Shown in pieces: positions 1 to 64,000 of a DNA stretch of 64,000 nucleotides. Position 1 is the first letter of the stretch. Each line of letters starts with the position of its first letter. Source of the DNA: Fodinibius salipaludis (lineage in GTDB: Bacteria > Bacteroidota > Rhodothermia > Balneolales > Balneolaceae). A program made the position numbers and the translations under genes. The notes under the pieces were generated by a model that was not told where the DNA came from, made no database searches, and saw only the letters and a list, made by a program, of their open reading frames with translations. The DNA lies in the NCBI RefSeq assembly GCF_002287075.1, contig NZ_NSKE01000008.1, forward strand, positions 62,001 to 126,000, read 5' to 3'.

Positions 1-379
1 CGGTAAAAATACGGGATGAACGATAATAAGAGTAGTCACGGGCCTCCTGTACTCTTTTTTTGACCTCTTCTACTGGCACATCCATAAGTTCAGCCAAGAT
101 AGGAGTGTTCTTGGGATCGTAACTGGCCGGTGTTACAGTTATGGTGTAAATTGGTTGGTTATCTACAATCAGGTTACCATTACGATCATAGATTAACCCC
201 CGGGCAGGGTTGACAACTTCTTGGCGAAGCGAGTTTTCACGACTCAGAGGATTATAGGTATCATAGTTAAGTATCTGTAACTGGAATAATCTTCCCAAAA
301 TGATAAGTCCCAAAACAATAATACATACTTGTATTACCCGGAGGGAGGTTTGGGTACGTATTTTATTTCGGGAGTGCAT
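1..379 (-). CDS. mrdA: Penicillin-binding protein 2 (peptidoglycan transpeptidase), N-terminal part, cut by window edge
   Basis: The reading frame starts with ATG at 379 and stays open to the left edge, giving about 126 residues. The product begins with a short basic cytoplasmic stretch and one membrane anchor (about residues 13-33, VCIIVLGLIILGRLF), followed by the PBP2-type dimerisation start with 'NPARGLIYDRNGNLIVDN'. This is the usual N-terminus of the elongation-specific D,D-transpeptidase that works with RodA and MreBCD in side-wall synthesis. It follows mreD by 4 bp in the same direction, the classic mreBCD-mrdA order. The catalytic domain lies outside the window. Identification rests on motif and context. 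Confidence 0.9.
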   Translation of the reverse strand, partial: MHSRNKIRTQTSLRVIQVCIIVLGLIILGRLFQLQILNYDTYNPLSRENSLRQEVVNPARGLIYDRNGNLIVDNQPIYTITVTPASYDPKNTPILAELMDVPVEEVKKRVQEARDYSYYRSSRIFT

Positions 380-383
380 TGGA

Positions 384-854
384 TTAATTTGTTCTAAATA
401 ATTGAATAAAACTTGCTAAAAAAGCAGTATACAGGCTACTGCCGATAAGGTGTCGCCAGAAATACTGTTCTCCGGTATAGCTTTCAATAGCGAAATTGAG
501 ACCAAGGAATATGAGATTATGAATTACTGCTGCAATGGCAATAGTCAAAAACACCTGTCCAATGAGCAATTGTTTTTTTGAGCCTCTTGGGATAAAGTTG
601 TAGGTCATGAATACTAATAACGTTTTTGAGAACATATTTAGTCCCCATAAATCGAGCATAGCATCTTGTAAAAAACCCAATCCTGCAGCCATAAGTAAAG
701 CGGCCGTCCGGTCTTTTCGAGCCATATACCATACCAAAAAAATAAGTAACAGATCGGGCTGGATTTGCATGATTTTAAGATGCCGGAAAAGCATGAATTG
801 AATCAAAAGAAAGCCAAACCCGATGCCAAAATTTTTAAAACGTTCAGGATTCAT
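384..854 (-). CDS. mreD: Rod shape-determining protein MreD
   Basis: A 156-residue, very hydrophobic protein with about five membrane segments, the usual size and profile of MreD, the inner-membrane component of the MreBCD elongasome. Sequence conservation in MreD is low, so the call leans on its position. The ATG at 854 overlaps the mreC stop codon by four bases (ATGA), and mrdA starts 4 bp after its stop, so the genes are probably translationally coupled. The C-terminus keeps a typical charged tail after the last helix. Confidence 0.9.
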   Translation of the reverse strand: MNPERFKNFGIGFGFLLIQFMLFRHLKIMQIQPDLLLIFLVWYMARKDRTAALLMAAGLGFLQDAMLDLWGLNMFSKTLLVFMTYNFIPRGSKKQLLIGQVFLTIAIAAVIHNLIFLGLNFAIESYTGEQYFWRHLIGSSLYTAFLASFIQLFRTN

Positions 855-1693
855 TGTAAAAGATTTTCATAATCTTCATTCAGTTTTTGAAAGGTAGTAT
901 CTGGCTTAAATTTTACAATAAAGCCTTCGGCTATCTCAAACAGGTTCACAAAGGGTTCAATATATACGCGTTGGGTTTCTTTCCCCGCCTGTGGTTCGGT
1001 TCTTAATACTTTTCCGATGGGAATATCAGGCGGAAACTGGTTGCTGTATCCCGAGGTGACCACAACTTCCCCGGTATCAACCTCGGTAGTTTGAGGAACA
1101 TAATTGAGTTGTAGTTCATTGATGTTTTCCCCATCCCAAGAAACTATGCCGTAGGCGTTGGATTGCTGAAGTTTTGCACTTACTCGAAATAGGGTGTTGA
1201 AATAGGGCATAATCTGAGAATATCCGTTTGCTGTTAAGATCACTTTACCCACGAGCCCTTCAGATGAAACCATAGGCATACCATTGGTAATCCCTTCTTC
1301 CTGTCCGGCATCTACAGTAAGAGAATTGGTAATTTGGTTAAGCTCTTTGCCCACTATCTGAACCGGATATAAGCTTAAATTGCTCTCACTACTGAATTGT
1401 AGCAGTTCTCGAAGCTTTTCATTGCGTTTTTCGGCTGCTCTGAGACGGCTTAGCTCATCTAAAAGCAAAACATTTTGTTTCCTCAGATAGGTATTCGTAT
1501 TTATGGCTTGTCGGTATACCCGAACATTTGAGAGCGGCTCTTCGAGATAGCTGAATACTGTAATCGATGCTTTGCGAAGATTATTGAGTCCACCCTGATA
1601 TCGTCCAATCATCAGCGCTACCGCAATAATCAGAATAAGCGCTGTTATTATATGATCTTTCGCATCAGCTATGCTGGGAAGTTTGAATCGCAT
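851..1693 (-). CDS. mreC: Rod shape-determining protein MreC
   Basis: A 280-residue bitopic protein: one membrane helix at about residues 14-27 (IITALILIIAVALMIG), a coiled-coil at about 60-100, then the beta-rich periplasmic MreC domain (motifs 'GLVGKVI', 'RVSAKLQQSNAYGIVSW', 'VVTSGYSNQFPPDIPIG'). MreC links cytoplasmic MreB to periplasmic murein synthases such as PBP2. It lies 15 bp downstream of mreB and overlaps mreD by four bases, consistent with a single mreBCD-mrdA transcript. Length and domain order are normal for the family. Confidence 0.95.
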   Translation of the reverse strand: MRFKLPSIADAKDHIITALILIIAVALMIGRYQGGLNNLRKASITVFSYLEEPLSNVRVYRQAINTNTYLRKQNVLLLDELSRLRAAEKRNEKLRELLQFSSESNLSLYPVQIVGKELNQITNSLTVDAGQEEGITNGMPMVSSEGLVGKVILTANGYSQIMPYFNTLFRVSAKLQQSNAYGIVSWDGENINELQLNYVPQTTEVDTGEVVVTSGYSNQFPPDIPIGKVLRTEPQAGKETQRVYIEPFVNLFEIAEGFIVKFKPDTTFQKLNEDYENLLQ

Positions 1694-1708
1694 TCACCTT
1701 CTCTGGGT

Positions 1709-2761
1709 TTAGGAAATAACCGTTCTATAATATTCAATGTCTTCAAGAATTGCTCCCGTTCCGCGTACCACAGCCGTCAGTGGATCTTCGGCAATATGAA
1801 CAGGAAGATCCGTTGTTTCAATAATCAACCTATCAAGATTCTTGAGCTTTGCACCGCCACCGGTTAGCATGATACCGCGATCAAGGATATCAGCCGAAAG
1901 CTCGGGAGGCGTTTGCTCAAGTGATTTCGTTATAGATTCTACAATAGTGTTAACGGATTCGGAGATTGCTTCTCGAACGTCTTTCGATGAAACGTGACGA
2001 ATTCGGGGGACACCGTTGACTAAATCACGACCTTTGGTTTCCATATCCAGCTCTTCATCCAGTGGAGCTGCAGAACCTATTTCACACTTTATTTTTTCAG
2101 CGGTACGCTCACCAATTAACAGGTTGTGATTGCGCCGAAAATAATTGATGATATCATCATTAAGTTCATCACCGCCCAAGCGTACTGACTGTGCATAAAC
2201 GATACCCGAAAGTGCAATAACAGCAATTTCGGTGGTGCCACCGCCGATGTCCACAATCATATTTCCGATAGGTTCATGAACATTCAGCCCAATGCCGATA
2301 GCAGCTGCCATCGGTTCGTCTACCAAATGTACTTCTTTAGCTCCGGCATGTTCGGCACTGTCACGAACGGCACGACGCTCTACTTCGGTAATGCCGCTGG
2401 GTACACATACCACCATCTGACGAGTGCTTGAGTACCATTTCATTTTAACTTTATCAATCATGCCGCGAATCATCTGCTCAGCTACTTCAAAATCAGCAAT
2501 GACGCCATCACGGAGCGGGCGCACGGTACGAATGTTCTTGTGTGTTTTTTCGTGCATCAGTCGGGCTTCGTGACCCGTTGCTACCGGCTCATTTTGAGAG
2601 TTCAGCGCTACGATAGAAGGTTCATTAAGTACGATGCCTTCGCCACGCGAGTAGATGAGCGTATTAGCGGTTCCGAGGTCAATAGCTATGTCGGTATATA
2701 ACCAATCAAACCAGCCAGCATTTTGCTGGTCTTTCTTCTTTTTAGATGCGTGTTTATTCAT
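1709..2761 (-). CDS. mreB: Rod shape-determining protein MreB (bacterial actin)
   Basis: A 350-residue actin-like ATPase that forms membrane-associated filaments guiding lateral wall synthesis. The phosphate-1 motif 'DIAIDLGTANTLIYSRGEG' is at about residues 25-43, phosphate-2 'NMIVDIGGGTTEIAVI' at about 168-183, and the adenosine motif 'GIMLTGGGAKLKNLD' near 305. A lysine-rich N-terminal extension of about 20 residues precedes the core. First gene of the mreBCD-mrdA operon; the 134-bp gap to purH upstream must hold its promoter, but I see no clear consensus elements there. Confidence 0.97.
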   Translation of the reverse strand: MNKHASKKKKDQQNAGWFDWLYTDIAIDLGTANTLIYSRGEGIVLNEPSIVALNSQNEPVATGHEARLMHEKTHKNIRTVRPLRDGVIADFEVAEQMIRGMIDKVKMKWYSSTRQMVVCVPSGITEVERRAVRDSAEHAGAKEVHLVDEPMAAAIGIGLNVHEPIGNMIVDIGGGTTEIAVIALSGIVYAQSVRLGGDELNDDIINYFRRNHNLLIGERTAEKIKCEIGSAAPLDEELDMETKGRDLVNGVPRIRHVSSKDVREAISESVNTIVESITKSLEQTPPELSADILDRGIMLTGGGAKLKNLDRLIIETTDLPVHIAEDPLTAVVRGTGAILEDIEYYRTVIS

Positions 2762-2895
2762 GATTATGTTATGTAGATGAGCTAATTGTAATCAAGTTGA
2801 TCGCCTGAATAAATTTCAGAGAAAGAAAATACAATTTTGTACGTCTATTTGCGAATTAATCAGGATTAAAAGTAAAAACCAAATTGTTGATTATT

Positions 2896-4476
2896 TTAGT
2901 GCCTAAAATGTCTGTTGCCGGTAAAGACCATAGCCAACCCCAATTTGTCAGCAGCTTCAATAACTTCTTCATCACGAATACTGCCACCGGGCTGGATTAC
3001 ACAGGCTGCTCCTGCTTGGGCTGCGGCTTCTACTCCATCGGCAAAGGGGAAAAAGGCATCTGAGGCGATAACAGTGTCCTCCAGTGAGAGTCCTTCTTGT
3101 TTTGCTTTGGCAATGGCAATTTCTGATGCTTCAACTCGACTCGTCTGCCCCGTACCGATGCCAATTGTCTGCCCATCCCTTGCATATACAATCGCATTTG
3201 ACTTAACATGTTTCACAACTTTCCAGGAAAACAGCAGATCTTCGATCTCCTGTTCTGTAGGTTCTCTTTCGGTTACTGTTTTCAACTCTTCGCTACTGAT
3301 GGTTTTACCATCTGCTTCCTGACTTAAAGCCCCTCCGAAAATTGATCTGAATTGAAGGTCTTGTACAGTATTTGGAAGCTTTTTGATGCGGATAAGTCTC
3401 CTGTTTTTCTTCTGCTGAAGAAGTTCTAACGCCTCTTTGCTGTAAGATGGAGCAATGATAATTTCCGTAAATATTTCATCAATCTTTTGGGCGGTATCAA
3501 TATCCAGTTCTTTATTGACCACCACGATACCTCCAAAAGGGGACATGGTATCAGTGGCAAAAGCTTTGTCCCAAGCTTTATCCAGCTTGTCAGAAAATGC
3601 TACGCCACACGGAACGGTGTGTTTAAAGATAGCACATGTAGGTTTATCATTTTGAAAATCAGCAATGAGATTCAGGGCTGCATCTACATCAGTGAAGTTG
3701 TTATAGCTAAGTTGCTTGCCGTGGAAACAGTCAATAAACTCTTTTTGATTGCCGTATACTGCGGCTTTTTGATGAGGATTTTCGCCGTATCGAAGCGGTT
3801 GTGATTTTGGCAGTGAAATATTCAGCTGTTGTGGTAATTCTTCGTCACTTTTATGCAGATCATTAAAATAGTTGGCAATGGCAGCATCATAATGAGCGGT
3901 ATGGTTAAAAGCTGTTTTGGCCCACTTTTGACGATTTTTAAATGAAATTTCGTTCTTTTCTTCGAGTTGCTGAGTAAATGCCTGGTATTGATTTGGGGAT
4001 GTCAGTACACAAACATGAGCAAAATTTTTCGCTGCGGCACGAATCATTGTTGGACCGCCAATATCAATATTCTCGGTCGCAAGGGCAGGAGTGCAATCGG
4101 GGTCTGCTATTGTTTCTTCAAAAGGATATAAGTTGACGACCACGAGCTCAATGGGTTTGATATCAAGTTTATCCATCTCATCTACATCGGGTTGATGGCT
4201 GGTACGCCCGAGTATGCCGCCGTGGATAATGGGATGAAGCGTCTTTACGCGCCCGTCGAGGCACTCTTTAAATCCGGTAACGTCGCTGACATCGGTCGCG
4301 GGAATACCGGCTTCACGTATTTTCTGAGCTGTTCCACCGGTGGAGATAATTTCTACATCTGATTGATGCAGCTGCTGTGCAAGCTCTACAATGCCTGTTT
4401 TGTCCGAGACGGAGAGAAGTGCTCTTTTAATCTTTAACGGGTTCTTGGGGAGAGAGTCGAGTGGTTGTAATGACAC
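2896..4476 (-). CDS. purH: Bifunctional AICAR formyltransferase / IMP cyclohydrolase
   Basis: A 526-residue enzyme for the last two steps of de novo IMP synthesis. The N-terminal MGS-like cyclohydrolase domain ('RALLSVSDKTGI', 'STGGTAQKIREAGI', 'GRVKTLHPIIHGGIL') occupies about residues 17-150. The C-terminal AICAR transformylase domain contains 'LRYGENPHQKAAVYG', 'NFTDVDAALNLI', 'FKHTVPCGVA' and 'SDAFFPFADGVEAAAQAG'. The KH pair of 'IFKHTVPCG' is part of the formyltransferase site. The frame starts at a GTG (4476), which gives the expected length. purN lies 14 bp upstream in the same direction, so the two purine genes probably form one unit, purN-purH. Confidence 0.96.
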   Translation of the reverse strand: MSLQPLDSLPKNPLKIKRALLSVSDKTGIVELAQQLHQSDVEIISTGGTAQKIREAGIPATDVSDVTGFKECLDGRVKTLHPIIHGGILGRTSHQPDVDEMDKLDIKPIELVVVNLYPFEETIADPDCTPALATENIDIGGPTMIRAAAKNFAHVCVLTSPNQYQAFTQQLEEKNEISFKNRQKWAKTAFNHTAHYDAAIANYFNDLHKSDEELPQQLNISLPKSQPLRYGENPHQKAAVYGNQKEFIDCFHGKQLSYNNFTDVDAALNLIADFQNDKPTCAIFKHTVPCGVAFSDKLDKAWDKAFATDTMSPFGGIVVVNKELDIDTAQKIDEIFTEIIIAPSYSKEALELLQQKKNRRLIRIKKLPNTVQDLQFRSIFGGALSQEADGKTISSEELKTVTEREPTEQEIEDLLFSWKVVKHVKSNAIVYARDGQTIGIGTGQTSRVEASEIAIAKAKQEGLSLEDTVIASDAFFPFADGVEAAAQAGAACVIQPGGSIRDEEVIEAADKLGLAMVFTGNRHFRH

Positions 4477-4490
4477 GATGGAAAATGTAA

Positions 4491-5093
4491 TTAAGTATTA
4501 GATTTCTCGTTAAGTTGATCAGCTAATTTCGCTATGACTTCGGGAAAAAGTTTATGCTCCTCTTTTAAAATTCGTTGTGCCAGCGATTCGGGATCGTCTG
4601 ATTTTCTAACCGGCACTTTTCGCTGTCCCAATATGGGTCCCTGATCGTATTCTTCAGTCACTAAATGAACTGTACAACCCGATTCCGGCTCGTCATTGCT
4701 GATGACGGCCTGATGCACATTCATCCCATAAAATCCTTTTCCTCCATATTTAGGCAACAGGGAAGGATGGATGTTCACAATACGATTCTCATACTTGTCA
4801 ATTATTTCTGATGGAACCTTGATCATGTAGCCTGCCAGGGCAATAAGCTGTGTATCCCATTCTTCAAGTTGCCTGAGCAAGGCTTTAACATAATCGGGAT
4901 AAGAAGAAAAATCGGAGGGAGTTAAATACTTGTGATTAATATTGTGTTTTTGAGCGCGATCAATGGCTTGGATGTCTTTTTTATTGGTGACAAGACCAAC
5001 AATACGTCCATTGATCTGGCCGCTTTCGATTGCATCAATAATGGCTTGAAAATTCGTACCCGATCCCGAGGCAAATACTACAATATTAATCAA
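4491..5093 (-). CDS. purN: Phosphoribosylglycinamide formyltransferase
   Basis: A 200-residue GART that transfers a formyl group from 10-formyl-THF to GAR in purine synthesis. It begins 'INIVVFASGSGTNFQAI' (phosphate-binding loop). The catalytic Asn-His-Asp set is visible in 'RIVNIHPSLLPKYGG' and 'VHLVTEEYDQGPIL'. Length is normal. The adjacent purH completes the pathway. The gap to the next upstream gene (AI-2E family permease, ending at 5175) is about 80 bp, so a purN promoter is plausible there. Confidence 0.95.
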   Translation of the reverse strand: MINIVVFASGSGTNFQAIIDAIESGQINGRIVGLVTNKKDIQAIDRAQKHNINHKYLTPSDFSSYPDYVKALLRQLEEWDTQLIALAGYMIKVPSEIIDKYENRIVNIHPSLLPKYGGKGFYGMNVHQAVISNDEPESGCTVHLVTEEYDQGPILGQRKVPVRKSDDPESLAQRILKEEHKLFPEVIAKLADQLNEKSNT

Positions 5094-5174
5094 GATAATG
5101 GAGCGAAATAGTTATCGTTTTGCTCGCAAAGATAAATAAAAAAGCAGACAGATTAAGTGTCAATTTGTGATGAG

Positions 5175-6254
5175 TTATTCTGCTTCGGGAGAATTGCCCG
5201 CTCGAAAAACGTAGTAATTATTAAAGCTCCAGCTAATCTGGTTAAATGTAATTTTAATGATTGTTGCTATGGGTACTGCGACTAACATTCCAAGAATACC
5301 GGCAGTTTCGGCACCAATCATAATAATAAACAGGATGGCTACCGGATGAATATCTGCAGAACGAGAGAAGATAAGTGGTTGTAGAATAACGTTATCAAGA
5401 ATTTGAACGGCAAGTATGGCAAGAATACAAGGCAGAACAAGAGAAAAATCCCCAATTTCAATAATGGAAACGATAATTGATAAAATATATCCGATGATAG
5501 GTCCGAAGTAGGGAATGGTATTGGCAATTCCCACCACAATACCAACCGATAAAGAGTTATTAAGGCCAACGATAGAGAGACCTACCCAAGATGTAAAAGC
5601 AATGATCAGACTTTGCAACATCACCCCTCGAAAATAGAGTCCCAGCCGGCTTTCAATTTTGTCAATTAAACTGAGGGTCGTCTCAAAATATTTGTTGGGA
5701 ACAACCTTGAGGAGATCGCGCCGAATTTTTGTACCATCCTTCAGAAAGAAAAAGGTGGCCAGTGGGATTATTAAAGTGGCATAAAAAATGTTGGTAAAAA
5801 TACCAATGATATTACTCAGTGCCGAAGGAATTTCTCCAACATCAAATAGCTCTTGCAATACTGAAGCTATATTCGAGCTCAAAAATTCTTCGGGGATGAA
5901 GGTAAACTTTTGACTAAGCTGATGGTCAATTTTTTGTGTGATGCTTTGAATATTCTCCATATTTAGCTGGCTGGCCAGTTCTACCATTTGGTTTGCCACA
6001 ATGGGAATAACATTGGTTGAAATCCAAACGAGAATAAGGGCCAGTGAGCTTAAGGTTAGCGTAATAGAAAAGGTTCGATTCATGCCGGCCGATTGCATCC
6101 GATTTACCAGCGGATCAAGAATATAACTAAATATCATGGCAACAATTGCATAACCCACCAAGGTACCATATCTAAATAGCAGGTAGCTAATAACAGCAAT
6201 ACCTGCAAGACCCAGCATCGATTTTATGACACGTTCAAGAGTAATGTTTTTCAT
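5175..6254 (-). CDS. AI-2E family (UPF0118/PerM-like) membrane transporter
   Basis: A 359-residue polytopic membrane protein with paired N-terminal helices, a soluble amphipathic loop (about residues 85-145) and a cluster of C-terminal helices including 'GIANTIPYFGPIIGYILS', the family signature. Members include TqsA (autoinducer-2 export), PerM and sodium/proton antiporters; substrate cannot be told from sequence. ATG at 6254 overlaps the recX stop by four bases, so it is co-translated with recA-recX. That operon position is not an obvious functional link. Confidence 0.88.
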   Translation of the reverse strand: MKNITLERVIKSMLGLAGIAVISYLLFRYGTLVGYAIVAMIFSYILDPLVNRMQSAGMNRTFSITLTLSSLALILVWISTNVIPIVANQMVELASQLNMENIQSITQKIDHQLSQKFTFIPEEFLSSNIASVLQELFDVGEIPSALSNIIGIFTNIFYATLIIPLATFFFLKDGTKIRRDLLKVVPNKYFETTLSLIDKIESRLGLYFRGVMLQSLIIAFTSWVGLSIVGLNNSLSVGIVVGIANTIPYFGPIIGYILSIIVSIIEIGDFSLVLPCILAILAVQILDNVILQPLIFSRSADIHPVAILFIIMIGAETAGILGMLVAVPIATIIKITFNQISWSFNNYYVFRAGNSPEAE

Positions 6255-6919
6255 TGCTCAATGGCTTTCATTAACTCATCGATGTGTTTATAGATACTTG
6301 AAGATCGATATCCTTTTCGGGCCAGATGATCAACGACCTTTTTCTTTCTTTTATAGAGGTCTTCTTCTCTCAAAAAGCGTCTTTTTCCCTTTAAAACCAA
6401 ATGTAACAAAACCTCTTTGATATTTTTATTCTCAAATACTTTTTGGATACTCCGCTCGGCTACAGTGCCCGATATTCCCTTTTTATAGAGGTGTGCCTTT
6501 ATTTTATTAGGTCCCCATTTGTTCAGATGACTTTTATCTTGAGCAAACTTTACAGCAAAGCTTTCATCATTTAGGTAGCCCTTTTCTTCTAATTCATCGA
6601 GTACCTTCTCAATAATATTTTTGGGATACTCCTTGCGAATAGCTTTTGTAAACAGCTCTTTCCGGGAATGGTCGCGACTGCCCAACCGCTTCATCATGTA
6701 AGATTTTACTGCAAATCGTCCCTCTTCGCGCTCAATTTTTCTGAGTATTGCATGCGTGATGGTATCGCCATTGGCTAAGTTGAATTTGAGGAGCGTCTGC
6801 TCGGAAACACCGATCAGAAACTCCTCGTCAACAAAGATAGAGTAGCGTTCCTTGTTCTTTTTTTGAACACTGATGGAGCTTATTACGCCGGGTAATTGTT
6901 GGTCTGATTCATCTCCCAT
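6251..6919 (-). CDS. recX: Regulatory protein RecX (RecA modulator)
   Basis: A 222-residue helical protein of three-helix repeats ('RDHSRKELFTKAIRK', 'YLNDESFAVKFAQDK', 'WGPNKIKAHLYKKGI'), the RecX pattern. It includes an N-terminal extension of about 60 residues seen in many Gram-positive and Bacteroidota-like RecX proteins. RecX binds RecA filaments and curbs strand exchange. I place the start at ATG 6919; a GTG at 6922 overlapping the recA TAG is an alternative. Direct adjacency to recA supports co-expression, with coupled translation from the recA stop. Confidence 0.92.
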   Translation of the reverse strand: MGDESDQQLPGVISSISVQKKNKERYSIFVDEEFLIGVSEQTLLKFNLANGDTITHAILRKIEREEGRFAVKSYMMKRLGSRDHSRKELFTKAIRKEYPKNIIEKVLDELEEKGYLNDESFAVKFAQDKSHLNKWGPNKIKAHLYKKGISGTVAERSIQKVFENKNIKEVLLHLVLKGKRRFLREEDLYKRKKKVVDHLARKGYRSSSIYKHIDELMKAIEQ

Positions 6920-6921
6920 CA

Positions 6922-7986
6922 CTAATCGTCGCTGTCAGAATTTTCTTCCTCATTTTTTTTCTGGCCGTTTTCTTCTGCTTTTTCACTCTCCTCAGAAGGA
7001 TTCATTTGTTCTCGAACCTGCTTTTCAATTTTTTCAGCAAGCTCTGGATCAGACTCGAGGAATTCGATGGCGTTATCGGTGCCCTGACCAATAGGTTCTC
7101 CATCATAGCGATACCAGCTGCCGCGTTTTTCGATGATGTCAAATTCTACCGCCATATCGAGAACTTCGGCCAGGCGCGAAATTCCCTTGCCATAAATAAT
7201 ATTGAACTCAACTTCTTTAAAAGGAGGAGCCACCTTGTTTTTGACCACTTTCACTTTGGTACGGTTCCCAACCATATCGTCGCCTTTTTTGAGCGAGCCG
7301 ATACGTCGTATATCCAGTCGGACGGAGGAATAGAATTTAAGCGCACGACCGCCGGAAGTTGTTTCAGGGTTGCCGAACATAACCCCAATCTTCTCACGAA
7401 TTTGGTTAATAAAAATCACCGATGTTCGTGTTTTATTGATAATACCGGTAATTTTACGCATCGCCTGAGACATCAACCGCGCTTGCAGACCCATGTGAGA
7501 ATCTCCCATCTCTCCTTCGAGCTCAGCCCGTGGAACAAGTGCAGCTACAGAGTCAATTACGATTACATCCAAGGCAGCGGAACGGATGAGAGTTTCGGTA
7601 ATTTCAAGCGCCTGTTCACCGCTGTCGGGTTGTGAGACGAGCAGTTCGTCGGTATTAATCCCCAGATTTTTAGCATACCGAGGATCAAAAGCATGTTCGG
7701 CATCGACGAAAGCGGCATAACCGCCAGCTTTTTGTGCTTCAGCAATAACATGAAGTGCAAGTGTTGTTTTACCACTGGCTTCAGGACCGTAGATCTCGGT
7801 AACACGTCCGCGGGGAACGCCGCCCACACCCAGTGCATAATCTACCATAATTGATCCGGTAGAAATACTGGGAACATCCTGGGTGGCTTCATCCCCAAGT
7901 CGCATGATGGTGCCTTTGCCGTGCTGTTTTTCGATTTGGCCGATGGCCATTTCCAGTGCCTTTTCGCGATCTTTATTGTCAGACAT
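6922..7986 (-). CDS. recA: Recombinase RecA
   Basis: A 354-residue RecA. The Walker A motif 'GPEASGKTT' is at about residue 66, the catalytic-region motif 'VDAEHAFDP' near 93, Walker B '[12 protein letters not shown]' near 138, the L2 region '[20 protein letters not shown]' near 195, and 'GGRALKFY' follows. The C-terminal tail is strongly acidic, ending in a run of E/N/S/D residues, as is common. It functions in homologous recombination and, where LexA is present, SOS induction; I did not find a convincing LexA box in the 208 bp upstream. It heads a recA-recX-permease operon. Confidence 0.98.
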
Positions 7987-8085
7987 AAATGAAAGAGTAA
8001 TTAGATTTTTGTGTTTTCACCGGTCAATATATTAAATAATAATGACAACGTATTGTCAGTCTATGTTCATAAAATATTTCAGAAA

Positions 8086-8154
8086 ACCATTAAGTCACTA
8101 AGTCCGTTAAGATATGGATACAAAACACTCCTGTGTTCTTAGTGTCTTTATGGT
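8086..8154. repeat. Imperfect inverted repeat with nested hairpin in the kynU-recA gap
   Basis: Two 17-bp arms (8086-8102, beginning ACCATTAAG, and 8138-8154, ending TTTATGGT) pair at 15 of 17 positions. Inside them lies a second small hairpin, AACAC-TCCT-GTGTT, at 8124-8137. The CTAAG/CTTAG-rich arms resemble degenerate intergenic 'CTTAGTGTCTTAGTGG' repeats seen in many bacterial genomes. There is no T-run, so this is not a convincing intrinsic terminator. Only one copy was noticed in the window. Confidence 0.5.
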
Positions 8155-8194
8155 AGCCTATTTAGTAAGATCGCTGAGATCGGGAATCCTTACA

Positions 8195-9385
8195 TTAAGG
8201 ATTTATTTTGGATACTACATTTTCCAGCTCATCCATTGCTTTACTTATCTGTTGAGCCGTAATATAAGGCGCTACGCCAAAGCGAAGAATGTCGCCGCGA
8301 GCATCGGTAAACACTCCCTGTTCCATTAGCTTTGCTCTGATTGTTCGTGCAAAGGGAGATTGTAAAGCTAAGAATCCGCCAATATTTTCTACAGGCTGTT
8401 GGTGGGCAAGTTGAATAACTTCAGTATCAAAGTTACGATCTAAAAAAGTATCTCGCAGCAACTTTATTTGTGCTTGGTATTGCTTATAGAGCACCTGCGG
8501 TGTCAATCCCATATTCTCAAAAAACTGAACGACTTTAGCCGCTCTGAATTGTGAGGTAGAATCGAATGTACCGCTGGCAAAACGTTGGTTAGGATCGGCG
8601 TAGGATACTTTTTCTTTCTCTTTTGATTCGTCAAGTTTGCTGAATGAGGCAAACCAGCCTGTAATAGCTGGACGCAAATCACAATTTTCGGGATAACGCA
8701 AAAAGCAGTTTCCTTCGCCCCACTGGAGATACTTATAACCACCGATTAGAACGAAACAATCCTCGAGGTTTTCATCAGAAATAGAAAGTGGTACAACGTT
8801 GGTTCCGTGATAGTCATCAATCATCAGTGGGATGTCATTAGAACGACTAAGTTGAGCAATTTCCGAGATATGCTGATTTATAATCCCACTGTTAAAATAA
8901 ACGCGCGACAGCATTACGGCTGATACCCGATCATCAATTTGGTTCTCAATTTGTTTAACGATATCATCGGCATGACCATCAACAGTAACGATTTCAAGTC
9001 CTTCCTCTTTCAGTCGTTTTAACTGGCGGGACATCGAGTGGAATTCGCTGTCGGTAGTAATGATTTTAGGCTTATTTTGTAGATCAAAACTTGAAAGCCA
9101 AGACACTAACAGCTGATGTGTATTTTGTCCCAGGCAATACATCCCATCCGGATCATCGTAAAAGTTGCGCAGATAATTGCGAAGCATTTCAACTTCTTCA
9201 AACGCTGTTTCCCATTTGTTGTCCACATCCGAAGCAGCAACATCGAAGGACTCCTGCAGACCTTCTTTGGCAACATCGGGCCACGCTTGATGGGAGTGAC
9301 CTGTAAAAAGCAGTCGGTTGCTTACATCAAAATGGGAATAATGCGGGGCCAGTTTATTAGCAAGTTGATCTATATCGTGTGACAT
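8195..9385 (-). CDS. kynU: Kynureninase or kynureninase-like PLP enzyme
   Basis: A 396-residue class V aminotransferase-fold enzyme. The PLP lysine is most likely in 'GGYKYLQWGEG' (about residue 230), the PLP-phosphate/ring contacts in 'LMIDDYHGT', and the C-terminus 'GDILRFGVAPYITAQQI' matches kynureninase. The usual N-terminal 'LGNSLG' stretch reads 'LFTGHSHQAWP' instead. Kynureninase cleaves kynurenine to anthranilate and alanine. It follows kynA by 25 bp on the same strand. I chose ATG 9385 (MSHDIDQL) over upstream in-frame starts that would overlap kynA. Confidence 0.8.
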   Translation of the reverse strand: MSHDIDQLANKLAPHYSHFDVSNRLLFTGHSHQAWPDVAKEGLQESFDVAASDVDNKWETAFEEVEMLRNYLRNFYDDPDGMYCLGQNTHQLLVSWLSSFDLQNKPKIITTDSEFHSMSRQLKRLKEEGLEIVTVDGHADDIVKQIENQIDDRVSAVMLSRVYFNSGIINQHISEIAQLSRSNDIPLMIDDYHGTNVVPLSISDENLEDCFVLIGGYKYLQWGEGNCFLRYPENCDLRPAITGWFASFSKLDESKEKEKVSYADPNQRFASGTFDSTSQFRAAKVVQFFENMGLTPQVLYKQYQAQIKLLRDTFLDRNFDTEVIQLAHQQPVENIGGFLALQSPFARTIRAKLMEQGVFTDARGDILRFGVAPYITAQQISKAMDELENVVSKINP

Positions 9386-9410
9386 TGATGTAAATTTTTG
9401 TGCTGTGATT

Positions 9411-10193
9411 TTAAATTTCTGATCGAATTTCCCACAGATCGGGAAAGATGCGTTGGTGCAAAGTTTTGCGCAAATATTCCACACCGCTTGACCCGCCGGT
9501 GCCCGTCTTATTACCGATGGTACGTTCCACCATTTTTACATGGCGATAGCGCCATTCCTGCATTCCCTCATCAAAATCCACAAACAACTCGCAGAGCATA
9601 GCCGTTTCCTGATCGTTTTGCATGATATCAAGTAAAATTTCTTGGTTTTTCTCTGAAGGATCGTAGAGCAGTCCATTCTTATGTTTACGCTTTGGCATTT
9701 CGGCGTCGTATCCTTTGTTCTGAAGATACTCACAAAAACATTCCCAGAGGGTAGGTTCTGCCATACGCTCTTTCATTCGATCCACGTATTGGGGCTGGTG
9801 TTCGTGGACTTTGAGTATATGCTCGGATCGATGTCCGCATATAATTTCCACCTCGCGAAACTGCACCGATTGGAATCCGCTGGCCTCATCCAAAAAACCA
9901 CGGAAGCTCTCAAATTCCAGCGGAGTCATCGTTTCCAAGATGTCAATTTGGGCAACCATCGTTTTTAAAACGGTTAGAATACGTTTCATCGTTTTAATGG
10001 CCGCCCAGGTTTTGCCTGTTTTTAGATCATCACGAAGCTTCTCCATCTCGTGCAGAATCTGTTTAAACCACAGTTCGTAGGTTTGATGAATGATGATAAA
10101 TAGCATTTCATCATGTTCTTCCGGATCAGACTGCAGCTGTTGCAATTCCAGGAGTTCGTCGATTTTGAGATAGTTGCTATAGGTAAGTTTCAT
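9411..10193 (-). CDS. kynA: Tryptophan 2,3-dioxygenase
   Basis: A 260-residue heme dioxygenase that opens the tryptophan indole ring to N-formylkynurenine. It begins 'LTYSNYLKIDELLELQ', with the substrate/heme region 'EHDEMLFIIIHQTYELWFKQ' at about residues 23-42, 'FRGFLDEASGFQSVQFRE' near 98, and heme-ligand histidine candidate in 'WRYRHVKMVERTIG' near 225, followed by 'GTGGSSGVEYLR'. All are TDO hallmarks. It forms a two-gene unit with kynU. No formamidase gene is present in the window, so that step must be encoded elsewhere or be spontaneous. Confidence 0.96.
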   Translation of the reverse strand: MKLTYSNYLKIDELLELQQLQSDPEEHDEMLFIIIHQTYELWFKQILHEMEKLRDDLKTGKTWAAIKTMKRILTVLKTMVAQIDILETMTPLEFESFRGFLDEASGFQSVQFREVEIICGHRSEHILKVHEHQPQYVDRMKERMAEPTLWECFCEYLQNKGYDAEMPKRKHKNGLLYDPSEKNQEILLDIMQNDQETAMLCELFVDFDEGMQEWRYRHVKMVERTIGNKTGTGGSSGVEYLRKTLHQRIFPDLWEIRSEI

Positions 10194-10332
10194 CCCGAAT
10201 AAGTATTTTTATACATTTACACAGCAGCTAATAATAGGTAGAATTTGTGATAGTCTCTATCTTGAATCACAGTTGTTTTATGGAGTTAAAATTGCTTAGA
10301 TTTGGCGCGGAATTAATAAAAGAAAGGTATTC

Positions 10333-11187
10333 ATGAGTATTTTAATTGCTGATAGTGGCGCTACAAAAACAGAATGGTGTTTAGTTGCTGAAAATGAAAC
10401 TCAGACCCATTTTACAGAGGGACTTAATCCCTATTATCACACTACCGATAGTATTACAAAAGTTATACGTCAAGATCTATTGCCAGAAATTGAAGAACAA
10501 ATTGACGAGGTATTCTTTTATGGGGCAGGGTGCGACAGCGATGAAAAAGATCAAGAGGTAAGAGAAGCGCTCGATGCCTGTTTTACGGATTCGGATAATT
10601 ATGTGTATCACGATTTGTTAGGGGCCGCTCGCGCATGCTTTTGGAATGAATCCGGTATTGCCTGTATCCTTGGGACCGGTTCCAACTCTTGTCTTTATGA
10701 CGGTGAGAAAATTGTTGAACACATTCCCTCTTTGGCCTTTATTTTGGGTGATGAGGGGAGTGCCGGTTATTTCGGTAAGAAGCTGATTAATAAATATTTT
10801 CGTTTTGAAATCCCCGATGACCTAAAGAAAGATCTCGAAGAAAATTATAATATGTCGCTCGATCATATTACAAAAGGATTGTATGACGGTGATCAAAAAA
10901 GTCGCTTCGTTGCTTCTTATGGTTCATTTTTAGGTAATCACAGTGATCATCCGTTTGTTCAAAAAATGTTACGAGAGGGTTTTGAAAGTTTTATTACGCG
11001 CATTGTTATGAATTACAGCAACGCTCAAGATTACGAAGTGCGTTTTATTGGATCGGTTGCTTTTGCGTACCAAGATTTAATTACAGGGATACTGCAGGAG
11101 CATAATTTAAAACCAGGTATCTTTGTTAAGAATCCGATGGAACGACTTGTAACCTTTCATACAGACTCAGCCTTGCAAAAATCGTGA
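10333..11187 (+). CDS. BadF/BadG/BcrA/BcrD-type ATPase, probable N-acetylglucosamine-kinase-like sugar kinase
   Basis: A 284-residue actin-fold kinase. The phosphate-1 motif 'LIADSGATKTEWCLV' is at the N-terminus, and phosphate-2 is 'CILGTGSNSCLYDG' near residue 117. 'FILGDEGSAGYFGKKLI' follows near 138. This is the compact form common in Bacteroidota-like genomes, close to N-acetylglucosamine kinases that recycle amino sugars. The exact substrate is not determinable here. Its stop overlaps the GTG start of tatD, so the two genes are probably coupled. It is divergent from kynA across 139 bp. Confidence 0.8.
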   Translation: MSILIADSGATKTEWCLVAENETQTHFTEGLNPYYHTTDSITKVIRQDLLPEIEEQIDEVFFYGAGCDSDEKDQEVREALDACFTDSDNYVYHDLLGAARACFWNESGIACILGTGSNSCLYDGEKIVEHIPSLAFILGDEGSAGYFGKKLINKYFRFEIPDDLKKDLEENYNMSLDHITKGLYDGDQKSRFVASYGSFLGNHSDHPFVQKMLREGFESFITRIVMNYSNAQDYEVRFIGSVAFAYQDLITGILQEHNLKPGIFVKNPMERLVTFHTDSALQKS

Positions 11188-11945
11188 TTGATACTCATTG
11201 TCACCTGTATCTCGACCAATTTAACGATGATCTTGAAGCCGTTTTAGATCGGGCAGCCGAAACAGGAGTTTCGCATATTTTTCTGCCGGCCATCGATCTG
11301 GACTCCCTTCCTAAAATGGATCAGTTTTCCCATCCGGAGATCAGCTTCCATAAGATGGCGGGCATTCATCCAACCAGTATCAATGAAGGCAAAGGGACGG
11401 ATGAAGAGACGTTGATGGAGCTTTGCAGCCGGGATGATTTTGTGGCGGTGGGCGAAACCGGACTTGATTACTACTGGAGCACCGATTACAAACAAGAACA
11501 GGAAGAGAGCTTGCGGATACATTGCAAGGTGGCTAAAGCTGTACAGAAACCGATTGTGCTTCATAATCGTGACAGTACCGCTGATCTCCTTGATATAATT
11601 GAAGATGAGCAGGATGGCAGTTTAAATGGTATATGGCATTCGTTTACCGGTAACGTTGAGGAAGGAAAGCGGGCACTGGATTTGGGCTTGGAACTCGGTA
11701 TCGGCGGCATCTTTACCTTCCGCAATGCCAATGTTGATCAGGCGGTAGCCCGGCTCCCCATCGAGCACATGATGATTGAAACCGACGCCCCCTATTTGGC
11801 ACCGCATCCCAAGCGCGGTAAACGCAACGAACCGGCTTTCGTGAAACATACCGCCGAGCGGTTGGCTGCAGTGATGGATATATCACTCGAAGAAGTGGAA
11901 TCTGTTACCGATGAAAATGCGCTACAGTTTTTTGGGGTCAATTAA
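11184..11945 (+). CDS. tatD: TatD family metal-dependent hydrolase (DNase)
   Basis: A 253-residue TIM-barrel hydrolase with the TatD metal ligands: 'DTHCHL' (HxH) at residues 3-8, 'AVGETGLDYYW' (Glu) near 93, 'VLHNRDS' (His) near 129, 'WHSFTGN' (His) near 153 and 'IETDAPYLAPHP' (Asp) near 203. Members act as 3'-5' exonucleases or D-aminoacyl-tRNA deacylase-like hydrolases. Start is a GTG overlapping the upstream TGA. The 3' end overlaps the convergent pdxB by eight bases, leaving no room for a separate terminator. Confidence 0.93.
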   Translation: MIDTHCHLYLDQFNDDLEAVLDRAAETGVSHIFLPAIDLDSLPKMDQFSHPEISFHKMAGIHPTSINEGKGTDEETLMELCSRDDFVAVGETGLDYYWSTDYKQEQEESLRIHCKVAKAVQKPIVLHNRDSTADLLDIIEDEQDGSLNGIWHSFTGNVEEGKRALDLGLELGIGGIFTFRNANVDQAVARLPIEHMMIETDAPYLAPHPKRGKRNEPAFVKHTAERLAAVMDISLEEVESVTDENALQFFGVN

Positions 11946-13065
11946 TTGCTGGAAATCCCAAAGGGTTAAGTACCGAAAAGCGTTTAAAATAAGCGGCAGG
12001 AAGGTTGATATGTGTAAACTGTTGCCGTAGCGGAAACTCTGCGCGTAGTTTGTTAAAAAGCTCTCCGCGGTTTTCCGGGTTCTCCCTAATAATTGTTTCT
12101 AACTGGTTTTCATATTTATTGATGGGATGCAGTGCTGCCAATAGGGATGAAAGTGAATCAAATTGGGAAAGGTCTTTAGCAAAAGTGACTTTTTCATTTT
12201 CATGGGTATTGACAGGAAGATCTAATTCAAAGAAATTGATCAGCTTATCTGCAACAAATTTAGAGGCATTTTCTTTGGCCTGTACCGAGTACCCGGCAAT
12301 ATGCGGTGTTTTTAGGAAAGCAGCTCCGGCACTATCGAGATGGATTTCCGGCTCATTCTCCCAGGTGTCAATAATAGCATCTCTAACTGTTCCCTTTTTC
12401 ATGGCGGCAAGCAAGGCTTTTTCCTCCACTACCCCTCCGCGTGCTGAATTTATAACCAAATGAAAAGTATTGCCTGATAGCTTTTGGTCATCCAACCAGT
12501 GAAAGGTCGGAAATTTGCTGTTGCGATTGAGCGGAGTATGAAAGGTCAAAATATCGCAATCCAATACGTTTTCCAGCGAAGACGAGGTAAAATCGGACTC
12601 ACGTTCTTCTCGCGGAGGATCGTATGCTACCGTTTCCAATCCTAATTTGTTCAGAATTGCTACAACTTTTTTGCCTACATGTCCTACCCCTACAACACCC
12701 GCCGTAAGATCAGATAATTGCTTTGATCTTGTTTCCGACCAAAGTAGCAGTGCTGTTGCAATGTATTCAGCTACCGAACGGGCATTGCAGCCGGCAGCGT
12801 TGGCAAGCCGGACATTGTGTTTGCCAAGATAATCAGTATCAAGGTGGTCGGTGCCTGAGGAGCCCGTTCCAATAAATTGCAGCTGCGATGGAATATTCGG
12901 CAGGGTCTGTTTGTTTATGGGGATAACGGTGCGAATGAGCATAGCTTGTGCCTGGTCAACCTCGGCCGGTAACCCACGGGCGGGATCAAAAAGTTGTAAA
13001 TTTATGCTTTCCGGTAGATAAGCCTCTATATTATACAGATATTTGTCGGCTAAAACGTTGATCAT
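11938..13065 (-). CDS. pdxB: 4-phosphoerythronate dehydrogenase
   Basis: A 375-residue D-2-hydroxyacid dehydrogenase. The N-terminus 'INVLADKYLYNIEAYLPE' and 'FIGTGSSGTDHLD' followed by 'NAAGCNARSVAEYI' match PdxB rather than SerA. The NAD fold is 'VGVVGVGHVGKKV' near residue 124. Catalytic candidates are the Arg in 'INSARGGVVEEKALL', the Glu in 'WENEPEI' and the His in 'TPHIAGYS'. The C-terminal extension of about 110 residues fits the PdxB dimerisation domain. It makes an intermediate of the DXP-independent pyridoxal phosphate route. ATG at 13065 is preferred to TTG at 13068. Confidence 0.88.
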   Translation of the reverse strand: MINVLADKYLYNIEAYLPESINLQLFDPARGLPAEVDQAQAMLIRTVIPINKQTLPNIPSQLQFIGTGSSGTDHLDTDYLGKHNVRLANAAGCNARSVAEYIATALLLWSETRSKQLSDLTAGVVGVGHVGKKVVAILNKLGLETVAYDPPREERESDFTSSSLENVLDCDILTFHTPLNRNSKFPTFHWLDDQKLSGNTFHLVINSARGGVVEEKALLAAMKKGTVRDAIIDTWENEPEIHLDSAGAAFLKTPHIAGYSVQAKENASKFVADKLINFFELDLPVNTHENEKVTFAKDLSQFDSLSSLLAALHPINKYENQLETIIRENPENRGELFNKLRAEFPLRQQFTHINLPAAYFKRFSVLNPLGFPAIN

Positions 13066-13134
13066 CAAATTAACAGCAAAAGATTTTTGTAAAAGTAGCA
13101 GTTTAGAAATTTAATTAAATAAAGGCATCATTTT

Positions 13135-14481
13135 ATGACATCCAAAGGGTATAATACAGTTTCACTGATTAGAAAAAAGCGAGACGGCAAAGAACTCAAT
13201 AGAGATGAGATTGCATATCTGATTGATGAGTACACTAAGGATGAGGTGCCGGATTACCAGATGAGTGCATTTTTGATGGCGTCGTATTTAAATGGACTCA
13301 ATGAGGATGAGGCGGCTTCGCTCACTCATTCCATGCTGCATTCGGGTCGCGTGCTTGATCTCAGTGATATCCCCGGTAAAAAAGTAGATAAGCATTCCAC
13401 GGGCGGGGTGGGAGATAAGCTCTCCCTGATATTGGCGCCTATTGTTGCCAGTTATGATGTGCCGGTACCGATGATTTCCGGTCGCGGATTGGGACACACA
13501 GGCGGTACGCTCGATAAGATGGAGTCCATACCCGGTTTCAACGTGGATATGACGCTGGATCGGTATCAAGATATTTTAGCGAAGTGTCGGATGGTGATGG
13601 CGGGACAGACCGAGGAAGTGGCTCCGGCTGATAAGCGTTTGTATGCTCTGCGCGATGTTACGGCGACGGTAGAATCCATTCCGCTGATTGCTGGAAGTAT
13701 TATGAGTAAAAAACTGGCCGAGGGTATTGATGCCTTGGTATTGGATGTGAAGTTTGGATCAGGTGCCTTTATGAAAACGCGAGAAGACGCGCAGAAATTG
13801 GCAGAAACGCTGGTCGCAATTGGCGAAGATTTTGGAAAAGAAACCGTGGCTTATCTGACAAATATGAATCAGCCGCTGGGATACAAAGTGGGGAACTGGC
13901 TTGAAATTGAGGAATCGATGGAGGGCTTGCAAGGAGACGGTCCCGATGACGTGATGGAGGTTACGCATATGCTGGCCGGAACCATGATTATGCTGGGCGG
14001 AAAGGCCGATTCTGTCGGAGAAGGTATTGCAATGAGTCACAAAGCCGTGGAAAACGGTCAGGCGTTTGAAAAATGGCTGGAACTCACCGAAGAGCAGGGC
14101 GGAGATACAAGTGTCTTAAAAGATTTTTCTGCTTATGATCATGCGGAGTACTCTTTTGCTTTTAAGGCGCCCCGATCAGGTTATATAACTGAAATAGATG
14201 CCTACAGCATTGGGATGGCATCATTGGAGCTGGGGGCCGGACGTAAGAGAAAAGATGATATTATTGATCCGGCGGCGGGAATTGAGCTACATCATAAAAT
14301 TGGATCGAAAGTAGAAAAAGGTCAATCCTTGGTTACAGGCTACATGAATAATGAGAACTTTGTTGAGGCCTCGAAGAATTATTTGAAAGATGCTTTTACA
14401 ATCAAGGATGCAGAACCTGAAAGTACTGATATGATTACACATCGCGTAGATCGTGAGGGCATTCATCCCATCGGAGATTAA
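13135..14481 (+). CDS. Thymidine / pyrimidine-nucleoside phosphorylase
   Basis: A 448-residue enzyme that phosphorolyses pyrimidine nucleosides to base plus (deoxy)ribose-1-phosphate. The family signature 'SGRGLGHTGGTLDKMESI' is at about residues 109-126, the phosphate/substrate motif 'KHSTGGVGDKLSLILAP' near 86-102, and 'VLDVKFGSGAFMKT' near 200. The C-terminal lobe contains the expected 'AGRKRKDDIIDPAAGI' segment. Length and architecture fit DeoA or Pdp; the two cannot be separated with confidence. No deoxyribose-phosphate aldolase or cytidine deaminase lies alongside. Confidence 0.94.
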   Translation: MTSKGYNTVSLIRKKRDGKELNRDEIAYLIDEYTKDEVPDYQMSAFLMASYLNGLNEDEAASLTHSMLHSGRVLDLSDIPGKKVDKHSTGGVGDKLSLILAPIVASYDVPVPMISGRGLGHTGGTLDKMESIPGFNVDMTLDRYQDILAKCRMVMAGQTEEVAPADKRLYALRDVTATVESIPLIAGSIMSKKLAEGIDALVLDVKFGSGAFMKTREDAQKLAETLVAIGEDFGKETVAYLTNMNQPLGYKVGNWLEIEESMEGLQGDGPDDVMEVTHMLAGTMIMLGGKADSVGEGIAMSHKAVENGQAFEKWLELTEEQGGDTSVLKDFSAYDHAEYSFAFKAPRSGYITEIDAYSIGMASLELGAGRKRKDDIIDPAAGIELHHKIGSKVEKGQSLVTGYMNNENFVEASKNYLKDAFTIKDAEPESTDMITHRVDREGIHPIGD

Positions 14482-14486
14482 TGTGG

Positions 14487-14826
14487 TTAGCCTCCGGGCG
14501 TAGCACCACCTCTCATCAGGTAAATACCCAGCGCTACCAATACCAGTGCTAAGGCAACTTTTAGTCTTTTTACTTGAATGCGCTGGGCAATATACCAGCC
14601 CGCTGCTGTTCAAACTAATAGTGGAACTACTAAAATTCCGGCTAACGTCCAGTCTACGGCTCCCTGCAGGGCATAACCCACGGTAGCCATTCCGGAAATG
14701 AAAATGGATTGTACTGGAGCTAAGGCAACCAAGAGTAGCATGGGCGCTCCTAAAACGATTAGCAACGGAACAGCTAATACAGGCCCCAGTAATCCGCCGG
14801 GTAACCCTGACCAACTTATAGGTAAG
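14487..14826 (-). pseudogene. Broken TauE/SafE (DUF81) permease, C-terminal remnant with in-frame stop
   Basis: Translated leftwards from about 14826, the frame reads a typical C-terminal third of a sulfite exporter TauE/SafE family permease: 'GLPGGLLGPVLAVPLL', 'GAVDWTLAGILVVPLLV', then a TGA, then 'TAAGWYIAQRI' and 'ALALVLVALGIYLMRGG', ending in TAA at 14487. In relatives the position of the TGA is normally a glycine ('VGTAAG'-like), so one G-to-T change explains it. The N-terminal two thirds are absent and no start codon is visible. It lies tail-to-tail with the phosphorylase gene, with five bases between the two stop codons. Confidence 0.7.
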
Positions 14827-15029
14827 CCAGATGTAACTATTTTATAACTATACTATCTTATAAAAAAATATACGAGGAGAGTGGGGTGAACTGGATTTTT
14901 AAAATTTTTATAACATTTCTCTATCCTTTACGTAAGTTTACTCTGATACATTATTAGATAATATCAGGTATATTATAATATTGATATAATAGTAGGGCAG
15001 GGCAAAGTCTAACAAAAACCAATAATACT

Positions 15030-15818
15030 ATGTTTAAAAGATTCGTTCGTGCAATTAAGTCGCTATTCGGTGGATTCGTGAGTTCAATGGAAGATCCAAA
15101 ACTTATTTTGGAACAGAATATCCGGGATCTCAATGATCAGATTCCCCAGATGAATGAAAATATCGCTACGGTAAAGGCGAATAAGATTATGCTCCAGAAA
15201 GAGGTGAATAAGCTGGAGAAAAAGATTGATGATCTTACGGCGAAAATAAAATCAGCCATTCAGGCTGATCGTGATGATATCGCCGAAGGATATGCTATGC
15301 AGCTTGAGAAGGCCAAAGAGAATTTAGAGACTTCAAAAGAGCAGCTGAAATTTGCTGAACAGGCTTATGAAAAGGCATTGAAAGTGAAGAAGGCCTTTAT
15401 GCGTGAGAAGGACCGCAAGATCCAAGAGGCCAAAGAGGCCATGCGTGCCAGTGAAAGAGCAGAATGGCAGGGCAGAATTGCCGATGCGTTGGAACAGTTT
15501 GAAACAGGGGGAATGGATCAAACCCATGATGAGATGGTTAACCGACTCAATGAACAGACTGCTAAGAACGAAGCTCGCATGGAGCTGGCGTTAGACAGTA
15601 TCGATACTGAAACGATGGAAATTGAAGCCAATGCGGAGAAGCTACGTGCTCATGAGTTGGTAGAGCAATTTAAGTCTGAAATGGGCAAAACAACATCATC
15701 AGAAAAAGAAAAGAGTGTAGGCTCATCTGACGGTGAAGAAGAAATTGAAATTGATGAGCAGACATCTGAGAAACAACAGGATAAAACGATTGGCAATAAG
15801 GAACGATCTCAATCCTAA
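15030..15818 (+). CDS. pspA: PspA/IM30 (ESCRT-III-like) membrane-stress protein
   Basis: A 262-residue mostly helical protein starting 'MFKRFVRAIKSLFGGFVSSMEDPKLILEQNIRDL', the amphipathic helix and helix 1 of PspA/Vipp1; long coiled coils follow to about residue 210. The last 50 residues are acidic and low complexity, an extension absent from E. coli PspA. PspA-family proteins polymerise on damaged inner membrane. Two further coiled-coil genes follow (17 and 0 bp gaps), suggesting a three-gene operon. No sigma-54 promoter pattern was found in the 200-bp AT-rich upstream gap. That gap has several TATAAT-like hexamers near 14980. Confidence 0.9.
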   Translation: MFKRFVRAIKSLFGGFVSSMEDPKLILEQNIRDLNDQIPQMNENIATVKANKIMLQKEVNKLEKKIDDLTAKIKSAIQADRDDIAEGYAMQLEKAKENLETSKEQLKFAEQAYEKALKVKKAFMREKDRKIQEAKEAMRASERAEWQGRIADALEQFETGGMDQTHDEMVNRLNEQTAKNEARMELALDSIDTETMEIEANAEKLRAHELVEQFKSEMGKTTSSEKEKSVGSSDGEEEIEIDEQTSEKQQDKTIGNKERSQS

Positions 15819-15834
15819 TAAATGGTTTTGAGCC

Positions 15835-16290
15835 ATGGATGACGACAGCAGAAGTGAGCGGGAACGTCTCAAAGAAGAATACAAGGCGCACTATCGTAAG
15901 GTGCGCGAAATAAAAGAACGCGTATCACGAGCCAAACGTACACAAAATATTGCCAGTGCGCTCAAAAGCATGGATAAAACCGAGATGCTGAACTCTTTTG
16001 ATGACTTTCTTTATTCGGTGAAGCATAAGCTGGCCTCGGTCGAAGCCCGGCTTGACTTGGCCATGGATAGCCTTGCAGAGGAACATGAGGATAATGTCAG
16101 TGAACAAGAGCTGGATGAGGAGATGAGGAAATCCAAAGCGAAAGACACCTTGCGGCAAGTGAAGTTGGAAATGGGGCTCCTGTATAACGAGATCGAAGAA
16201 CAGGCAAATAATATCAAGGTAAATAAAACAATTGGCAGGGATTCAACAGCACTATCTGACAGGTCTGACAATGAACTTAAAGAGGAGTAA
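15835..16290 (+). CDS. Small charged coiled-coil protein, PspA partner candidate
   Basis: A 151-residue hydrophilic protein with no membrane segment or signal. Residues 1-35 are strongly basic/acidic coil ('SERERLKEEYKAHYRKVREI'), 45-85 contain 'MLNSFDDFLYSVKHKL' then 'EARLDLAMDSL', and the tail is acidic. I do not recognise a named family. It starts 17 bp after pspA and stops immediately before the next gene, so all three are probably co-expressed. Its helical, charged nature suggests binding to PspA or the membrane protein that follows; this is inference from context only. Confidence 0.8.
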   Translation: MDDDSRSERERLKEEYKAHYRKVREIKERVSRAKRTQNIASALKSMDKTEMLNSFDDFLYSVKHKLASVEARLDLAMDSLAEEHEDNVSEQELDEEMRKSKAKDTLRQVKLEMGLLYNEIEEQANNIKVNKTIGRDSTALSDRSDNELKEE

Positions 16291-16296
16291 GTGATT

Positions 16297-17193
16297 ATGA
16301 GTGATGATAACTCCATAAATTTTACACGCGAAGCATTTTTGCATCCCATTAATTTAGGGGTGCTGTTGGTTGCAGCTATTTCTGCTTTTGCAATGAGTGG
16401 CATGGGGCTGATATCAAGCCTGATTCTTACCATGACATTCGCTGTTGAACTTATGTACCTGGGGATTGTCCCGCGACTGCCCCGATTCCGGAAAGATGTA
16501 AAGTTAAAAAAGGTACGGGAACAAAATCCTGCCGCAAAGGAGAAATCAACATTCCAGGAGCTGGATAAAAAAAGTCAGAAACGATTTTTAGTGTTAAAGC
16601 ACCTTGCCAAACTAATAAAGGAGAATTTTGATAAGCTGCCGTACAGTTCTCAGGGATTGTTGGAAAATATCCGTGATAAGATTAAAGAACTTCTGTCCAA
16701 TTACCTTACCTTGTTGGATCTCCATAAGCGTTATCGTTTATATATGGATACCTCGGTGGAAGAAAGTTTAAAGCGAGAGGTTCAAAAAGAAGAACGTGAG
16801 ATACAAAATATGGAATCGGAGCAGTTGAAGAGAACAACAGCACGGCGCGTCGGGATTTTGAAAAAACGTCTCAAAAAATTTGAGGTGGCCAAAGAAAAGT
16901 ACTTGATCTGTGAGACGCATCTTGAAACCATAGAGGATGCTATCCGATATATTTATGAGCAATCTATGACGATGAGTAATCCCGAAGAAATTGGATTCCA
17001 GCTCGATAATCTACTTGAAGAGGTTGAGGAAACATCACAGCTTATTGATGATTTAGATAAGGATATTTTACCTTATAGTTCGGATCTTGACGATATTGAT
17101 TTGGATTCTGATTTTTTAGAAAATGAAGATGAACTAAAACAGAAAAAAGAACTCGATCCTAAAGTTGACACTTCAAATCGAGTTAAAGAATAA
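16297..17193 (+). CDS. Membrane-anchored coiled-coil protein, third gene of the PspA cluster
   Basis: A 298-residue protein. Residues about 17-57 form a hydrophobic hairpin of two helices ('LGVLLVAAISAFAMSGMG' and 'SSLILTMTFAVELMYLGI'), followed by a basic linker ('PRLPRFRKDVKLKK') and about 200 residues of predicted coiled coil, ending in an acidic tail. I do not recognise a family. It abuts the upstream gene (TAA then GTG); I prefer the ATG at 16297 over that GTG at 16291. Layout suggests an inner-membrane receptor that could recruit PspA-type polymers. Function is inferred from neighbours only. Confidence 0.8.
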   Translation: MSDDNSINFTREAFLHPINLGVLLVAAISAFAMSGMGLISSLILTMTFAVELMYLGIVPRLPRFRKDVKLKKVREQNPAAKEKSTFQELDKKSQKRFLVLKHLAKLIKENFDKLPYSSQGLLENIRDKIKELLSNYLTLLDLHKRYRLYMDTSVEESLKREVQKEEREIQNMESEQLKRTTARRVGILKKRLKKFEVAKEKYLICETHLETIEDAIRYIYEQSMTMSNPEEIGFQLDNLLEEVEETSQLIDDLDKDILPYSSDLDDIDLDSDFLENEDELKQKKELDPKVDTSNRVKE

Positions 17194-17200
17194 AGAGTTT

Positions 17201-17977
17201 ATGAGTGAATCGTTCAGTACAATTACGTTGGAAATCGATGATAGCGGCATAGCCATTGTAACTATCAATCGCCCCAAAAAGCTAAATGCTTTAAATGATG
17301 AGGTATTAAATGAGCTTGCTGATGTCTTTAAGGATATTCAAATAGATGAAGAAATAAATGCTGTGATTGTAAAAGGAGCCGGGGATAAAGCATTTGTTGC
17401 TGGAGCTGATATCAAAGAGCTTCGTGAGCTGGATAACCGATCCGGACGAATGGCTTCTCAAAAAGGACAACAGATTTTTCAACTGATCGAGGACACCCGC
17501 AAGCCGGTCATTGCTGCTGTAAACGGATATGCATTAGGCGGTGGTGCGGAGCTGGCCATGGCGTGTCACTTGCGTATAGCTGGTGAAAATGCGGTATTTG
17601 GCTTGCCGGAAGTTGGATTAGGCTTAATCCCAGGATACGGCGGAACACAGCGCTTACCCGCGTTGATCGGAAAAGCTCGAGCTTTGGAAATGATTTTAAC
17701 CGGCAAACAAGTAAAAGCCGAAGAAGCCCAACGGCTTGGGTTAGTTAACAAGGTAAGTGCAGATCCCGTAGAAGCATCAAAAGAACTGTTAAATGATATT
17801 TTAAAAAATGGTCCTATTGCTGTTAGGGATGCTATCAAGGCTGTTTATCATTCTGATAATCGTTCTGGCTACCAAGTAGAAGCGGATCTGTTTGGCGAAC
17901 TTTGTGAAACAGAAGATTGTATGGAAGGAACGTCAGCATTTCTTGAAAAGCGAAAGCCCGAGTTTAAAGGGAAATAA
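17201..17977 (+). CDS. Enoyl-CoA hydratase/isomerase family protein
   Basis: A 258-residue crotonase. Oxyanion-hole segments 'AGADIKEL' (about residue 66) and 'NGYALGGGAELAMACHLRIA' (about 107-126) are present, together with the catalytic glutamate region 'PEVGLGLIPGYGGTQRLP' near 134. These fit a 2-enoyl-CoA hydratase of fatty acid or branched-chain/crotonyl metabolism; the precise acyl-CoA is not clear. ATG at 17201 gives the usual length. A longer frame from 17165 would overlap the upstream gene and adds no conserved sequence. It begins 7 bp after the PspA cluster and could be co-transcribed. Confidence 0.92.
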   Translation: MSESFSTITLEIDDSGIAIVTINRPKKLNALNDEVLNELADVFKDIQIDEEINAVIVKGAGDKAFVAGADIKELRELDNRSGRMASQKGQQIFQLIEDTRKPVIAAVNGYALGGGAELAMACHLRIAGENAVFGLPEVGLGLIPGYGGTQRLPALIGKARALEMILTGKQVKAEEAQRLGLVNKVSADPVEASKELLNDILKNGPIAVRDAIKAVYHSDNRSGYQVEADLFGELCETEDCMEGTSAFLEKRKPEFKGK

Positions 17978-18061
17978 GACTTCGTGAAACTTTGATCTTC
18001 TAAGAGCTGCTTTTGGTATAATTGTTACACGAAGTTGTCCTAAGAAATTAAACTATTATAA

Positions 18062-19336
18062 GTGACTGAATTACTCCTCATTATATTAACTATTCTTCTC
18101 AGCGGTTTCTTTTCGGGATCAGAGATTGCTTTTGTCAGTTCTAATAGACTAAAGCTGGAGATAGAGTCCCGAAAGGGTTCATGGACGGGACGTATCGTAA
18201 ATGATTTTATTCATAATCCGGAGACTTTTTTAACCACTACATTAGTCGGTAATAATGTTGTCAATGTAGTGTATGCTACCCTGATGACGATATTTTTGGT
18301 GGGGCCTATCACCGAAATTTATCAAAGCTGGATGGGGACCATGCCTTCCGAAGCGTTGGTTTTGGTAATCCAAACGGTGATTGCTTCTGTTGTAATTATG
18401 CTTTTTGGTGAAATCATCCCCAAGGCCCTATTCCGTATAAATGCTGATTGGTGGATGAAGATCATTGCGATTCCTCAAAAAGTATGCAATCAGCTATTTA
18501 AGCCACTTATCTTTATAGCTGATAAATCCTCGGATTTAATTATTAAGCTCATTAACCCAGAGGTGGATCGCTCGGGCACCGTATTTCGACGAGAAGATGT
18601 AGAGCTGATATTTCAAGAATTGCGTGATACGGGGGGGCATGATCTGGATAAAGATGATTCTGAAATTCTTCACAACGTACTTGAGCTTTCGAACAAACGC
18701 GTGAAGGAATCGATGATACCACGGACTGATATAGTGGCTGTTGAAAAAAATACCAGTATCGACGAGACGTTAAAGCTTTTTATCTCTTCGGGCTTTTCAA
18801 AGCTCCCCGTTTACCAGGAATCTATTGACGATATTATCGGGGTTATTTTTGCTTACGATCTGTTTAGTAATCCCGAAAATCTTTCTGAAATAATACGTCC
18901 TATTAAGTTGGTGCCTGCTTCACAGAAATCGAAAGATCTCTTATCGGAATTCCGCAGCTCAAATATTTCGGTAGCTATTGTTATCGATGAATATGGAGGT
19001 ACGGCCGGGATGATTACCATTGAAGATCTTTTAGAGGAAGTTGTTGGTGATATTCAGGATGAATACGATACCGAAGATCGAATCCTGAAAAAGTTATCCG
19101 GCAACAGTTATATTTTAAGTGGCGGAGTCGAGATCGAAGATCTGCTTCAAAAATTTCCCGAGATTGGTCTGCCAGAAGAATCTACTGAATATGAAACAAT
19201 AGCTGGTTATATCATCAATGAACTGGGCCGTATTCCCAAAGTGAATGAAGAGCTTTTGATCGATGGCAAAAAAGTCATCATTAGTAAAGCAACACCAAGT
19301 CGCATCGAAACTGTTAAAGTGATTGTAATGGAGTAA
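18062..19336 (+). CDS. CNNM/CBS-domain hemolysin-family membrane protein (CorC/TlyC type)
   Basis: A 424-residue protein: N-terminal DUF21 membrane module (motifs 'LLSGFFSGSEIAFVSSN', 'LVGNNVVNVVYA'), a CBS pair (about residues 210-330, 'MIPRTDIVAVEK', 'LPVYQESIDDIIGVI', 'VAIVIDEYGGTAGMITIEDLLEE') and a C-terminal CorC/HlyC transporter-associated domain. Relatives export or sense Mg2+/Co2+ and include the Bacteroidota GldE. No other gliding gene is nearby, so the general name is safer. GTG start at 18062 gives a full DUF21. Confidence 0.92.
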   Translation: MTELLLIILTILLSGFFSGSEIAFVSSNRLKLEIESRKGSWTGRIVNDFIHNPETFLTTTLVGNNVVNVVYATLMTIFLVGPITEIYQSWMGTMPSEALVLVIQTVIASVVIMLFGEIIPKALFRINADWWMKIIAIPQKVCNQLFKPLIFIADKSSDLIIKLINPEVDRSGTVFRREDVELIFQELRDTGGHDLDKDDSEILHNVLELSNKRVKESMIPRTDIVAVEKNTSIDETLKLFISSGFSKLPVYQESIDDIIGVIFAYDLFSNPENLSEIIRPIKLVPASQKSKDLLSEFRSSNISVAIVIDEYGGTAGMITIEDLLEEVVGDIQDEYDTEDRILKKLSGNSYILSGGVEIEDLLQKFPEIGLPEESTEYETIAGYIINELGRIPKVNEELLIDGKKVIISKATPSRIETVKVIVME

Positions 19337-19445
19337 GGTAGTCACAGTGTGGTAGAAGCAGCAAAAAAGAAATATAGGTTAGTAAATTTCCACGTGACTG
19401 GTATCCCAAAACTGCATCTTCTGATAACTAATAACTGAAAATTGT

Positions 19446-21158
19446 ATGTTTGATCATTATCCCGGTTGGGCACAGGAATTTGCACAGAAATATCTCAGTC
19501 GTACCATCAATCAATTTATCCTGCATGGGAATGTGCATGATTTAGTTCCGCTTCAGCGAAAAGAGCAGTCGGATTTCGTACGGCTGAAGTCGTTCTTGTC
19601 AGAAGAGTTTTTCGGCGCGCGTGATTATGTCATTTTCTATGATCGGTCGTCAGGTATTTATTTCAGGGATGGGGAGTCAAAAAAAGATTTCAATAGAGCT
19701 CTTTCGGGACGTGATTCCTTGCTGGGAACCGATTGCGCTAATAAAATGCCCAAAGATCCGGTGCGCGTTTTTTCGCTGCTGGAACAGTATTTTCGCGTAC
19801 GCATCGATGATAAAAAGAGCATTGCCCTGATTATTGATTATGCGAATACCATCGTGCCGATGAACGAAGCCGGTGCCAGTGGATCAGAAGATCGTACGTC
19901 GATGGTGTATCTTTCGCGATGGGCGCATGACCCCATGTTTTTAGCGGCGGATTTTACCACGGTGTTGCTTACCGAAAATCTGGCAGATCTGAATAAAACG
20001 CTGGTACAAAATCCCTATACAACGGATATCAAAATTAATATTCCTGATGAACAGCAGCGCCGGCAGTTTATTGATTTTGAGTCTTCAGGTGAAGAATTTC
20101 AGGCGTTTTCTGAGGTTAGTGAGAAAGTAGTAGTCCAGCAAACGGCGGGACTCAATTTTATCAATCTCCGTAGTATTCTTTCCAATGCTCGGGAGAATAA
20201 AGAGAAAATAACCCACGATCGGCTATCTGAAGCAAAAAAGGAATTGATCGAAGCCGAGGCATACGGACTGCTTGAATTTGTAGAGACAGAATATACGCTT
20301 GATGATGTTGCAGGACATACGAAAGTAAAAGAGCATCTTCGTCATGCCGTGCAGGCACTTAAAAGTGGCCGGCAGGATGTACTCCCCATGGGGTATTTGG
20401 TTTGTGGACCAGTGGGAACAGGTAAAACGTTTTTGGTGACTTGTTTTGCAAGTGAGGTAGGTATCCCAATGGTGAAATTGAAAAATTTTCGCAGTCAATG
20501 GCAGGGCGTGACCGAAGGAAACTTGGAAAAAATTCTTGGGATTCTCAAAGCGATGTCCCCCGTGGCAGTGATGATTGATGAAGCCGATGCCTATCTTGGC
20601 GATCGCGATGCCAGCGGAGACAGTGGTGTTTCCAGCCGCGTTTTTTCGCAGATTGCCACCTTTATGAGCGACACCCGAAATCGCGGTGAAATCATCTGGT
20701 TTTTAATGACTGCGCGTCCCGATTTGATGCCGGTGGATCTCAAACGCCAGGGCCGAGCCGAAGAGCACCTGGCGTTGTTCCCACCTCATACCAAAGAAGA
20801 ACGGGTAGAACTTTTTAATGCGATGAAAAAGAAAACAGGTCTGCAGCTTACCGAAGAATACACACCACAGGTTATTGAGCAGGGGTTAAAAACCTTCTCG
20901 GGTGCAGATATGGAAGCAGCTCTTACTCGAGCAAAATTCCGAGCAGCTGCACAGGATCTCGACGAAGTAACGCCTGAAATTTTGGATTTGGCACTCAACG
21001 ATTTTCTTCCACCCACCTATCCGGAGGAAATCGAGCTCCAAACGCTCAGTGCCGTTATTGAATGTACCTCCAAAGAATTGCTACCCGAGCGATACCAAGA
21101 AATGGATCGTGGGGAAATTCTTAGCAAGATCGAAGAATTAAAGTATCGGATCGGTTAA
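19446..21158 (+). CDS. AAA-family ATPase with degenerate N-terminal AAA-like module
   Basis: A 570-residue protein. The C-terminal AAA module has Walker A 'CGPVGTGKTFLV' (about 320), Walker B 'VAVMIDEADAYLGD' (about 374), and an arginine-finger region 'RDASGDSGVSSRVFSQ', then 'DLKRQGRAEEHLALFPP' and a C-terminal lid. Residues 1-270 look like a second AAA-like fold without Walker motifs ('FILHGNVHDLVP', 'ALIIDYANTIVP', 'TVLLTENLADL'), as in some tandem AAA proteins where the first half is inactive. No protease or transmembrane domain is attached. Partner unknown; it lies about 2.2 kb past the PspA cluster. Confidence 0.85.
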   Translation: MFDHYPGWAQEFAQKYLSRTINQFILHGNVHDLVPLQRKEQSDFVRLKSFLSEEFFGARDYVIFYDRSSGIYFRDGESKKDFNRALSGRDSLLGTDCANKMPKDPVRVFSLLEQYFRVRIDDKKSIALIIDYANTIVPMNEAGASGSEDRTSMVYLSRWAHDPMFLAADFTTVLLTENLADLNKTLVQNPYTTDIKINIPDEQQRRQFIDFESSGEEFQAFSEVSEKVVVQQTAGLNFINLRSILSNARENKEKITHDRLSEAKKELIEAEAYGLLEFVETEYTLDDVAGHTKVKEHLRHAVQALKSGRQDVLPMGYLVCGPVGTGKTFLVTCFASEVGIPMVKLKNFRSQWQGVTEGNLEKILGILKAMSPVAVMIDEADAYLGDRDASGDSGVSSRVFSQIATFMSDTRNRGEIIWFLMTARPDLMPVDLKRQGRAEEHLALFPPHTKEERVELFNAMKKKTGLQLTEEYTPQVIEQGLKTFSGADMEAALTRAKFRAAAQDLDEVTPEILDLALNDFLPPTYPEEIELQTLSAVIECTSKELLPERYQEMDRGEILSKIEELKYRIG

Positions 21159-21291
21159 GCAGTACCTGTTCATCGGATCGTTAAACTTGTGATCCGATGA
21201 ATAAACGTATTACGATTTCCGGCTAAACCTGATAGAATTTAGAACGCCGGCAGTTTTTTTTATTACCCTTTCTAAAGTTGTAAATCCTCCG

Positions 21292-21340
21292 TGTCATACT
21301 GGAACCCGATGCATCGGGATAGACTTTGTTTCAGCTTTTA
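21292..21340 (+). repeat. Partial copy of a palindromic dispersed element
   Basis: The stretch starts TGTCATACTGGAACCCGATG and runs into TTTGTTTCAG. It matches the first half of the complete element at 24261-24356, including the internal CCGATG..CGGG mini-stem. The second half is missing or too decayed to see. It sits in the gap between the AAA gene and the TetR gene, about 150 bp from the tetR start. Confidence 0.65.
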
Positions 21341-21365
21341 ATTTTAAGCTCCAATAAAATGAATA

Positions 21366-21403
21366 AACTAATTAATTCAACCATTTAGTTGAATTAATTA
21401 GTT
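21366..21403. promoter_or_regulatory. Probable TetR operator: perfect palindrome, 16-bp arms
   Basis: Arms at 21366-21381 (AACTAATTAATTCAAC) and 21388-21403 (GTTGAATTAATTAGTT) are perfect reverse complements around a 6-bp spacer. The palindrome ends 41 bp before the tetR start codon. TetR-family repressors bind such operators in their own promoters, so autoregulation of the tetR-efflux operon is the natural reading. Binding is inferred, not shown. Confidence 0.75.
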
Positions 21404-21444
21404 GAAATCTGTAGGTTACAAATGAACTTGAAACAAATTGAATT

Positions 21445-22050
21445 ATGTCAGAAGAATTACAGACCCAAGAACAGATATTAGAAGCGGCAAAACAGGTTTT
21501 TCAGGAACGCGGTTTTTCCGGGGCACGCATGCAGGAAATTGCCGATGAGGCAGAGATCAACAAGTCGATGCTGCACTATTATTTCCGTAGCAAGGACAAA
21601 CTTTTTCAGAAGGTATTTCAGGATAGTATTCGGCAGTTTTTTCCGGAAATACTAAAAGTGCTGAATGCAGATTTGGCGCTCGTTCCCAAGATCGAAAAGC
21701 TGGTAGAAACCTATTACGAGATGTTTAAAAAGCATCCGCACTTGCCGCGCTTTGTGATTCACGAGATGAATCAACATCCCGACCGTTTCAGAGGGTTTGT
21801 TAGAAAAGAAGGTTTTGAAATTCCAGAACGATTTGTAGAACAAATTAAGACTGAAATTGCATCTGGCACTATGCGCAAGATTGACCCCCGTGAATTTATC
21901 ATCAACACCATTGGACTCTGCGTGTTTCCGCTTATTGCCCGTCCTATGGTAGAGACCGTTTTTGATATGAGTGAAGATCAGTACCGGCAATTTTTAGAGC
22001 AGCGGAAGAAAGAGCTGCCGAAGTTTATTCTAAACGCTGTAAAAAGGTAA
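21445..22050 (+). CDS. TetR/AcrR family transcriptional regulator
   Basis: A 201-residue repressor-type protein. The N-terminal helix-turn-helix is at about residues 8-55 ('QILEAAKQVFQERGFSGARM', 'EIADEAEINKSMLHYYFRSK'), with the family's Y-F-x-S-K ending, then an all-helical ligand-binding domain. It is the first gene of a run encoding TolC, HlyD and four ABC components, all on the same strand with a 6-bp gap to the next gene. It probably represses this efflux operon from the palindrome at 21366-21403. The ligand is unknown. Confidence 0.93.
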   Translation: MSEELQTQEQILEAAKQVFQERGFSGARMQEIADEAEINKSMLHYYFRSKDKLFQKVFQDSIRQFFPEILKVLNADLALVPKIEKLVETYYEMFKKHPHLPRFVIHEMNQHPDRFRGFVRKEGFEIPERFVEQIKTEIASGTMRKIDPREFIINTIGLCVFPLIARPMVETVFDMSEDQYRQFLEQRKKELPKFILNAVKR

Positions 22051-22056
22051 GTCAAA

Positions 22057-23337
22057 ATGCTAACCGCACTACTGTTTTCTATCATAACATTGGTAGGCGT
22101 TCAGCCGACACCCACAGATACGCTTTCACTTGAGGATATCCAGACGCAAATTGAGGAGAACTATCCGCTGGCCCAAAAGATCGATTTACAGAACCAGATT
22201 ACCGAACTCAACAAAAAGATTGCCAGTACGGCGGCTTATCCGCAGCTCAATTTTGGGGCTATCGCAACTTACCAATCCGAAGTAACTGAATTTCCGTTTC
22301 CATCCGGCGGATCGTTTACCGCAGCCCAGCTCAGTAAAGATCAGTATAAAGCCACGGTAGAGGCATCACAGACTATTTATAACAGCGGTGCAGTAGGCAT
22401 CAGAGAAGAGCTTGAGGAAGCCCGTGGGCAGAGACAAAATAAAGCCACGGAAGTAGAGTTGCATCAATTTAAAGAGCAGGTGAATCAGGTTTTTTTTGGG
22501 ATATTGTTAGCTCAGGAGCAGCTTCACGTTATTAGCAAGCTGATGAAAAACCTCAGAGCCCAAATTAAAGAGGTATCCTCTAAAGTAGAGCATGGGGTGC
22601 TCCTTCCGAGTCAGAAATATACGCTGGAAGCAGAGCTTATTAACGCCCGACAGGATTCCGCTGAAATTCGATCTAATATCTCCTCCGGGTATCAAATGTT
22701 AAGTAATCTTATTGGAGAGGAGATTAATCCCCATACAAAACTTCAAATGCCGGAAGTAAATTTACCTTCGGACGAGAAAATGCCAAGGCAGCGTTCCGAA
22801 TTTGAGCTTTTTGAAAGTAATCGTGAAGTGTTGAGTTACCAAAAAAAATTGGCGCAGACCGAGAAATGGCCCACGCTATCAGCATTTGGCAGTGCTGCTT
22901 ATGGGCGTCCGGGTTATAATGTGTTTGAGGATGAGTTTCATGCCTTTTATATGGTGGGTTTACGACTGCAATGGAACTTTTGGAATGCACAGAATGCAGT
23001 AAAAAAGAAGCAGACTTATAAGTTGCAACAGAAAACAATCACTGAAGAAGAACGGGCATTTGAGCGTCAGCTAAAAGCAAGTTTAAGTAAGATCAGGGAG
23101 CAGGTAGAATTATTTGAGGAGAAGGTAAAGCAGGATGAGCAGATTATCGAACTGCGAGAAAAAGTGGTGGATGAAAAAGCAAGTCAGATGAAAAACGGCA
23201 GTGTCACGGCAACGGAATATATCACGGAGTTGAACAAGGTTACACAGGCCTGGCTGTCGAAGATGATTCATCGAACAAAACTGGCACAGACGAAAATCGA
23301 TTATCAAACAGCATTAGGTATAACTGAATATAGATAA
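22057..23337 (+). CDS. TolC-family outer membrane efflux protein
   Basis: A 426-residue outer-membrane factor with a signal peptide ('LTALLFSIITLVGVQ') and two repeated helical-barrel halves rich in coiled coil, with beta-strand segments such as 'LGAIATYQSE'-like 'FGAIATYQSEV' and 'LRLQWNFWN'. It forms the outer-membrane channel of tripartite pumps. It sits between the TetR gene and the HlyD gene (7-bp gap), so it belongs to this efflux system. Length is slightly below the classical TolC average but normal for the Bacteroidota type. Confidence 0.9.
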   Translation: MLTALLFSIITLVGVQPTPTDTLSLEDIQTQIEENYPLAQKIDLQNQITELNKKIASTAAYPQLNFGAIATYQSEVTEFPFPSGGSFTAAQLSKDQYKATVEASQTIYNSGAVGIREELEEARGQRQNKATEVELHQFKEQVNQVFFGILLAQEQLHVISKLMKNLRAQIKEVSSKVEHGVLLPSQKYTLEAELINARQDSAEIRSNISSGYQMLSNLIGEEINPHTKLQMPEVNLPSDEKMPRQRSEFELFESNREVLSYQKKLAQTEKWPTLSAFGSAAYGRPGYNVFEDEFHAFYMVGLRLQWNFWNAQNAVKKKQTYKLQQKTITEEERAFERQLKASLSKIREQVELFEEKVKQDEQIIELREKVVDEKASQMKNGSVTATEYITELNKVTQAWLSKMIHRTKLAQTKIDYQTALGITEYR

Positions 23338-23344
23338 AGACGAG

Positions 23345-24247
23345 ATGATGAGATCTAAGAGAAATAGTTTGTATGGGATTTTTTTAGGTGTTCTCTTTTT
23401 TGTGATGATGAGTGGGTGCGCTAATAACGAAAGGTCGGATGCCTACGGACAATTTGAAGCGGTAGAAACGACCGTATCGGCGAAGGCCTCCGGGGAACTG
23501 TTGTCCTTTACCATTTCGGAGGGAGAGGCTGTTTCGGCGGGGAAACAAGTGGCAGTAATTGATACGGTACAGTCGAGTTTGAAAAGAGAGGAGCTTGCAT
23601 CTCAGCGAGAAGCCGCGGAATCACAAATAGATAATATTGATGCAGAAATTGCAGTACAGCAACAAAAACTGGAAACGGCACAGAAAAATCTGGAAAGAAT
23701 CCGCGCAATGAGAGAGGATGAGGCAGCTACTGTACAGCAGCTGGATGACGCAGAGGGAAAGGTACAGACAATTCAAAAACAGATTGAGGCTTTGGAAAGC
23801 CAGAAAAAATCGGCGCGTGCAGAAATTAAAACGATAGGTGCACGATTAAATCAGGTTAAACAACAGCTAAACGATACTCATGTAATGAATCCCGTAAATG
23901 GGACGGTGCTTACGACTTTTGTTGAACAGCACGAGCTTGTTGGTCAGGGACAGCCCCTTTACCAGATTGCTAATCTGGATACCCTGGATTTAAGAGTGTA
24001 TATCAGTGGAGCACAATTGCCTTCAGTAAAGTTGGGACAGCAGGTAGAAGTGTTGGTTGATAAAAATGCGGATGAAAATCAGTCAATGTCCGGACATATA
24101 AGCTGGATCGCATCGGATGCTGAGTTTACGCCGAAAATGATACAGACGAAAGAAGAGCGCGTAACCCAGGTGTATGCTGTTAAGGTAAAGGTGCCCAATC
24201 CCGATGGGATTTTAAAAATTGGAATGCCCGGAGAAGTGAATTTTTAG
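23345..24247 (+). CDS. HlyD-family periplasmic adaptor, lipoprotein
   Basis: A 300-residue membrane fusion protein. The N-terminus has a hydrophobic stretch followed by a lipobox-like 'MMSGC' (Cys about residue 25), so it is probably a lipoprotein. The biotinyl-lipoyl halves ('VSAKASGELLSFTISEGEAV' and 'HVMNPVNGTVLTTFVEQHEL') flank a coiled-coil hairpin (about residues 85-165), and a beta-barrel domain follows. It bridges TolC and the ABC permeases of the operon, like YbhG in the YbhFSR system. A palindromic element lies directly after its stop. Confidence 0.92.
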   Translation: MMRSKRNSLYGIFLGVLFFVMMSGCANNERSDAYGQFEAVETTVSAKASGELLSFTISEGEAVSAGKQVAVIDTVQSSLKREELASQREAAESQIDNIDAEIAVQQQKLETAQKNLERIRAMREDEAATVQQLDDAEGKVQTIQKQIEALESQKKSARAEIKTIGARLNQVKQQLNDTHVMNPVNGTVLTTFVEQHELVGQGQPLYQIANLDTLDLRVYISGAQLPSVKLGQQVEVLVDKNADENQSMSGHISWIASDAEFTPKMIQTKEERVTQVYAVKVKVPNPDGILKIGMPGEVNF

Positions 24248-24260
24248 GCAATAGCCATAA

Positions 24261-24356
24261 TGTCATCCTGAACCCCCGATGTATCGGGACAAGCTTTGTT
24301 TCAGGATCTTAAACATCATTTATAATTGTAGATGCTGAAATAAATTCGGCATGACA
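24261..24356. repeat. Palindromic MITE/REP-like element inside the efflux operon
   Basis: A 96-bp element with terminal inverted repeats TGTCATCCTGAA and TTCGGCATGACA (10 of 12 pair). An inner pair, TTTGTTTCAGGATCT against AGATGCTGAAATAAA, also matches, and there is a small CCGATG/CGGG stem. 'GTCATcctGAA...TTcGGCATGAC' elements are common dispersed repeats in Bacteroidota-like genomes. It occupies nearly the whole 119-bp gap between hlyD and the first ABC gene. A partial relative is at 21292-21340. Confidence 0.75.
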
Positions 24357-24366
24357 AGCTTTTATT

Positions 24367-25290
24367 ATGAAACCAATAAGTGTACATCATGCGCACAAAA
24401 GTTATGGGGCTAAAGAAGCCGTTAAGGGAATATCCTTTGAAGTGGATGAAGGATTGCTCTTTGGATTGATAGGTCCGGATGGGGCGGGAAAAACAACCAT
24501 CTTTCGAATATTAACAACCTTGCTGAAGCCCGACAAAGGAGAGGCCTTAGTATTAGGATTGGATGTAGTAGATGATTATCGACAGATCCGTAAACATGTG
24601 GGATATATGCCCGGCCGCTTTTCGCTTTACCAGGATCTTTCGGTGGAAGAGAATGTAGCGTTTTTTGCCTCAGTATTTGGAACAACTATTGATGCTAATT
24701 ACGATCTTATTGAGCCTATTTACAGTCAGCTGGAACCCTTCAAGGATCGATTAGCCGGGGCCTTGTCCGGGGGGATGAAACAGAAGCTGGCCTTAAGCTG
24801 TGCTCTCATCCATAAGCCGGAAGTATTGTTTTTGGATGAGCCTACCACAGGGGTAGATGCGGTATCACGCAAAGAGTTTTGGCAGATGCTACATCGTCTA
24901 AAAGAAGAAAATATTACCATTTTGGTATCAACACCTTATATGGATGAGGCCGAGCAATGCGATCGCGTTGCCCTCATGCAAGATGGGCAAATTCTTTCCA
25001 TAGATACTCCTGAGCGTATCACAAAAACATTTCATAACCAGCTTTGGGCCATAAAGACAGAGAACAAATATCAGCTTATTCAACTACTTCGTTCTTATGA
25101 ATATGCAGAATCGGTGCAGCCCTTTGGTGAATATGTGCATTACACCGATAAGCGCGAAGAGGTACAGGCCGAGCATATAATGGAATATTTGAAATCAAAG
25201 GGTGTGATCAATCCAACGGTTGTGGCCATTGCCCCAGATATTGAGGATACCTTTATGCGGCTAATGGAACAGGAGGAGACTTATGAATAA
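24367..25290 (+). CDS. ABC transporter ATP-binding protein (YbhF N-half type)
   Basis: A 307-residue ABC ATPase with Walker A 'GPDGAGKTT' (about 39), ABC signature 'LSGGMKQKL' (about 134), Walker B 'VLFLDEPTTGVD' (about 156) and the switch region normally carrying His as 'LVSTPYMDEAEQCD'. There the H-loop histidine is replaced by proline (STP instead of TTH). The C-terminal 80 residues are a DUF4162-like extension. With the next gene, it corresponds to the two halves of YbhF split into separate genes. The H-loop loss suggests this half may be hydrolysis-defective. Confidence 0.92.
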   Translation: MKPISVHHAHKSYGAKEAVKGISFEVDEGLLFGLIGPDGAGKTTIFRILTTLLKPDKGEALVLGLDVVDDYRQIRKHVGYMPGRFSLYQDLSVEENVAFFASVFGTTIDANYDLIEPIYSQLEPFKDRLAGALSGGMKQKLALSCALIHKPEVLFLDEPTTGVDAVSRKEFWQMLHRLKEENITILVSTPYMDEAEQCDRVALMQDGQILSIDTPERITKTFHNQLWAIKTENKYQLIQLLRSYEYAESVQPFGEYVHYTDKREEVQAEHIMEYLKSKGVINPTVVAIAPDIEDTFMRLMEQEETYE

Positions 25291-26023
25291 TCCAATGATA
25301 AAGGCAGAAAAGTTAACACGAAAATTCGGTGACTTTACCGCGGTAGACCATATTTCATTTGAAGTGGGGGCGGGGGAGATCTTTGGATTCCTGGGCGCTA
25401 ATGGAGCCGGTAAGACGACAGCCATGCGTATGCTCACCGGGTTGCTGGTGCCCACTGAGGGGGAGGCAACGGTTGCCGGCTATGACGTGTATGAGCAGCC
25501 TGAGCAGATTAAGAAACGTATCGGTTATATGAGTCAGAAGTTTTCGCTGTACGAGGATCTAACAGTACGTGAAAATATTCGGTTGTATGGCGGTATTTAT
25601 GATTTGGGAGACCAACAGATTAAGCAGAAATCAGATGAACTTGTGAATATGCTTGGAATGAAAGAGCTTCAAAATAAAATGATCGGTTCATTACCCTTGG
25701 GGTGGAAGCAGAAGCTGGCTTTTTCGGTAGCCCTGCTTCATGAGCCGGATATCGTATTTCTTGATGAGCCCACCGGCGGTGTTGATCCTATTACGCGGCG
25801 ACAGTTTTGGGAGCAGATCTACAAAGTGGCTGAAGAAGGAACCACCGTTTTTGTGACTACCCACTATATGGATGAAGCCGAGTATTGCGATCGGGTTTCA
25901 ATTATGGTAGATGGCAATATTGATGCTTTAGATACCCCGGCCGGACTCAAAGAGCAATTTGATGCCGATGATATTGAAGAAGTATTTATAAGGCTGGCCC
26001 GGGGTGCCGAACGAGGTGAATAA
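25283..26023 (+). CDS. ABC transporter ATP-binding protein (YbhF C-half type)
   Basis: A 246-residue ABC ATPase. Walker A 'GANGAGKTTAMRM' (about 36), Walker B 'IVFLDEPTGGVDP' (about 154) and an intact H-loop 'FVTTHYMDEAEYCD' are present. The signature motif reads 'LPLGWKQKL' instead of LSGGQ. It overlaps the preceding gene by eight bases (ATGAATAA). Paired with the upstream ATPase, one site would combine the canonical signature with this canonical H-loop, so the pair probably forms an asymmetric heterodimer, as in fused YbhF. Confidence 0.92.
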   Translation: MNNPMIKAEKLTRKFGDFTAVDHISFEVGAGEIFGFLGANGAGKTTAMRMLTGLLVPTEGEATVAGYDVYEQPEQIKKRIGYMSQKFSLYEDLTVRENIRLYGGIYDLGDQQIKQKSDELVNMLGMKELQNKMIGSLPLGWKQKLAFSVALLHEPDIVFLDEPTGGVDPITRRQFWEQIYKVAEEGTTVFVTTHYMDEAEYCDRVSIMVDGNIDALDTPAGLKEQFDADDIEEVFIRLARGAERGE

Positions 26024-27149
26024 TCGAATACAAAATAAAATTGCGGCCTTTGTCGGTTTTGTGGTCAAAGAATTTAAACAGATTTACCGCGACAAGCGTA
26101 CCTTGGTAGTACTTTTTGGGATGCCGATTATTCAGATGCTATTGTTTGGGTTTGCCATCCGTAATGAGGTGGAAAATGCCAATATAATGGTACTGGATGC
26201 CTCCCAAGATCAGGTTACGCAGGAACTCATTAATAAAATCGATGCCTCCAACTATTTTACAGTGGTGGGAGAGATACAGCGGTACGATAAGATTGACGAC
26301 CTTTTTCAGAAAGGAAATATTGATGAAGTATTGGTCTTTGAAGCTGATTTCGCCCGGAAGCTACAGCGTGGTGAACGCCCCTCGGTTAATGTGATTACGG
26401 ATGCTTCAAATCCTAATTTAGCTCAGCTTATCCAGCAGTATTCTACCTCTATTATTGTGGATTGGCAACAGCGCAGAAGCGGACTACCCAATGAGCAAAA
26501 CAGTGGAGTAGTCGCAAATGCGAACATGCTGTTTAATCCACAGCTCAAAAGTGTAAATCTATTTGTACCGGGACTTATCGCTGTAATATTGATGCTCATC
26601 TCAGCATTGATGACCTCTATTTCTATCACTCGCGAAAAAGAGATGGGTAATATGGAGATTTTGCTCGTTTCGCCACTGCGTCCGGCGCAGATAATCATCG
26701 GCAAGGTATTGCCATATTTGGTATTGGCTTTTGTAAATGTCCTAACGGTTTTAGCACTGGCTGAATGGGTGTTCGCGGTTCCGTTTCGTGGTTCATACGG
26801 ACTTTTTATGGTGGAATCTCTGCTGTTCATTTTTACCGCGTTGGCGCTCGGTGTATTTATCTCAACCAAAGCCAACGACCAGCAGACAGCCATGATGGTG
26901 GCACTGGCGGGACTGTTGCTGCCAACCGTACTTTTATCAGGATTTATCTTTCCCATCTCCAGCATGCCTTGGCCGCTGCAGTGGATCAGTAATCTGATTC
27001 CGGCCCGTTGGTTTTTAGTAATTGTTCGCAGCATCATGCTCAAAGATTCAAGCTTGCTATTGTTGTGGAAAGAAACGCTGATATTACTTGTGATGACGCT
27101 CGGATTTATTGTATTGAGCGTGAAGAATTTTAAGGTGAGGTTAGAATAG
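26004..27149 (+). CDS. ABC-2 type permease (YbhS/YbhR-like)
   Basis: A 381-residue membrane protein: one N-terminal helix ('LVVLFGMPIIQMLLFGFAI'), a large periplasmic domain (about residues 60-185) and five C-terminal helices ('FVPGLIAVILMLISALMTSI', 'SITREKEMGNMEILLVSPLR'), the ABC-2 layout of YbhS/YbhR/YhhJ drug exporters. Start is GTG 26004, overlapping the ATPase gene by 20 bases; GTG 26016 (8-base overlap) is equally possible. It pairs with the next permease to make a heterodimeric channel. Confidence 0.9.
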   Translation: MPNEVNNRIQNKIAAFVGFVVKEFKQIYRDKRTLVVLFGMPIIQMLLFGFAIRNEVENANIMVLDASQDQVTQELINKIDASNYFTVVGEIQRYDKIDDLFQKGNIDEVLVFEADFARKLQRGERPSVNVITDASNPNLAQLIQQYSTSIIVDWQQRRSGLPNEQNSGVVANANMLFNPQLKSVNLFVPGLIAVILMLISALMTSISITREKEMGNMEILLVSPLRPAQIIIGKVLPYLVLAFVNVLTVLALAEWVFAVPFRGSYGLFMVESLLFIFTALALGVFISTKANDQQTAMMVALAGLLLPTVLLSGFIFPISSMPWPLQWISNLIPARWFLVIVRSIMLKDSSLLLLWKETLILLVMTLGFIVLSVKNFKVRLE

Positions 27150-27241
27150 CTATCAGTAAGTAAAGTTTTAACAGCTTGCTGATAACTGATTACCAAAGTA
27201 ATAGTGTTATAAAATTGTTGAATTATTAAGTAGCTATATAA

Positions 27242-28360
27242 ATGAGAACGATTCGATTCTTACTCCAAAAAGAGTTTCTGCAGATTTTCCGGAATAAGGG
27301 AATGTTGCCTATTATCTTCCTGATGCCCGTCGTACAGTTGGTTCTGCTGTCCTTTGCAGCGACCTACGAAATACGAGAAGTAAATTTCCATTTGATTGAT
27401 TTTGATCAGTCCGAGGCTTCTCAACAGTTAGTTCAAAAATTTCAGGCGACTGGGTATTTTAACCTGCAAAGCAGTTCGTTTAATGTTGATGACGGAATTG
27501 AAAAAATGCGTAGTAACGATGTCCGTTTAGCTTTAGTGATTCCGCAGGATTTTGAACAGCGTTTAAAATTGGGACAATTTGCTTCGGTGCAGTTGAATAT
27601 TGATGCCGTGGACGGTACAACGGCGGGACTCATCCAGGGGTACGGGCGATCTATTATACAAGATTTTAGCAGCAGGATTCGACCAAATGTTGAGAACATC
27701 AAACTTACTAATCAGCAAGGGATTGAAGTTATTCCTGCCAGCTGGTACAATCCCAACCTTGATTATATCCAGTACATGGTGCCGGGCATTTTAGTGGTTC
27801 TTATTTCGATGATCGGGATGTTTTTATCAGGGATGAATATAGTGCGCGAACGTGAAATCGGCACTATCGAGCAGCTAAACGTTACGCCTATCAAGCGATA
27901 CCAGTTTATTATCGGCAAGCTACTTCCATTTTGGATTATAGCTCTTTTTGAGCTGGGTATTGGATTACTCATCGCTTACTACGGTTTTGGCGTCCCTTTT
28001 GTGGGGAGCGCATGGTTGCTTTTTGGGATTGCCGGAATCTTTTTGCTGGTGGTGCAGGGACTTGGATTGTTTATATCCACAATTACAGATACCCAACAGC
28101 AGGCGATGTTCATTGCATGGTTTCTCATGGTAGTATTTATCCTGATGGGCGGATTGTTTACGCCCATTCAAAGCATGCCGGTTTGGGCACAGGAGCTGAC
28201 GATCTTCAATCCCATTGCGCATTTTATTGAGATTATGCGGAGTGTAATGCTTAAAGGGGCGGGTTGGTTCGAAGTTCAGCACTTAGTTGGATTACTCACG
28301 GTGATGGCTGTATTAATTCTGCCCGCCTCCATTTTCAGGTACCGTAAATCGACATCTTGA
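27242..28360 (+). CDS. ABC-2 type permease (YbhR/YbhS-like), second subunit
   Basis: A 372-residue paralogue of the preceding permease with the same layout: N-terminal helix ('MLPIIFLMPVVQLVLLSFAA'), periplasmic domain, and C-terminal helices with 'VPGILVVLISMIGMFLSGM' then 'NIVREREIGTIEQLNVTPI'. It lies 92 bp after its partner, the longest internal gap of the operon apart from the one holding the palindromic element. It completes a TetR-TolC-HlyD-ATPase-ATPase-permease-permease set, a complete tripartite ABC exporter. Substrate is not predictable; relatives export antibiotics and other amphiphiles. Confidence 0.9.
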   Translation: MRTIRFLLQKEFLQIFRNKGMLPIIFLMPVVQLVLLSFAATYEIREVNFHLIDFDQSEASQQLVQKFQATGYFNLQSSSFNVDDGIEKMRSNDVRLALVIPQDFEQRLKLGQFASVQLNIDAVDGTTAGLIQGYGRSIIQDFSSRIRPNVENIKLTNQQGIEVIPASWYNPNLDYIQYMVPGILVVLISMIGMFLSGMNIVREREIGTIEQLNVTPIKRYQFIIGKLLPFWIIALFELGIGLLIAYYGFGVPFVGSAWLLFGIAGIFLLVVQGLGLFISTITDTQQQAMFIAWFLMVVFILMGGLFTPIQSMPVWAQELTIFNPIAHFIEIMRSVMLKGAGWFEVQHLVGLLTVMAVLILPASIFRYRKSTS

Positions 28361-28526
28361 TAATTATTTACTCATATTCCGATGTTCTGCGTCGGAATAT
28401 TGAGGACATATTTGTCGCCACACAGAGCGTTACGACAAGATTACTTTATAGATGCAATTTTCTCTTTCATTAAAGGCGGGAATATAATATTCTAAGAATT
28501 CTCACTCAGTATAATAGTACCCAACT

Positions 28527-29681
28527 TTGATGTCTGATAAGCTCAACTCTATTCGAAGACTGCTCGATGAAACCGATAAGACCATTATCAAGGCTTTGGC
28601 CAAGCGGCAGGACTTAGTGCGCGAAATTTCGGAGCTGAAAATTGATGATGAATCCGATATAAGAGATACTGAAAGAGAAGAAGAGCTACTGTCAAAAATA
28701 ACAAAACTGGCTCGCGAAGCCGGACTTGATCGTTACTTTGCTGAGCAGTTGTTCAAGGATATTATTCATCACTCCGTACGCTTTCAGACCCATTCGCTGG
28801 TTGATTATCAGAATGAACAAAAGGGTGCCGAAACGGTTCAAGTTGCCTATCAGGGGACGGATGGGGCCTTTAGCCATCAGGCTGCATTCCGACATTTTGA
28901 AGAGCGCTACAGTCAGGTTGATTGTTTTGGTTATGACACTTTTCGTCAGGCTGCCGAGGCAGTAAAAGAGTGCAAGGTAGATTATGCGATTCTGCCTATC
29001 GAGAATACGACAGCCGGATCTATTCGGGAAACGTATGATTTACTGGCAGATGATGAACTCCACATTGTGGGTGAGGAGGCTATTCGGATCATTCACTGTC
29101 TATTGGCATTGGAAGACATCCCTGTCGATCGCATTCGTCGCATCATGTCGCATCCACAAGCTATAGCGCAGTGCAGTAATTTTCTGGCAAAGCTCCATGA
29201 TTGTCGGGTGGAATCCTATATCGATACGGCGATGTCAGCCAAGAAAGTATTGGAAGATGGAGATCTTTCCCAGGCTGCTATTGCCGGAAGTTATGCTGCT
29301 GAGATTTATGGACTAAATATTTTAAAGCGTGATTTGGCGAATCAATCCGAAAACTTTACTCGTTTCGTGGTAGTCGGACCTCAACCGGTGGAAGTTGATC
29401 CGCAGATTCCATGTAAAACTTCTTTGCTTATGGTAACCACTCATGAACAGGGCGCACTGGTTGGCTGTCTGAATATTATTGCTGATCATGGTATTGATAT
29501 GACCAAGCTCGAGTCACGTCCCAAGCCCAACGAACCATGGAAATACCAGTTCTATCTGGATATTGAGGGTAATATTGCCAATTCGGAGATACGAGTAGCC
29601 CTTCAGGAATTAGAGCAAGAAGCCAGTTCGCTAAAAGTGCTCGGGTGCTATCCTGCTCAAGTTGGGAATGGAGAGGAATAG
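28527..29681 (+). CDS. pheA: Bifunctional chorismate mutase / prephenate dehydratase
   Basis: A 384-residue P-protein. An AroQ chorismate mutase occupies residues about 1-90 ('LNSIRRLLDETDKTIIKALAKR'-type start split across 'LDETDKTIIKALAKRQDL'). The dehydratase domain covers about 108-290 ('VAYQGTDGAFSHQAAF', 'ILPIENTTAGSI', and the catalytic 'NFTRFVVVG'). The ACT domain follows, with the phenylalanine-binding 'GALVGCLNIIADHGIDMTKL' and 'ESRPKPNEPWKYQFY'. It commits chorismate to phenylalanine with feedback control. The ACT region has a degraded copy 1.2 kb downstream (30794-30894). Confidence 0.96.
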   Translation: MMSDKLNSIRRLLDETDKTIIKALAKRQDLVREISELKIDDESDIRDTEREEELLSKITKLAREAGLDRYFAEQLFKDIIHHSVRFQTHSLVDYQNEQKGAETVQVAYQGTDGAFSHQAAFRHFEERYSQVDCFGYDTFRQAAEAVKECKVDYAILPIENTTAGSIRETYDLLADDELHIVGEEAIRIIHCLLALEDIPVDRIRRIMSHPQAIAQCSNFLAKLHDCRVESYIDTAMSAKKVLEDGDLSQAAIAGSYAAEIYGLNILKRDLANQSENFTRFVVVGPQPVEVDPQIPCKTSLLMVTTHEQGALVGCLNIIADHGIDMTKLESRPKPNEPWKYQFYLDIEGNIANSEIRVALQELEQEASSLKVLGCYPAQVGNGEE

Positions 29682-30125
29682 AAGAAGTCCAAATTGCTAA
29701 AACTGTAAGTTTTTCTCCCTTTGAAGGTCGCCGACGCTTCATAGCACGGCCCTACGTAGCACTTTGGCGTAGTGGGCCTTTAGCGACGCAGCGGAGTGCC
29801 GCCGTAGGCGGGAGGGATGTTTCCTTTAGTTTCTTTATCCTATAGCTTAGTTGCGCAATGGATGGGAGAGAAAATAGATGTAGTGTCCCTTTTACCTTGA
29901 TGCAAAAGGGACGAAAAGATCAAGACTTTGGATTCTGAACCCACTACGCTCGGCGGATTGGATAATTCTGATGGTCCATGACGTTTTGCGATATATTTCT
30001 GGTATAATACGGGTACAGAATTATCCTTTTCATCCGCTTTTTCTTCATTCAGAACCCAAGGTCGATTATAAAATCCTGAAACCTAGATGTGTTGGAATAC
30101 AGCAAGTTTAAGCAGACATATAAAG
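29682..30125. other. Gene-free stretch with GC-rich palindromic block and hairpin element A
   Basis: This 444-bp gap holds no credible gene. Positions about 29726-29820 are much more GC-rich than the surroundings and contain a bulged stem, GGCCC-TACG against CGTA-GT-GGGCC. They also contain the string GGCGGGA that recurs in reverse complement near 33027. From 29870 to 30080 lies the first copy of the long hairpin repeat described separately. Confidence 0.6.
29870..30080 (+). repeat. Long hairpin repeat, copy A
   Basis: A 211-bp sequence whose relative of almost identical length is at 32708-32917, same orientation, roughly three quarters identical by eye. Shared landmarks in order: GAAAATAGATG, AAAAGATCAAGAC, TTGGATTCTGAACCCAC, GGATAATTCTGATGGTC, TTATCCTTTTCATCCG, and a final CTGAA/GTGAA. 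The halves are mutually inverted: TTGGATTCTGAAC pairs with GTTCTGAAT/ATTCAGAACCCAA, and GCGGAT..GGATAATTCTG with CAGAATTATCC..ATCCGC. The result is one long stem with an apical loop near 29975-30020. It could be a MITE-like element or a structured RNA. Confidence 0.75.
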
Positions 30126-30572
30126 CTATTGGGTTCTCCAATCCTGGTAAAATCGTATAAGATTTGATACGGAATAGATCAGTAAAAAGGAAGCGATCAG
30201 ATAAGCAATTGATCCGGGATACATTACGATAAGCAATGCAATAATAAGTGTGATTACCCCAAATATGGCAAACTGAAATCCCAAAAGAAGAATAAGCCCG
30301 AACACTCCTAAAAAGGCTGCAAAAGTAACGGGTATAAGTTCGGGAAAAATAAAGATTACGATCCCCGCGACGATGGGAATAGCGGATAAGGTCGGGGATA
30401 TACGGAATGTCATAAACAGTATGCCCAGGGCTACGAGGTATCCGCCTGCAATCAGGTAAAGAAAATTCGGATAAATGAGCGTGAGGCATCCCGTGGCCAG
30501 TGCCAACAGGGCATTGAGAATTTGCCGCTCACGGGTTTTATAATTGATTTGTATGCGGTATTGTTCAAGCAT
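30126..30572 (-). CDS. DUF308 (HdeD-like) small membrane protein
   Basis: A 148-residue protein with about six closely spaced hydrophobic helices in tandem pairs ('ILNALLALATGCLTLIYPNF', 'GGYLVALGILFMTF', 'IPIVAGIVIFIFPELIPV', 'FGLILLLGFQFAIFGVITL', 'GSIAYLIASFLLIYSVSNLI'). This is the repeated-helix pattern of DUF308, the family of acid-resistance membrane protein HdeD. Function is unknown. A shifted frame on the same strand is open further but lacks this hydrophobic periodicity. It stands alone in the repeat-rich stretch between hairpin copy A and the pheA fragment. Confidence 0.75.
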   Translation of the reverse strand: MLEQYRIQINYKTRERQILNALLALATGCLTLIYPNFLYLIAGGYLVALGILFMTFRISPTLSAIPIVAGIVIFIFPELIPVTFAAFLGVFGLILLLGFQFAIFGVITLIIALLIVMYPGSIAYLIASFLLIYSVSNLIRFYQDWRTQ

Positions 30573-30793
30573 ATTGGTAGAAAATTTAATACTGGATGAA
30601 AGATATTCGAATCTACTTGTTCATTATACAAGATTATTTTATTCCCTGCATGAAATCTGTTTTTAGTTGGTGGAAGTACTCTGTCCTTTTTATGTCAGCA
30701 AAAAATAGAAAAAAAACATGTCAGTTACGAGAGGGTTGTACCCTCGAATAGCTCTTACTTAGGCTTACCTCGGGGGTTGAACTCCCTTGAAAC

Positions 30794-30894
30794 CATGTAT
30801 TGACATGACTAAGCCCGAATCGTGTCCCATGCCAACAAACCCTGGGAATACCAGTTTTATCTGGATATTGAGGGTAATATTGCCAATTCAGAGA
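30794..30894 (+). pseudogene. Degraded partial duplicate of the pheA ACT-domain region
   Basis: The 101 bp align with pheA positions 29487-29590. The longest identical run covers most of the stretch from CTGGATATTGAGGG to GCCAATTC, and two or three single-base gaps break the frame. The parent encodes 'HGIDMTKLESRPKPNEPW'; the copy begins 'CIDMTKPESCPMP' and then shifts frame. It is in the same orientation as pheA, 1.2 kb downstream, so it looks like an old tandem or recombination-derived copy. Confidence 0.8.
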
Positions 30895-31077
30895 CCGAGG
30901 CCAACCAAATACGCACGAATGAGCCCAAGACGCTTACCCCTGCGTATTCCGGATAGCTTAACAGCTGGCACATACCGTGTTGAAGTCCGCAACACGCGCT
31001 ACAACAGGGATACCCTGCGGACGGGTTTGTTTATGACGTATCTTAATAAGCCATTCCGGCGTTATTTAACCCTATAA
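30895..31077 (+). pseudogene. Degraded gene fragment, possibly of a DUF4469-type beta-sandwich domain
   Basis: Directly after the pheA fragment one frame reads 'EANQIRTNEPKTL' and then, after a shift, 'LRIPDSLTAGTYRVEVRN' followed by 'DTLRTGLF'. The pattern 'AGTYRVEVR...LRTG' resembles the C-terminal Ig-like domain of DUF4469 proteins, where 'L.AGTY.LEVRT...LR.G.L' precedes the end. There is no start codon for this module and the frame is interrupted, so it is a remnant. The family assignment is tentative. Confidence 0.45.
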
Positions 31078-31086
31078 CCCTCAATT

Positions 31087-31164
31087 AGACCACTTCACTA
31101 TAGTGGAATAGGCTGCTTCGCTACCCTGAAGTACCCTGTTTCAGGTTAGTGGGGTGGTCTTTTT
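31087..31164. terminator. Nested hairpin with T-run, terminator-like
   Basis: Outer arms 31087-31099 (AGACCACTTCACT) and 31148-31160 (AGTGGGGTGGTCT) pair at 11 of 13 positions. An inner perfect stem CCTGAA (31125-31130) / TTCAGG (31140-31145) sits in the loop. A run of five T follows (31160-31164). This would terminate plus-strand transcription, though the gene it once served appears to be the degraded fragment just upstream. The DUF2971 gene converges from the right, ending at 31228. Confidence 0.5.
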
Positions 31165-31227
31165 AGTATGTTTCCGCCTTTTAAGTCCAATCTAAAGGAG
31201 GATTGGGTAATATTTTTAGTTGTTAAA

Positions 31228-32555
31228 TCAAAACGGTTTCAGCGTTTTAAATACACCATCAGGAGAATAAAACTTTAGAACTCCATTTTCTTTAACGACT
31301 ATATATTCCCCATGGGTATTGGTCTCACTGTCATCATATCGAGTGCCTTGAGAAGTTTGTGATGCGATTTTTTGCTTTTCTGATTTATCCCCATTGGGAT
31401 ATATTCTTTCCAGGAATATATCACCATTCTTCTGATACAGCACTAAGCCACAACTTAAAAATGGAGTTTCATCGATCCATTTTCCGATGAAATTCCTTGT
31501 TTCATTTTGTAACTCATTAATAATTCTTTCTTCCTGTGTAATAGTTAAGCCTTTAATGGATATGTCAAAATAATCAGACTTATAATGAGTAGTTGCCCAA
31601 GCGCCTTCTCCATATTTCATATGAGGTAAATAGTAGGTCATAAAGACTCTACTTGCTCGTTGAAATACTTTTTCTTTGATGTCATGTGCAATTTGCGAGA
31701 GTTGATTCTCGGTGATTTTCTTTGGCAATTGGACTGTGATCATTCCTTTGTCTGCATATTGTTTATAAGTTTTTTCTACTATTTCATATTCAGATGATTG
31801 TTGATTTTTTTCAGTTGGTATTTCAAAAAGATATGCTGTAGCATCATCGTAAATATCGCAAACTGGCTCTCTTTCATATTTATATGAGTCGTCTTTGAGG
31901 TTGATCTGATAATAGTTGATCCCACGACCCTTCATCCGGTCCATTATAACTTTCTTCTTTTGTTCAGGCATTCTGAGTCCAAAATAGATACTCTCAACTG
32001 CTGAATAGTCATAATCTTGTCTTCCTGCTTCATCACTAACTATTCGTATTTCCTCTTCATAAGCCCAAGATTTTGATTTAGTACCTGCAAGTTTTCTAAT
32101 TAATTGATTTGCCTCTCCATTCTTTAAATCGTTCATCCTAATAATAGGAGGACTCTTTGCATAATCTACTGAAAAATGAAAGAAATCTTGGTATATATTA
32201 TCTTTCACAAGGGTTTCTAAATCATATTCAATACAAAACCCTGTATGCTCGCTTGCATAATGGGCCCATAATAATTCGTGTTTATATGTCCTTGATAGTG
32301 AATATATTCCAGCTTTAAATCTGCGAGATATTAAATCCTCAAAAGATTCATTGAGGTCTTCTATAGAATTGTGACTTAGATTGAATAATTTTTTAGGGAG
32401 TTAGTTTGATTTTTAAATGTATCCGCAATGATAAGAGTTTCGCAGGGATCATTAAGTTCAGAATATGTAGGTGCCCAGAAATAATTATTTTCAAGGGCAT
32501 CAAGATCTCGTTCGAATGTGTGTTCAGTTCCACCCCGATACTTGTAAACTTCCAT
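31228..32555 (-). pseudogene. DUF2971 domain protein, frameshifted at an A-tract
   Basis: The 5' frame (ATG 32555) begins 'MEVYKYRGGTEHTFERDL' and 'YFWAPTYSELNDPCE', then hits TAA at 32376. The sequence continues in another frame with 'LFNLSHNSIEDLNESF' and the DUF2971 hallmark 'LLWAHYASEHTGFCIEYDL', through to 31228. Adding one A to the six-A run (T-run 32389-32394 on the plus strand) joins both parts into about 442 residues. The N-terminal two thirds are DUF2971; the last 200 residues include 'GAWATTHYKSDYFDISIKG', which I cannot assign. The break may be real decay, a sequencing error or slippage. AT-rich relative to flanking genes. Confidence 0.75.
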
Positions 32556-32707
32556 GTGCAAATGTCTTAATTCGATTAGGTTAGCTATCTTTCATAATAT
32601 TGTAGATCATACACATTTTTTGCAACTGGGTTAAAACATATCACCCAATATTCGGATCAATATGGATATTTACCTTTGAACAAGAACTTATAATGAAGCA
32701 AGAATAT

Positions 32708-32917
32708 GAAAATAGATGTGATGCATCTTTGGGTTTCAGCCAAAAGATACTAAAAGATCAAGACGTTGGATTCTGAACCCACGGCGCTCAGCGGATGGGA
32801 TAATTCTGATGGTCGGTCACTTTTTGTGATAAGTCTGTGATATGTCACTGGTACAAATTATCCTTTTCATCCGTTTTCCCTTCACTCAGAATCTAAGGCC
32901 GATTTCAAAACCGTGAA
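32708..32917 (+). repeat. Long hairpin repeat, copy B
   Basis: A 210-bp relative of copy A at 29870-30080 in the same orientation. Its own inverted halves pair GTTGGATTCTGA with TCAGAATCTAAGG, and CGGATGGGATAATT with AATTATCCTTTTCATCCG. The apical region (about 32815-32860) differs strongly between the copies whereas the stem segments are conserved, as expected if the folded form matters. The perfect 20-bp hairpin begins three bases after its end. Confidence 0.75.
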
Positions 32918-32919
32918 GT

Positions 32920-32963
32920 AAGCAAGCTAAATCCCCTTTGGAGAAAGGGGATTTAGCTTGCTT
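32920..32963. repeat. Perfect 20-bp inverted repeat with 4-nt loop
   Basis: Left arm 32920-32939 (AAGCAAGCTAAATCCCCTTT), loop GGAG, right arm 32944-32963, the exact reverse complement of the left arm. No T-run follows. It could act as a bidirectional barrier or processing site, or be part of a transposable palindrome. No second copy was noticed in the window. Confidence 0.8.
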
Positions 32964-33252
32964 AACGAAGCCCTGGCGTAGTTTAGGGGAATTGATTAAC
33001 CCAAACTTTTTAATCCTTCTGACTTTCCCGCCTACGCCGAAATATTTTCAACTATAGCAGTCTTTTAAAATGGCTTAGTGCAGGCAGGCTTTTCAAAGGA
33101 GGAACTCGTTGTTTTGGTTGAGGAGTCCAAAAGTTGCCTCTTAGAAAATAGGGATTTAGAGAGAGATTGATCGCGACAAATAGTGAATTATTCTCATCCT
33201 GTTGCTCTGCTATGGGATAGAATACGTTTCGCACCAGAGGTACGAAACAAGT

Positions 33253-34449
33253 CTATTTCTCAAGGGTTTGCTTCCCATCTTTCCATTCGATGGTTGTTTC
33301 CTTATCAGCATCAAACTCGTCGACAGAACGAATCCATTCCTCGTTTTGCCAGATGCGTGAATATCCCTGTTCAAGGGCAGAATTGGGGTTTTTGAGCTCT
33401 AATCGATGACGCAATTCTTTGAGTTTATCATGTTTTTTCATGAAATGAACTTCACGTCGATGATGAATGCGATCTACAAGGTTGGTCACTTTCTCGTGAT
33501 TGTTTGCTACCTTTTGCTGCACTACTTGCAGGGCATGAGATTGTACCAACTGTTGGATGCGTTCTTTTTGTTCTGTTGTTCGCTCCTGTATAATATCATG
33601 CAGACGCGTGGATAGGTCATCGGCAAACATGCGTACTTCGTTGATGTCAGGAGTTGCAAGAATTGCAGCTTGGGTAGGTGTGGCAGCACGGGCATCGGCT
33701 ACGAAATCAGAGATGCTGAAATCTACTTCATGTCCCACAGCGCTTACGGTTGGAATGCTGCAATTGAATAGCGCACGAGCTACCGCTTCCTCGTTGAACG
33801 GCCATAGGTCCTCCAGCGAACCGCCGCCACGACCAATGATAAGCAAATCTATATTTTGTTCCTGTGAAAACCAGTTGATCGCCTTTACCAGCTGGGGCGC
33901 GGCATTAACGCCCTGCACACTTGCGTGATGCAATAATACTTCGGCTACCGGCCAGCGGCGTTGTAACGTATCGCGAATGTCGTGAAAAGCGGCTCCCGTT
34001 GCGGAGGTGATTACGCCAATTTTAAACGGAAACTTCGGGAGTGCTTTTTTGTGCTCGTCATCAAAAAGTCCTTCTTCTTTGAGTTCTTTCTTGAGCTTTT
34101 CAAAGGCTTCTTGCAGCTTTCCCTTCCCGGCCTGCTCCACCGATCGCACAATCAGCTGGTACTTTCCGTGCGGCGGATACACTTGGATATCGCCGCCGGC
34201 AATAATTTGCTGACCGTCTTCCAGTTCTATTCCTAAACGCTGATTAACCCCACGCCAGATCACCGCCGAGAGTTGTGCGTCTTCATCTTTGATGGTAAAA
34301 TAGGTGTGCCCCGCCCGACTGGTAGAGGCGTTACTGACTTCCCCCTCAACTTTAATGTCAAGGAAATTGCCTTCAAGCAGGGTTTTTATTTCGTCGGTTA
34401 AATCAGAAACCGAGAGTATTTGTGGAGTGAAAAGATCCGATTGATCCAT
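33253..34449 (-). CDS. xseA: Exodeoxyribonuclease VII large subunit
   Basis: A 398-residue subunit of the single-strand-specific exonuclease VII. An N-terminal OB-fold occupies about residues 10-105 ('ILSVSDLTDEIKTLLEG', 'VEGEVSNASTSRAGHTYFTI'). The catalytic domain has 'IGVITSATGAAFHDIRDTL', 'DLLIIGRGGGSLEDLWPFNE' and 'GHEVDFSISDFVADARAATP', then a coiled-coil region and a short C-terminal 'LEQGYSRIW' segment. The small subunit xseB, usually downstream, is not seen here, as the repeat-rich gap follows. Confidence 0.95.
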   Translation of the reverse strand: MDQSDLFTPQILSVSDLTDEIKTLLEGNFLDIKVEGEVSNASTSRAGHTYFTIKDEDAQLSAVIWRGVNQRLGIELEDGQQIIAGGDIQVYPPHGKYQLIVRSVEQAGKGKLQEAFEKLKKELKEEGLFDDEHKKALPKFPFKIGVITSATGAAFHDIRDTLQRRWPVAEVLLHHASVQGVNAAPQLVKAINWFSQEQNIDLLIIGRGGGSLEDLWPFNEEAVARALFNCSIPTVSAVGHEVDFSISDFVADARAATPTQAAILATPDINEVRMFADDLSTRLHDIIQERTTEQKERIQQLVQSHALQVVQQKVANNHEKVTNLVDRIHHRREVHFMKKHDKLKELRHRLELKNPNSALEQGYSRIWQNEEWIRSVDEFDADKETTIEWKDGKQTLEK

Positions 34450-34584
34450 TGTAAAAATCTTTGAGTGGTAAGTATTCAGCGGTTATCTTTGTTTTTTAAT
34501 GACTTATGGCTGACAGCTATTTGCAGGTTATTGAATTCTGTTGAAAACATGTATATTTGCTCACAAAAATAACGGAAAGTTTTT

Positions 34585-35883
34585 ATGAGTTACACGCCTA
34601 ATTTATTGTTACGGAACGTCAGGCCGGTCGGTGGTGATTTTGACGGTTCGCAAACGGTTGATATCCGTATAACGGATGGGACTATTGCTGAGATTGGTAC
34701 TGAATTAAATCCCCAAAAAGAGAATGAGACAATCCATGATGCCGGCGGGGCGTATGTTTCTGGCGGATGGATGGATATGCATGTTCACCTGCGGGAGCCT
34801 GGTTACGAGCATAAGGAAACAATAGAAACCGGTTGTGCTGCAGCGGCTTTTGGAGGATTTACAGAAGTGGCCTGCATGCCCAATACAAATCCACCTATTC
34901 ACACGCGGGATGTCGTGGAGTTCATTAAGAAAAAGTCTGAGCAATTACCTGTTGAAGTGCATCCCATCGGTTGTGTTTCCAAAGAGCGAGAAGGTGATTC
35001 TATCGCTGAGATGAGCGACATGAAAGAGGGCGGTGCAGTGGCGTTTAGTGATGACGGTGATCCGGTCTATAATTCGCAGCTGATGCGCGTGGCGCTGGAG
35101 TATTCGTCCATGCTGGAGATGCCTATTATTAATCACGAAGAGGATTTAAAACTTTCTCGACCGGGCCACATGCACGAAGGAAAAGTATCGGCACGGTTGG
35201 GAATCGACGGTACGCCCGGCATAGCTGAAGAAACCATGATTGCCCGCGATATTCTTCTGGCCCAATTTACCGGTGGACATATTCATGTGGCGCATATCAG
35301 CACGGCTAAGGCAGTGGACTTGGTGCGACAGGCGAAGGCCGATGGTATCAATATTACGACCGAAGTTTGTCCCCACCATTTTGATTTAACGGACGAAGAA
35401 ATTGAACGACGTGATTTCGATACCAATGTAAAAATGCATCCCCCGCTACGAACGCAGGAAGATGTGAATGCGATGATTGAGGGACTGGCTGACGGTACCA
35501 TTGATGCCATTTGTACCGATCATGCGCCTCATGCGATTGAAGAGAAAGAAGTGGAATTTATCTATGCGCCCAATGGAATTATCGGCTTGGAAACGGCATG
35601 GAGCATTAGTGTAAAACGATTGTTGGACTCAGATGTGCTTGATCTGCAAACATTACTGACCAAATTTGTAGAAAAGCCGCGGGAGATTTTGAACTTAGAT
35701 ATTCCCAAAATAGAGGAGGGGACAAAGGCTAACTTAACCCTTTTCAATGTGGATGAGGAGTGGACATTTTCAGAGTCAGCAGTACGATCTAAATCCAAGA
35801 ATTCACCTTATTTGGGTGAAGAGTTAAAGGGACGAGCAGAAGCTATTTACAATAACGGTCGATTTGTGATTAATGAAATTTAA
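34585..35883 (+). CDS. pyrC: Dihydroorotase
   Basis: A 432-residue amidohydrolase of the class I dihydroorotase type. The metal-binding 'WMDMHVHLREPGYEHKETI' is at about residues 62-80; 'ACMPNTNPP', 'VHPIGCVSKE', 'INHEEDLKLS' and 'HIHVAHISTAKAVDLV' supply further ligands. 'ICTDHAPHAIEEKEVEF' near 312 carries the catalytic Asp. It closes the dihydroorotate ring in pyrimidine synthesis. It stands upstream of an exported DUF3857 protein, with a 51-bp gap, and is divergent from xseA. Confidence 0.94.
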   Translation: MSYTPNLLLRNVRPVGGDFDGSQTVDIRITDGTIAEIGTELNPQKENETIHDAGGAYVSGGWMDMHVHLREPGYEHKETIETGCAAAAFGGFTEVACMPNTNPPIHTRDVVEFIKKKSEQLPVEVHPIGCVSKEREGDSIAEMSDMKEGGAVAFSDDGDPVYNSQLMRVALEYSSMLEMPIINHEEDLKLSRPGHMHEGKVSARLGIDGTPGIAEETMIARDILLAQFTGGHIHVAHISTAKAVDLVRQAKADGINITTEVCPHHFDLTDEEIERRDFDTNVKMHPPLRTQEDVNAMIEGLADGTIDAICTDHAPHAIEEKEVEFIYAPNGIIGLETAWSISVKRLLDSDVLDLQTLLTKFVEKPREILNLDIPKIEEGTKANLTLFNVDEEWTFSESAVRSKSKNSPYLGEELKGRAEAIYNNGRFVINEI

Positions 35884-35934
35884 TTACAGAATGAATCGGC
35901 TGGCAATACGTTATTGAGTTCTAAATTTGAATTG

Positions 35935-37908
35935 ATGGCATTTCTTTTGGATCGATTTTTTATCACAACTGCATGTATTGTACTGCTTGGCATTAGTGGG
36001 GTCACGGCACAAAATATGCCGGATGCAGAATTTGGCAGTATCCCTGACTCGCTTTTTCAGATGCAAGCCCCGGAAGATGATATCCCCTACCGGATTACCA
36101 ATAAAGAGCTTAATGTGTCTTTTCAGGAGGCCGATGAGTCAATATTAGCGGTGTTAGAGCATCACATCCGGATTAAAGTCTTTGACGATTCAGTTCAAGA
36201 AGCATCAGTTGTTGCAATACCATATTATTTTGAAAATGATATGGAGCGCGTAACTTCTCTTGAGGCTTATACCTATTTGCCTTCCGGTGGACGTGTAGCT
36301 TTATCAGAGGAGGATATTCGTACCATCAACATTAATTCGCGTTATAATGTCAAAGAGTTTGTTATGCCCGCTGTCGAGGATGGTGCCGTTATTGAATATC
36401 GCTATACGATTGAACGTCGTTATATCGAGGAGCTACCCGACTTTTATCTTTCTCACAAAGTGCCGACAGATAACGCTAAACTCACGATTACCTATCCCAA
36501 ATATTTGCGATATCAGTCATATACCGAAAATTTTGATGGAAGAATAACACATGATGTGGTGTATACCGATACCAGCTCGGTTCCCAAAGTCTTTACCATA
36601 CCACAGCCCCAACCCGTTGTTACTGAGCGATGGATGGCCAGGGATATCCCGCCCGTTAAAGAAGAGGCTTATATAACTACGCTGGATGATTACCGCGGAA
36701 AGATTAAATTTTTACTGAGTGAGTTTGGGGTTCCACGTCAACAGCTCGAAAATAATTGGGAAGTTGTTGTAGCTCGAATTCGGGATAAAACGGATCCCTG
36801 GGAATCTATTAATGAGAACAACGAGGCGGAAGCAGTGGGAGACTCAATTGCAGGCTCCTTGGATGGAGTTCCAGAAAGTCAGGTTCAGGACAGTATCTAT
36901 CACTACCTGAATGAGCGCGTTAATTTTTCGGGCCAGCATACGGCTTTTAGTCAAACTTCGGGGGAAGAAGTTCTTACCGGTGAACCTTCCAACCAGGCAG
37001 CCATTAATCAGACGCTTGTTGCTATGCTTAAGGGGGCTGGTATAGAAGCGAATCCTGTTTTGATTTCAACTCGACAATCGGGAAAAATAAATATGGATTT
37101 TCCCTCTTTCTATCAGTTTAATGGGTTGATGGTCCGGTCAGAAATTGACGGACAATCATACCTGATGGATGCCGGCTTTTCATATAGTCAGCCGGGGTTA
37201 ATTCCAGTTGATACTTATGGCAGTCGCGGCTTGGTGCTCGGAGAAGATGAGTACGAATGGATCGACATTAATCCCGATAAAAGTCTTTTTGATATACAGA
37301 TTCAAATTGACGGCCAGCTTGACCGAAATGGCACACTTCGGGGCACAGTGGAAGCTGTGCAGCAGGGGTATCCGGCCCAGATAATACGCCAACAAAAGGC
37401 GGATGGAAACAGTGACAGTGAGATTTTTCGCCAAACGCTATTTGATGGATATCCTCAAATGAGTGCTAAAGACGTGGTAGTAAAAAATGCGGAGAAATAT
37501 GGAGAACCGATAGAATTTACCGGTGAGTTTGAGATCGAGAACTATGCTACGAGTTTTACTGATGGACTCAAATTTAGCCCTATGGTTGTGGGTTATAGAA
37601 ATGAAAATCCCTTTTCCGGTCCCGATCGCAATCTGCCGATCACGCTTGATGCACCCGAAAAGTTAGACCTGTCGTATTCAATAAAACTGCCGCAGGGCTA
37701 CCGTGTAGCTGTTAATGCCGGCCGTACAATCAGATTTTCCGGGGCTGAGTTTATAGAACGGTACGACAATACAACCGGCCAGCTTGACTATCGATATCAA
37801 ATTAATATTGATCAGCGAAATTTTTCTGCCGACTATTTTCCATCGTTGTATAAGTTATACAACCGGTGGGTTGAGCTGAGTAACAGCTCATGGCTTATCG
37901 AAGAATAA
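35935..37908 (+). CDS. Exported DUF3857 / transglutaminase-like protein
   Basis: A 657-residue protein with signal peptide ('FFITTACIVLLGISGVTAQ'). Residues about 40-215 form the DUF3857 domain ('VFDDSVQEASVVAIPYYF', 'VKEFVMPAVEDGAVIEYRY', 'FYLSHKVPTDNAKLTI'), followed by a transglutaminase-like region (about 265-430) and a beta-rich tail. At the place where active transglutaminases have a Cys, in the segment before 'LVAMLKGAGIEANPVL', this one reads 'EPSNQAAINQT', so it is probably not a cysteine enzyme. I prefer ATG 35935 over the TTG at 35914. The role is unknown. Confidence 0.85.
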   Translation: MAFLLDRFFITTACIVLLGISGVTAQNMPDAEFGSIPDSLFQMQAPEDDIPYRITNKELNVSFQEADESILAVLEHHIRIKVFDDSVQEASVVAIPYYFENDMERVTSLEAYTYLPSGGRVALSEEDIRTININSRYNVKEFVMPAVEDGAVIEYRYTIERRYIEELPDFYLSHKVPTDNAKLTITYPKYLRYQSYTENFDGRITHDVVYTDTSSVPKVFTIPQPQPVVTERWMARDIPPVKEEAYITTLDDYRGKIKFLLSEFGVPRQQLENNWEVVVARIRDKTDPWESINENNEAEAVGDSIAGSLDGVPESQVQDSIYHYLNERVNFSGQHTAFSQTSGEEVLTGEPSNQAAINQTLVAMLKGAGIEANPVLISTRQSGKINMDFPSFYQFNGLMVRSEIDGQSYLMDAGFSYSQPGLIPVDTYGSRGLVLGEDEYEWIDINPDKSLFDIQIQIDGQLDRNGTLRGTVEAVQQGYPAQIIRQQKADGNSDSEIFRQTLFDGYPQMSAKDVVVKNAEKYGEPIEFTGEFEIENYATSFTDGLKFSPMVVGYRNENPFSGPDRNLPITLDAPEKLDLSYSIKLPQGYRVAVNAGRTIRFSGAEFIERYDNTTGQLDYRYQINIDQRNFSADYFPSLYKLYNRWVELSNSSWLIEE

Positions 37909-37963
37909 CAGTTATCATAGAAGTCGTTATTGTTATAACAGAAATCTCAATGAAAGAAATTTA

Positions 37964-38626
37964 ATGATGCTGCTTGCTTTGGAAACGGCAACAAATGTGT
38001 GCTCAGTCGCTTTTTGTGATGAAAACGGGACGATCTATGAGCAGAGAACCGACAAGCGTGGCACGCATTCCGAGCAGCTTTTCCTTTTTATTGAACAGTT
38101 GCAGGAAGAGCACGGCTTTCAAGTGGAAGATCTTGATGCTGTTTTGGTAAGTGAGGGGCCGGGTTCGTATACGGGATTACGTATTAGCGCCAGTGCAGTT
38201 AAAGGATTGCTTTTTCAAACGGGGGTACCCTTGGTTGGTATAAATACACTGGCTTCGTTTGCTATGGGAGTAAATCAGAGATATTCCGAAGCCAACCATA
38301 TTCACAGTATTATTGATGCCCGACGTGTACACGTATATCATCAAAAATTTGTATTCGATGATGACCAATTAACGACTGATGATGAGGTTGAAGTTATACC
38401 GATAAAGGCATTTGAAAAAATGTTGCGAAAGGGAGATATCATTATTGGGACGGGATTAGGTAGAATTGACCAGCAGGTACTGGATAAGACAGAAACATTT
38501 GGTATCGAATCAATAACGGCTAAATCACTTATATCGCTATATCAAGCCGGCTTTTCTGATTTTTATCAGGAGGAAGATCCGGAAATGTTTGAGCCGAAAT
38601 ACTACACTTCCAATCAAGTTAGTTAG
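37964..38626 (+). CDS. tsaB: tRNA threonylcarbamoyladenosine biosynthesis protein TsaB
   Basis: A 220-residue actin-fold protein starting 'LLALETATNVCSVAFCDENG', with 'RGTHSEQLFLFIEQL' and 'EGPGSYTGLRISASAVKGL' near residues 65-83, the TsaB signature. It scaffolds TsaD and TsaE to make the universal t6A modification at position 37 of ANN-decoding tRNAs. It lacks TsaD's metal site, as expected. The partner genes tsaD and tsaE are not in the window. Starts at either of two adjacent ATGs (37964, 37967). Confidence 0.93.
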   Translation: MMLLALETATNVCSVAFCDENGTIYEQRTDKRGTHSEQLFLFIEQLQEEHGFQVEDLDAVLVSEGPGSYTGLRISASAVKGLLFQTGVPLVGINTLASFAMGVNQRYSEANHIHSIIDARRVHVYHQKFVFDDDQLTTDDEVEVIPIKAFEKMLRKGDIIIGTGLGRIDQQVLDKTETFGIESITAKSLISLYQAGFSDFYQEEDPEMFEPKYYTSNQVS

Positions 38627-38881
38627 TGGGAATGGCGCAGGAGAGGTTTCTGCTATTTTGGGATTGATCTCCGGCATCGAACAGCTTGTTTCGTCATTTC
38701 GGTGCAGTGCGTATGAATACAGAATTCGGTCAGTTCTCAAAAAATGTAAATCAACTTGATATAGGTTTGCACATGGGTGACATTAGAGCAAGTTTGTGTA
38801 AACGATTTGGCAGATTATTTTTGTAGTTTCTTACAATTAATTTGAGCAAAACGGATCAGAAAAATACAAAGGGATATTAGC

Positions 38882-41488
38882 ATGAATGTAGGTATAACAA
38901 ATTTAGGAAGGGTTATTGTAATTGCGTTGATTGCCGTGGGCATTGGGCTGCCATCGGGAGTAATGGCACAGAATAATTATTACTTTCCGGAAGCAAATGA
39001 AACGGAATTTGACGAGCAGATTCCATCGCCTGCACAGTTTTTGGATTATGATATTGGTACACATTACACAAGGCATGATCGCATTGTAGCGTACTTAAAG
39101 GAATTGGCCCGTATATCGGATAAAGCAAGTTTTCAGGTTATTGGAGAAAGCTATGAAAAACGTCCGCAGGTAGTGTTGACGATTTCCTCACCGGAGAACC
39201 ATTCAGATATTGAAAATATCCGCAAAGAACATCTTACGCTTCTTGATCCGGAAGCACCTGTATTAGATCCCGAAGAGGGAAAGGCTATTGTTGCCCTTAA
39301 TTACAGCGTACACGGAGATGAAACTTCCAGCGGTGAGGCAGCCATGCTGACGGCTTATTATTTAATAGCAAATCAGAGCCAAGAAACGCAGAATTTTTTA
39401 GATGAGTCGGTCATACACATCGATCCGGCTCAAAATCCCGATGGACGCGATCGTGCGGCACATTATCACAACAGTTTTAAATCCTTCCCACCGGTTGCCG
39501 ATCCGGCCGATGCTGAACACAATCAGCCTTGGCCGAGCGGAAGAACAAACCATTTTCTGCACGACTTAAACCGTGATTGGTTTGCGGTAACACAGAAGGA
39601 AAGCGAAAATCGTGTCGATTTTTATCACAAATGGTATCCTAATGTGCAGATCGATTTTCACGAAATGGGAACCAACAGTACGTATTACCTTGAGCCGACG
39701 AAGCCGGTTCGGACCTGGAATCCCATCATCCCGGAATACCACTACGAGGTAATGAATCCATTGCTGGCCGAATATCATACTGAAGCGCTTGATGGGCTTG
39801 GCGCACTGTACTGGACGAAAGAAGTTTTTGACAATATTTCGCCTATTTACGGATCGACCTATCCTGATATTCAGGGTGGTGTGGGAGTTACATTTGAAGT
39901 TGGTAGTTCCCGGGGATTGGTACAGGAAAGTGATGCAGGTGAAGTGACTTTCCGATCAACCATTCTTAAACATCTGCATACCGGTATAGCCACAGTGCGT
40001 GCCGCCGTTAATGAAAAACAGAAACTGTTCGAATATCAGAAAGATTTCTTCCAGTCAGCCCTTGAGGAAGCAGAATCACAGCCAACAAAGGCTTATGTTT
40101 TTGGGGATGAAGAGGATCCTTCGCTAACACACAAATTTTTGGATTTAATGCTCAAGCATCGTCTTGATGTGTATGAGGTGGAGTCGGATCTTGAACAAGA
40201 TGGAAAGGAATTTAAGGCCGGAAACAGTTATATGGTTCCTACGGATCAAATCCATTACCGGGTGATCCATGATATTTTTGAAGCCAATACCTCTTTCCCT
40301 GACAGCGTATTTTATGATATTACCGGTTGGTCACTGGTGCATGGCTATGGCATACAGTATGAGGAGTTGGAGTCCGATAATGTCCGGGATTTTCAAGGGG
40401 ATCAGGTTACCGAGCTTCCCGAACGCAATGGCACGGTAAAAGGTGGGACATCAGAATATGCTTACCTACTGAAATGGTCAGATTATAATGCGTATCCAGC
40501 CTTGTATGATATGTTGGATTCGGATTTGACGGTGCGTGCGGCACATAAACCATTTACAGCAAATATAACTTCAAATAATGAAAAGGAGTTTGGGTATGGT
40601 ACGGTTGTGATATCTGTTCGGGAGCAAGATCAGAAACCAGGCGATTTATATCGCAAGTTGCGTTCTGTAGCTAAAGCTCATAATGTCACATTTTACTCTG
40701 TAGATACTGGGATGACGCCATCGGGAATCGATCTGGGAAGTACAAATATCCTTCCTATAGATAAACCTGAAGTAGCGATGGTTGTGGGAGAAGGAACCAG
40801 CAGTTATGAAGTTGGTGAAGCTTGGTTTTTGTTAAATATGCATGTTGGCATGGACGTGACTAAAATTCGAAGTCGACAGTTTCCCCGAACCAATCTACAG
40901 CGATATAATACCATTGTGCTTGTCGATGGTGATTATAGTGACTGGAATGAGGATACTGTGGATAAATTGCAACATTGGGTAGAGGCCGGTGGCGTACTTA
41001 TTACCAATGAGGATGCTTCCCGGTGGACAATCGAGAAGGAGCTGGTTAGTGAGGACTTAATAAAGACGTTCCCTGAGGATACGACTGAGTCCAAAGAGCG
41101 CTATGATTATGAAGAACAGGCCGACCGGTGGCGAGCAAGTACTATCCCGGGTACGATTCTGGAAGCGGATATCGATCCGTCGAATCCCATTGCATTCGGG
41201 GTGCCGGATCGACGACAGTTGTTTATAAAAAATAGCAGTCTGTTTCTTAAGCAGAGTGAAAATCCCTATGGAACAGTAGCTCAATATACAGAACAGCCAT
41301 TTGTAGGAGGGCATATTAATGACGAGAATTTACAAAAAGTTAGCGGAACTTCGGCGATCGTAGCTCGAAGTGAAGGGCAAGGTAAAGTTATCTTGTTTGC
41401 TGATGATCCCAATTTCCGAAGCTATTGGCATACAACCAGTCGATTATTCTTGAACGCCATTTTCTTTGGTCAGAACCTGAGTCTGTAG
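38882..41488 (+). CDS. Exported M14-family zinc carboxypeptidase
   Basis: An 868-residue secreted peptidase with signal peptide (to about residue 29, 'GVMAQ'). The zinc ligands fit M14: 'SVHGDETSSGEAAMLTAYYL' gives H-x-x-E near 143, and 'VQIDFHEMGTNSTYY' gives the second His near 257. The catalytic Glu candidate lies in 'GGVGVTFEVGSSRGL' near 338. About 450 further residues form C-terminal domains that I cannot assign; one includes 'VGEAWFLLNMHVGMDVTKI', and the last is class I glutamine-amidotransferase-like in shape. Likely used in scavenging peptides from outside or in the periplasm. Confidence 0.88.
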   Translation: MNVGITNLGRVIVIALIAVGIGLPSGVMAQNNYYFPEANETEFDEQIPSPAQFLDYDIGTHYTRHDRIVAYLKELARISDKASFQVIGESYEKRPQVVLTISSPENHSDIENIRKEHLTLLDPEAPVLDPEEGKAIVALNYSVHGDETSSGEAAMLTAYYLIANQSQETQNFLDESVIHIDPAQNPDGRDRAAHYHNSFKSFPPVADPADAEHNQPWPSGRTNHFLHDLNRDWFAVTQKESENRVDFYHKWYPNVQIDFHEMGTNSTYYLEPTKPVRTWNPIIPEYHYEVMNPLLAEYHTEALDGLGALYWTKEVFDNISPIYGSTYPDIQGGVGVTFEVGSSRGLVQESDAGEVTFRSTILKHLHTGIATVRAAVNEKQKLFEYQKDFFQSALEEAESQPTKAYVFGDEEDPSLTHKFLDLMLKHRLDVYEVESDLEQDGKEFKAGNSYMVPTDQIHYRVIHDIFEANTSFPDSVFYDITGWSLVHGYGIQYEELESDNVRDFQGDQVTELPERNGTVKGGTSEYAYLLKWSDYNAYPALYDMLDSDLTVRAAHKPFTANITSNNEKEFGYGTVVISVREQDQKPGDLYRKLRSVAKAHNVTFYSVDTGMTPSGIDLGSTNILPIDKPEVAMVVGEGTSSYEVGEAWFLLNMHVGMDVTKIRSRQFPRTNLQRYNTIVLVDGDYSDWNEDTVDKLQHWVEAGGVLITNEDASRWTIEKELVSEDLIKTFPEDTTESKERYDYEEQADRWRASTIPGTILEADIDPSNPIAFGVPDRRQLFIKNSSLFLKQSENPYGTVAQYTEQPFVGGHINDENLQKVSGTSAIVARSEGQGKVILFADDPNFRSYWHTTSRLFLNAIFFGQNLSL

Positions 41489-41732
41489 TTGATTATGAAC
41501 TTAGCTAAGTTGTTTGGTTTATTAGAAACACAGTTTCCGTGTCGGCCACATCTATCATAGTTCGGTATGATATAGCTGGGATTAAAAATTATTCTTGTAA
41601 TAATTCTTATCTCAAATTTCGGTTAGTTAAATGGCTAGCTTTGCAGGTAAGAAGACTATACAAATAAAAGATTTTAGCTTCGACCGATAATCATTATTTT
41701 TGGAAATCATTTAAAAATGAAACAGGACATAC

Positions 41733-42584
41733 ATGACTTGGTTTAAACGCAAGGACAAAAATATACAAACCGATCAGCGTAAGGAAATGCCGGAAGGTGT
41801 TTGGGTTAAAGTGCCCAAAACCGGTGAAACGGTACACCGCCGGGAACTTGAGGATAATCTTTGGGTAGATCCCCTGAGCGGTTATCACTTTCGCATCGGG
41901 AGCGACGAGTATTTTTCTTTCTTATTTGATAAAGGCGAATTTGAAGAGATTGGTCAGGATATTGTACCCACCGATCCGCTGGAATTTGAAGATCGCAAGA
42001 AATACAGCGATCGACTCGATGAATATCAGGAAAAAACAGGTAAAACGGATGCTGTGCGCGTAGGTATCGGCAAGATGAACGATTTGGATGTCGTTATTAC
42101 CTGCATGGATTTTAATTTTATTGGTGGCAGTATGGGTTCGGTCGTAGGGGAGCGAATCGGTATGGCCATTGACCATGCCCGAAAAAATGAGAAGCCCCTT
42201 ATTATCATTTCGCAATCGGGCGGTGCACGCATGATGGAGAGTGTATTGAGCCTGATGCAGATGGCCAAAACATCAGCCAAGCTGGCACAGCTCGAAGAAT
42301 CCGGAGTACCCTATATTTCGCTGATGACGAACCCAACGACGGGTGGTGTGACGGCAAGTTTTGCAATGCTCGGTGATTTCAATATTGCCGAACCGGAAGC
42401 GCTCATTGGTTTTGCCGGACCGCGGGTCATTCGTCAGACTATTGGTCGCGATTTGCCTGAGGGGTTTCAGCGGTCGGAATACTTACTTGATCATGGCTTT
42501 TTGGACTTTATAACACCACGTCCCCAAATAAAAGGTAAGCTTACCAAGCTGATCAAAATTCTGCTCCACAAGTACGAGGAGTAA
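41733..42584 (+). CDS. accD: Acetyl-CoA carboxylase carboxyltransferase subunit beta, zinc-ribbon cysteines lost
   Basis: A 283-residue AccD with normal N-terminal start 'MTWFKRKDKNIQTD' and crotonase-like carboxyltransferase core ('VVITCMDFNFIGGSMGSVVG', 'PLIIISQSGGARMMES', 'TNPTTGGVTASFAMLGD', 'IGFAGPRVIRQT'). In typical AccD the N-terminus holds four zinc-binding cysteines in the pattern CxxCG...CxxC. Here the equivalent stretches read 'WVKVPKTGETVHRRELEDNL' and 'WVDPLSGYHFRIG', with no cysteine; the only Cys of the protein is in the core. AccA is not in the window. The start codon and length are otherwise normal. Confidence 0.93.
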   Translation: MTWFKRKDKNIQTDQRKEMPEGVWVKVPKTGETVHRRELEDNLWVDPLSGYHFRIGSDEYFSFLFDKGEFEEIGQDIVPTDPLEFEDRKKYSDRLDEYQEKTGKTDAVRVGIGKMNDLDVVITCMDFNFIGGSMGSVVGERIGMAIDHARKNEKPLIIISQSGGARMMESVLSLMQMAKTSAKLAQLEESGVPYISLMTNPTTGGVTASFAMLGDFNIAEPEALIGFAGPRVIRQTIGRDLPEGFQRSEYLLDHGFLDFITPRPQIKGKLTKLIKILLHKYEE

Positions 42585-42689
42585 ATACAATTAAGCATAA
42601 TCAATAGCGCGATTTCCTATCGCTCAATGTTTGTTCGAATGGCACTCCGAAGTTTCGGGGCGCCATTCGTTGTATTAAAATTGTCTGTT

Positions 42690-47014
<4,325 letters not shown>

Positions 47015-47074
47015 TCTGATCTTGTCTCTATTCTATTTTTAAATTAGCCGTCAGAAAAGGTATTTTATTTCCAA

Positions 47075-47665
47075 ATGTTTAGAGTTCAAGACACTATATT
47101 ATCTGACGATATTGCAACGGCCCGCTTTGCCTGCGACTTGCCGAAGTGCAAAGGAGCGTGCTGTGTGGTCGGTGATGCAGGTGCGCCTGTTGCGGATGAT
47201 GAGCTTCCTGAGTTAGAACAAGCATTTGAACTCTTGGAGGATGAGTTACACCCTGAAGCTCGTAAAACGGTTAAAAAACAGGGCATTGTACAACAATCGA
47301 AGCATGGATTAGAACTATCGTGCCGCGAAAATGAAGAGTGTATTTTTGTTATCTATGATGATGGAGTAGCCTATTGTGCTATTCAAAAGGCGTTTCTGGA
47401 AGGTCGCATAGAATGGGAAAAACCGATAAGTTGTCATTTATATCCCATCCGGCTAAAAAAAGTGGAAGAAACAGAATATGCTAATTTTGAATACGTCAAT
47501 AAATTATGCTCGGCGGCTTGTATAAAAGGAAAAAAAGAGGATATTTACTTATCCGAATTTTTAAAAGATCCGCTTGTCCGTCGTTACGGTAAAGATTGGT
47601 ATGATGAATTTGAAGAAAGATGTAAGGAAATGAGAATATCGAATAGTGAGGCCGCTGTACTATGA
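47075..47665 (+). CDS. DUF3109 family cysteine-rich protein
   Basis: A 196-residue cytosolic protein with clustered cysteines: 'CDLPKCKGACCVVGDAGAP' near residue 20, 'LSCRENEECIF' near 84, 'YCAIQKAFLEGRIEW' near 101, 'PISCHLYPIR' near 115 and 'KLCSAACIKGK' near 135. This is the YkgJ-like/DUF3109 pattern common in Bacteroidota, probably binding zinc or an iron-sulfur cluster. Function is unknown. Its TGA overlaps the rpoN ATG by four bases (ATGA), so the two are probably co-translated. Confidence 0.88.
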   Translation: MFRVQDTILSDDIATARFACDLPKCKGACCVVGDAGAPVADDELPELEQAFELLEDELHPEARKTVKKQGIVQQSKHGLELSCRENEECIFVIYDDGVAYCAIQKAFLEGRIEWEKPISCHLYPIRLKKVEETEYANFEYVNKLCSAACIKGKKEDIYLSEFLKDPLVRRYGKDWYDEFEERCKEMRISNSEAAVL

Positions 47666-49179
47666 TTAAAACTGGTCAGCAAATGAATCAAAAGCAGTCG
47701 CAACAACAGCGACTGTCTCCTCAGCAGATACAGTATATCAAGTTGTTGCAGCTGCCGACGGTGGCGTTGGAGCAGCGTATCAAAGATGAGCTGGAGGAGA
47801 ATCCGGTATTGGAAGAGGGAGAATCTGAAGATTCTTTTGATGAGTTAGAGGAGACGGAATGGGAAGAACAGAAAGAGGAGGAGCTGGAACCCGTTGATCA
47901 GAATGAGGAGATTGACTGGGATGAGTATATGCAAAATACAGAGTACGACGGTGAAAACTATAGCGGTGGATCGAGCTATTCCGGAGGGGGCGGTGACGAG
48001 AGCTGGCGTGATTTGCCGAATCCCTATCACGAATCGTTACTGGAAGAGCTCGAACACCAGGTCAGTCTGCTTGATTTTAATGAAGAGCAAAAGTTGATTG
48101 CAGATCAGATTCTGGGTTCGCTCGATCATGACGGATATTTTCGTCGTGAGATTGAGGCCGTTGTCGACAATATTGCGTTTAATCACGGGACGCTAACCAA
48201 TGAGGAGGAAGTCGAGAAGGTAAGGAAAGAGATTCAACAGTTAGATCCACCGGGCATTGCCTCGCGCGATTTGCGTGATTGCCTGCTTGTGCAACTCGAA
48301 CTGATGAATGATGAAAAAGGCCGCGATGATGCTATTAAAATGCTGCGCGACCACTGGGATCTTTTTGAGAAAAAACACTTCAAGAAGCTTAAAAAGAAGC
48401 TGGATATTAATGATGAAGAACTCCAAACGGCTTTTGATTGTGTTACGGGGTTGGATCCCAAGCCGGGAGCCGTAGGAACGGCTGTTGATGCTACTTCTAA
48501 TTATATCGAGCCTGATTTTGAGGTTTACTATCAGCCGGCCGAGAAGGGGGAAGTTGAGGGAGAAGAGGAAGGTGATTTTGTGATTTCACTCAATAATGGA
48601 AATGTGCCGCCACTACGTATCTCACCACGATATAAAGAGATGTGGGACGATCTTAAAAAGAAGAAAAAGTCCAACAAACAGACAAAAGAGACCAAGAACT
48701 TTATTAAGAATAAGATAGAGTCGGCCCAGTGGTTTATTGATTCCATTCGTCAGCGACAAAATACGCTGATGAATACAATGAAAACGATTGTGGCTCTGCA
48801 GGAAGATTTTTTTAAGTACGGGGAGGGATTAAAGCCAATGATCCTGAAAGATATTGCCGAGCGGGTAAACCTGGATATCTCAACTATATCTAGGGTAGTA
48901 AACGGAAAGTACGTACAGACACATTTTGGCGTCTTTGAATTGAAATACTTTTTCAGTGAAGGTATTGAAACCGAAGACGGTGAAGAGGTTTCAAGTACAG
49001 AGGTGAAAAATGCTGTGCAGGAGATTGTGGATAATGAAGATAAACAGAGTCCGCTTAGCGATCAGGCGATCGTTAAAAAACTGAAAAAGCGAGGGTATAA
49101 AGTAGCACGCCGTACGGTCAGTAAATATCGTAAGAAGCTGAATATTCCTGTGGCTCGTCTGCGAAAGCAGATTATGTAA
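47662..49179 (+). CDS. rpoN: RNA polymerase sigma-54 factor
   Basis: A 505-residue sigma-54. The N-terminal glutamine-rich region I ('QKQSQQQRLSPQQIQYIKLL') binds activators; an acidic region II follows. The core-binding and DNA-binding domains contain 'DPPGIASRDLRDCLLVQLEL', 'RQRQNTLMNTMKTIVALQ' and an HTH ('LKDIAERVNLDISTISRVVN'). The RpoN box is 'VARRTVSKYRKKL' near the C-terminus. No bacterial enhancer-binding protein is encoded in the window, so its targets lie elsewhere. Ends eight bases into the convergent gene at 49172. Confidence 0.97.
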   Translation: MIKTGQQMNQKQSQQQRLSPQQIQYIKLLQLPTVALEQRIKDELEENPVLEEGESEDSFDELEETEWEEQKEEELEPVDQNEEIDWDEYMQNTEYDGENYSGGSSYSGGGGDESWRDLPNPYHESLLEELEHQVSLLDFNEEQKLIADQILGSLDHDGYFRREIEAVVDNIAFNHGTLTNEEEVEKVRKEIQQLDPPGIASRDLRDCLLVQLELMNDEKGRDDAIKMLRDHWDLFEKKHFKKLKKKLDINDEELQTAFDCVTGLDPKPGAVGTAVDATSNYIEPDFEVYYQPAEKGEVEGEEEGDFVISLNNGNVPPLRISPRYKEMWDDLKKKKKSNKQTKETKNFIKNKIESAQWFIDSIRQRQNTLMNTMKTIVALQEDFFKYGEGLKPMILKDIAERVNLDISTISRVVNGKYVQTHFGVFELKYFFSEGIETEDGEEVSSTEVKNAVQEIVDNEDKQSPLSDQAIVKKLKKRGYKVARRTVSKYRKKLNIPVARLRKQIM

Positions 49180-50677
49180 GGTTTAGCGCCAAGGTTAACA
49201 CGTCCATCCATTGCTCATTTGTAGAAAACCATATCAGAATACCTGCAATTATTATTGTGTAGGGAATGGCAGTTTTAAACAAATGCTTGATTTTAGATCT
49301 TGCAAAGCGAATAATATCAAGTGCAGAAAAGTTGTAGCTAAGTAAGAATAGCAGCAGTGCAAAAGCGGTAAAAAGTGCTGCACTTTTGGATTCCGATGTT
49401 GAAAAGAAAGTGATTGCAGCAGTACAAAATAGAAAGTTAAGCTGCAACGGCCATGCATATACGGTTGCTATCTGTGTGAAGGATTTTATCTTCTTGTGGC
49501 TAAAATAGAGCCAGATAATACTTGAAAGAGAAATCAATAGAACCAGCAGAAAAGTCCATATAAATATTGATAGTGGGCTATTTCCAGCTATTGAAAGCTC
49601 CGGGAAATGATGAAAAAAGGCTTCTTGCCCTATTGGAGTTAAGAATATAGAAAATACTACATACGTGGCTGTGGATAACAGTAGTGCATTTTGTAAAATG
49701 ATGATGACGGCAGGCATCGGGGACCGAATGAGGCGCTTAAAAATATCATCAATAAAAAACTTGTGAGCAGTAAAGTATCGGAATAATGATTTACGATATA
49801 AGGGGCTGGTATTGTAATGCAGTGCCAGGCTTCCCCAAATTAACAAAAGCAGAACCATAGGAAGAACGGTGTTGTCCGGTGTAGGAATAGTTTCATTTGG
49901 AAGAGGAAAAATGAGTTCTGATTGGGAAGAAAGGGTTTGTAAGATTTCTGTAAATTGCGGATGTGTTTTGACCATCATAAGAAGCCATCCCGAATCTACA
50001 AAAATCGTATTGTTTTTAGATTGATCTACTGCTGATACAAAGTTTTTGAAGGGCTTTAAAAACGGCTTCAGTTCATCCGAAGGAGTATAGTAGAGATAGT
50101 TGTTCGTGTTTGCAGCTGAAAGTGATAGGGAATAAACATTTTTGGGCGTTACAGGGATATTAATAATCGAAAATGAAACTACAGAACTATCTGTCACGAG
50201 TGCAGACCTGCTCTTGTGATATAAATCTATCCCTTTTGTCTGCTTAATTTTTTCGGCAAACGAAGTAACTGATTCCCAAAAGGCGGGGTCGTATACACTG
50301 CCGTAATTAAATAAGCCTATTGCCTTTACCGAGGGTTGTGACAGGTAGCTTGTAGCGTTATTCTCAATGTGGGTAATAAGGCTCGAATCAGGGTTGGAAA
50401 AGGTATGGGTAACGGGGAAATTTATATCCAAATTACCATATACATTAAATCCCAACCTGTCGATTTGATTCCATACCTCACGAGTAGGCGGAGTATCGAT
50501 TTCCAGGATCGAAACTCCAAGCTCGTGAAATTGTTGCAGCTGTACATTGGCTGAGTCGGTATTACTGGGGATATCCCAAACTACCCCCAGCTGTGACTGG
50601 CCGTATAGTTCTTCGGTTTGGGAAACCCCGAGCAGTAAAAGGGCAGCGAAAAAATAATAAAATCGAAAGTTTGTCAA
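49172..50677 (-). CDS. Exported-domain/multi-TM protein of unknown function
   Basis: A 501-residue protein. A signal-like N-terminus ('FYYFFAALLLLGVSQTEELY') precedes about 230 exported residues that read like the start of a TIM-barrel glycosidase ('LGVVWDIPSNTDS', 'FHELGVSILEIDTPP', 'IDRLGFNVYGNLD', 'VKAIGLFNYGSVYDPAFWES'). After about residue 270 come six or seven membrane helices. I do not recognise the combination. Start is TTG 50677, the only candidate. It follows the Lrp gene by 18 bp and may be part of its operon. Confidence 0.82.
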   Translation of the reverse strand: MTNFRFYYFFAALLLLGVSQTEELYGQSQLGVVWDIPSNTDSANVQLQQFHELGVSILEIDTPPTREVWNQIDRLGFNVYGNLDINFPVTHTFSNPDSSLITHIENNATSYLSQPSVKAIGLFNYGSVYDPAFWESVTSFAEKIKQTKGIDLYHKSRSALVTDSSVVSFSIINIPVTPKNVYSLSLSAANTNNYLYYTPSDELKPFLKPFKNFVSAVDQSKNNTIFVDSGWLLMMVKTHPQFTEILQTLSSQSELIFPLPNETIPTPDNTVLPMVLLLLIWGSLALHYNTSPLYRKSLFRYFTAHKFFIDDIFKRLIRSPMPAVIIILQNALLLSTATYVVFSIFLTPIGQEAFFHHFPELSIAGNSPLSIFIWTFLLVLLISLSSIIWLYFSHKKIKSFTQIATVYAWPLQLNFLFCTAAITFFSTSESKSAALFTAFALLLFLLSYNFSALDIIRFARSKIKHLFKTAIPYTIIIAGILIWFSTNEQWMDVLTLALNLT

Positions 50678-50695
50678 TGTACGGGAAAAAGAGAT

Positions 50696-51172
50696 TTATT
50701 TGGGATCGATCGTCTTTTCAATAGGCAGTTCATTTGTTTCTTTAAAACTGCTGAGAACAACATTTGATCGGCTTTTGCTAACTCCATCCCACGATTGAAT
50801 TTTAGAAAGCAATTGTTCAAACGATGATGTGTTTTCTGTTCGAATTTTTAGGATATGTGACCCGTCCCCGGTTATTGAATGACATTCCAGAATTTCCGGT
50901 TCTGCTACCGCATTTTCAATAAAGATGGGATAATTATCCGAGCCGTCCACTTCTACAAATACGAATGCTGTAATATCAAATTTGAACTTTTTAGAATCGA
51001 GAAGTGCAGTGTATCCTTTTATTAAATCCTTTTCTTCCAGTTTGCGCATCCTTTCTGATACTGAAGGAACTGACAGGTGAACAATTTCTGCCAGTTTGTT
51101 GCGCTGCGACCGTCCATCTTTTTGGAGATGGTTTAATATTTTAATATCAATTTCGTCTAATCCTTGAGCCAT
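50696..51172 (-). CDS. Lrp/AsnC family transcriptional regulator
   Basis: A 158-residue regulator: N-terminal HTH ('GLDEIDIKILNHLQKDGRS', 'KLAEIVHLSVPSVSERMRKL') and a C-terminal RAM/effector domain ('DITAFVFVEVDGSDNYPIFI', 'CHSITGDGSHILKIRTENTS'). Members sense amino acids as octamers. It is divergent from serS across 202 bp and could control either serS or the downstream membrane gene; no clear binding-site palindrome was identified. Length is normal. Confidence 0.93.
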   Translation of the reverse strand: MAQGLDEIDIKILNHLQKDGRSQRNKLAEIVHLSVPSVSERMRKLEEKDLIKGYTALLDSKKFKFDITAFVFVEVDGSDNYPIFIENAVAEPEILECHSITGDGSHILKIRTENTSSFEQLLSKIQSWDGVSKSRSNVVLSSFKETNELPIEKTIDPK

Positions 51173-51374
51173 AATCTGTAAAATGTCCTTAATTTTCTAT
51201 TATTATTTTAAAATAGCCTAAAATAATTAGGAATTCAAGCTCTATGGACGGCTTTGCCGGAATTTTTTTAGTGATTATAGAAAGAAGTCATTACAAGGAT
51301 TTTGGGTTCAAACCTTTCGTTTAACTCCCTTATCTTTAGCCAAACTATCAACGAAATTTCAAACACATTACCCG

Positions 51375-52649
51375 ATGTTAGACGTCACTTTTATCAGAAA
51401 TAATCCCGATTTAGTTAAGCAAGCGATGAAAAATAAGGGAGAGGAGAATCCCCAGATTGTTGATGAAATTATCAGTATTGATGAACAGTGGCGTTCACTT
51501 GTGGAGGAGACGGATAACCTGCGGAATGAAAGCAATACCAAGGCCAAGAAAATTGGTGAGCTAATGGGGCAGGGTAAAAATGAGGAAGCCCAGGAGATTA
51601 TTTCTTATACCACCGAACTAAAGGAACAAATACAGGAAAAGGAAGATAAGCTTAGATCACTGAAGACGGCGCGCGAAGATCTCTTGCATAAAATTCCTAA
51701 TGTGCCGCACGAGTCGGTACCTGTAGGACAAACGGAAGAGGACAACGAGGTTATTAAAACGTGGGGAGATCCCAATAAAGAAGACTGGCGCAAGCCCCAC
51801 TGGGAGCTGGTCGAGGAGCAGGGTTGGATTGATTTTGATCGGGGTGCTAAAGTAACGGGAGCGGGGTTTCCATTTTATGTAGGTCCGCTGGCCCAGCTAC
51901 AGCGCGCGCTGATTAACTACTTTTTGAATAGAGCTGCCAAGGCAGGTTATACCGAGTTGCAAGTGCCCTATTTTGTGAATGAAGATTCCGCGCGCGGTAC
52001 GGGACAAATCCCCGACAAGGAAGATATGATGTATGAGATTCCGAGGGATGAGTTTTTTATGATCCCTACGGCTGAGGTCCCGGTAACAAATTTTCATCGC
52101 GACGAGATTTTAGAAGATGAGCAGCTGCCGCTTTATTATACGTCTTATACGCCTTGCTGGCGGCGTGAGGCAGGCTCGTACGGAAAAGATGTACGAGGAT
52201 TAAATCGGCTGCACCAATTTGACAAGGTTGAGTTGGTAAAAATAGTTCATCCTGAAACAGCTTATGATGAGCTGGAAACCCTGCGCGAACATGCCGAGTC
52301 ACTGCTGCAAGAATTGAATATCCCGTATCGTACTTTGTTAATGTGTACCGGAGATATGGGCTTTACGCAATCAAAAAAGTACGATCTTGAAGTATGGAGT
52401 CCGGGTCAACAGCAATGGCTGGAGGTGAGTTCCTGTTCTAACTTTGGGAGCTTCCAGGCGCGACGTATGATGATTCGTCGGCGTAAAGAAAATGGAGACA
52501 CCGAAACTGTGCATACGCTTAATGGATCCGGCTTGGCATTACCCCGGGTTGTAGCAGCTATTTTGGAGATCTATCAGCAGAAAGATGGCAGCATTAAAAT
52601 TCCTGAAGTCTTGCAACCGTTCATGGGAACAGAAATGATTTCTGAATGA
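51375..52649 (+). CDS. serS: Seryl-tRNA synthetase
   Basis: A 424-residue class II synthetase. N-terminal coiled-coil arm (about residues 30-105) binds tRNA(Ser). Class II motif 2 is 'TSYTPCWRREAGSYGKDVRG' near 250 and motif 3 'LNGSGLALPRVVAAILE' near 380; the serine pocket 'FFMIPTAEVPVTN' is present. It charges Ser and provides Ser-tRNA(Sec) where needed. No T-box leader is seen upstream. It stands alone, divergent from the Lrp gene. Confidence 0.97.
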   Translation: MLDVTFIRNNPDLVKQAMKNKGEENPQIVDEIISIDEQWRSLVEETDNLRNESNTKAKKIGELMGQGKNEEAQEIISYTTELKEQIQEKEDKLRSLKTAREDLLHKIPNVPHESVPVGQTEEDNEVIKTWGDPNKEDWRKPHWELVEEQGWIDFDRGAKVTGAGFPFYVGPLAQLQRALINYFLNRAAKAGYTELQVPYFVNEDSARGTGQIPDKEDMMYEIPRDEFFMIPTAEVPVTNFHRDEILEDEQLPLYYTSYTPCWRREAGSYGKDVRGLNRLHQFDKVELVKIVHPETAYDELETLREHAESLLQELNIPYRTLLMCTGDMGFTQSKKYDLEVWSPGQQQWLEVSSCSNFGSFQARRMMIRRRKENGDTETVHTLNGSGLALPRVVAAILEIYQQKDGSIKIPEVLQPFMGTEMISE

Positions 52650-52688
52650 GCTTTCCTTTTAATTTTTAGATAACAAGAGCTACATTTT

Positions 52689-53450
52689 ATGGGAGAATCT
52701 CAAAGTATTTGGGGCGATAGAACCTTAGAATCAGATAAAATGGAGTCTGTCTCCATCGGGAATCTTCATCTGTGGATCCTTTTTAAAGACTCCGACCTTT
52801 GGATCGGTTATATACATGATGAAACCGAAGAGAGAGAAATATCGGAACCACCCAGAGATTTGGATTGGATTCGGTGGGCGATGGAAGGGGAGGTGCAAAA
52901 TATTCGTCTTGTGCCCGTATTCCCCGATTTACCACTGGTAGTTAAATCGGAGTACACCTTGAAGATAAGGTCGAATTCGAAGATTCAGGTTTTTGCAAGA
53001 ATGCCAATTTGGGTTCGGGTTGTAATTCCCCGAAGTAATTTTCAGCTAATAGAGGTGCCAATTATTCCGCTTTCCCGAACCTGGTTCGGGATTCCGACCG
53101 AAGGAGAGCTTTGTTATCATGCTACTACTAAAGCCCGGAGAGATTTATCAAAAATTGATCCCAAACCACATTTGGTAAATTGTCCTATACTAATATCGAA
53201 TAAATCGGAAGAAGATCTCATATTTGAGAACTTTTGTTATCGCGTTGAGCGCTTGGGTATTTACCAACACAAAAATGAATTGTGGGCTGACGAGACCCAA
53301 ATTATTTATCAAGGCGAAAGCTTGAATAGTGAAGTTGTCATGACGGGGAAATTACCTAAGGGAATTACTAAAAAGCAATTATTAACGGAACCCCGAAAGA
53401 AAATACAGAAAAGCCTGGCAACGCGTACTTTTAAGCGTCTTTTTGACTAA
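52689..53450 (+). CDS. DUF432-like protein next to an MscS channel
   Basis: A 253-residue cytosolic protein without signal or membrane segment. The layout 'MEGEVQNIRLVPVFPDLPLV' then 'RMPIWVRVVIP' and a Trp/Pro-rich middle resembles DUF432, a family first described in archaea and often encoded beside MscS-type channels. Here too the next gene, 24 bp downstream, is an MscS channel. The family assignment is by pattern memory, not alignment. It may be a cytosolic partner or gate regulator of the channel; that is inference. Confidence 0.65.
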   Translation: MGESQSIWGDRTLESDKMESVSIGNLHLWILFKDSDLWIGYIHDETEEREISEPPRDLDWIRWAMEGEVQNIRLVPVFPDLPLVVKSEYTLKIRSNSKIQVFARMPIWVRVVIPRSNFQLIEVPIIPLSRTWFGIPTEGELCYHATTKARRDLSKIDPKPHLVNCPILISNKSEEDLIFENFCYRVERLGIYQHKNELWADETQIIYQGESLNSEVVMTGKLPKGITKKQLLTEPRKKIQKSLATRTFKRLFD

Positions 53451-53474
53451 TTTCAAAACTTTAGGAATCAGATC

Positions 53475-54356
53475 ATGGATTTTCCACAGGATCTTTTATC
53501 AACTATTACTGATTATATTTCTACAGAGACATTTCAGCTGCTTGTTAAGGTAATACTGATCATTGTTATTACCCTGCCGTTATTACTTATCCTGCGAGGA
53601 TGGGCTAAGCGCTTTTTTACAAAAAAGTATGCTCCACACTACGGTATGCTTGCCGGCAAAATTGTGTTTTATTCCGGATTGATACTTATGCTCATAACCA
53701 TAATGGGACAGTTGGGTATTAGCCTGGCTCCTTTGTTAGCGGGGGCCGGTATAGTTGGTATAGCACTTGGTTTTGCCTCTCAGACAAGTGTGTCAAATAT
53801 AATAAGTGGTCTTTTTCTAATTGCCGAGCAACCGTTTAAGGTTGATGATATTATTAGTGTGGGAAATACAATAGGCTTTGTGATGTCAATTGATGTGCTT
53901 TCGGTTAAGCTTAGAACCTTTGATAATATGTTTGTACGTATTCCCAACGAAACTATTATCAAAACGGAAGTAACTAACCTGACACGCTTTCCGATTCGGC
54001 GTTTTAGTGCCAAGGTGTCCGTAGCGTATAAAGAGAATATTAATCAGGTACGCGAAATTTTGATGGATGTAGCAGAGAAGAACCAATATTCACTTAGTGA
54101 GCCTGAGCCATCTATTATTTTCGATGCCTTTGGTACCTCTTCCATAGATCTAAGTTTTAGAGTGTGGGCTCCTGTCGATGAATGGATTTTGCTTAAAAAT
54201 ACGATTCAGGAAGAAATTAAAGAGCGGTTTGATGAGGAGGGAATAGAAATACCTTTTCCCCATGTCTCACTGTATTCCGGATCAGCCAGTAAAGCTATAC
54301 CCTTTGAACTGGTCTCTGGGGCAGAAAATTTACAACAAGATGCCGATCAGGAATAA
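53475..54356 (+). CDS. Small-conductance mechanosensitive channel (MscS family)
   Basis: A 293-residue channel: three membrane segments ('LLVKVILIIVITLPLLLIL', 'IVFYSGLILMLITIMGQLGI', and the pore helix 'GIVGIALGFASQTSVSNIIS'), then the beta domain ('PFKVDDIISVGNTIGFVMSI') and a C-terminal alpha/beta domain. It opens on membrane tension to release solutes during hypo-osmotic shock. Start ATG 53475 gives the compact form of the family. It is likely co-transcribed with the DUF432 gene before it. Confidence 0.94.
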   Translation: MDFPQDLLSTITDYISTETFQLLVKVILIIVITLPLLLILRGWAKRFFTKKYAPHYGMLAGKIVFYSGLILMLITIMGQLGISLAPLLAGAGIVGIALGFASQTSVSNIISGLFLIAEQPFKVDDIISVGNTIGFVMSIDVLSVKLRTFDNMFVRIPNETIIKTEVTNLTRFPIRRFSAKVSVAYKENINQVREILMDVAEKNQYSLSEPEPSIIFDAFGTSSIDLSFRVWAPVDEWILLKNTIQEEIKERFDEEGIEIPFPHVSLYSGSASKAIPFELVSGAENLQQDADQE

Positions 54357-54571
54357 TATGTTGAGTTATAGTAGCTCTGTTTGAACGCTTTGTAGATGAA
54401 GTATATACCTAATGCCAAAAGGGCAATGATGATTACAGTGCCCCAAAAAATATAGGCCAGACAGGGGAGTATAATAATACAGAGAATACCAATGATGAAC
54501 CGATATGGATTAGAATAAAAGCTGTAGGCATTGAGTCCGGTAACGAGTAAACGCAGAATTCGATTAACCAT
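54347..54571 (-). CDS. Small membrane protein, unknown
   Basis: A 74-residue hydrophobic protein with two or three helices ('FIIGILCIIILPCLAYIFW', 'VIIIALLALGIYFIYKAF') and a basic/polar C-terminus. I recognise no family. Its last ten bases overlap the convergent mscS 3' end, and it is divergent from the DUF72 gene, so it would be transcribed alone. Hydrophobic periodicity and an ATG start support it, but coding status is unproven. Confidence 0.55.
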   Translation of the reverse strand: MVNRILRLLVTGLNAYSFYSNPYRFIIGILCIIILPCLAYIFWGTVIIIALLALGIYFIYKAFKQSYYNSTYYS

Positions 54572-54660
54572 TGGGTCAGTTTTTCTTTTGGATATCTTGC
54601 AAATAGGCTTACGATTTACAGAGGCAATTGATTCAGTAATAATCCAGTGTAACAGGTATT

Positions 54661-55374
54661 ATGTCTGATTTATTTATTGGCACCAGCGGTTGGTCATATA
54701 AAGGGTGGGGCAATTTTTACCCAAAGGATATCCCCCAAAAGGATTACCTTAAATATTATATCAGGCATTTTAATTCTGTGGAGGTTAATGCAACGTATTA
54801 CAATCTGCCTACTGAAAAGGCAGTAAGAAATTGGAAAGAAACAGCTGACGATAAATTCCATTTTTCTGTAAAAGGTCATCGTCGTATTACTCACTACAAC
54901 AAAATGAAAGATATTGATGACCCTTTAAATCAATACTTAAGTCGTATACGGAGACTGGGCGAGTCTCTTAAGACAATCTTTTGGCAGTTTCCGCCCAACT
55001 TTAAAAAGAATGCCGAGCGGTTAGACTCTTTTTTAGAAAAGTTGCCCGAGGATCAGCAATTCGCTTTTGAGTTCAGGCATACTTCGTGGTTAGATGAGGA
55101 AGTGTATAATTTACTTTCAGATAAAAATGCCGCAATTGTTTGGCATAGCTCAGGCAAATTTCCGAATGATTGTACCCCTACAGCAGACTTTATCTATATC
55201 AGATTTCACGGACTTACGGGGTACCGGTATAACTACAAAAAATCGGATTTAGAGCCCTGGGCAGAAATTATACAAAAACAGTTGGAGGAAGGGCAGGATG
55301 CACAAATCTATTTTAATAATCCGGGAGGCAACGCTATTGAAAGCGCCCAAATGATGCGAAATTTACTCAGTTAA
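54661..55374 (+). CDS. DUF72 (YecE-like) family protein
   Basis: A 237-residue TIM-barrel-like protein beginning 'FIGTSGWSYKGWGNFYP', with 'FNSVEVNATYYNLP', 'FHFSVKGHRRITH', 'FWQFPPNFKKNAERL', 'FAFEFRHTSWLDEEVY' and 'FIYIRFHGLTGYRYNY', the ordered DUF72 motifs. Structural relatives are sugar isomerase/endonuclease-IV-like barrels, but function is unknown. It is a single gene, divergent from the small membrane protein and convergent with dusB. Confidence 0.93.
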   Translation: MSDLFIGTSGWSYKGWGNFYPKDIPQKDYLKYYIRHFNSVEVNATYYNLPTEKAVRNWKETADDKFHFSVKGHRRITHYNKMKDIDDPLNQYLSRIRRLGESLKTIFWQFPPNFKKNAERLDSFLEKLPEDQQFAFEFRHTSWLDEEVYNLLSDKNAAIVWHSSGKFPNDCTPTADFIYIRFHGLTGYRYNYKKSDLEPWAEIIQKQLEEGQDAQIYFNNPGGNAIESAQMMRNLLS

Positions 55375-55398
55375 TCCAGTCTATTTTCGGGAAATAAG

Positions 55399-56391
55399 CT
55401 ATGATGCCACTGCCAACATCTCCTGCTCTTTAAAGTTCATGAGCAAGTCAATAATAGGATCCATTTCTGACTCCTTCATGATCTCGGCACGCAGTTGACG
55501 ACTGTTACGGATTCCTTTCAGATACTGCCCATAATGTTTTTTCATGATGATAACACCATATCGTTCCCCGTGGTGATCAACCGACCGTCGCAGCTGTTCT
55601 GCACACAGATCAACGCGATCCTCAATCGTGGGTTCAGGTAATAATTCGCCGGTGTCGATATAGTGGCGCGTACGGTCAAAAATCCAGGGATTACCGATCG
55701 CACCGCGGCCAATCATAACACCGTCAACGCCGGTTTCGTCGAACATACACTTGGCGTCTTCAGGCGAAGTAACATCCCCATTACCAATAATAGGAATTTC
55801 CAGACCGGGGGTGTCTTTAACATATTTCAGATAATCCCAGCGAGCATCGCCCTTATATTTTTGGTTGCGGGTACGGGCATGTATGGCAAGAGCCTTAATA
55901 CCGACAGACTGCAGACGCAGGGCTACTTCGCGAATTTTAATTGTTTTATTATCCCAGCCCAAGCGGGTCTTGGCTGTAACAGGGACATCGCCAACAGCAT
56001 CAACAACACTGGCAGCCATCCGCTCCATCATATCGAGATCACGGAGACATCCTGCACCGGCCCCCTTTTTGGCAATTTTATAAACCGGACATCCAAAATT
56101 GATGTCAATGATATCGGGATTTTCTTTTTCGGCCGTTTGGGCTGCATCTTCCATTGCTTCTTCACGTCCGCCAAAAATCTGTACGCCGAACGGACGCTGT
56201 TCCTCAGTAAAATCCATCTTGTGCAGTGCCTGGTCGTTGTCGCGCACAATTGCTTCCGAACTAATAAATTCGGTATATACTACAGCGGCTCCTTTACGAC
56301 GGCAGATGGTCCGGAATGGGGAATCCGTTACATCCTCCATAGGAGCGAGTAGAATGGGGTTATTCCCGAGATCGATGTCACCTATTTTCAC
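55399..56391 (-). CDS. dusB: tRNA-dihydrouridine synthase
   Basis: A 330-residue FMN enzyme that reduces uridines in the tRNA D-loop. FMN/catalytic motifs are 'LAPMEDVTDSPFRTICRRKG' at the N-terminus, 'DINFGCPVYKIAKKGAG' with the catalytic cysteine in 'GAGCLRD' nearby (about 110), 'VTAKTRLGWD', 'AIHARTRNQKYKG' and 'GNGDVTSPEDA', and 'GVMIGRGAIGNPWIF'. The helical tRNA-binding domain is C-terminal. Start is GTG 56391. It ends 25 bp from the convergent DUF72 gene. Confidence 0.95.
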   Translation of the reverse strand: MKIGDIDLGNNPILLAPMEDVTDSPFRTICRRKGAAVVYTEFISSEAIVRDNDQALHKMDFTEEQRPFGVQIFGGREEAMEDAAQTAEKENPDIIDINFGCPVYKIAKKGAGAGCLRDLDMMERMAASVVDAVGDVPVTAKTRLGWDNKTIKIREVALRLQSVGIKALAIHARTRNQKYKGDARWDYLKYVKDTPGLEIPIIGNGDVTSPEDAKCMFDETGVDGVMIGRGAIGNPWIFDRTRHYIDTGELLPEPTIEDRVDLCAEQLRRSVDHHGERYGVIIMKKHYGQYLKGIRNSRQLRAEIMKESEMDPIIDLLMNFKEQEMLAVAS

Positions 56392-56514
56392 AGTGGAATA
56401 AGTATTGGGTTAAATTTGAATTAATTAATATAAGAAGTTTGACAGTAAACGTCGATAAGTTCCTATAATTGATATATTTTGAACTCAAATGAATGTGAGC
56501 TAAAAAAATATGAT

Positions 56515-57612
56515 ATGGAAACCACGCATAAAGTCTTATTTGGCAATGCCAAAACAATGAAAGTTGATGACAATTCAGTTGATTTGGTAGTAACGTCTCC
56601 TCCATATCCAATGATTGAAATGTGGGATGAGCAATTTTCAAATATGAATCCCCAAATAGAGAAAGCTTTATATAATTCAGATGGAAGTCTTGCTTTTGAA
56701 TTAATGCATCAACAATTGGATGTTATTTGGAAAGAACTGTATCGGGTACTAAAGGAAGGAGGCATTGCTTGTATTAATATCGGAGATGCCACACGTAAAG
56801 TAGGAGATGATTTTCAGTTATACTCCAATCATGCACGTGTTGTAAAGGCATTTATTGATATTGGATTTAGTAACATGCCAAATATTTTATGGAGGAAGCA
56901 GACCAATGCTCCCAACAAGTTTATGGGGTCAGGGATGATGCCGCCAAGTGCTTATATAACATTGGAGCATGAATATGTGCTTGTTTTTCGTAAAGGTGGA
57001 AAGAGAAGTTTTTCATCAGATGAGAAATCGTTGCGAAGAGAAAGCGCTTATTTTTGGGAAGAAAGAAATAAATGGTTTTCTGATCTTTGGGAATTTAAAG
57101 GGATTCTACAAGATTTGGCTGATAAAAGCACAAGAGAAAGGAGTGGAGCATTTCCTTTTGAGCTTCCATACCGGTTTATCAATATGTTTTCTATAAAAAA
57201 AGATACTGTGCTTGATCCCTTTTTAGGGACAGGGACTACTTCTCTTGCTGCTCTTTGCACGGGTAGAAACAGTATTGGATATGAAATTGAAGAAGGTTTT
57301 AGAGATACAATTTTTTCTTTGTTGAACAATGATAGTATCAACATGCTAAATGACCGTATTCGGAAACGTATTTTAGATCATAAGGAGTTTGTAAAATCCC
57401 GATTAGCTGAAAAAGGTGATAATGCTTTTAAATATGAAAATGATCATTATGATTTTCCTGTGATTACAAAGCAAGAGAAACCCCTATTATTGAATTATTT
57501 AAAGACAATTGATCGGGAATCTAAAGATACGGTACAGTGTAAATATTTTGAAGAGGCCATGTTTGACTATCCTAAAGAGGGAACCCTTTTTGCAGAAGTG
57601 GAGCATGGATAG
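56515..57612 (+). CDS. Type II N4-cytosine/N6-adenine DNA methyltransferase (beta-class order)
   Basis: A 365-residue methyltransferase. Motif IV 'LVVTSPPYPMIEMWDEQ' is at about residues 26-42 and motif I 'LDPFLGTGTTSLAALCTG' near 230-247, so the order (IV then I) is the beta class; SPPY is typical of N4-cytosine enzymes. Start chosen at ATG 56515; a TTG at 56479 would add 12 residues. It is tail-to-tail with an MjaI-like endonuclease gene, 9 bp away, so it should protect CTAG sites if specificities match. The region is AT-rich compared with its neighbours. Confidence 0.88.
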   Translation: METTHKVLFGNAKTMKVDDNSVDLVVTSPPYPMIEMWDEQFSNMNPQIEKALYNSDGSLAFELMHQQLDVIWKELYRVLKEGGIACINIGDATRKVGDDFQLYSNHARVVKAFIDIGFSNMPNILWRKQTNAPNKFMGSGMMPPSAYITLEHEYVLVFRKGGKRSFSSDEKSLRRESAYFWEERNKWFSDLWEFKGILQDLADKSTRERSGAFPFELPYRFINMFSIKKDTVLDPFLGTGTTSLAALCTGRNSIGYEIEEGFRDTIFSLLNNDSINMLNDRIRKRILDHKEFVKSRLAEKGDNAFKYENDHYDFPVITKQEKPLLLNYLKTIDRESKDTVQCKYFEEAMFDYPKEGTLFAEVEHG

Positions 57613-57621
57613 CAAAGGTTA

Positions 57622-58203
57622 TTAAAAGTCATATTTGAATTTGATGCAGGTTTTTAGCTTTTCATAATAAACGATATCTACATCGATTTGCTCAGTTAAT
57701 CCCTTTTTAACTCGATAGGATGTTGGTTTAATACTAATGGGTTTATCACCAATATAGCCGTCAATACCTTTTGACTCATCTTGAGGAGTAGCAGGAGAGA
57801 AAGGTTTATTTTTCGATTCTGCAATTTTCTTTAAAATTGCTTCCTGAAAATTGAGCCCAGAGTAAGTATTGGCAATAATTAATTCCTCAACCCATGCTCG
57901 TATCATCTCTTCATCTATTTGTTGCATGGCTTCAGATAATTTGTCAATCATCTCAGCAATTTTTTGAGTTGCCTTATCAATAGCATCGGGATGTTTTTGA
58001 TTATACCATTTTCTCCATTCTTCCAAACTATTTCCATCAAATTCTTTTATAAGCTCAGTCATTTGGCCAACATACTTTGGCCGTGTAGCTTGTGAGTTTT
58101 GGTTAGCAAGGTTCATTAACTGAGTTGTATATTTAGGAAAATTTGGAGCATCAGTTACAATTGCTTTTTTAAGTTCGCTGTTTTTAATTTTGCCTTCTTT
58201 CAT
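57622..58203 (-). CDS. MjaI-like type II restriction endonuclease
   Basis: A 193-residue protein. The middle 'FPKYTTQLMNLANQNSQATR' and 'PKYVGQMTELIKEF', and the C-terminal 'ESKGIDGYIGDKPISIKP' match my memory of the MjaI family (CTAG-cutting enzyme of Methanocaldococcus jannaschii). A PD-(D/E)xK-like core can be read as Asp in 'GIDG' and Lys in 'SIKP', with Ser where Glu is usual. It is convergent with a beta-class methyltransferase. Together they form a compact R-M unit. Low G+C suggests it arrived by transfer. Confidence 0.75.
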   Translation of the reverse strand: MKEGKIKNSELKKAIVTDAPNFPKYTTQLMNLANQNSQATRPKYVGQMTELIKEFDGNSLEEWRKWYNQKHPDAIDKATQKIAEMIDKLSEAMQQIDEEMIRAWVEELIIANTYSGLNFQEAILKKIAESKNKPFSPATPQDESKGIDGYIGDKPISIKPTSYRVKKGLTEQIDVDIVYYEKLKTCIKFKYDF

Positions 58204-58284
58204 AATATTGATATTTGATTTAGTGATGCTTTAGAAATTTAAAGGCTTGTATGATATTGATTAGGAGGGCGAATATAAAAGTTT

Positions 58285-58313
58285 AATATTGCGACACTAA
58301 TATTAGCAATATT
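58285..58313. promoter_or_regulatory. Inverted repeat upstream of the aldolase gene
   Basis: Arms AATATTGC (58285-58292) and GCAATATT (58306-58313) are perfect 8-bp reverse complements separated by 13 bp. They lie in an AT-rich 207-bp gap, about 100 bp before the fbaB start and about 80 bp before the start of the divergent endonuclease gene. A regulator site is possible, for either gene. Nothing else supports it. Confidence 0.35.
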
Positions 58314-58410
58314 TAATTGCTGATATCAACGTCGAAAATTGTTATAATAATCTTGACTTATATTTACCTTTTAAAACAAAATAATTTTAGTTAAACCCGG
58401 GAGCTACGCT

Positions 58411-59487
58411 ATGGCTTTAGCAAAAAAAAGTATTGAAGAGTTACTTGGTGATGAAGCAGAAGATCTGCTAACACACGAGTGCGAGACTATTTCAAAAGAC
58501 AAGTTGCATTTACCGAGCCCAACATATGTTGATGATATGCTTGGTGGATCTGATCGAAACCCACGTGTGTTGCGAAGCTTACAGACTTTGTTAGATAACG
58601 GTCGATTAGGTGGAACAGGATACCTGTCCATTTTGCCTGTTGATCAAGGTGTTGAGCACTCGGGCGGAGCTTCATTTGCGCCTAATCCTGATTATTTTGA
58701 TCCGGAGAAAATTGTGAAACTTGCTATTGAGGGAGGATGCAACGGAGTGGCATCCACATTTGGCGTGTTGGGATCTGTTGCTCGTAAATATGCTCACAAA
58801 ATTCCTTTTATTGTCAAAATCAATCACAACGAGCTGATGACCTACCCCAATGAGTACAATCAGATTATGTTTGGCTCGGTTGAGCGTGCTTTTGATATGG
58901 GAGCTGTTGCCGTAGGAGCGACAATTTATTTTGGATCCAAAGAATCGAGCCGGCAAATTCAGGAAGTGTCCAAGGCCTTTGAACGGGCACATGAGCTGGG
59001 AATGGCTACTATACTTTGGTGCTACACACGAAACTCAGCCTTTAAAGTAGATGGTGAAGATTATCATGCAGCCGCTGACCTTACCGGTCAGGCGAATCAT
59101 TTAGGTGTTACCATGCAGGCGGATATCATCAAACAAAAACAGCCAACAACCAATGGAGGGTATAAGGCACTTAATATGGGTGATTCTTCATACGGTAAGT
59201 TGGATGAAGATATTTATGATAAGCTTTCCAGCGATCATCCCATCGATTTAACACGCTACCAGGTGGCCAATGACTATATGGGGCGCGCGGGGCTGATTAA
59301 CTCGGGTGGTTCTTCTGGGAAAAATGATTTTGCCCAGGCTGTACGTACAGCTGTGATCAACAAGCGTGCCGGTGGAATGGGACTTATAAGTGGTCGAAAG
59401 GCATTTCAGCGTCCCATGGAAGAAGGCATTCAATTGTTGAATTTTATTCAGGATGTTTACCTCGATGACGATATTACGGTAGCATAA
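58411..59487 (+). CDS. fbaB: Class I fructose-bisphosphate aldolase (DhnA/FbaB type)
   Basis: A 358-residue aldolase of the archaeal/bacterial class I type, which uses a Schiff-base lysine rather than metal. Motifs are '[20 protein letters not shown]' (about 72-91), '[13 protein letters not shown]' with a lysine near 138, '[11 protein letters not shown]' and '[13 protein letters not shown]', and '[19 protein letters not shown]' phosphate-binding segment. Its role is in glycolysis and gluconeogenesis. ATG 58411 is well placed. A strong terminator follows, so it is probably monocistronic. Confidence 0.93.
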
Positions 59488-59504
59488 CTATTCTACCTGT
59501 TTTT

Positions 59505-59538
59505 AGGCCTTATGGAGGTTTTCCATAAGGCCTTTTTT
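59505..59538 (+). terminator. Intrinsic terminator after the aldolase gene
   Basis: A perfect 12-bp stem, AGGCCTTATGGA (59505-59516) and TCCATAAGGCCT (59522-59533), with a 5-nt loop and a run of six T (59533-59538). It lies 17 bp after the aldolase stop and on the correct strand. This is the clearest intrinsic terminator of the window. Confidence 0.9.
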
Positions 59539-59654
59539 ATGAAATGAAAACAATCTAAATTCGTTTTGTGGAGTAGATCACGTGTTTTCGTTGATTTATA
59601 GCACGTCCCCAGAGATAGAAATAGATACTTAATTCTACTGTAGAACTACTTTTT

Positions 59655-60737
59655 TTGTCTAATAAAGAAGAGCACATACAAGAGGATCCAAACCGGTATT
59701 TTTCTAAAAAATATCTCTTTATTTCTATTGGGCTTAGTGTAGCAACCATGGCATTTGTCATTTGGCTCACTTATACGCCCGGAGTGTTAACTCACCTTAA
59801 GGCAAAGAGGCTGCCCGGACTTATTATTGCAATTGTTGTCTCTTTCATGCGATTGGGGTTTTCAGCTGCAAAGATCAGGTATCTATCGGAAAAAGTGCTT
59901 GACTGGATGGGATCGTTCAGAGTAATGCTGAGTTGGGATTTTACGTCTTCGATTACACCGTCGGTTGTAGGTGGAGCGCCCATGGCCACTTATGCAATGA
60001 CAAAAGAGGGATTCAATTTCGGACAATCTACGGCTATCATGCTTTTTAGCCTGCTCCTTGATCAGCTTTGGTTCGCTTTGGCTGTGCCTATTTTATTGAT
60101 TTCGGGAATTTTCTTCGAGGTAGTTCCCAGTAATACCGGATTTATTGGCCATGCTTCAATGATGTTGCTATATATTGGTTTATTAAGTTATGCCGGTTTG
60201 ATGGCCTACGGCGTGCTCAAAAATCCCAATGCAATTCGCAAGGTTGTACACTGGTTATTAAAGCTTCCATTTTTACGTCGTTGGAAAGATACTGTTGCCG
60301 GTGAGATTGATAACCTTGTTGAGTACGCCCACGAACTCCGTAAGAAACCCAAAAGCTTTCTGCTCAAGGCATTCTTTCTCTCCACCATGTCGTGGTTGTG
60401 CAGGATTGCCCTGCCGACTATTGTAGTGCTGAGTTTATTGCCTGCTGATGTTATCTTATCGGTTCTGCGTAGCCTGGCAATGAATCTTGCCTTCCTTATT
60501 ATGCCGACTCCGGGAGGCAGTGGTGGTGTTGAGGGATTGTTCGCCATTTTCCAAGGACCGCTTATGGATCGTAAGGCCTTTATTGGATTAGCCGTTTTTG
60601 CCTGGCGGGTTATCAGTTATTATATCAGTATCGGTTTGGGAATGATGGCGACAACTTGGTACATCAACCGTTCCATGGTAGATACGCTGAGTGATGAGGC
60701 GGCCAAAGAAAAGATTGAAAGCGATTTACCATCCTAA
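59655..60737 (+). CDS. Lysylphosphatidylglycerol-synthase TM-region (YbhN/UPF0104) flippase-like protein
   Basis: A 360-residue polytopic membrane protein with eight or so helices ('LFISIGLSVATMAFVIWLTY', 'GLIIAIVVSFMRLGFSA', 'SSITPSVVGGAPMATYAM', 'LNLAFLIMPTPGGSGGVEGLF'), which matches the LPG_synthase_TM family. The 'TPGGSGGVEG' loop is characteristic. The MprF-like synthase domain is missing, so this is a flippase-like half or an uncharacterised exporter. Start is TTG 59655; no ATG gives the full first helix. It is 15 bp upstream of radA and probably co-transcribed with it. Confidence 0.85.
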   Translation: MSNKEEHIQEDPNRYFSKKYLFISIGLSVATMAFVIWLTYTPGVLTHLKAKRLPGLIIAIVVSFMRLGFSAAKIRYLSEKVLDWMGSFRVMLSWDFTSSITPSVVGGAPMATYAMTKEGFNFGQSTAIMLFSLLLDQLWFALAVPILLISGIFFEVVPSNTGFIGHASMMLLYIGLLSYAGLMAYGVLKNPNAIRKVVHWLLKLPFLRRWKDTVAGEIDNLVEYAHELRKKPKSFLLKAFFLSTMSWLCRIALPTIVVLSLLPADVILSVLRSLAMNLAFLIMPTPGGSGGVEGLFAIFQGPLMDRKAFIGLAVFAWRVISYYISIGLGMMATTWYINRSMVDTLSDEAAKEKIESDLPS

Positions 60738-60752
60738 AATAAAGCATTATTT

Positions 60753-62117
60753 ATGCCTAAAGATCGGATACAATATGTTTGTGGGGACTGTGGACACACT
60801 TCGACTAAGTGGTTGGGGAACTGTCCCAACTGCGGCGCGTGGCATACGTTTAAGGAATTTACGGTGGAGCGAAAGACGAAGTCCGAAAAAGAGCATAAAG
60901 GCAAAGTTGATGGAATTGAGGATTCTCAGCCGCCGCAAAAGCTCGACGATATTGATATGGATTCCCAAGAGCGGTTTTTGAGCAATATCCAAGAGTTTGA
61001 TCGCGTGTTGGGCGGTGGGTTTGTCTCCGGATCTTTTGTGCTGATTGGTGGTGATCCCGGCATTGGGAAAAGCACGCTCACGCTACAGATTGGAAAAGCA
61101 CGACCCGATTTAGAGATACTCTACTGTGCAGGAGAGGAGTCGGCGGGACAAATAAAACAGCGCGCAAAGCGATTGGGCGTCAGTTCAGATAATTTCTATA
61201 TCTATACTGAAACCGATATCAATAAAGTGCTTAAAGAAGCACAAAAACTGGATCCGGACCTATTAGTTGTTGATTCTATTCAGACAGTTTATCGTACCGA
61301 GCTGACGAGTATGGCAGGCAGTATACAACAGGTCAAGGAGTGTGCTGCGCTGTTGCAGCAGCTGGCTAAAAAGCAGGATATCACCACGCTGGTGATTGGT
61401 CATGTAACGAAGGAGGGAACTATTGCTGGTCCGCGCGTGCTGGAGCACATGGTTGATACCGTGCTTCAGTTCGAAGGTGACAGCAATTATAACTACCGGA
61501 TGTTGCGTAGTATTAAAAACCGATTCGGTCCGGCGCAGGAGGTGGGAGTCTTTGAAATGAAGGAATCGGGCTTGGAAGATGTACTAAATCCATCCCAGCT
61601 GTTTCTTTCGGAGTATAACAGCAAGGTGAGTGGTAATGCTGTTATTTGCTCGATTGAGGGTTCTCGTCCGCTTTTGGTGGAAGTACAGGCATTGGTAACG
61701 CCCAGTAACTATGGAACGCCGCAGCGCACGGCTACGGGTTTTGACTATCGTCGCTTGTCGTTATTGCTTGCGGTGTTAGAAAAGCGGGGCGGCTATCAGT
61801 TTTCAGGGCAGGATGTGTATCTGAATATAGCGGGTGGACTGAAAGTGAATGATCCGGCCGCTGATTTAGGAGTGACCATGGCACTGGTATCCAGCTTTTT
61901 GGATAAACCGATTTCTAATAAAGTCGCATTTTTAGGTGAGGTGGGATTGGGAGGAGAAGTGCGTACGGTAAATAAAATTGATCATCGGCTGACAGAGATC
62001 AATAAATTGGGGTTTGGTCATGCAATTATTCCCCAATCGAATGTCGTAGAGAGTAATAATGATCTGAAAACCAGTGGGGTTACCAATATTTCATCAGCGA
62101 TAAAAAAAGCTCTTTAG
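60753..62117 (+). CDS. radA: DNA repair protein RadA (branch-migration helicase)
   Basis: A 454-residue RadA. The zinc finger 'VCGDCGHTSTKWLGNCPNCG' is at residues 8-27, then Walker A 'GGDPGIGKSTLTLQI' near 103, 'LLVVDSIQTV' (Walker B) near 170, the RadA-specific 'SIKNRFGPAQEVGVFEM' near 252, and a C-terminal Lon-protease-like domain ('LNIAGGLKVNDPAADLGV', 'FLGEVGLGGEVR'). It extends D-loops made by RecA. It is downstream of the flippase-like gene, and its stop codon lies in the stem of the terminator. Confidence 0.96.
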   Translation: MPKDRIQYVCGDCGHTSTKWLGNCPNCGAWHTFKEFTVERKTKSEKEHKGKVDGIEDSQPPQKLDDIDMDSQERFLSNIQEFDRVLGGGFVSGSFVLIGGDPGIGKSTLTLQIGKARPDLEILYCAGEESAGQIKQRAKRLGVSSDNFYIYTETDINKVLKEAQKLDPDLLVVDSIQTVYRTELTSMAGSIQQVKECAALLQQLAKKQDITTLVIGHVTKEGTIAGPRVLEHMVDTVLQFEGDSNYNYRMLRSIKNRFGPAQEVGVFEMKESGLEDVLNPSQLFLSEYNSKVSGNAVICSIEGSRPLLVEVQALVTPSNYGTPQRTATGFDYRRLSLLLAVLEKRGGYQFSGQDVYLNIAGGLKVNDPAADLGVTMALVSSFLDKPISNKVAFLGEVGLGGEVRTVNKIDHRLTEINKLGFGHAIIPQSNVVESNNDLKTSGVTNISSAIKKAL

Positions 62118-62136
62118 CATAAGCTAAAGAGCTTTT
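62105..62136. terminator. Bidirectional terminator between radA and rpsU
   Basis: A perfect 14-bp stem: AAAAGCTCTTTAGC (62105-62118), loop ATAA, GCTAAAGAGCTTTT (62123-62136). On the plus strand it ends in TTTT and on the minus strand it also ends in a T-run (complement of the A-run from 62102), so it fits both convergent genes. The radA TAG (62115-62117) is inside the left arm. Confidence 0.85.
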
Positions 62137-62154
62137 CAAGATCGCAATATATTT

Positions 62155-62349
62155 TTAGTACTGGTTGCGCTCTCGTCGGCGTTGTTCACGGATACTTTTC
62201 TTCAAAGCCTCGCGACGTTCTTTCGAAGGCTTGGTATACTGTTGATTCTCTTTGTATTCGTTGAGAATACGTGAACGTGCAACCAGTTTTTTGAACCGGT
62301 TAACGGCTCGATCAATGCTCTCGTTATCTTTTACTTTAACTCCAACCAT
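62155..62349 (-). CDS. rpsU: 30S ribosomal protein S21
   Basis: A 64-residue basic protein: 'VGVKVKDNESIDRAVNRFKK' at the start, then 'RSRILNEYKENQQYTKPSKE' and an Arg/Lys-rich tail 'RREALKKSIREQRRRERNQY'. This matches bS21, which sits near the anti-Shine-Dalgarno end of 16S rRNA. It is a single gene, convergent with radA, and its likely promoter lies in the 117-bp gap to 62467. Size and composition are normal. Confidence 0.95.
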   Translation of the reverse strand: MVGVKVKDNESIDRAVNRFKKLVARSRILNEYKENQQYTKPSKERREALKKSIREQRRRERNQY

Positions 62350-62466
62350 ATAATATAAATTGTTTTGCTTTCAATTCTCGGACGCGAAATATAAGGATTC
62401 TTTTGTAAATGTACATACCTATAACAAAGAAAAATTATAGATCATTTCTACCACTTTGTAGTAGTT

Positions 62467-63093
62467 TTAGTAAACAGTAATATTTATACCAACTGAGAAC
62501 TCAAAGCCTGCACCATAAAAGTGATTTTTCCCTTTGGCATGATATGACCGTACTGATCCATTCTCCCACCGATCCGTAATTTCAGTAACGGTTCTTGTAT
62601 GACTTGAGATAAATCGGTACCCGGCTTTAGAAATAAGAGAAATATAATTGGAGATTTGCCAATCCCATTCCAGATAAGGTTGTAATGCCTCTTGATATTC
62701 CTCTTCCAGTGTTGCTCCCAAAACAACATCATTTTGATACCTGCCCAATTTAAAACGCCCTAATTCTACGCCGGTTTTAAACCAGTGAGATTTTCCTTTG
62801 TACATAAAATAGGCGGGGCTAATGCCATAAGAGTAATCTATGGTGCTGTTTCGCCCCGTTGTGATAAACATTCCCAGCTCAACAGGTGCAATATCGGGCT
62901 CATGAATGAGGAGTTTAAATGCAGTTGAAGTGGTATTCGAAAATGAATTGTTATTAATTTCAAATGTAGGCTGATACGATTGCGCGAGACCTATTTTAAA
63001 ATATCTTTCGTTTTGGTCTTGTTCTTGTGCATAAGTAAAGATTGGAATGATTATTAGAAAAAGTAATAAGGTAAAGGCATGCAAGTTCTTCAT
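62467..63093 (-). CDS. Exported beta-barrel-like protein, unknown (first)
   Basis: A 208-residue protein with a signal peptide ('FTLLLFLIIIPIFTYAQ') and alternating hydrophobic/polar strands ('FKIGLAQSYQPTF', 'VELGMFITTGRN', 'WFKTGVELGRFKLGRY', 'YISLISKAGYRFISS') ending 'FSVGINITVY', where the terminal aromatic is typical of outer-membrane barrels. No family is recognised. It shares style with the next upstream gene (39 bp gap), so the two may form a pair. Confidence 0.75.
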   Translation of the reverse strand: MKNLHAFTLLLFLIIIPIFTYAQEQDQNERYFKIGLAQSYQPTFEINNNSFSNTTSTAFKLLIHEPDIAPVELGMFITTGRNSTIDYSYGISPAYFMYKGKSHWFKTGVELGRFKLGRYQNDVVLGATLEEEYQEALQPYLEWDWQISNYISLISKAGYRFISSHTRTVTEITDRWENGSVRSYHAKGKNHFYGAGFEFSVGINITVY

Positions 63094-63132
63094 TATAAAT
63101 TAATCCTTATTATTTAGGACCGTTGTTCATCC

Positions 63133-63849
63133 CTAAAAGTTAAATAATACATTGAAAGTGAGCGTACCTGTTGAATGCTCGTGGGTAAAATTATACCGCA
63201 GTCGATATTGAGGCTTGGCTGTAATAGAAAACGATTCGCCGATATTAAATTTCGTATCTAATCCCAACTGCGGACCGGCGACAAAGCCATCAAATCCCTG
63301 CCGTAAATTTGCTGATGAATATACTGGAGGTCGATAACTTCCAATTCCTATCAGTGCGCCAATATTTGGGAAGAAGGTGATAGCTTTTGATATGCTTAGT
63401 GGTTTATACAGTGATGATACTCCTAAAGCGGATGTCAGAGAAGGATCTTGCGGTGCTTCATATCCTTCTAAATTGAGATTAATGGCCTGATACATAGATA
63501 TTTCATTGCGTAATAGCACTCCGTTTTTCCAATAACTGGTTTGTCCCGCTGTGAGGCCAAGGTTGAGAATAGAAAGTTGTATTGTGGACGCATCCATTAG
63601 AATATTTGATTCAGTGTTTAATAATTCGGAATGCAGGCTCAGATCATATCTGTTGTTAAATCGATACCCAATGGCCGGACCAATAAGTTGCGTATCTTCA
63701 AAAATACCGCCCCGCAGATACAAAGATTCTACCACCGGAGTAAAAAAGCCCGAATCATCTTCATAGGTAGTTTGACCTTGTGTAACAGTTGCGGTAGTTA
63801 ACAGGACAAAAAATAGGAGGGTCGTAACAGTGATTTTCGCACATCTCAT
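63133..63849 (-). CDS. Exported beta-barrel-like protein, unknown (second)
   Basis: A 238-residue protein with a signal peptide ('TLLFFVLLTTATVTQGQ') and amphipathic strands ('LYLRGGIFEDTQLIGPAIGY', 'YDLSLHSELL', 'FSITAKPQYRLRYNF') ending 'LTFNVLFNF', a final aromatic that is a beta-signal typical of outer-membrane barrels. No family recognised. It is upstream of the similarly built gene at 62467, and both may be envelope proteins co-transcribed on the minus strand. Confidence 0.75.
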   Translation of the reverse strand: MRCAKITVTTLLFFVLLTTATVTQGQTTYEDDSGFFTPVVESLYLRGGIFEDTQLIGPAIGYRFNNRYDLSLHSELLNTESNILMDASTIQLSILNLGLTAGQTSYWKNGVLLRNEISMYQAINLNLEGYEAPQDPSLTSALGVSSLYKPLSISKAITFFPNIGALIGIGSYRPPVYSSANLRQGFDGFVAGPQLGLDTKFNIGESFSITAKPQYRLRYNFTHEHSTGTLTFNVLFNF

Positions 63850-63937
63850 GTTGATGATATTTTGGGATAAATAAGTAGCGTCTGTTTAATAATTAATGGT
63901 TTTTAAATATTAATAAATTCGAGAGGGAGGAGAAAGT

Positions 63938-64000
63938 TTAATCCAGCACTATCGGATTCTTGATAAACTTTTCAGGGATTTCATCTTGGTTTATCCCCAA
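63938..64000 (-). CDS. C-terminal end of an unidentified gene, cut by window edge
   Basis: The minus frame is open from the right edge to TAA at 63938, giving 'LGINQDEIPEKFIKNPIVLD' as the last 20 residues. It is too short to identify. The position, 88 bp before the next gene on the same strand, suits a real gene end, but a chance open frame of this length is quite possible. Confidence 0.35.
   Translation of the reverse strand: MGINQDEIPEKFIKNPIVLD

Follow-up and report, generated by a model that had tools for sequence, protein, structure and literature searches.

A conserved PspA gene trio of the Rhodothermia/Balneolia with a half-length PspA paralogue and a predicted membrane-hairpin protein

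The ESCRT-III proteins of eukaryotes and archaea act together with Vps4 and include capping subunits as well as MIM tails. PspA, their bacterial counterpart, is encoded together with membrane partners in the pspFABC and lia operons and in the mycobacterial ClgR-PspA-PspM-PspN system, whose PspM and PspN have no homologues outside Actinobacteria according to the sections of Ravi et al. (2024; PMC11237479) used here, which would set the membrane protein P3 described below apart from them. For Bacteroidota, band 7 proteins have been reported as neighbours of pspA, together with a PspC end that is conserved (PMC9239133, part of the text). The sections of Ravi et al. (2024) used here also devote one sentence to a Bacteroidetes neighbourhood (CBH24266.1) in which PspA is accompanied by Snf7 and by a coiled-coil gene resembling PspA; one gene is called Snf7 in that entry, and a class-wide census, a truncation boundary, a tail motif, and a membrane hairpin are absent from it. 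Nor did the portions of published main text covered mention the truncation point of the half-PspA, its shared tail motif, a census across the class, or the membrane hairpin; the part of PMC9239133 concerned makes no mention of Rhodotherm- or Balneol-, and that of PMC10936438 none of Bacteroid-, Rhodotherm-, Balneol-, or Salinibacter. The literature on PspA in the class concerned and on truncated PspA contained, among the matches listed, no paper devoted to the gene trio that is the subject of this study. We take the CBH accessions to be those of Salinibacter ruber and this genus to belong to the class studied here; the neighbourhood reported by Ravi et al. would then represent the same locus in Salinibacter.

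The window, i.e. the whole stretch of DNA analysed, comprises 64,000 nucleotides of a contig of Fodinibius salipaludis (G000:C38:62001-126000). As stated in a preliminary description of this DNA, three genes adjoin head to tail on its plus strand: pspA (15030-15818; 262 amino acids), the gene for a small coil of 151 amino acids, here designated P2 (15835-16290), and the gene for a 298-amino-acid protein with a predicted membrane hairpin, here designated P3 (16297-17193). The gap between pspA and P2 is 16 nt and not 17 as claimed, and that between P2 and P3 is 0-6 nt, in agreement with the claimed maximum of 6 bp, the start codon options of P3 being GTG at 16291 or ATG at 16297. The ATG position, which gives 298 residues, is the start in many relatives (MS..(I)N(Y/F)T(K/R)EAF). 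The trio is followed on the same strand by genes for an enoyl-CoA hydratase (ECH; 17201-17977; Pfam ECH_1, 5e-67), a CNNM/CorC-type protein (from 18062), and a Cdc48-type AAA ATPase (19446-21158), a speculative candidate remodeller of PspA and P2. We regard ECH as a syntenic neighbour and not as a Psp component, possibly within the same transcription unit as the trio. Scans for sigma-54-like and sigma-70-like sequences identified no stress-responsive promoter: the sigma-54-like pattern gave 20 matches, fewer than the mean of 27 in shuffled sequences, and the sigma-70-like pattern 12 compared with 14.3, i.e. no excess. Between the thymidine phosphorylase gene and pspA, translation of the minus strand (14482-14870) gives a hydrophobic fragment that resembles a permease and is interrupted by in-frame stops, presumably a TauE/SafE-type remnant.

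The window PspA, the sole PspA_IM30 match in its genome, is a divergent, class-specific form of the PspA/IM30 family with helices 0-5. Its residues 2-204 match positions 3-206 of the 220 positions of PF04012 with 61.5 bits at a cut-off of 33.9, which makes it a full-domain member, and its score against the classical PspA equivalog TIGR02977, 26.5 bits, is far below the cut-off of 242.95. Positions 1-218 of the class PspA profile align with residues 2-216 of Vipp1 (sll0617; E 1e-5). The extra acidic tail recognized in the preliminary description begins after about residue 220; over 114 of 116 class PspAs, the tail has a median length of 35 residues and contains 24% D+E and 16% K+R, and it is poorly alignable across the class. 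One class genome encodes a second PspA (G220:C4:3889858-3890544) that scores 172 bits against PF04012, much above the divergent PspA of the same genome, and many PspAs from outside the class (L263-L291) end in another recurring tail, approximately [DE]LLxLKxxMGxLP.

P2 had been described, together with P3, as one of two undescribed coiled-coil partners, a view that cannot be upheld for P2. In profile comparisons, P2 residues 17-117 align colinearly with PspA residues 125-222, corresponding to helices 3-4-5, at 99.3% (hhalign, E 2.9e-20), the reversed-profile controls giving 0.1-0.6%; against 28 PspAs from outside the class, 82.8% was obtained (E 9e-6), with 0.1-1.7% for reversed profiles across the controls. 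Searches with P2 also matched the neighbouring pspA, with reciprocal phmmer hits down to 4e-12. Judged by its sequence, P2 is a truncated PspA paralogue that corresponds to the C-terminal half and a member of the PspA superfamily by descent, and a similar neighbourhood had, as mentioned, already appeared in print (PMC11237479, sections used). Since the homology is limited to PspA residues 125-222, P2 retains helices 3-5 but neither helix 0 nor the hairpin of helices 1 and 2. Its homology begins near hinge 1, which connects helices 2 and 3 of Synechocystis PspA at residues 128-133 (PMC11746142, part of the text).

The full PspA/IM30 domain was not found in P2, PF04012 not being among the four Pfam families listed for the window P2 at E values up to 1. 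Neither P2 nor P3 had a convincing Pfam or NCBIfam family among the matches listed, and the matches of single members, for instance to DUF745 (2e-4) and DUF5928 (9e-4), were weak and resembled chance hits. Snf7/ESCRT-III (PF03357), by whose name one gene of the published neighbourhood is called, was not among the 25 of 32 families listed for the P3 alignment and the 25 of 40 listed for the P2 alignment. By crude patterns, an EARLD-like stretch in helix 4 is kept in 92 of the 105 P2 proteins and a K.EMG-like end of helix 5 in 59, the latter being eroded in many Rhodothermia. The AlphaFold model of P2 consists of two long helices (mean pLDDT 79, pTM 0.30) and gave no match with Foldseek.

Besides their homology, PspA and P2 have a C-terminal tail motif in common, K[TS][IVL]G, which is often followed by a basic residue. 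In the window PspA, it is present as KTIG at residues 252-255 (15783-15794, plus strand), starting 11 residues from the end, and in P2 as KTIG at residues 131-134 (16225-16236, plus strand), K131 being invariant in the P2 alignment A2 (n=39). Of the 116 class PspAs, 105 have the motif among their last 20 residues, and in 100 of the 116 its start lies 8-12 residues from the end. Counted as [KR][ST][ILVM]G over the C-terminal 50 and 70 residues, it is shared by PspA and P2 in 95 of the 105 trios, and each of the 105 has it in one of these proteins at least. Among 54 mechanically picked open reading frames of the window, PspA and P2 are the two with the motif in the last 50 residues; it was found in none of the 145 ORFs that are homologues of six genes nearby, including those of the window, and in none of 28 PspA tails from outside the class (protein was obtained from 28 of 29 loci). 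On this sequence basis, the tail reads as a putative docking peptide, by which PspA and P2 may bind one common receptor. Compensation between the two proteins was considered, as all eight trio loci with a motif-less PspA have two motif copies in P2, and eight other trios have both the PspA motif and the doubled P2 motif. On the tree, this corresponds to three changes in the PspA motif and six in the P2 doubling, so that the idea relies on one to two independent pairs, carries no statistical weight, and was abandoned. Several PspAs without KTIG keep an R-x-R end similar to the basic tails of P3, many of which (L062-L101) have a few basic residues at the very end, for example SRVKE or TRTRE.

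For P3, the preliminary description of a two-helix membrane hairpin with a long cytosolic coil agrees with both hydropathy and structure prediction. A hydrophobic stretch at about residues 13-60 reaches Kyte-Doolittle means of up to 2.07 over 19 residues and is followed by the basic segment RLPRFRKDVKLKK. In the AlphaFold model (mean pLDDT 76), the hairpin (about residues 17-60) is formed by helices 17-32 and 37-60 with a short turn between them and precedes a predicted cytosolic helical bundle that ends at about residue 257, the tail beyond it being modelled with low confidence. Glu51, located inside the second predicted transmembrane helix, is identical in all 114 alignment rows with a residue at this position; buried there, it could sense the proton-motive force or contact lipid. 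At the profile level, P3 shows no similarity to PspA (4.3%), P2 (0.4%), or PspAs from outside the class (0.4%). The statement that the partners do not resemble known Psp proteins is borne out for P3, as PspB, PspC, LiaF, and toastrack were absent from its two Pfam and five NCBIfam matches with E values up to 1, and Pfam and NCBIfam searches with P2 and P3 revealed no PspB, PspC, PspF, LiaF, or band 7 families. These absences distinguish the locus from the pspFABC and lia operons, with which it shares the combination of PspA and membrane partners, and from the band 7 systems of Bacteroidota. Two PspC-domain matches are present elsewhere in the same genome on contigs other than that of pspA (G000:C1:538665 and G000:C36:246831). 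Foldseek gave no match to the P3 model at E <= 0.001. VIA-align retrieved BAR domains along with designed bundles and further helical proteins; its best result (Z 12.2, rmsd 2.8, 112 aligned residues) was within the uninformative range of this tool for helical models, and a BAR fold is not claimed.

The distribution of the trio was studied in 117 genomes of a class that we take, from the titles of P3 relatives, to be the Rhodothermia/Balneolia, and in 149 genomes of the same phylum from outside this class. PspA is present in 116 and P3 in 115 of the class genomes, and 116 loci plus the window were read, covering 116 of the 117. P3 directly follows PspA on the same strand in 114 of the 117 genomes, in 105 cases with P2 between them and in nine without. 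Of the remaining three genomes, G232 has the PspA-P3 pair split over two contig ends, P2 being located where the contig with PspA breaks off. The other two are without P3; G237 retains only PspA, and G251 lacks PspA as well. All 105 complete loci show the order PspA-P2-P3, judged by stop codons, on the same strand, and for each gene pair the spacing is at most 40 bp, or the genes overlap, in 85 of the 105. Outside the class, P3 was found in none of the 149 genomes by single-sequence or profile search, and PspA_IM30 matches occur in 33, of which 29 exceed the family cut-off; a P2 hit in one genome from outside the class (G087, E 1.4e-4) was weak and probably a chance coil. The single-sequence P2 search had overlooked three class genomes of one family (f9), in whose loci P2 was then found. 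In the nine genomes with a P2-less locus, a whole-genome profile search for P2 yielded hits only inside pspA; as P2 is missing from nine of the 114 PspA-P3 loci, through three changes on the tree, it is not essential.

Lack of linkage in relatives had been proposed as the observation that would speak against a common module. The genes are linked, and the adjacency of PspA and P3 in 114 of 117 genomes is far beyond chance, although part of the linkage reflects general synteny because the flanking genes are conserved as well. Of 172 P3 relatives, 80 were kept; these belong mostly to the Balneolaceae, the Balneolales, or genera of that family, few being assigned to Bacteroidetes only and one to the Chitinophagaceae. 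The nearest named ones are uncultured species of Aliifodinibius and Fodinibius, of the family Balneolaceae. Among the close relatives, P3 is also carried by isolates such as Fodinibius halophilus, F. roseus, Gracilimonas amylolytica, and Rhodohalobacter halophilus, and the class carrying the trio consists mostly of salt-loving bacteria. The alignments were made without loci with broken frames for P3 (A1; L076, L100), without P2 (A2; L086, L087), or with wrong predicted starts of PspA (A3; L070, L072, L088, L089). The P3 gene is interrupted in two genomes, by a split into two frames in G065 (L100) and an in-frame TAA in G104 (L076), reflecting degeneration or sequencing errors, and in a further locus (L248; G258:C178:3028-4763) pspA and P2 are followed by two tandem P3-like matches, the second of which is more distant (163 bits).

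From the genes, their conservation, the homology, and the shared motif, we infer a class-specific PspA operon whose products may form a complex consisting of a PspA polymer, the half-PspA as cap or adaptor, and P3 as membrane receptor, a reading to which we assign about even chances. PspA would form a membrane-bound polymer. In Synechocystis PspA rods, the fixed contacts are made by helix 5 and by helices 2+3, each with the hairpin of the neighbouring subunit (PMC11746142, part of the text), so that P2 has one side of each contact. With helices 3-5, P2 would keep subunit surfaces, and it lacks helix 0, used for membrane insertion, and the hairpin that accepts the next subunit; it could thus bind a PspA subunit and would offer no hairpin to a further one. 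P2 may thus attach to a PspA polymer, at its end or its side, without propagating it and act as a cap, length regulator, or adaptor. Docking of such a cap through helix 5 cannot be universal, since the end of this helix is eroded in many Rhodothermia, and the exact contact may differ. The cytosolic bundle of P3 would recruit PspA and P2 to the inner membrane, a role paralleling that of the membrane partners PspB/PspC, LiaI, and PspM elsewhere, and the common tails of PspA and P2 would serve to dock on one receptor. A P2 site in the P3 loop around Q119 and G120, residues that are lost in the P2-less families f5 and f42 but not in the P2-less family f46, was considered too; four of twelve lost sites per family are shared among 62 conserved positions, and since about two are expected, this candidate was dropped.

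Alternatively, P2 may be a second polymer subunit that forms a composite coat with PspA, for which P3 would serve as membrane platform. P2 keeps helix 4 and the tail motif, co-polymers of ESCRT-III are known, and co-assembly has been proposed for adjacent PspA paralogues, the occurrence of which in cyanobacteria has been described (PMC11237479, sections used). We nevertheless hold a composite coat to be rather unlikely, as helices 1 and 2, which contribute to the four-helix core building the wall of PspA rods (PMC11746142, part of the text), are missing from P2 and as PspA and P3 persist without P2 in the nine loci mentioned above.

Another possibility concerns the reader of the tails, which might be the Cdc48-type AAA ATPase encoded at 19446-21158; by extracting or threading PspA and P2 subunits, it would provide a bacterial analogue of ESCRT-III/Vps4. 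The ATPase retains GPVGTGKT, IDEAD, and the pore-loop-like SQWQG, which we take to be the corresponding functional motifs, and its gene begins 2.3 kb after P3 in the window; in relatives belonging to the taxonomic order of the window it is likewise close to the trio. Its orthologues are class-specific, being present in 112 of the 117 class genomes and, in the phylum sample, in 49 of 49 class genomes vs none of the 149 others, where the best AAA matches were no better than 5.7e-21. The tail motif occurs in all 112 genomes with the ATPase; of the five without it, G255, G260, and G237 lack the motif and G251 has no PspA, but the fragmentary genome G256 (92% complete) has kept the motif. The co-loss, however, amounts to two or three independent losses at most, and P3 has likewise disappeared from G237 and G251. 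Moreover, the ECH and CNNM genes separate P3 from the ATPase gene, which is near the trio only in the taxonomic order of the window and absent from the 10-kb trio loci of 19 relatives outside that order (L079-L097). The N-terminal part of four members of this ATPase matched no Pfam family and hence shows no MIT domain, and its interpretation as a degenerate AAA domain was not confirmed (hhalign 0.2-0.4%, no Pfam match); for some bacterial clades, a protein associated with PspA has been described that has two AAA domains, of which the N-terminal is inactive (PMC11237479, sections used). The locus resembles ESCRT-III/Vps4 in having paralogous subunits, here one shortened, with short C-terminal peptides that may be likened to MIM tails, and differs from it in the missing MIT domain and in the correlative nature of the link to the ATPase. 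This co-occurrence provides a lead rather than a finding, and we consider it quite improbable that the tails are read by the ATPase, and equally doubtful that PspA polymer, P2 cap, P3 hairpin receptor, and an ATPase recycling subunits via the KTIG tails constitute a self-contained ESCRT-III/Vps4-like machine.

That the trio merely forms part of a row of housekeeping neighbours (thymidine phosphorylase-PspA-P2-P3-ECH-CNNM) devoid of joint function is very improbable. In its favour, the flanks are conserved too: among 40 relative 10-kb loci, 35 have an ECH homologue and most have thymidine phosphorylase. Against it, the trio stays intact where the flanks change (L079-L082 are without a homologue of thymidine phosphorylase and L092-L096 without one of ECH), short gaps and overlaps prevail between its genes, and P2 derives from PspA and has the same tail motif.

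The PspA trio is a real, conserved, and class-specific variant of the PspA system whose outline was already in print. The proposal of a distinct Psp architecture stands insofar as the conserved class-wide gene arrangement is unlike pspFABC, lia, and clgR-pspA-pspM, and falls short in that P2 is not a new partner family; the adaptor, depolymeriser, and docking receptor envisaged in the preliminary description are candidate roles. What is new is that the middle gene, by its sequence, codes for half a PspA equipped with the same tail peptide as PspA itself. With the half-PspA and the hairpin protein, a small and testable set of candidates is available for the starting, capping, membrane holding, and disassembly of PspA polymers, and the trio suggests a bacterial way to cap, dock, and recycle PspA filaments that can now be tested.
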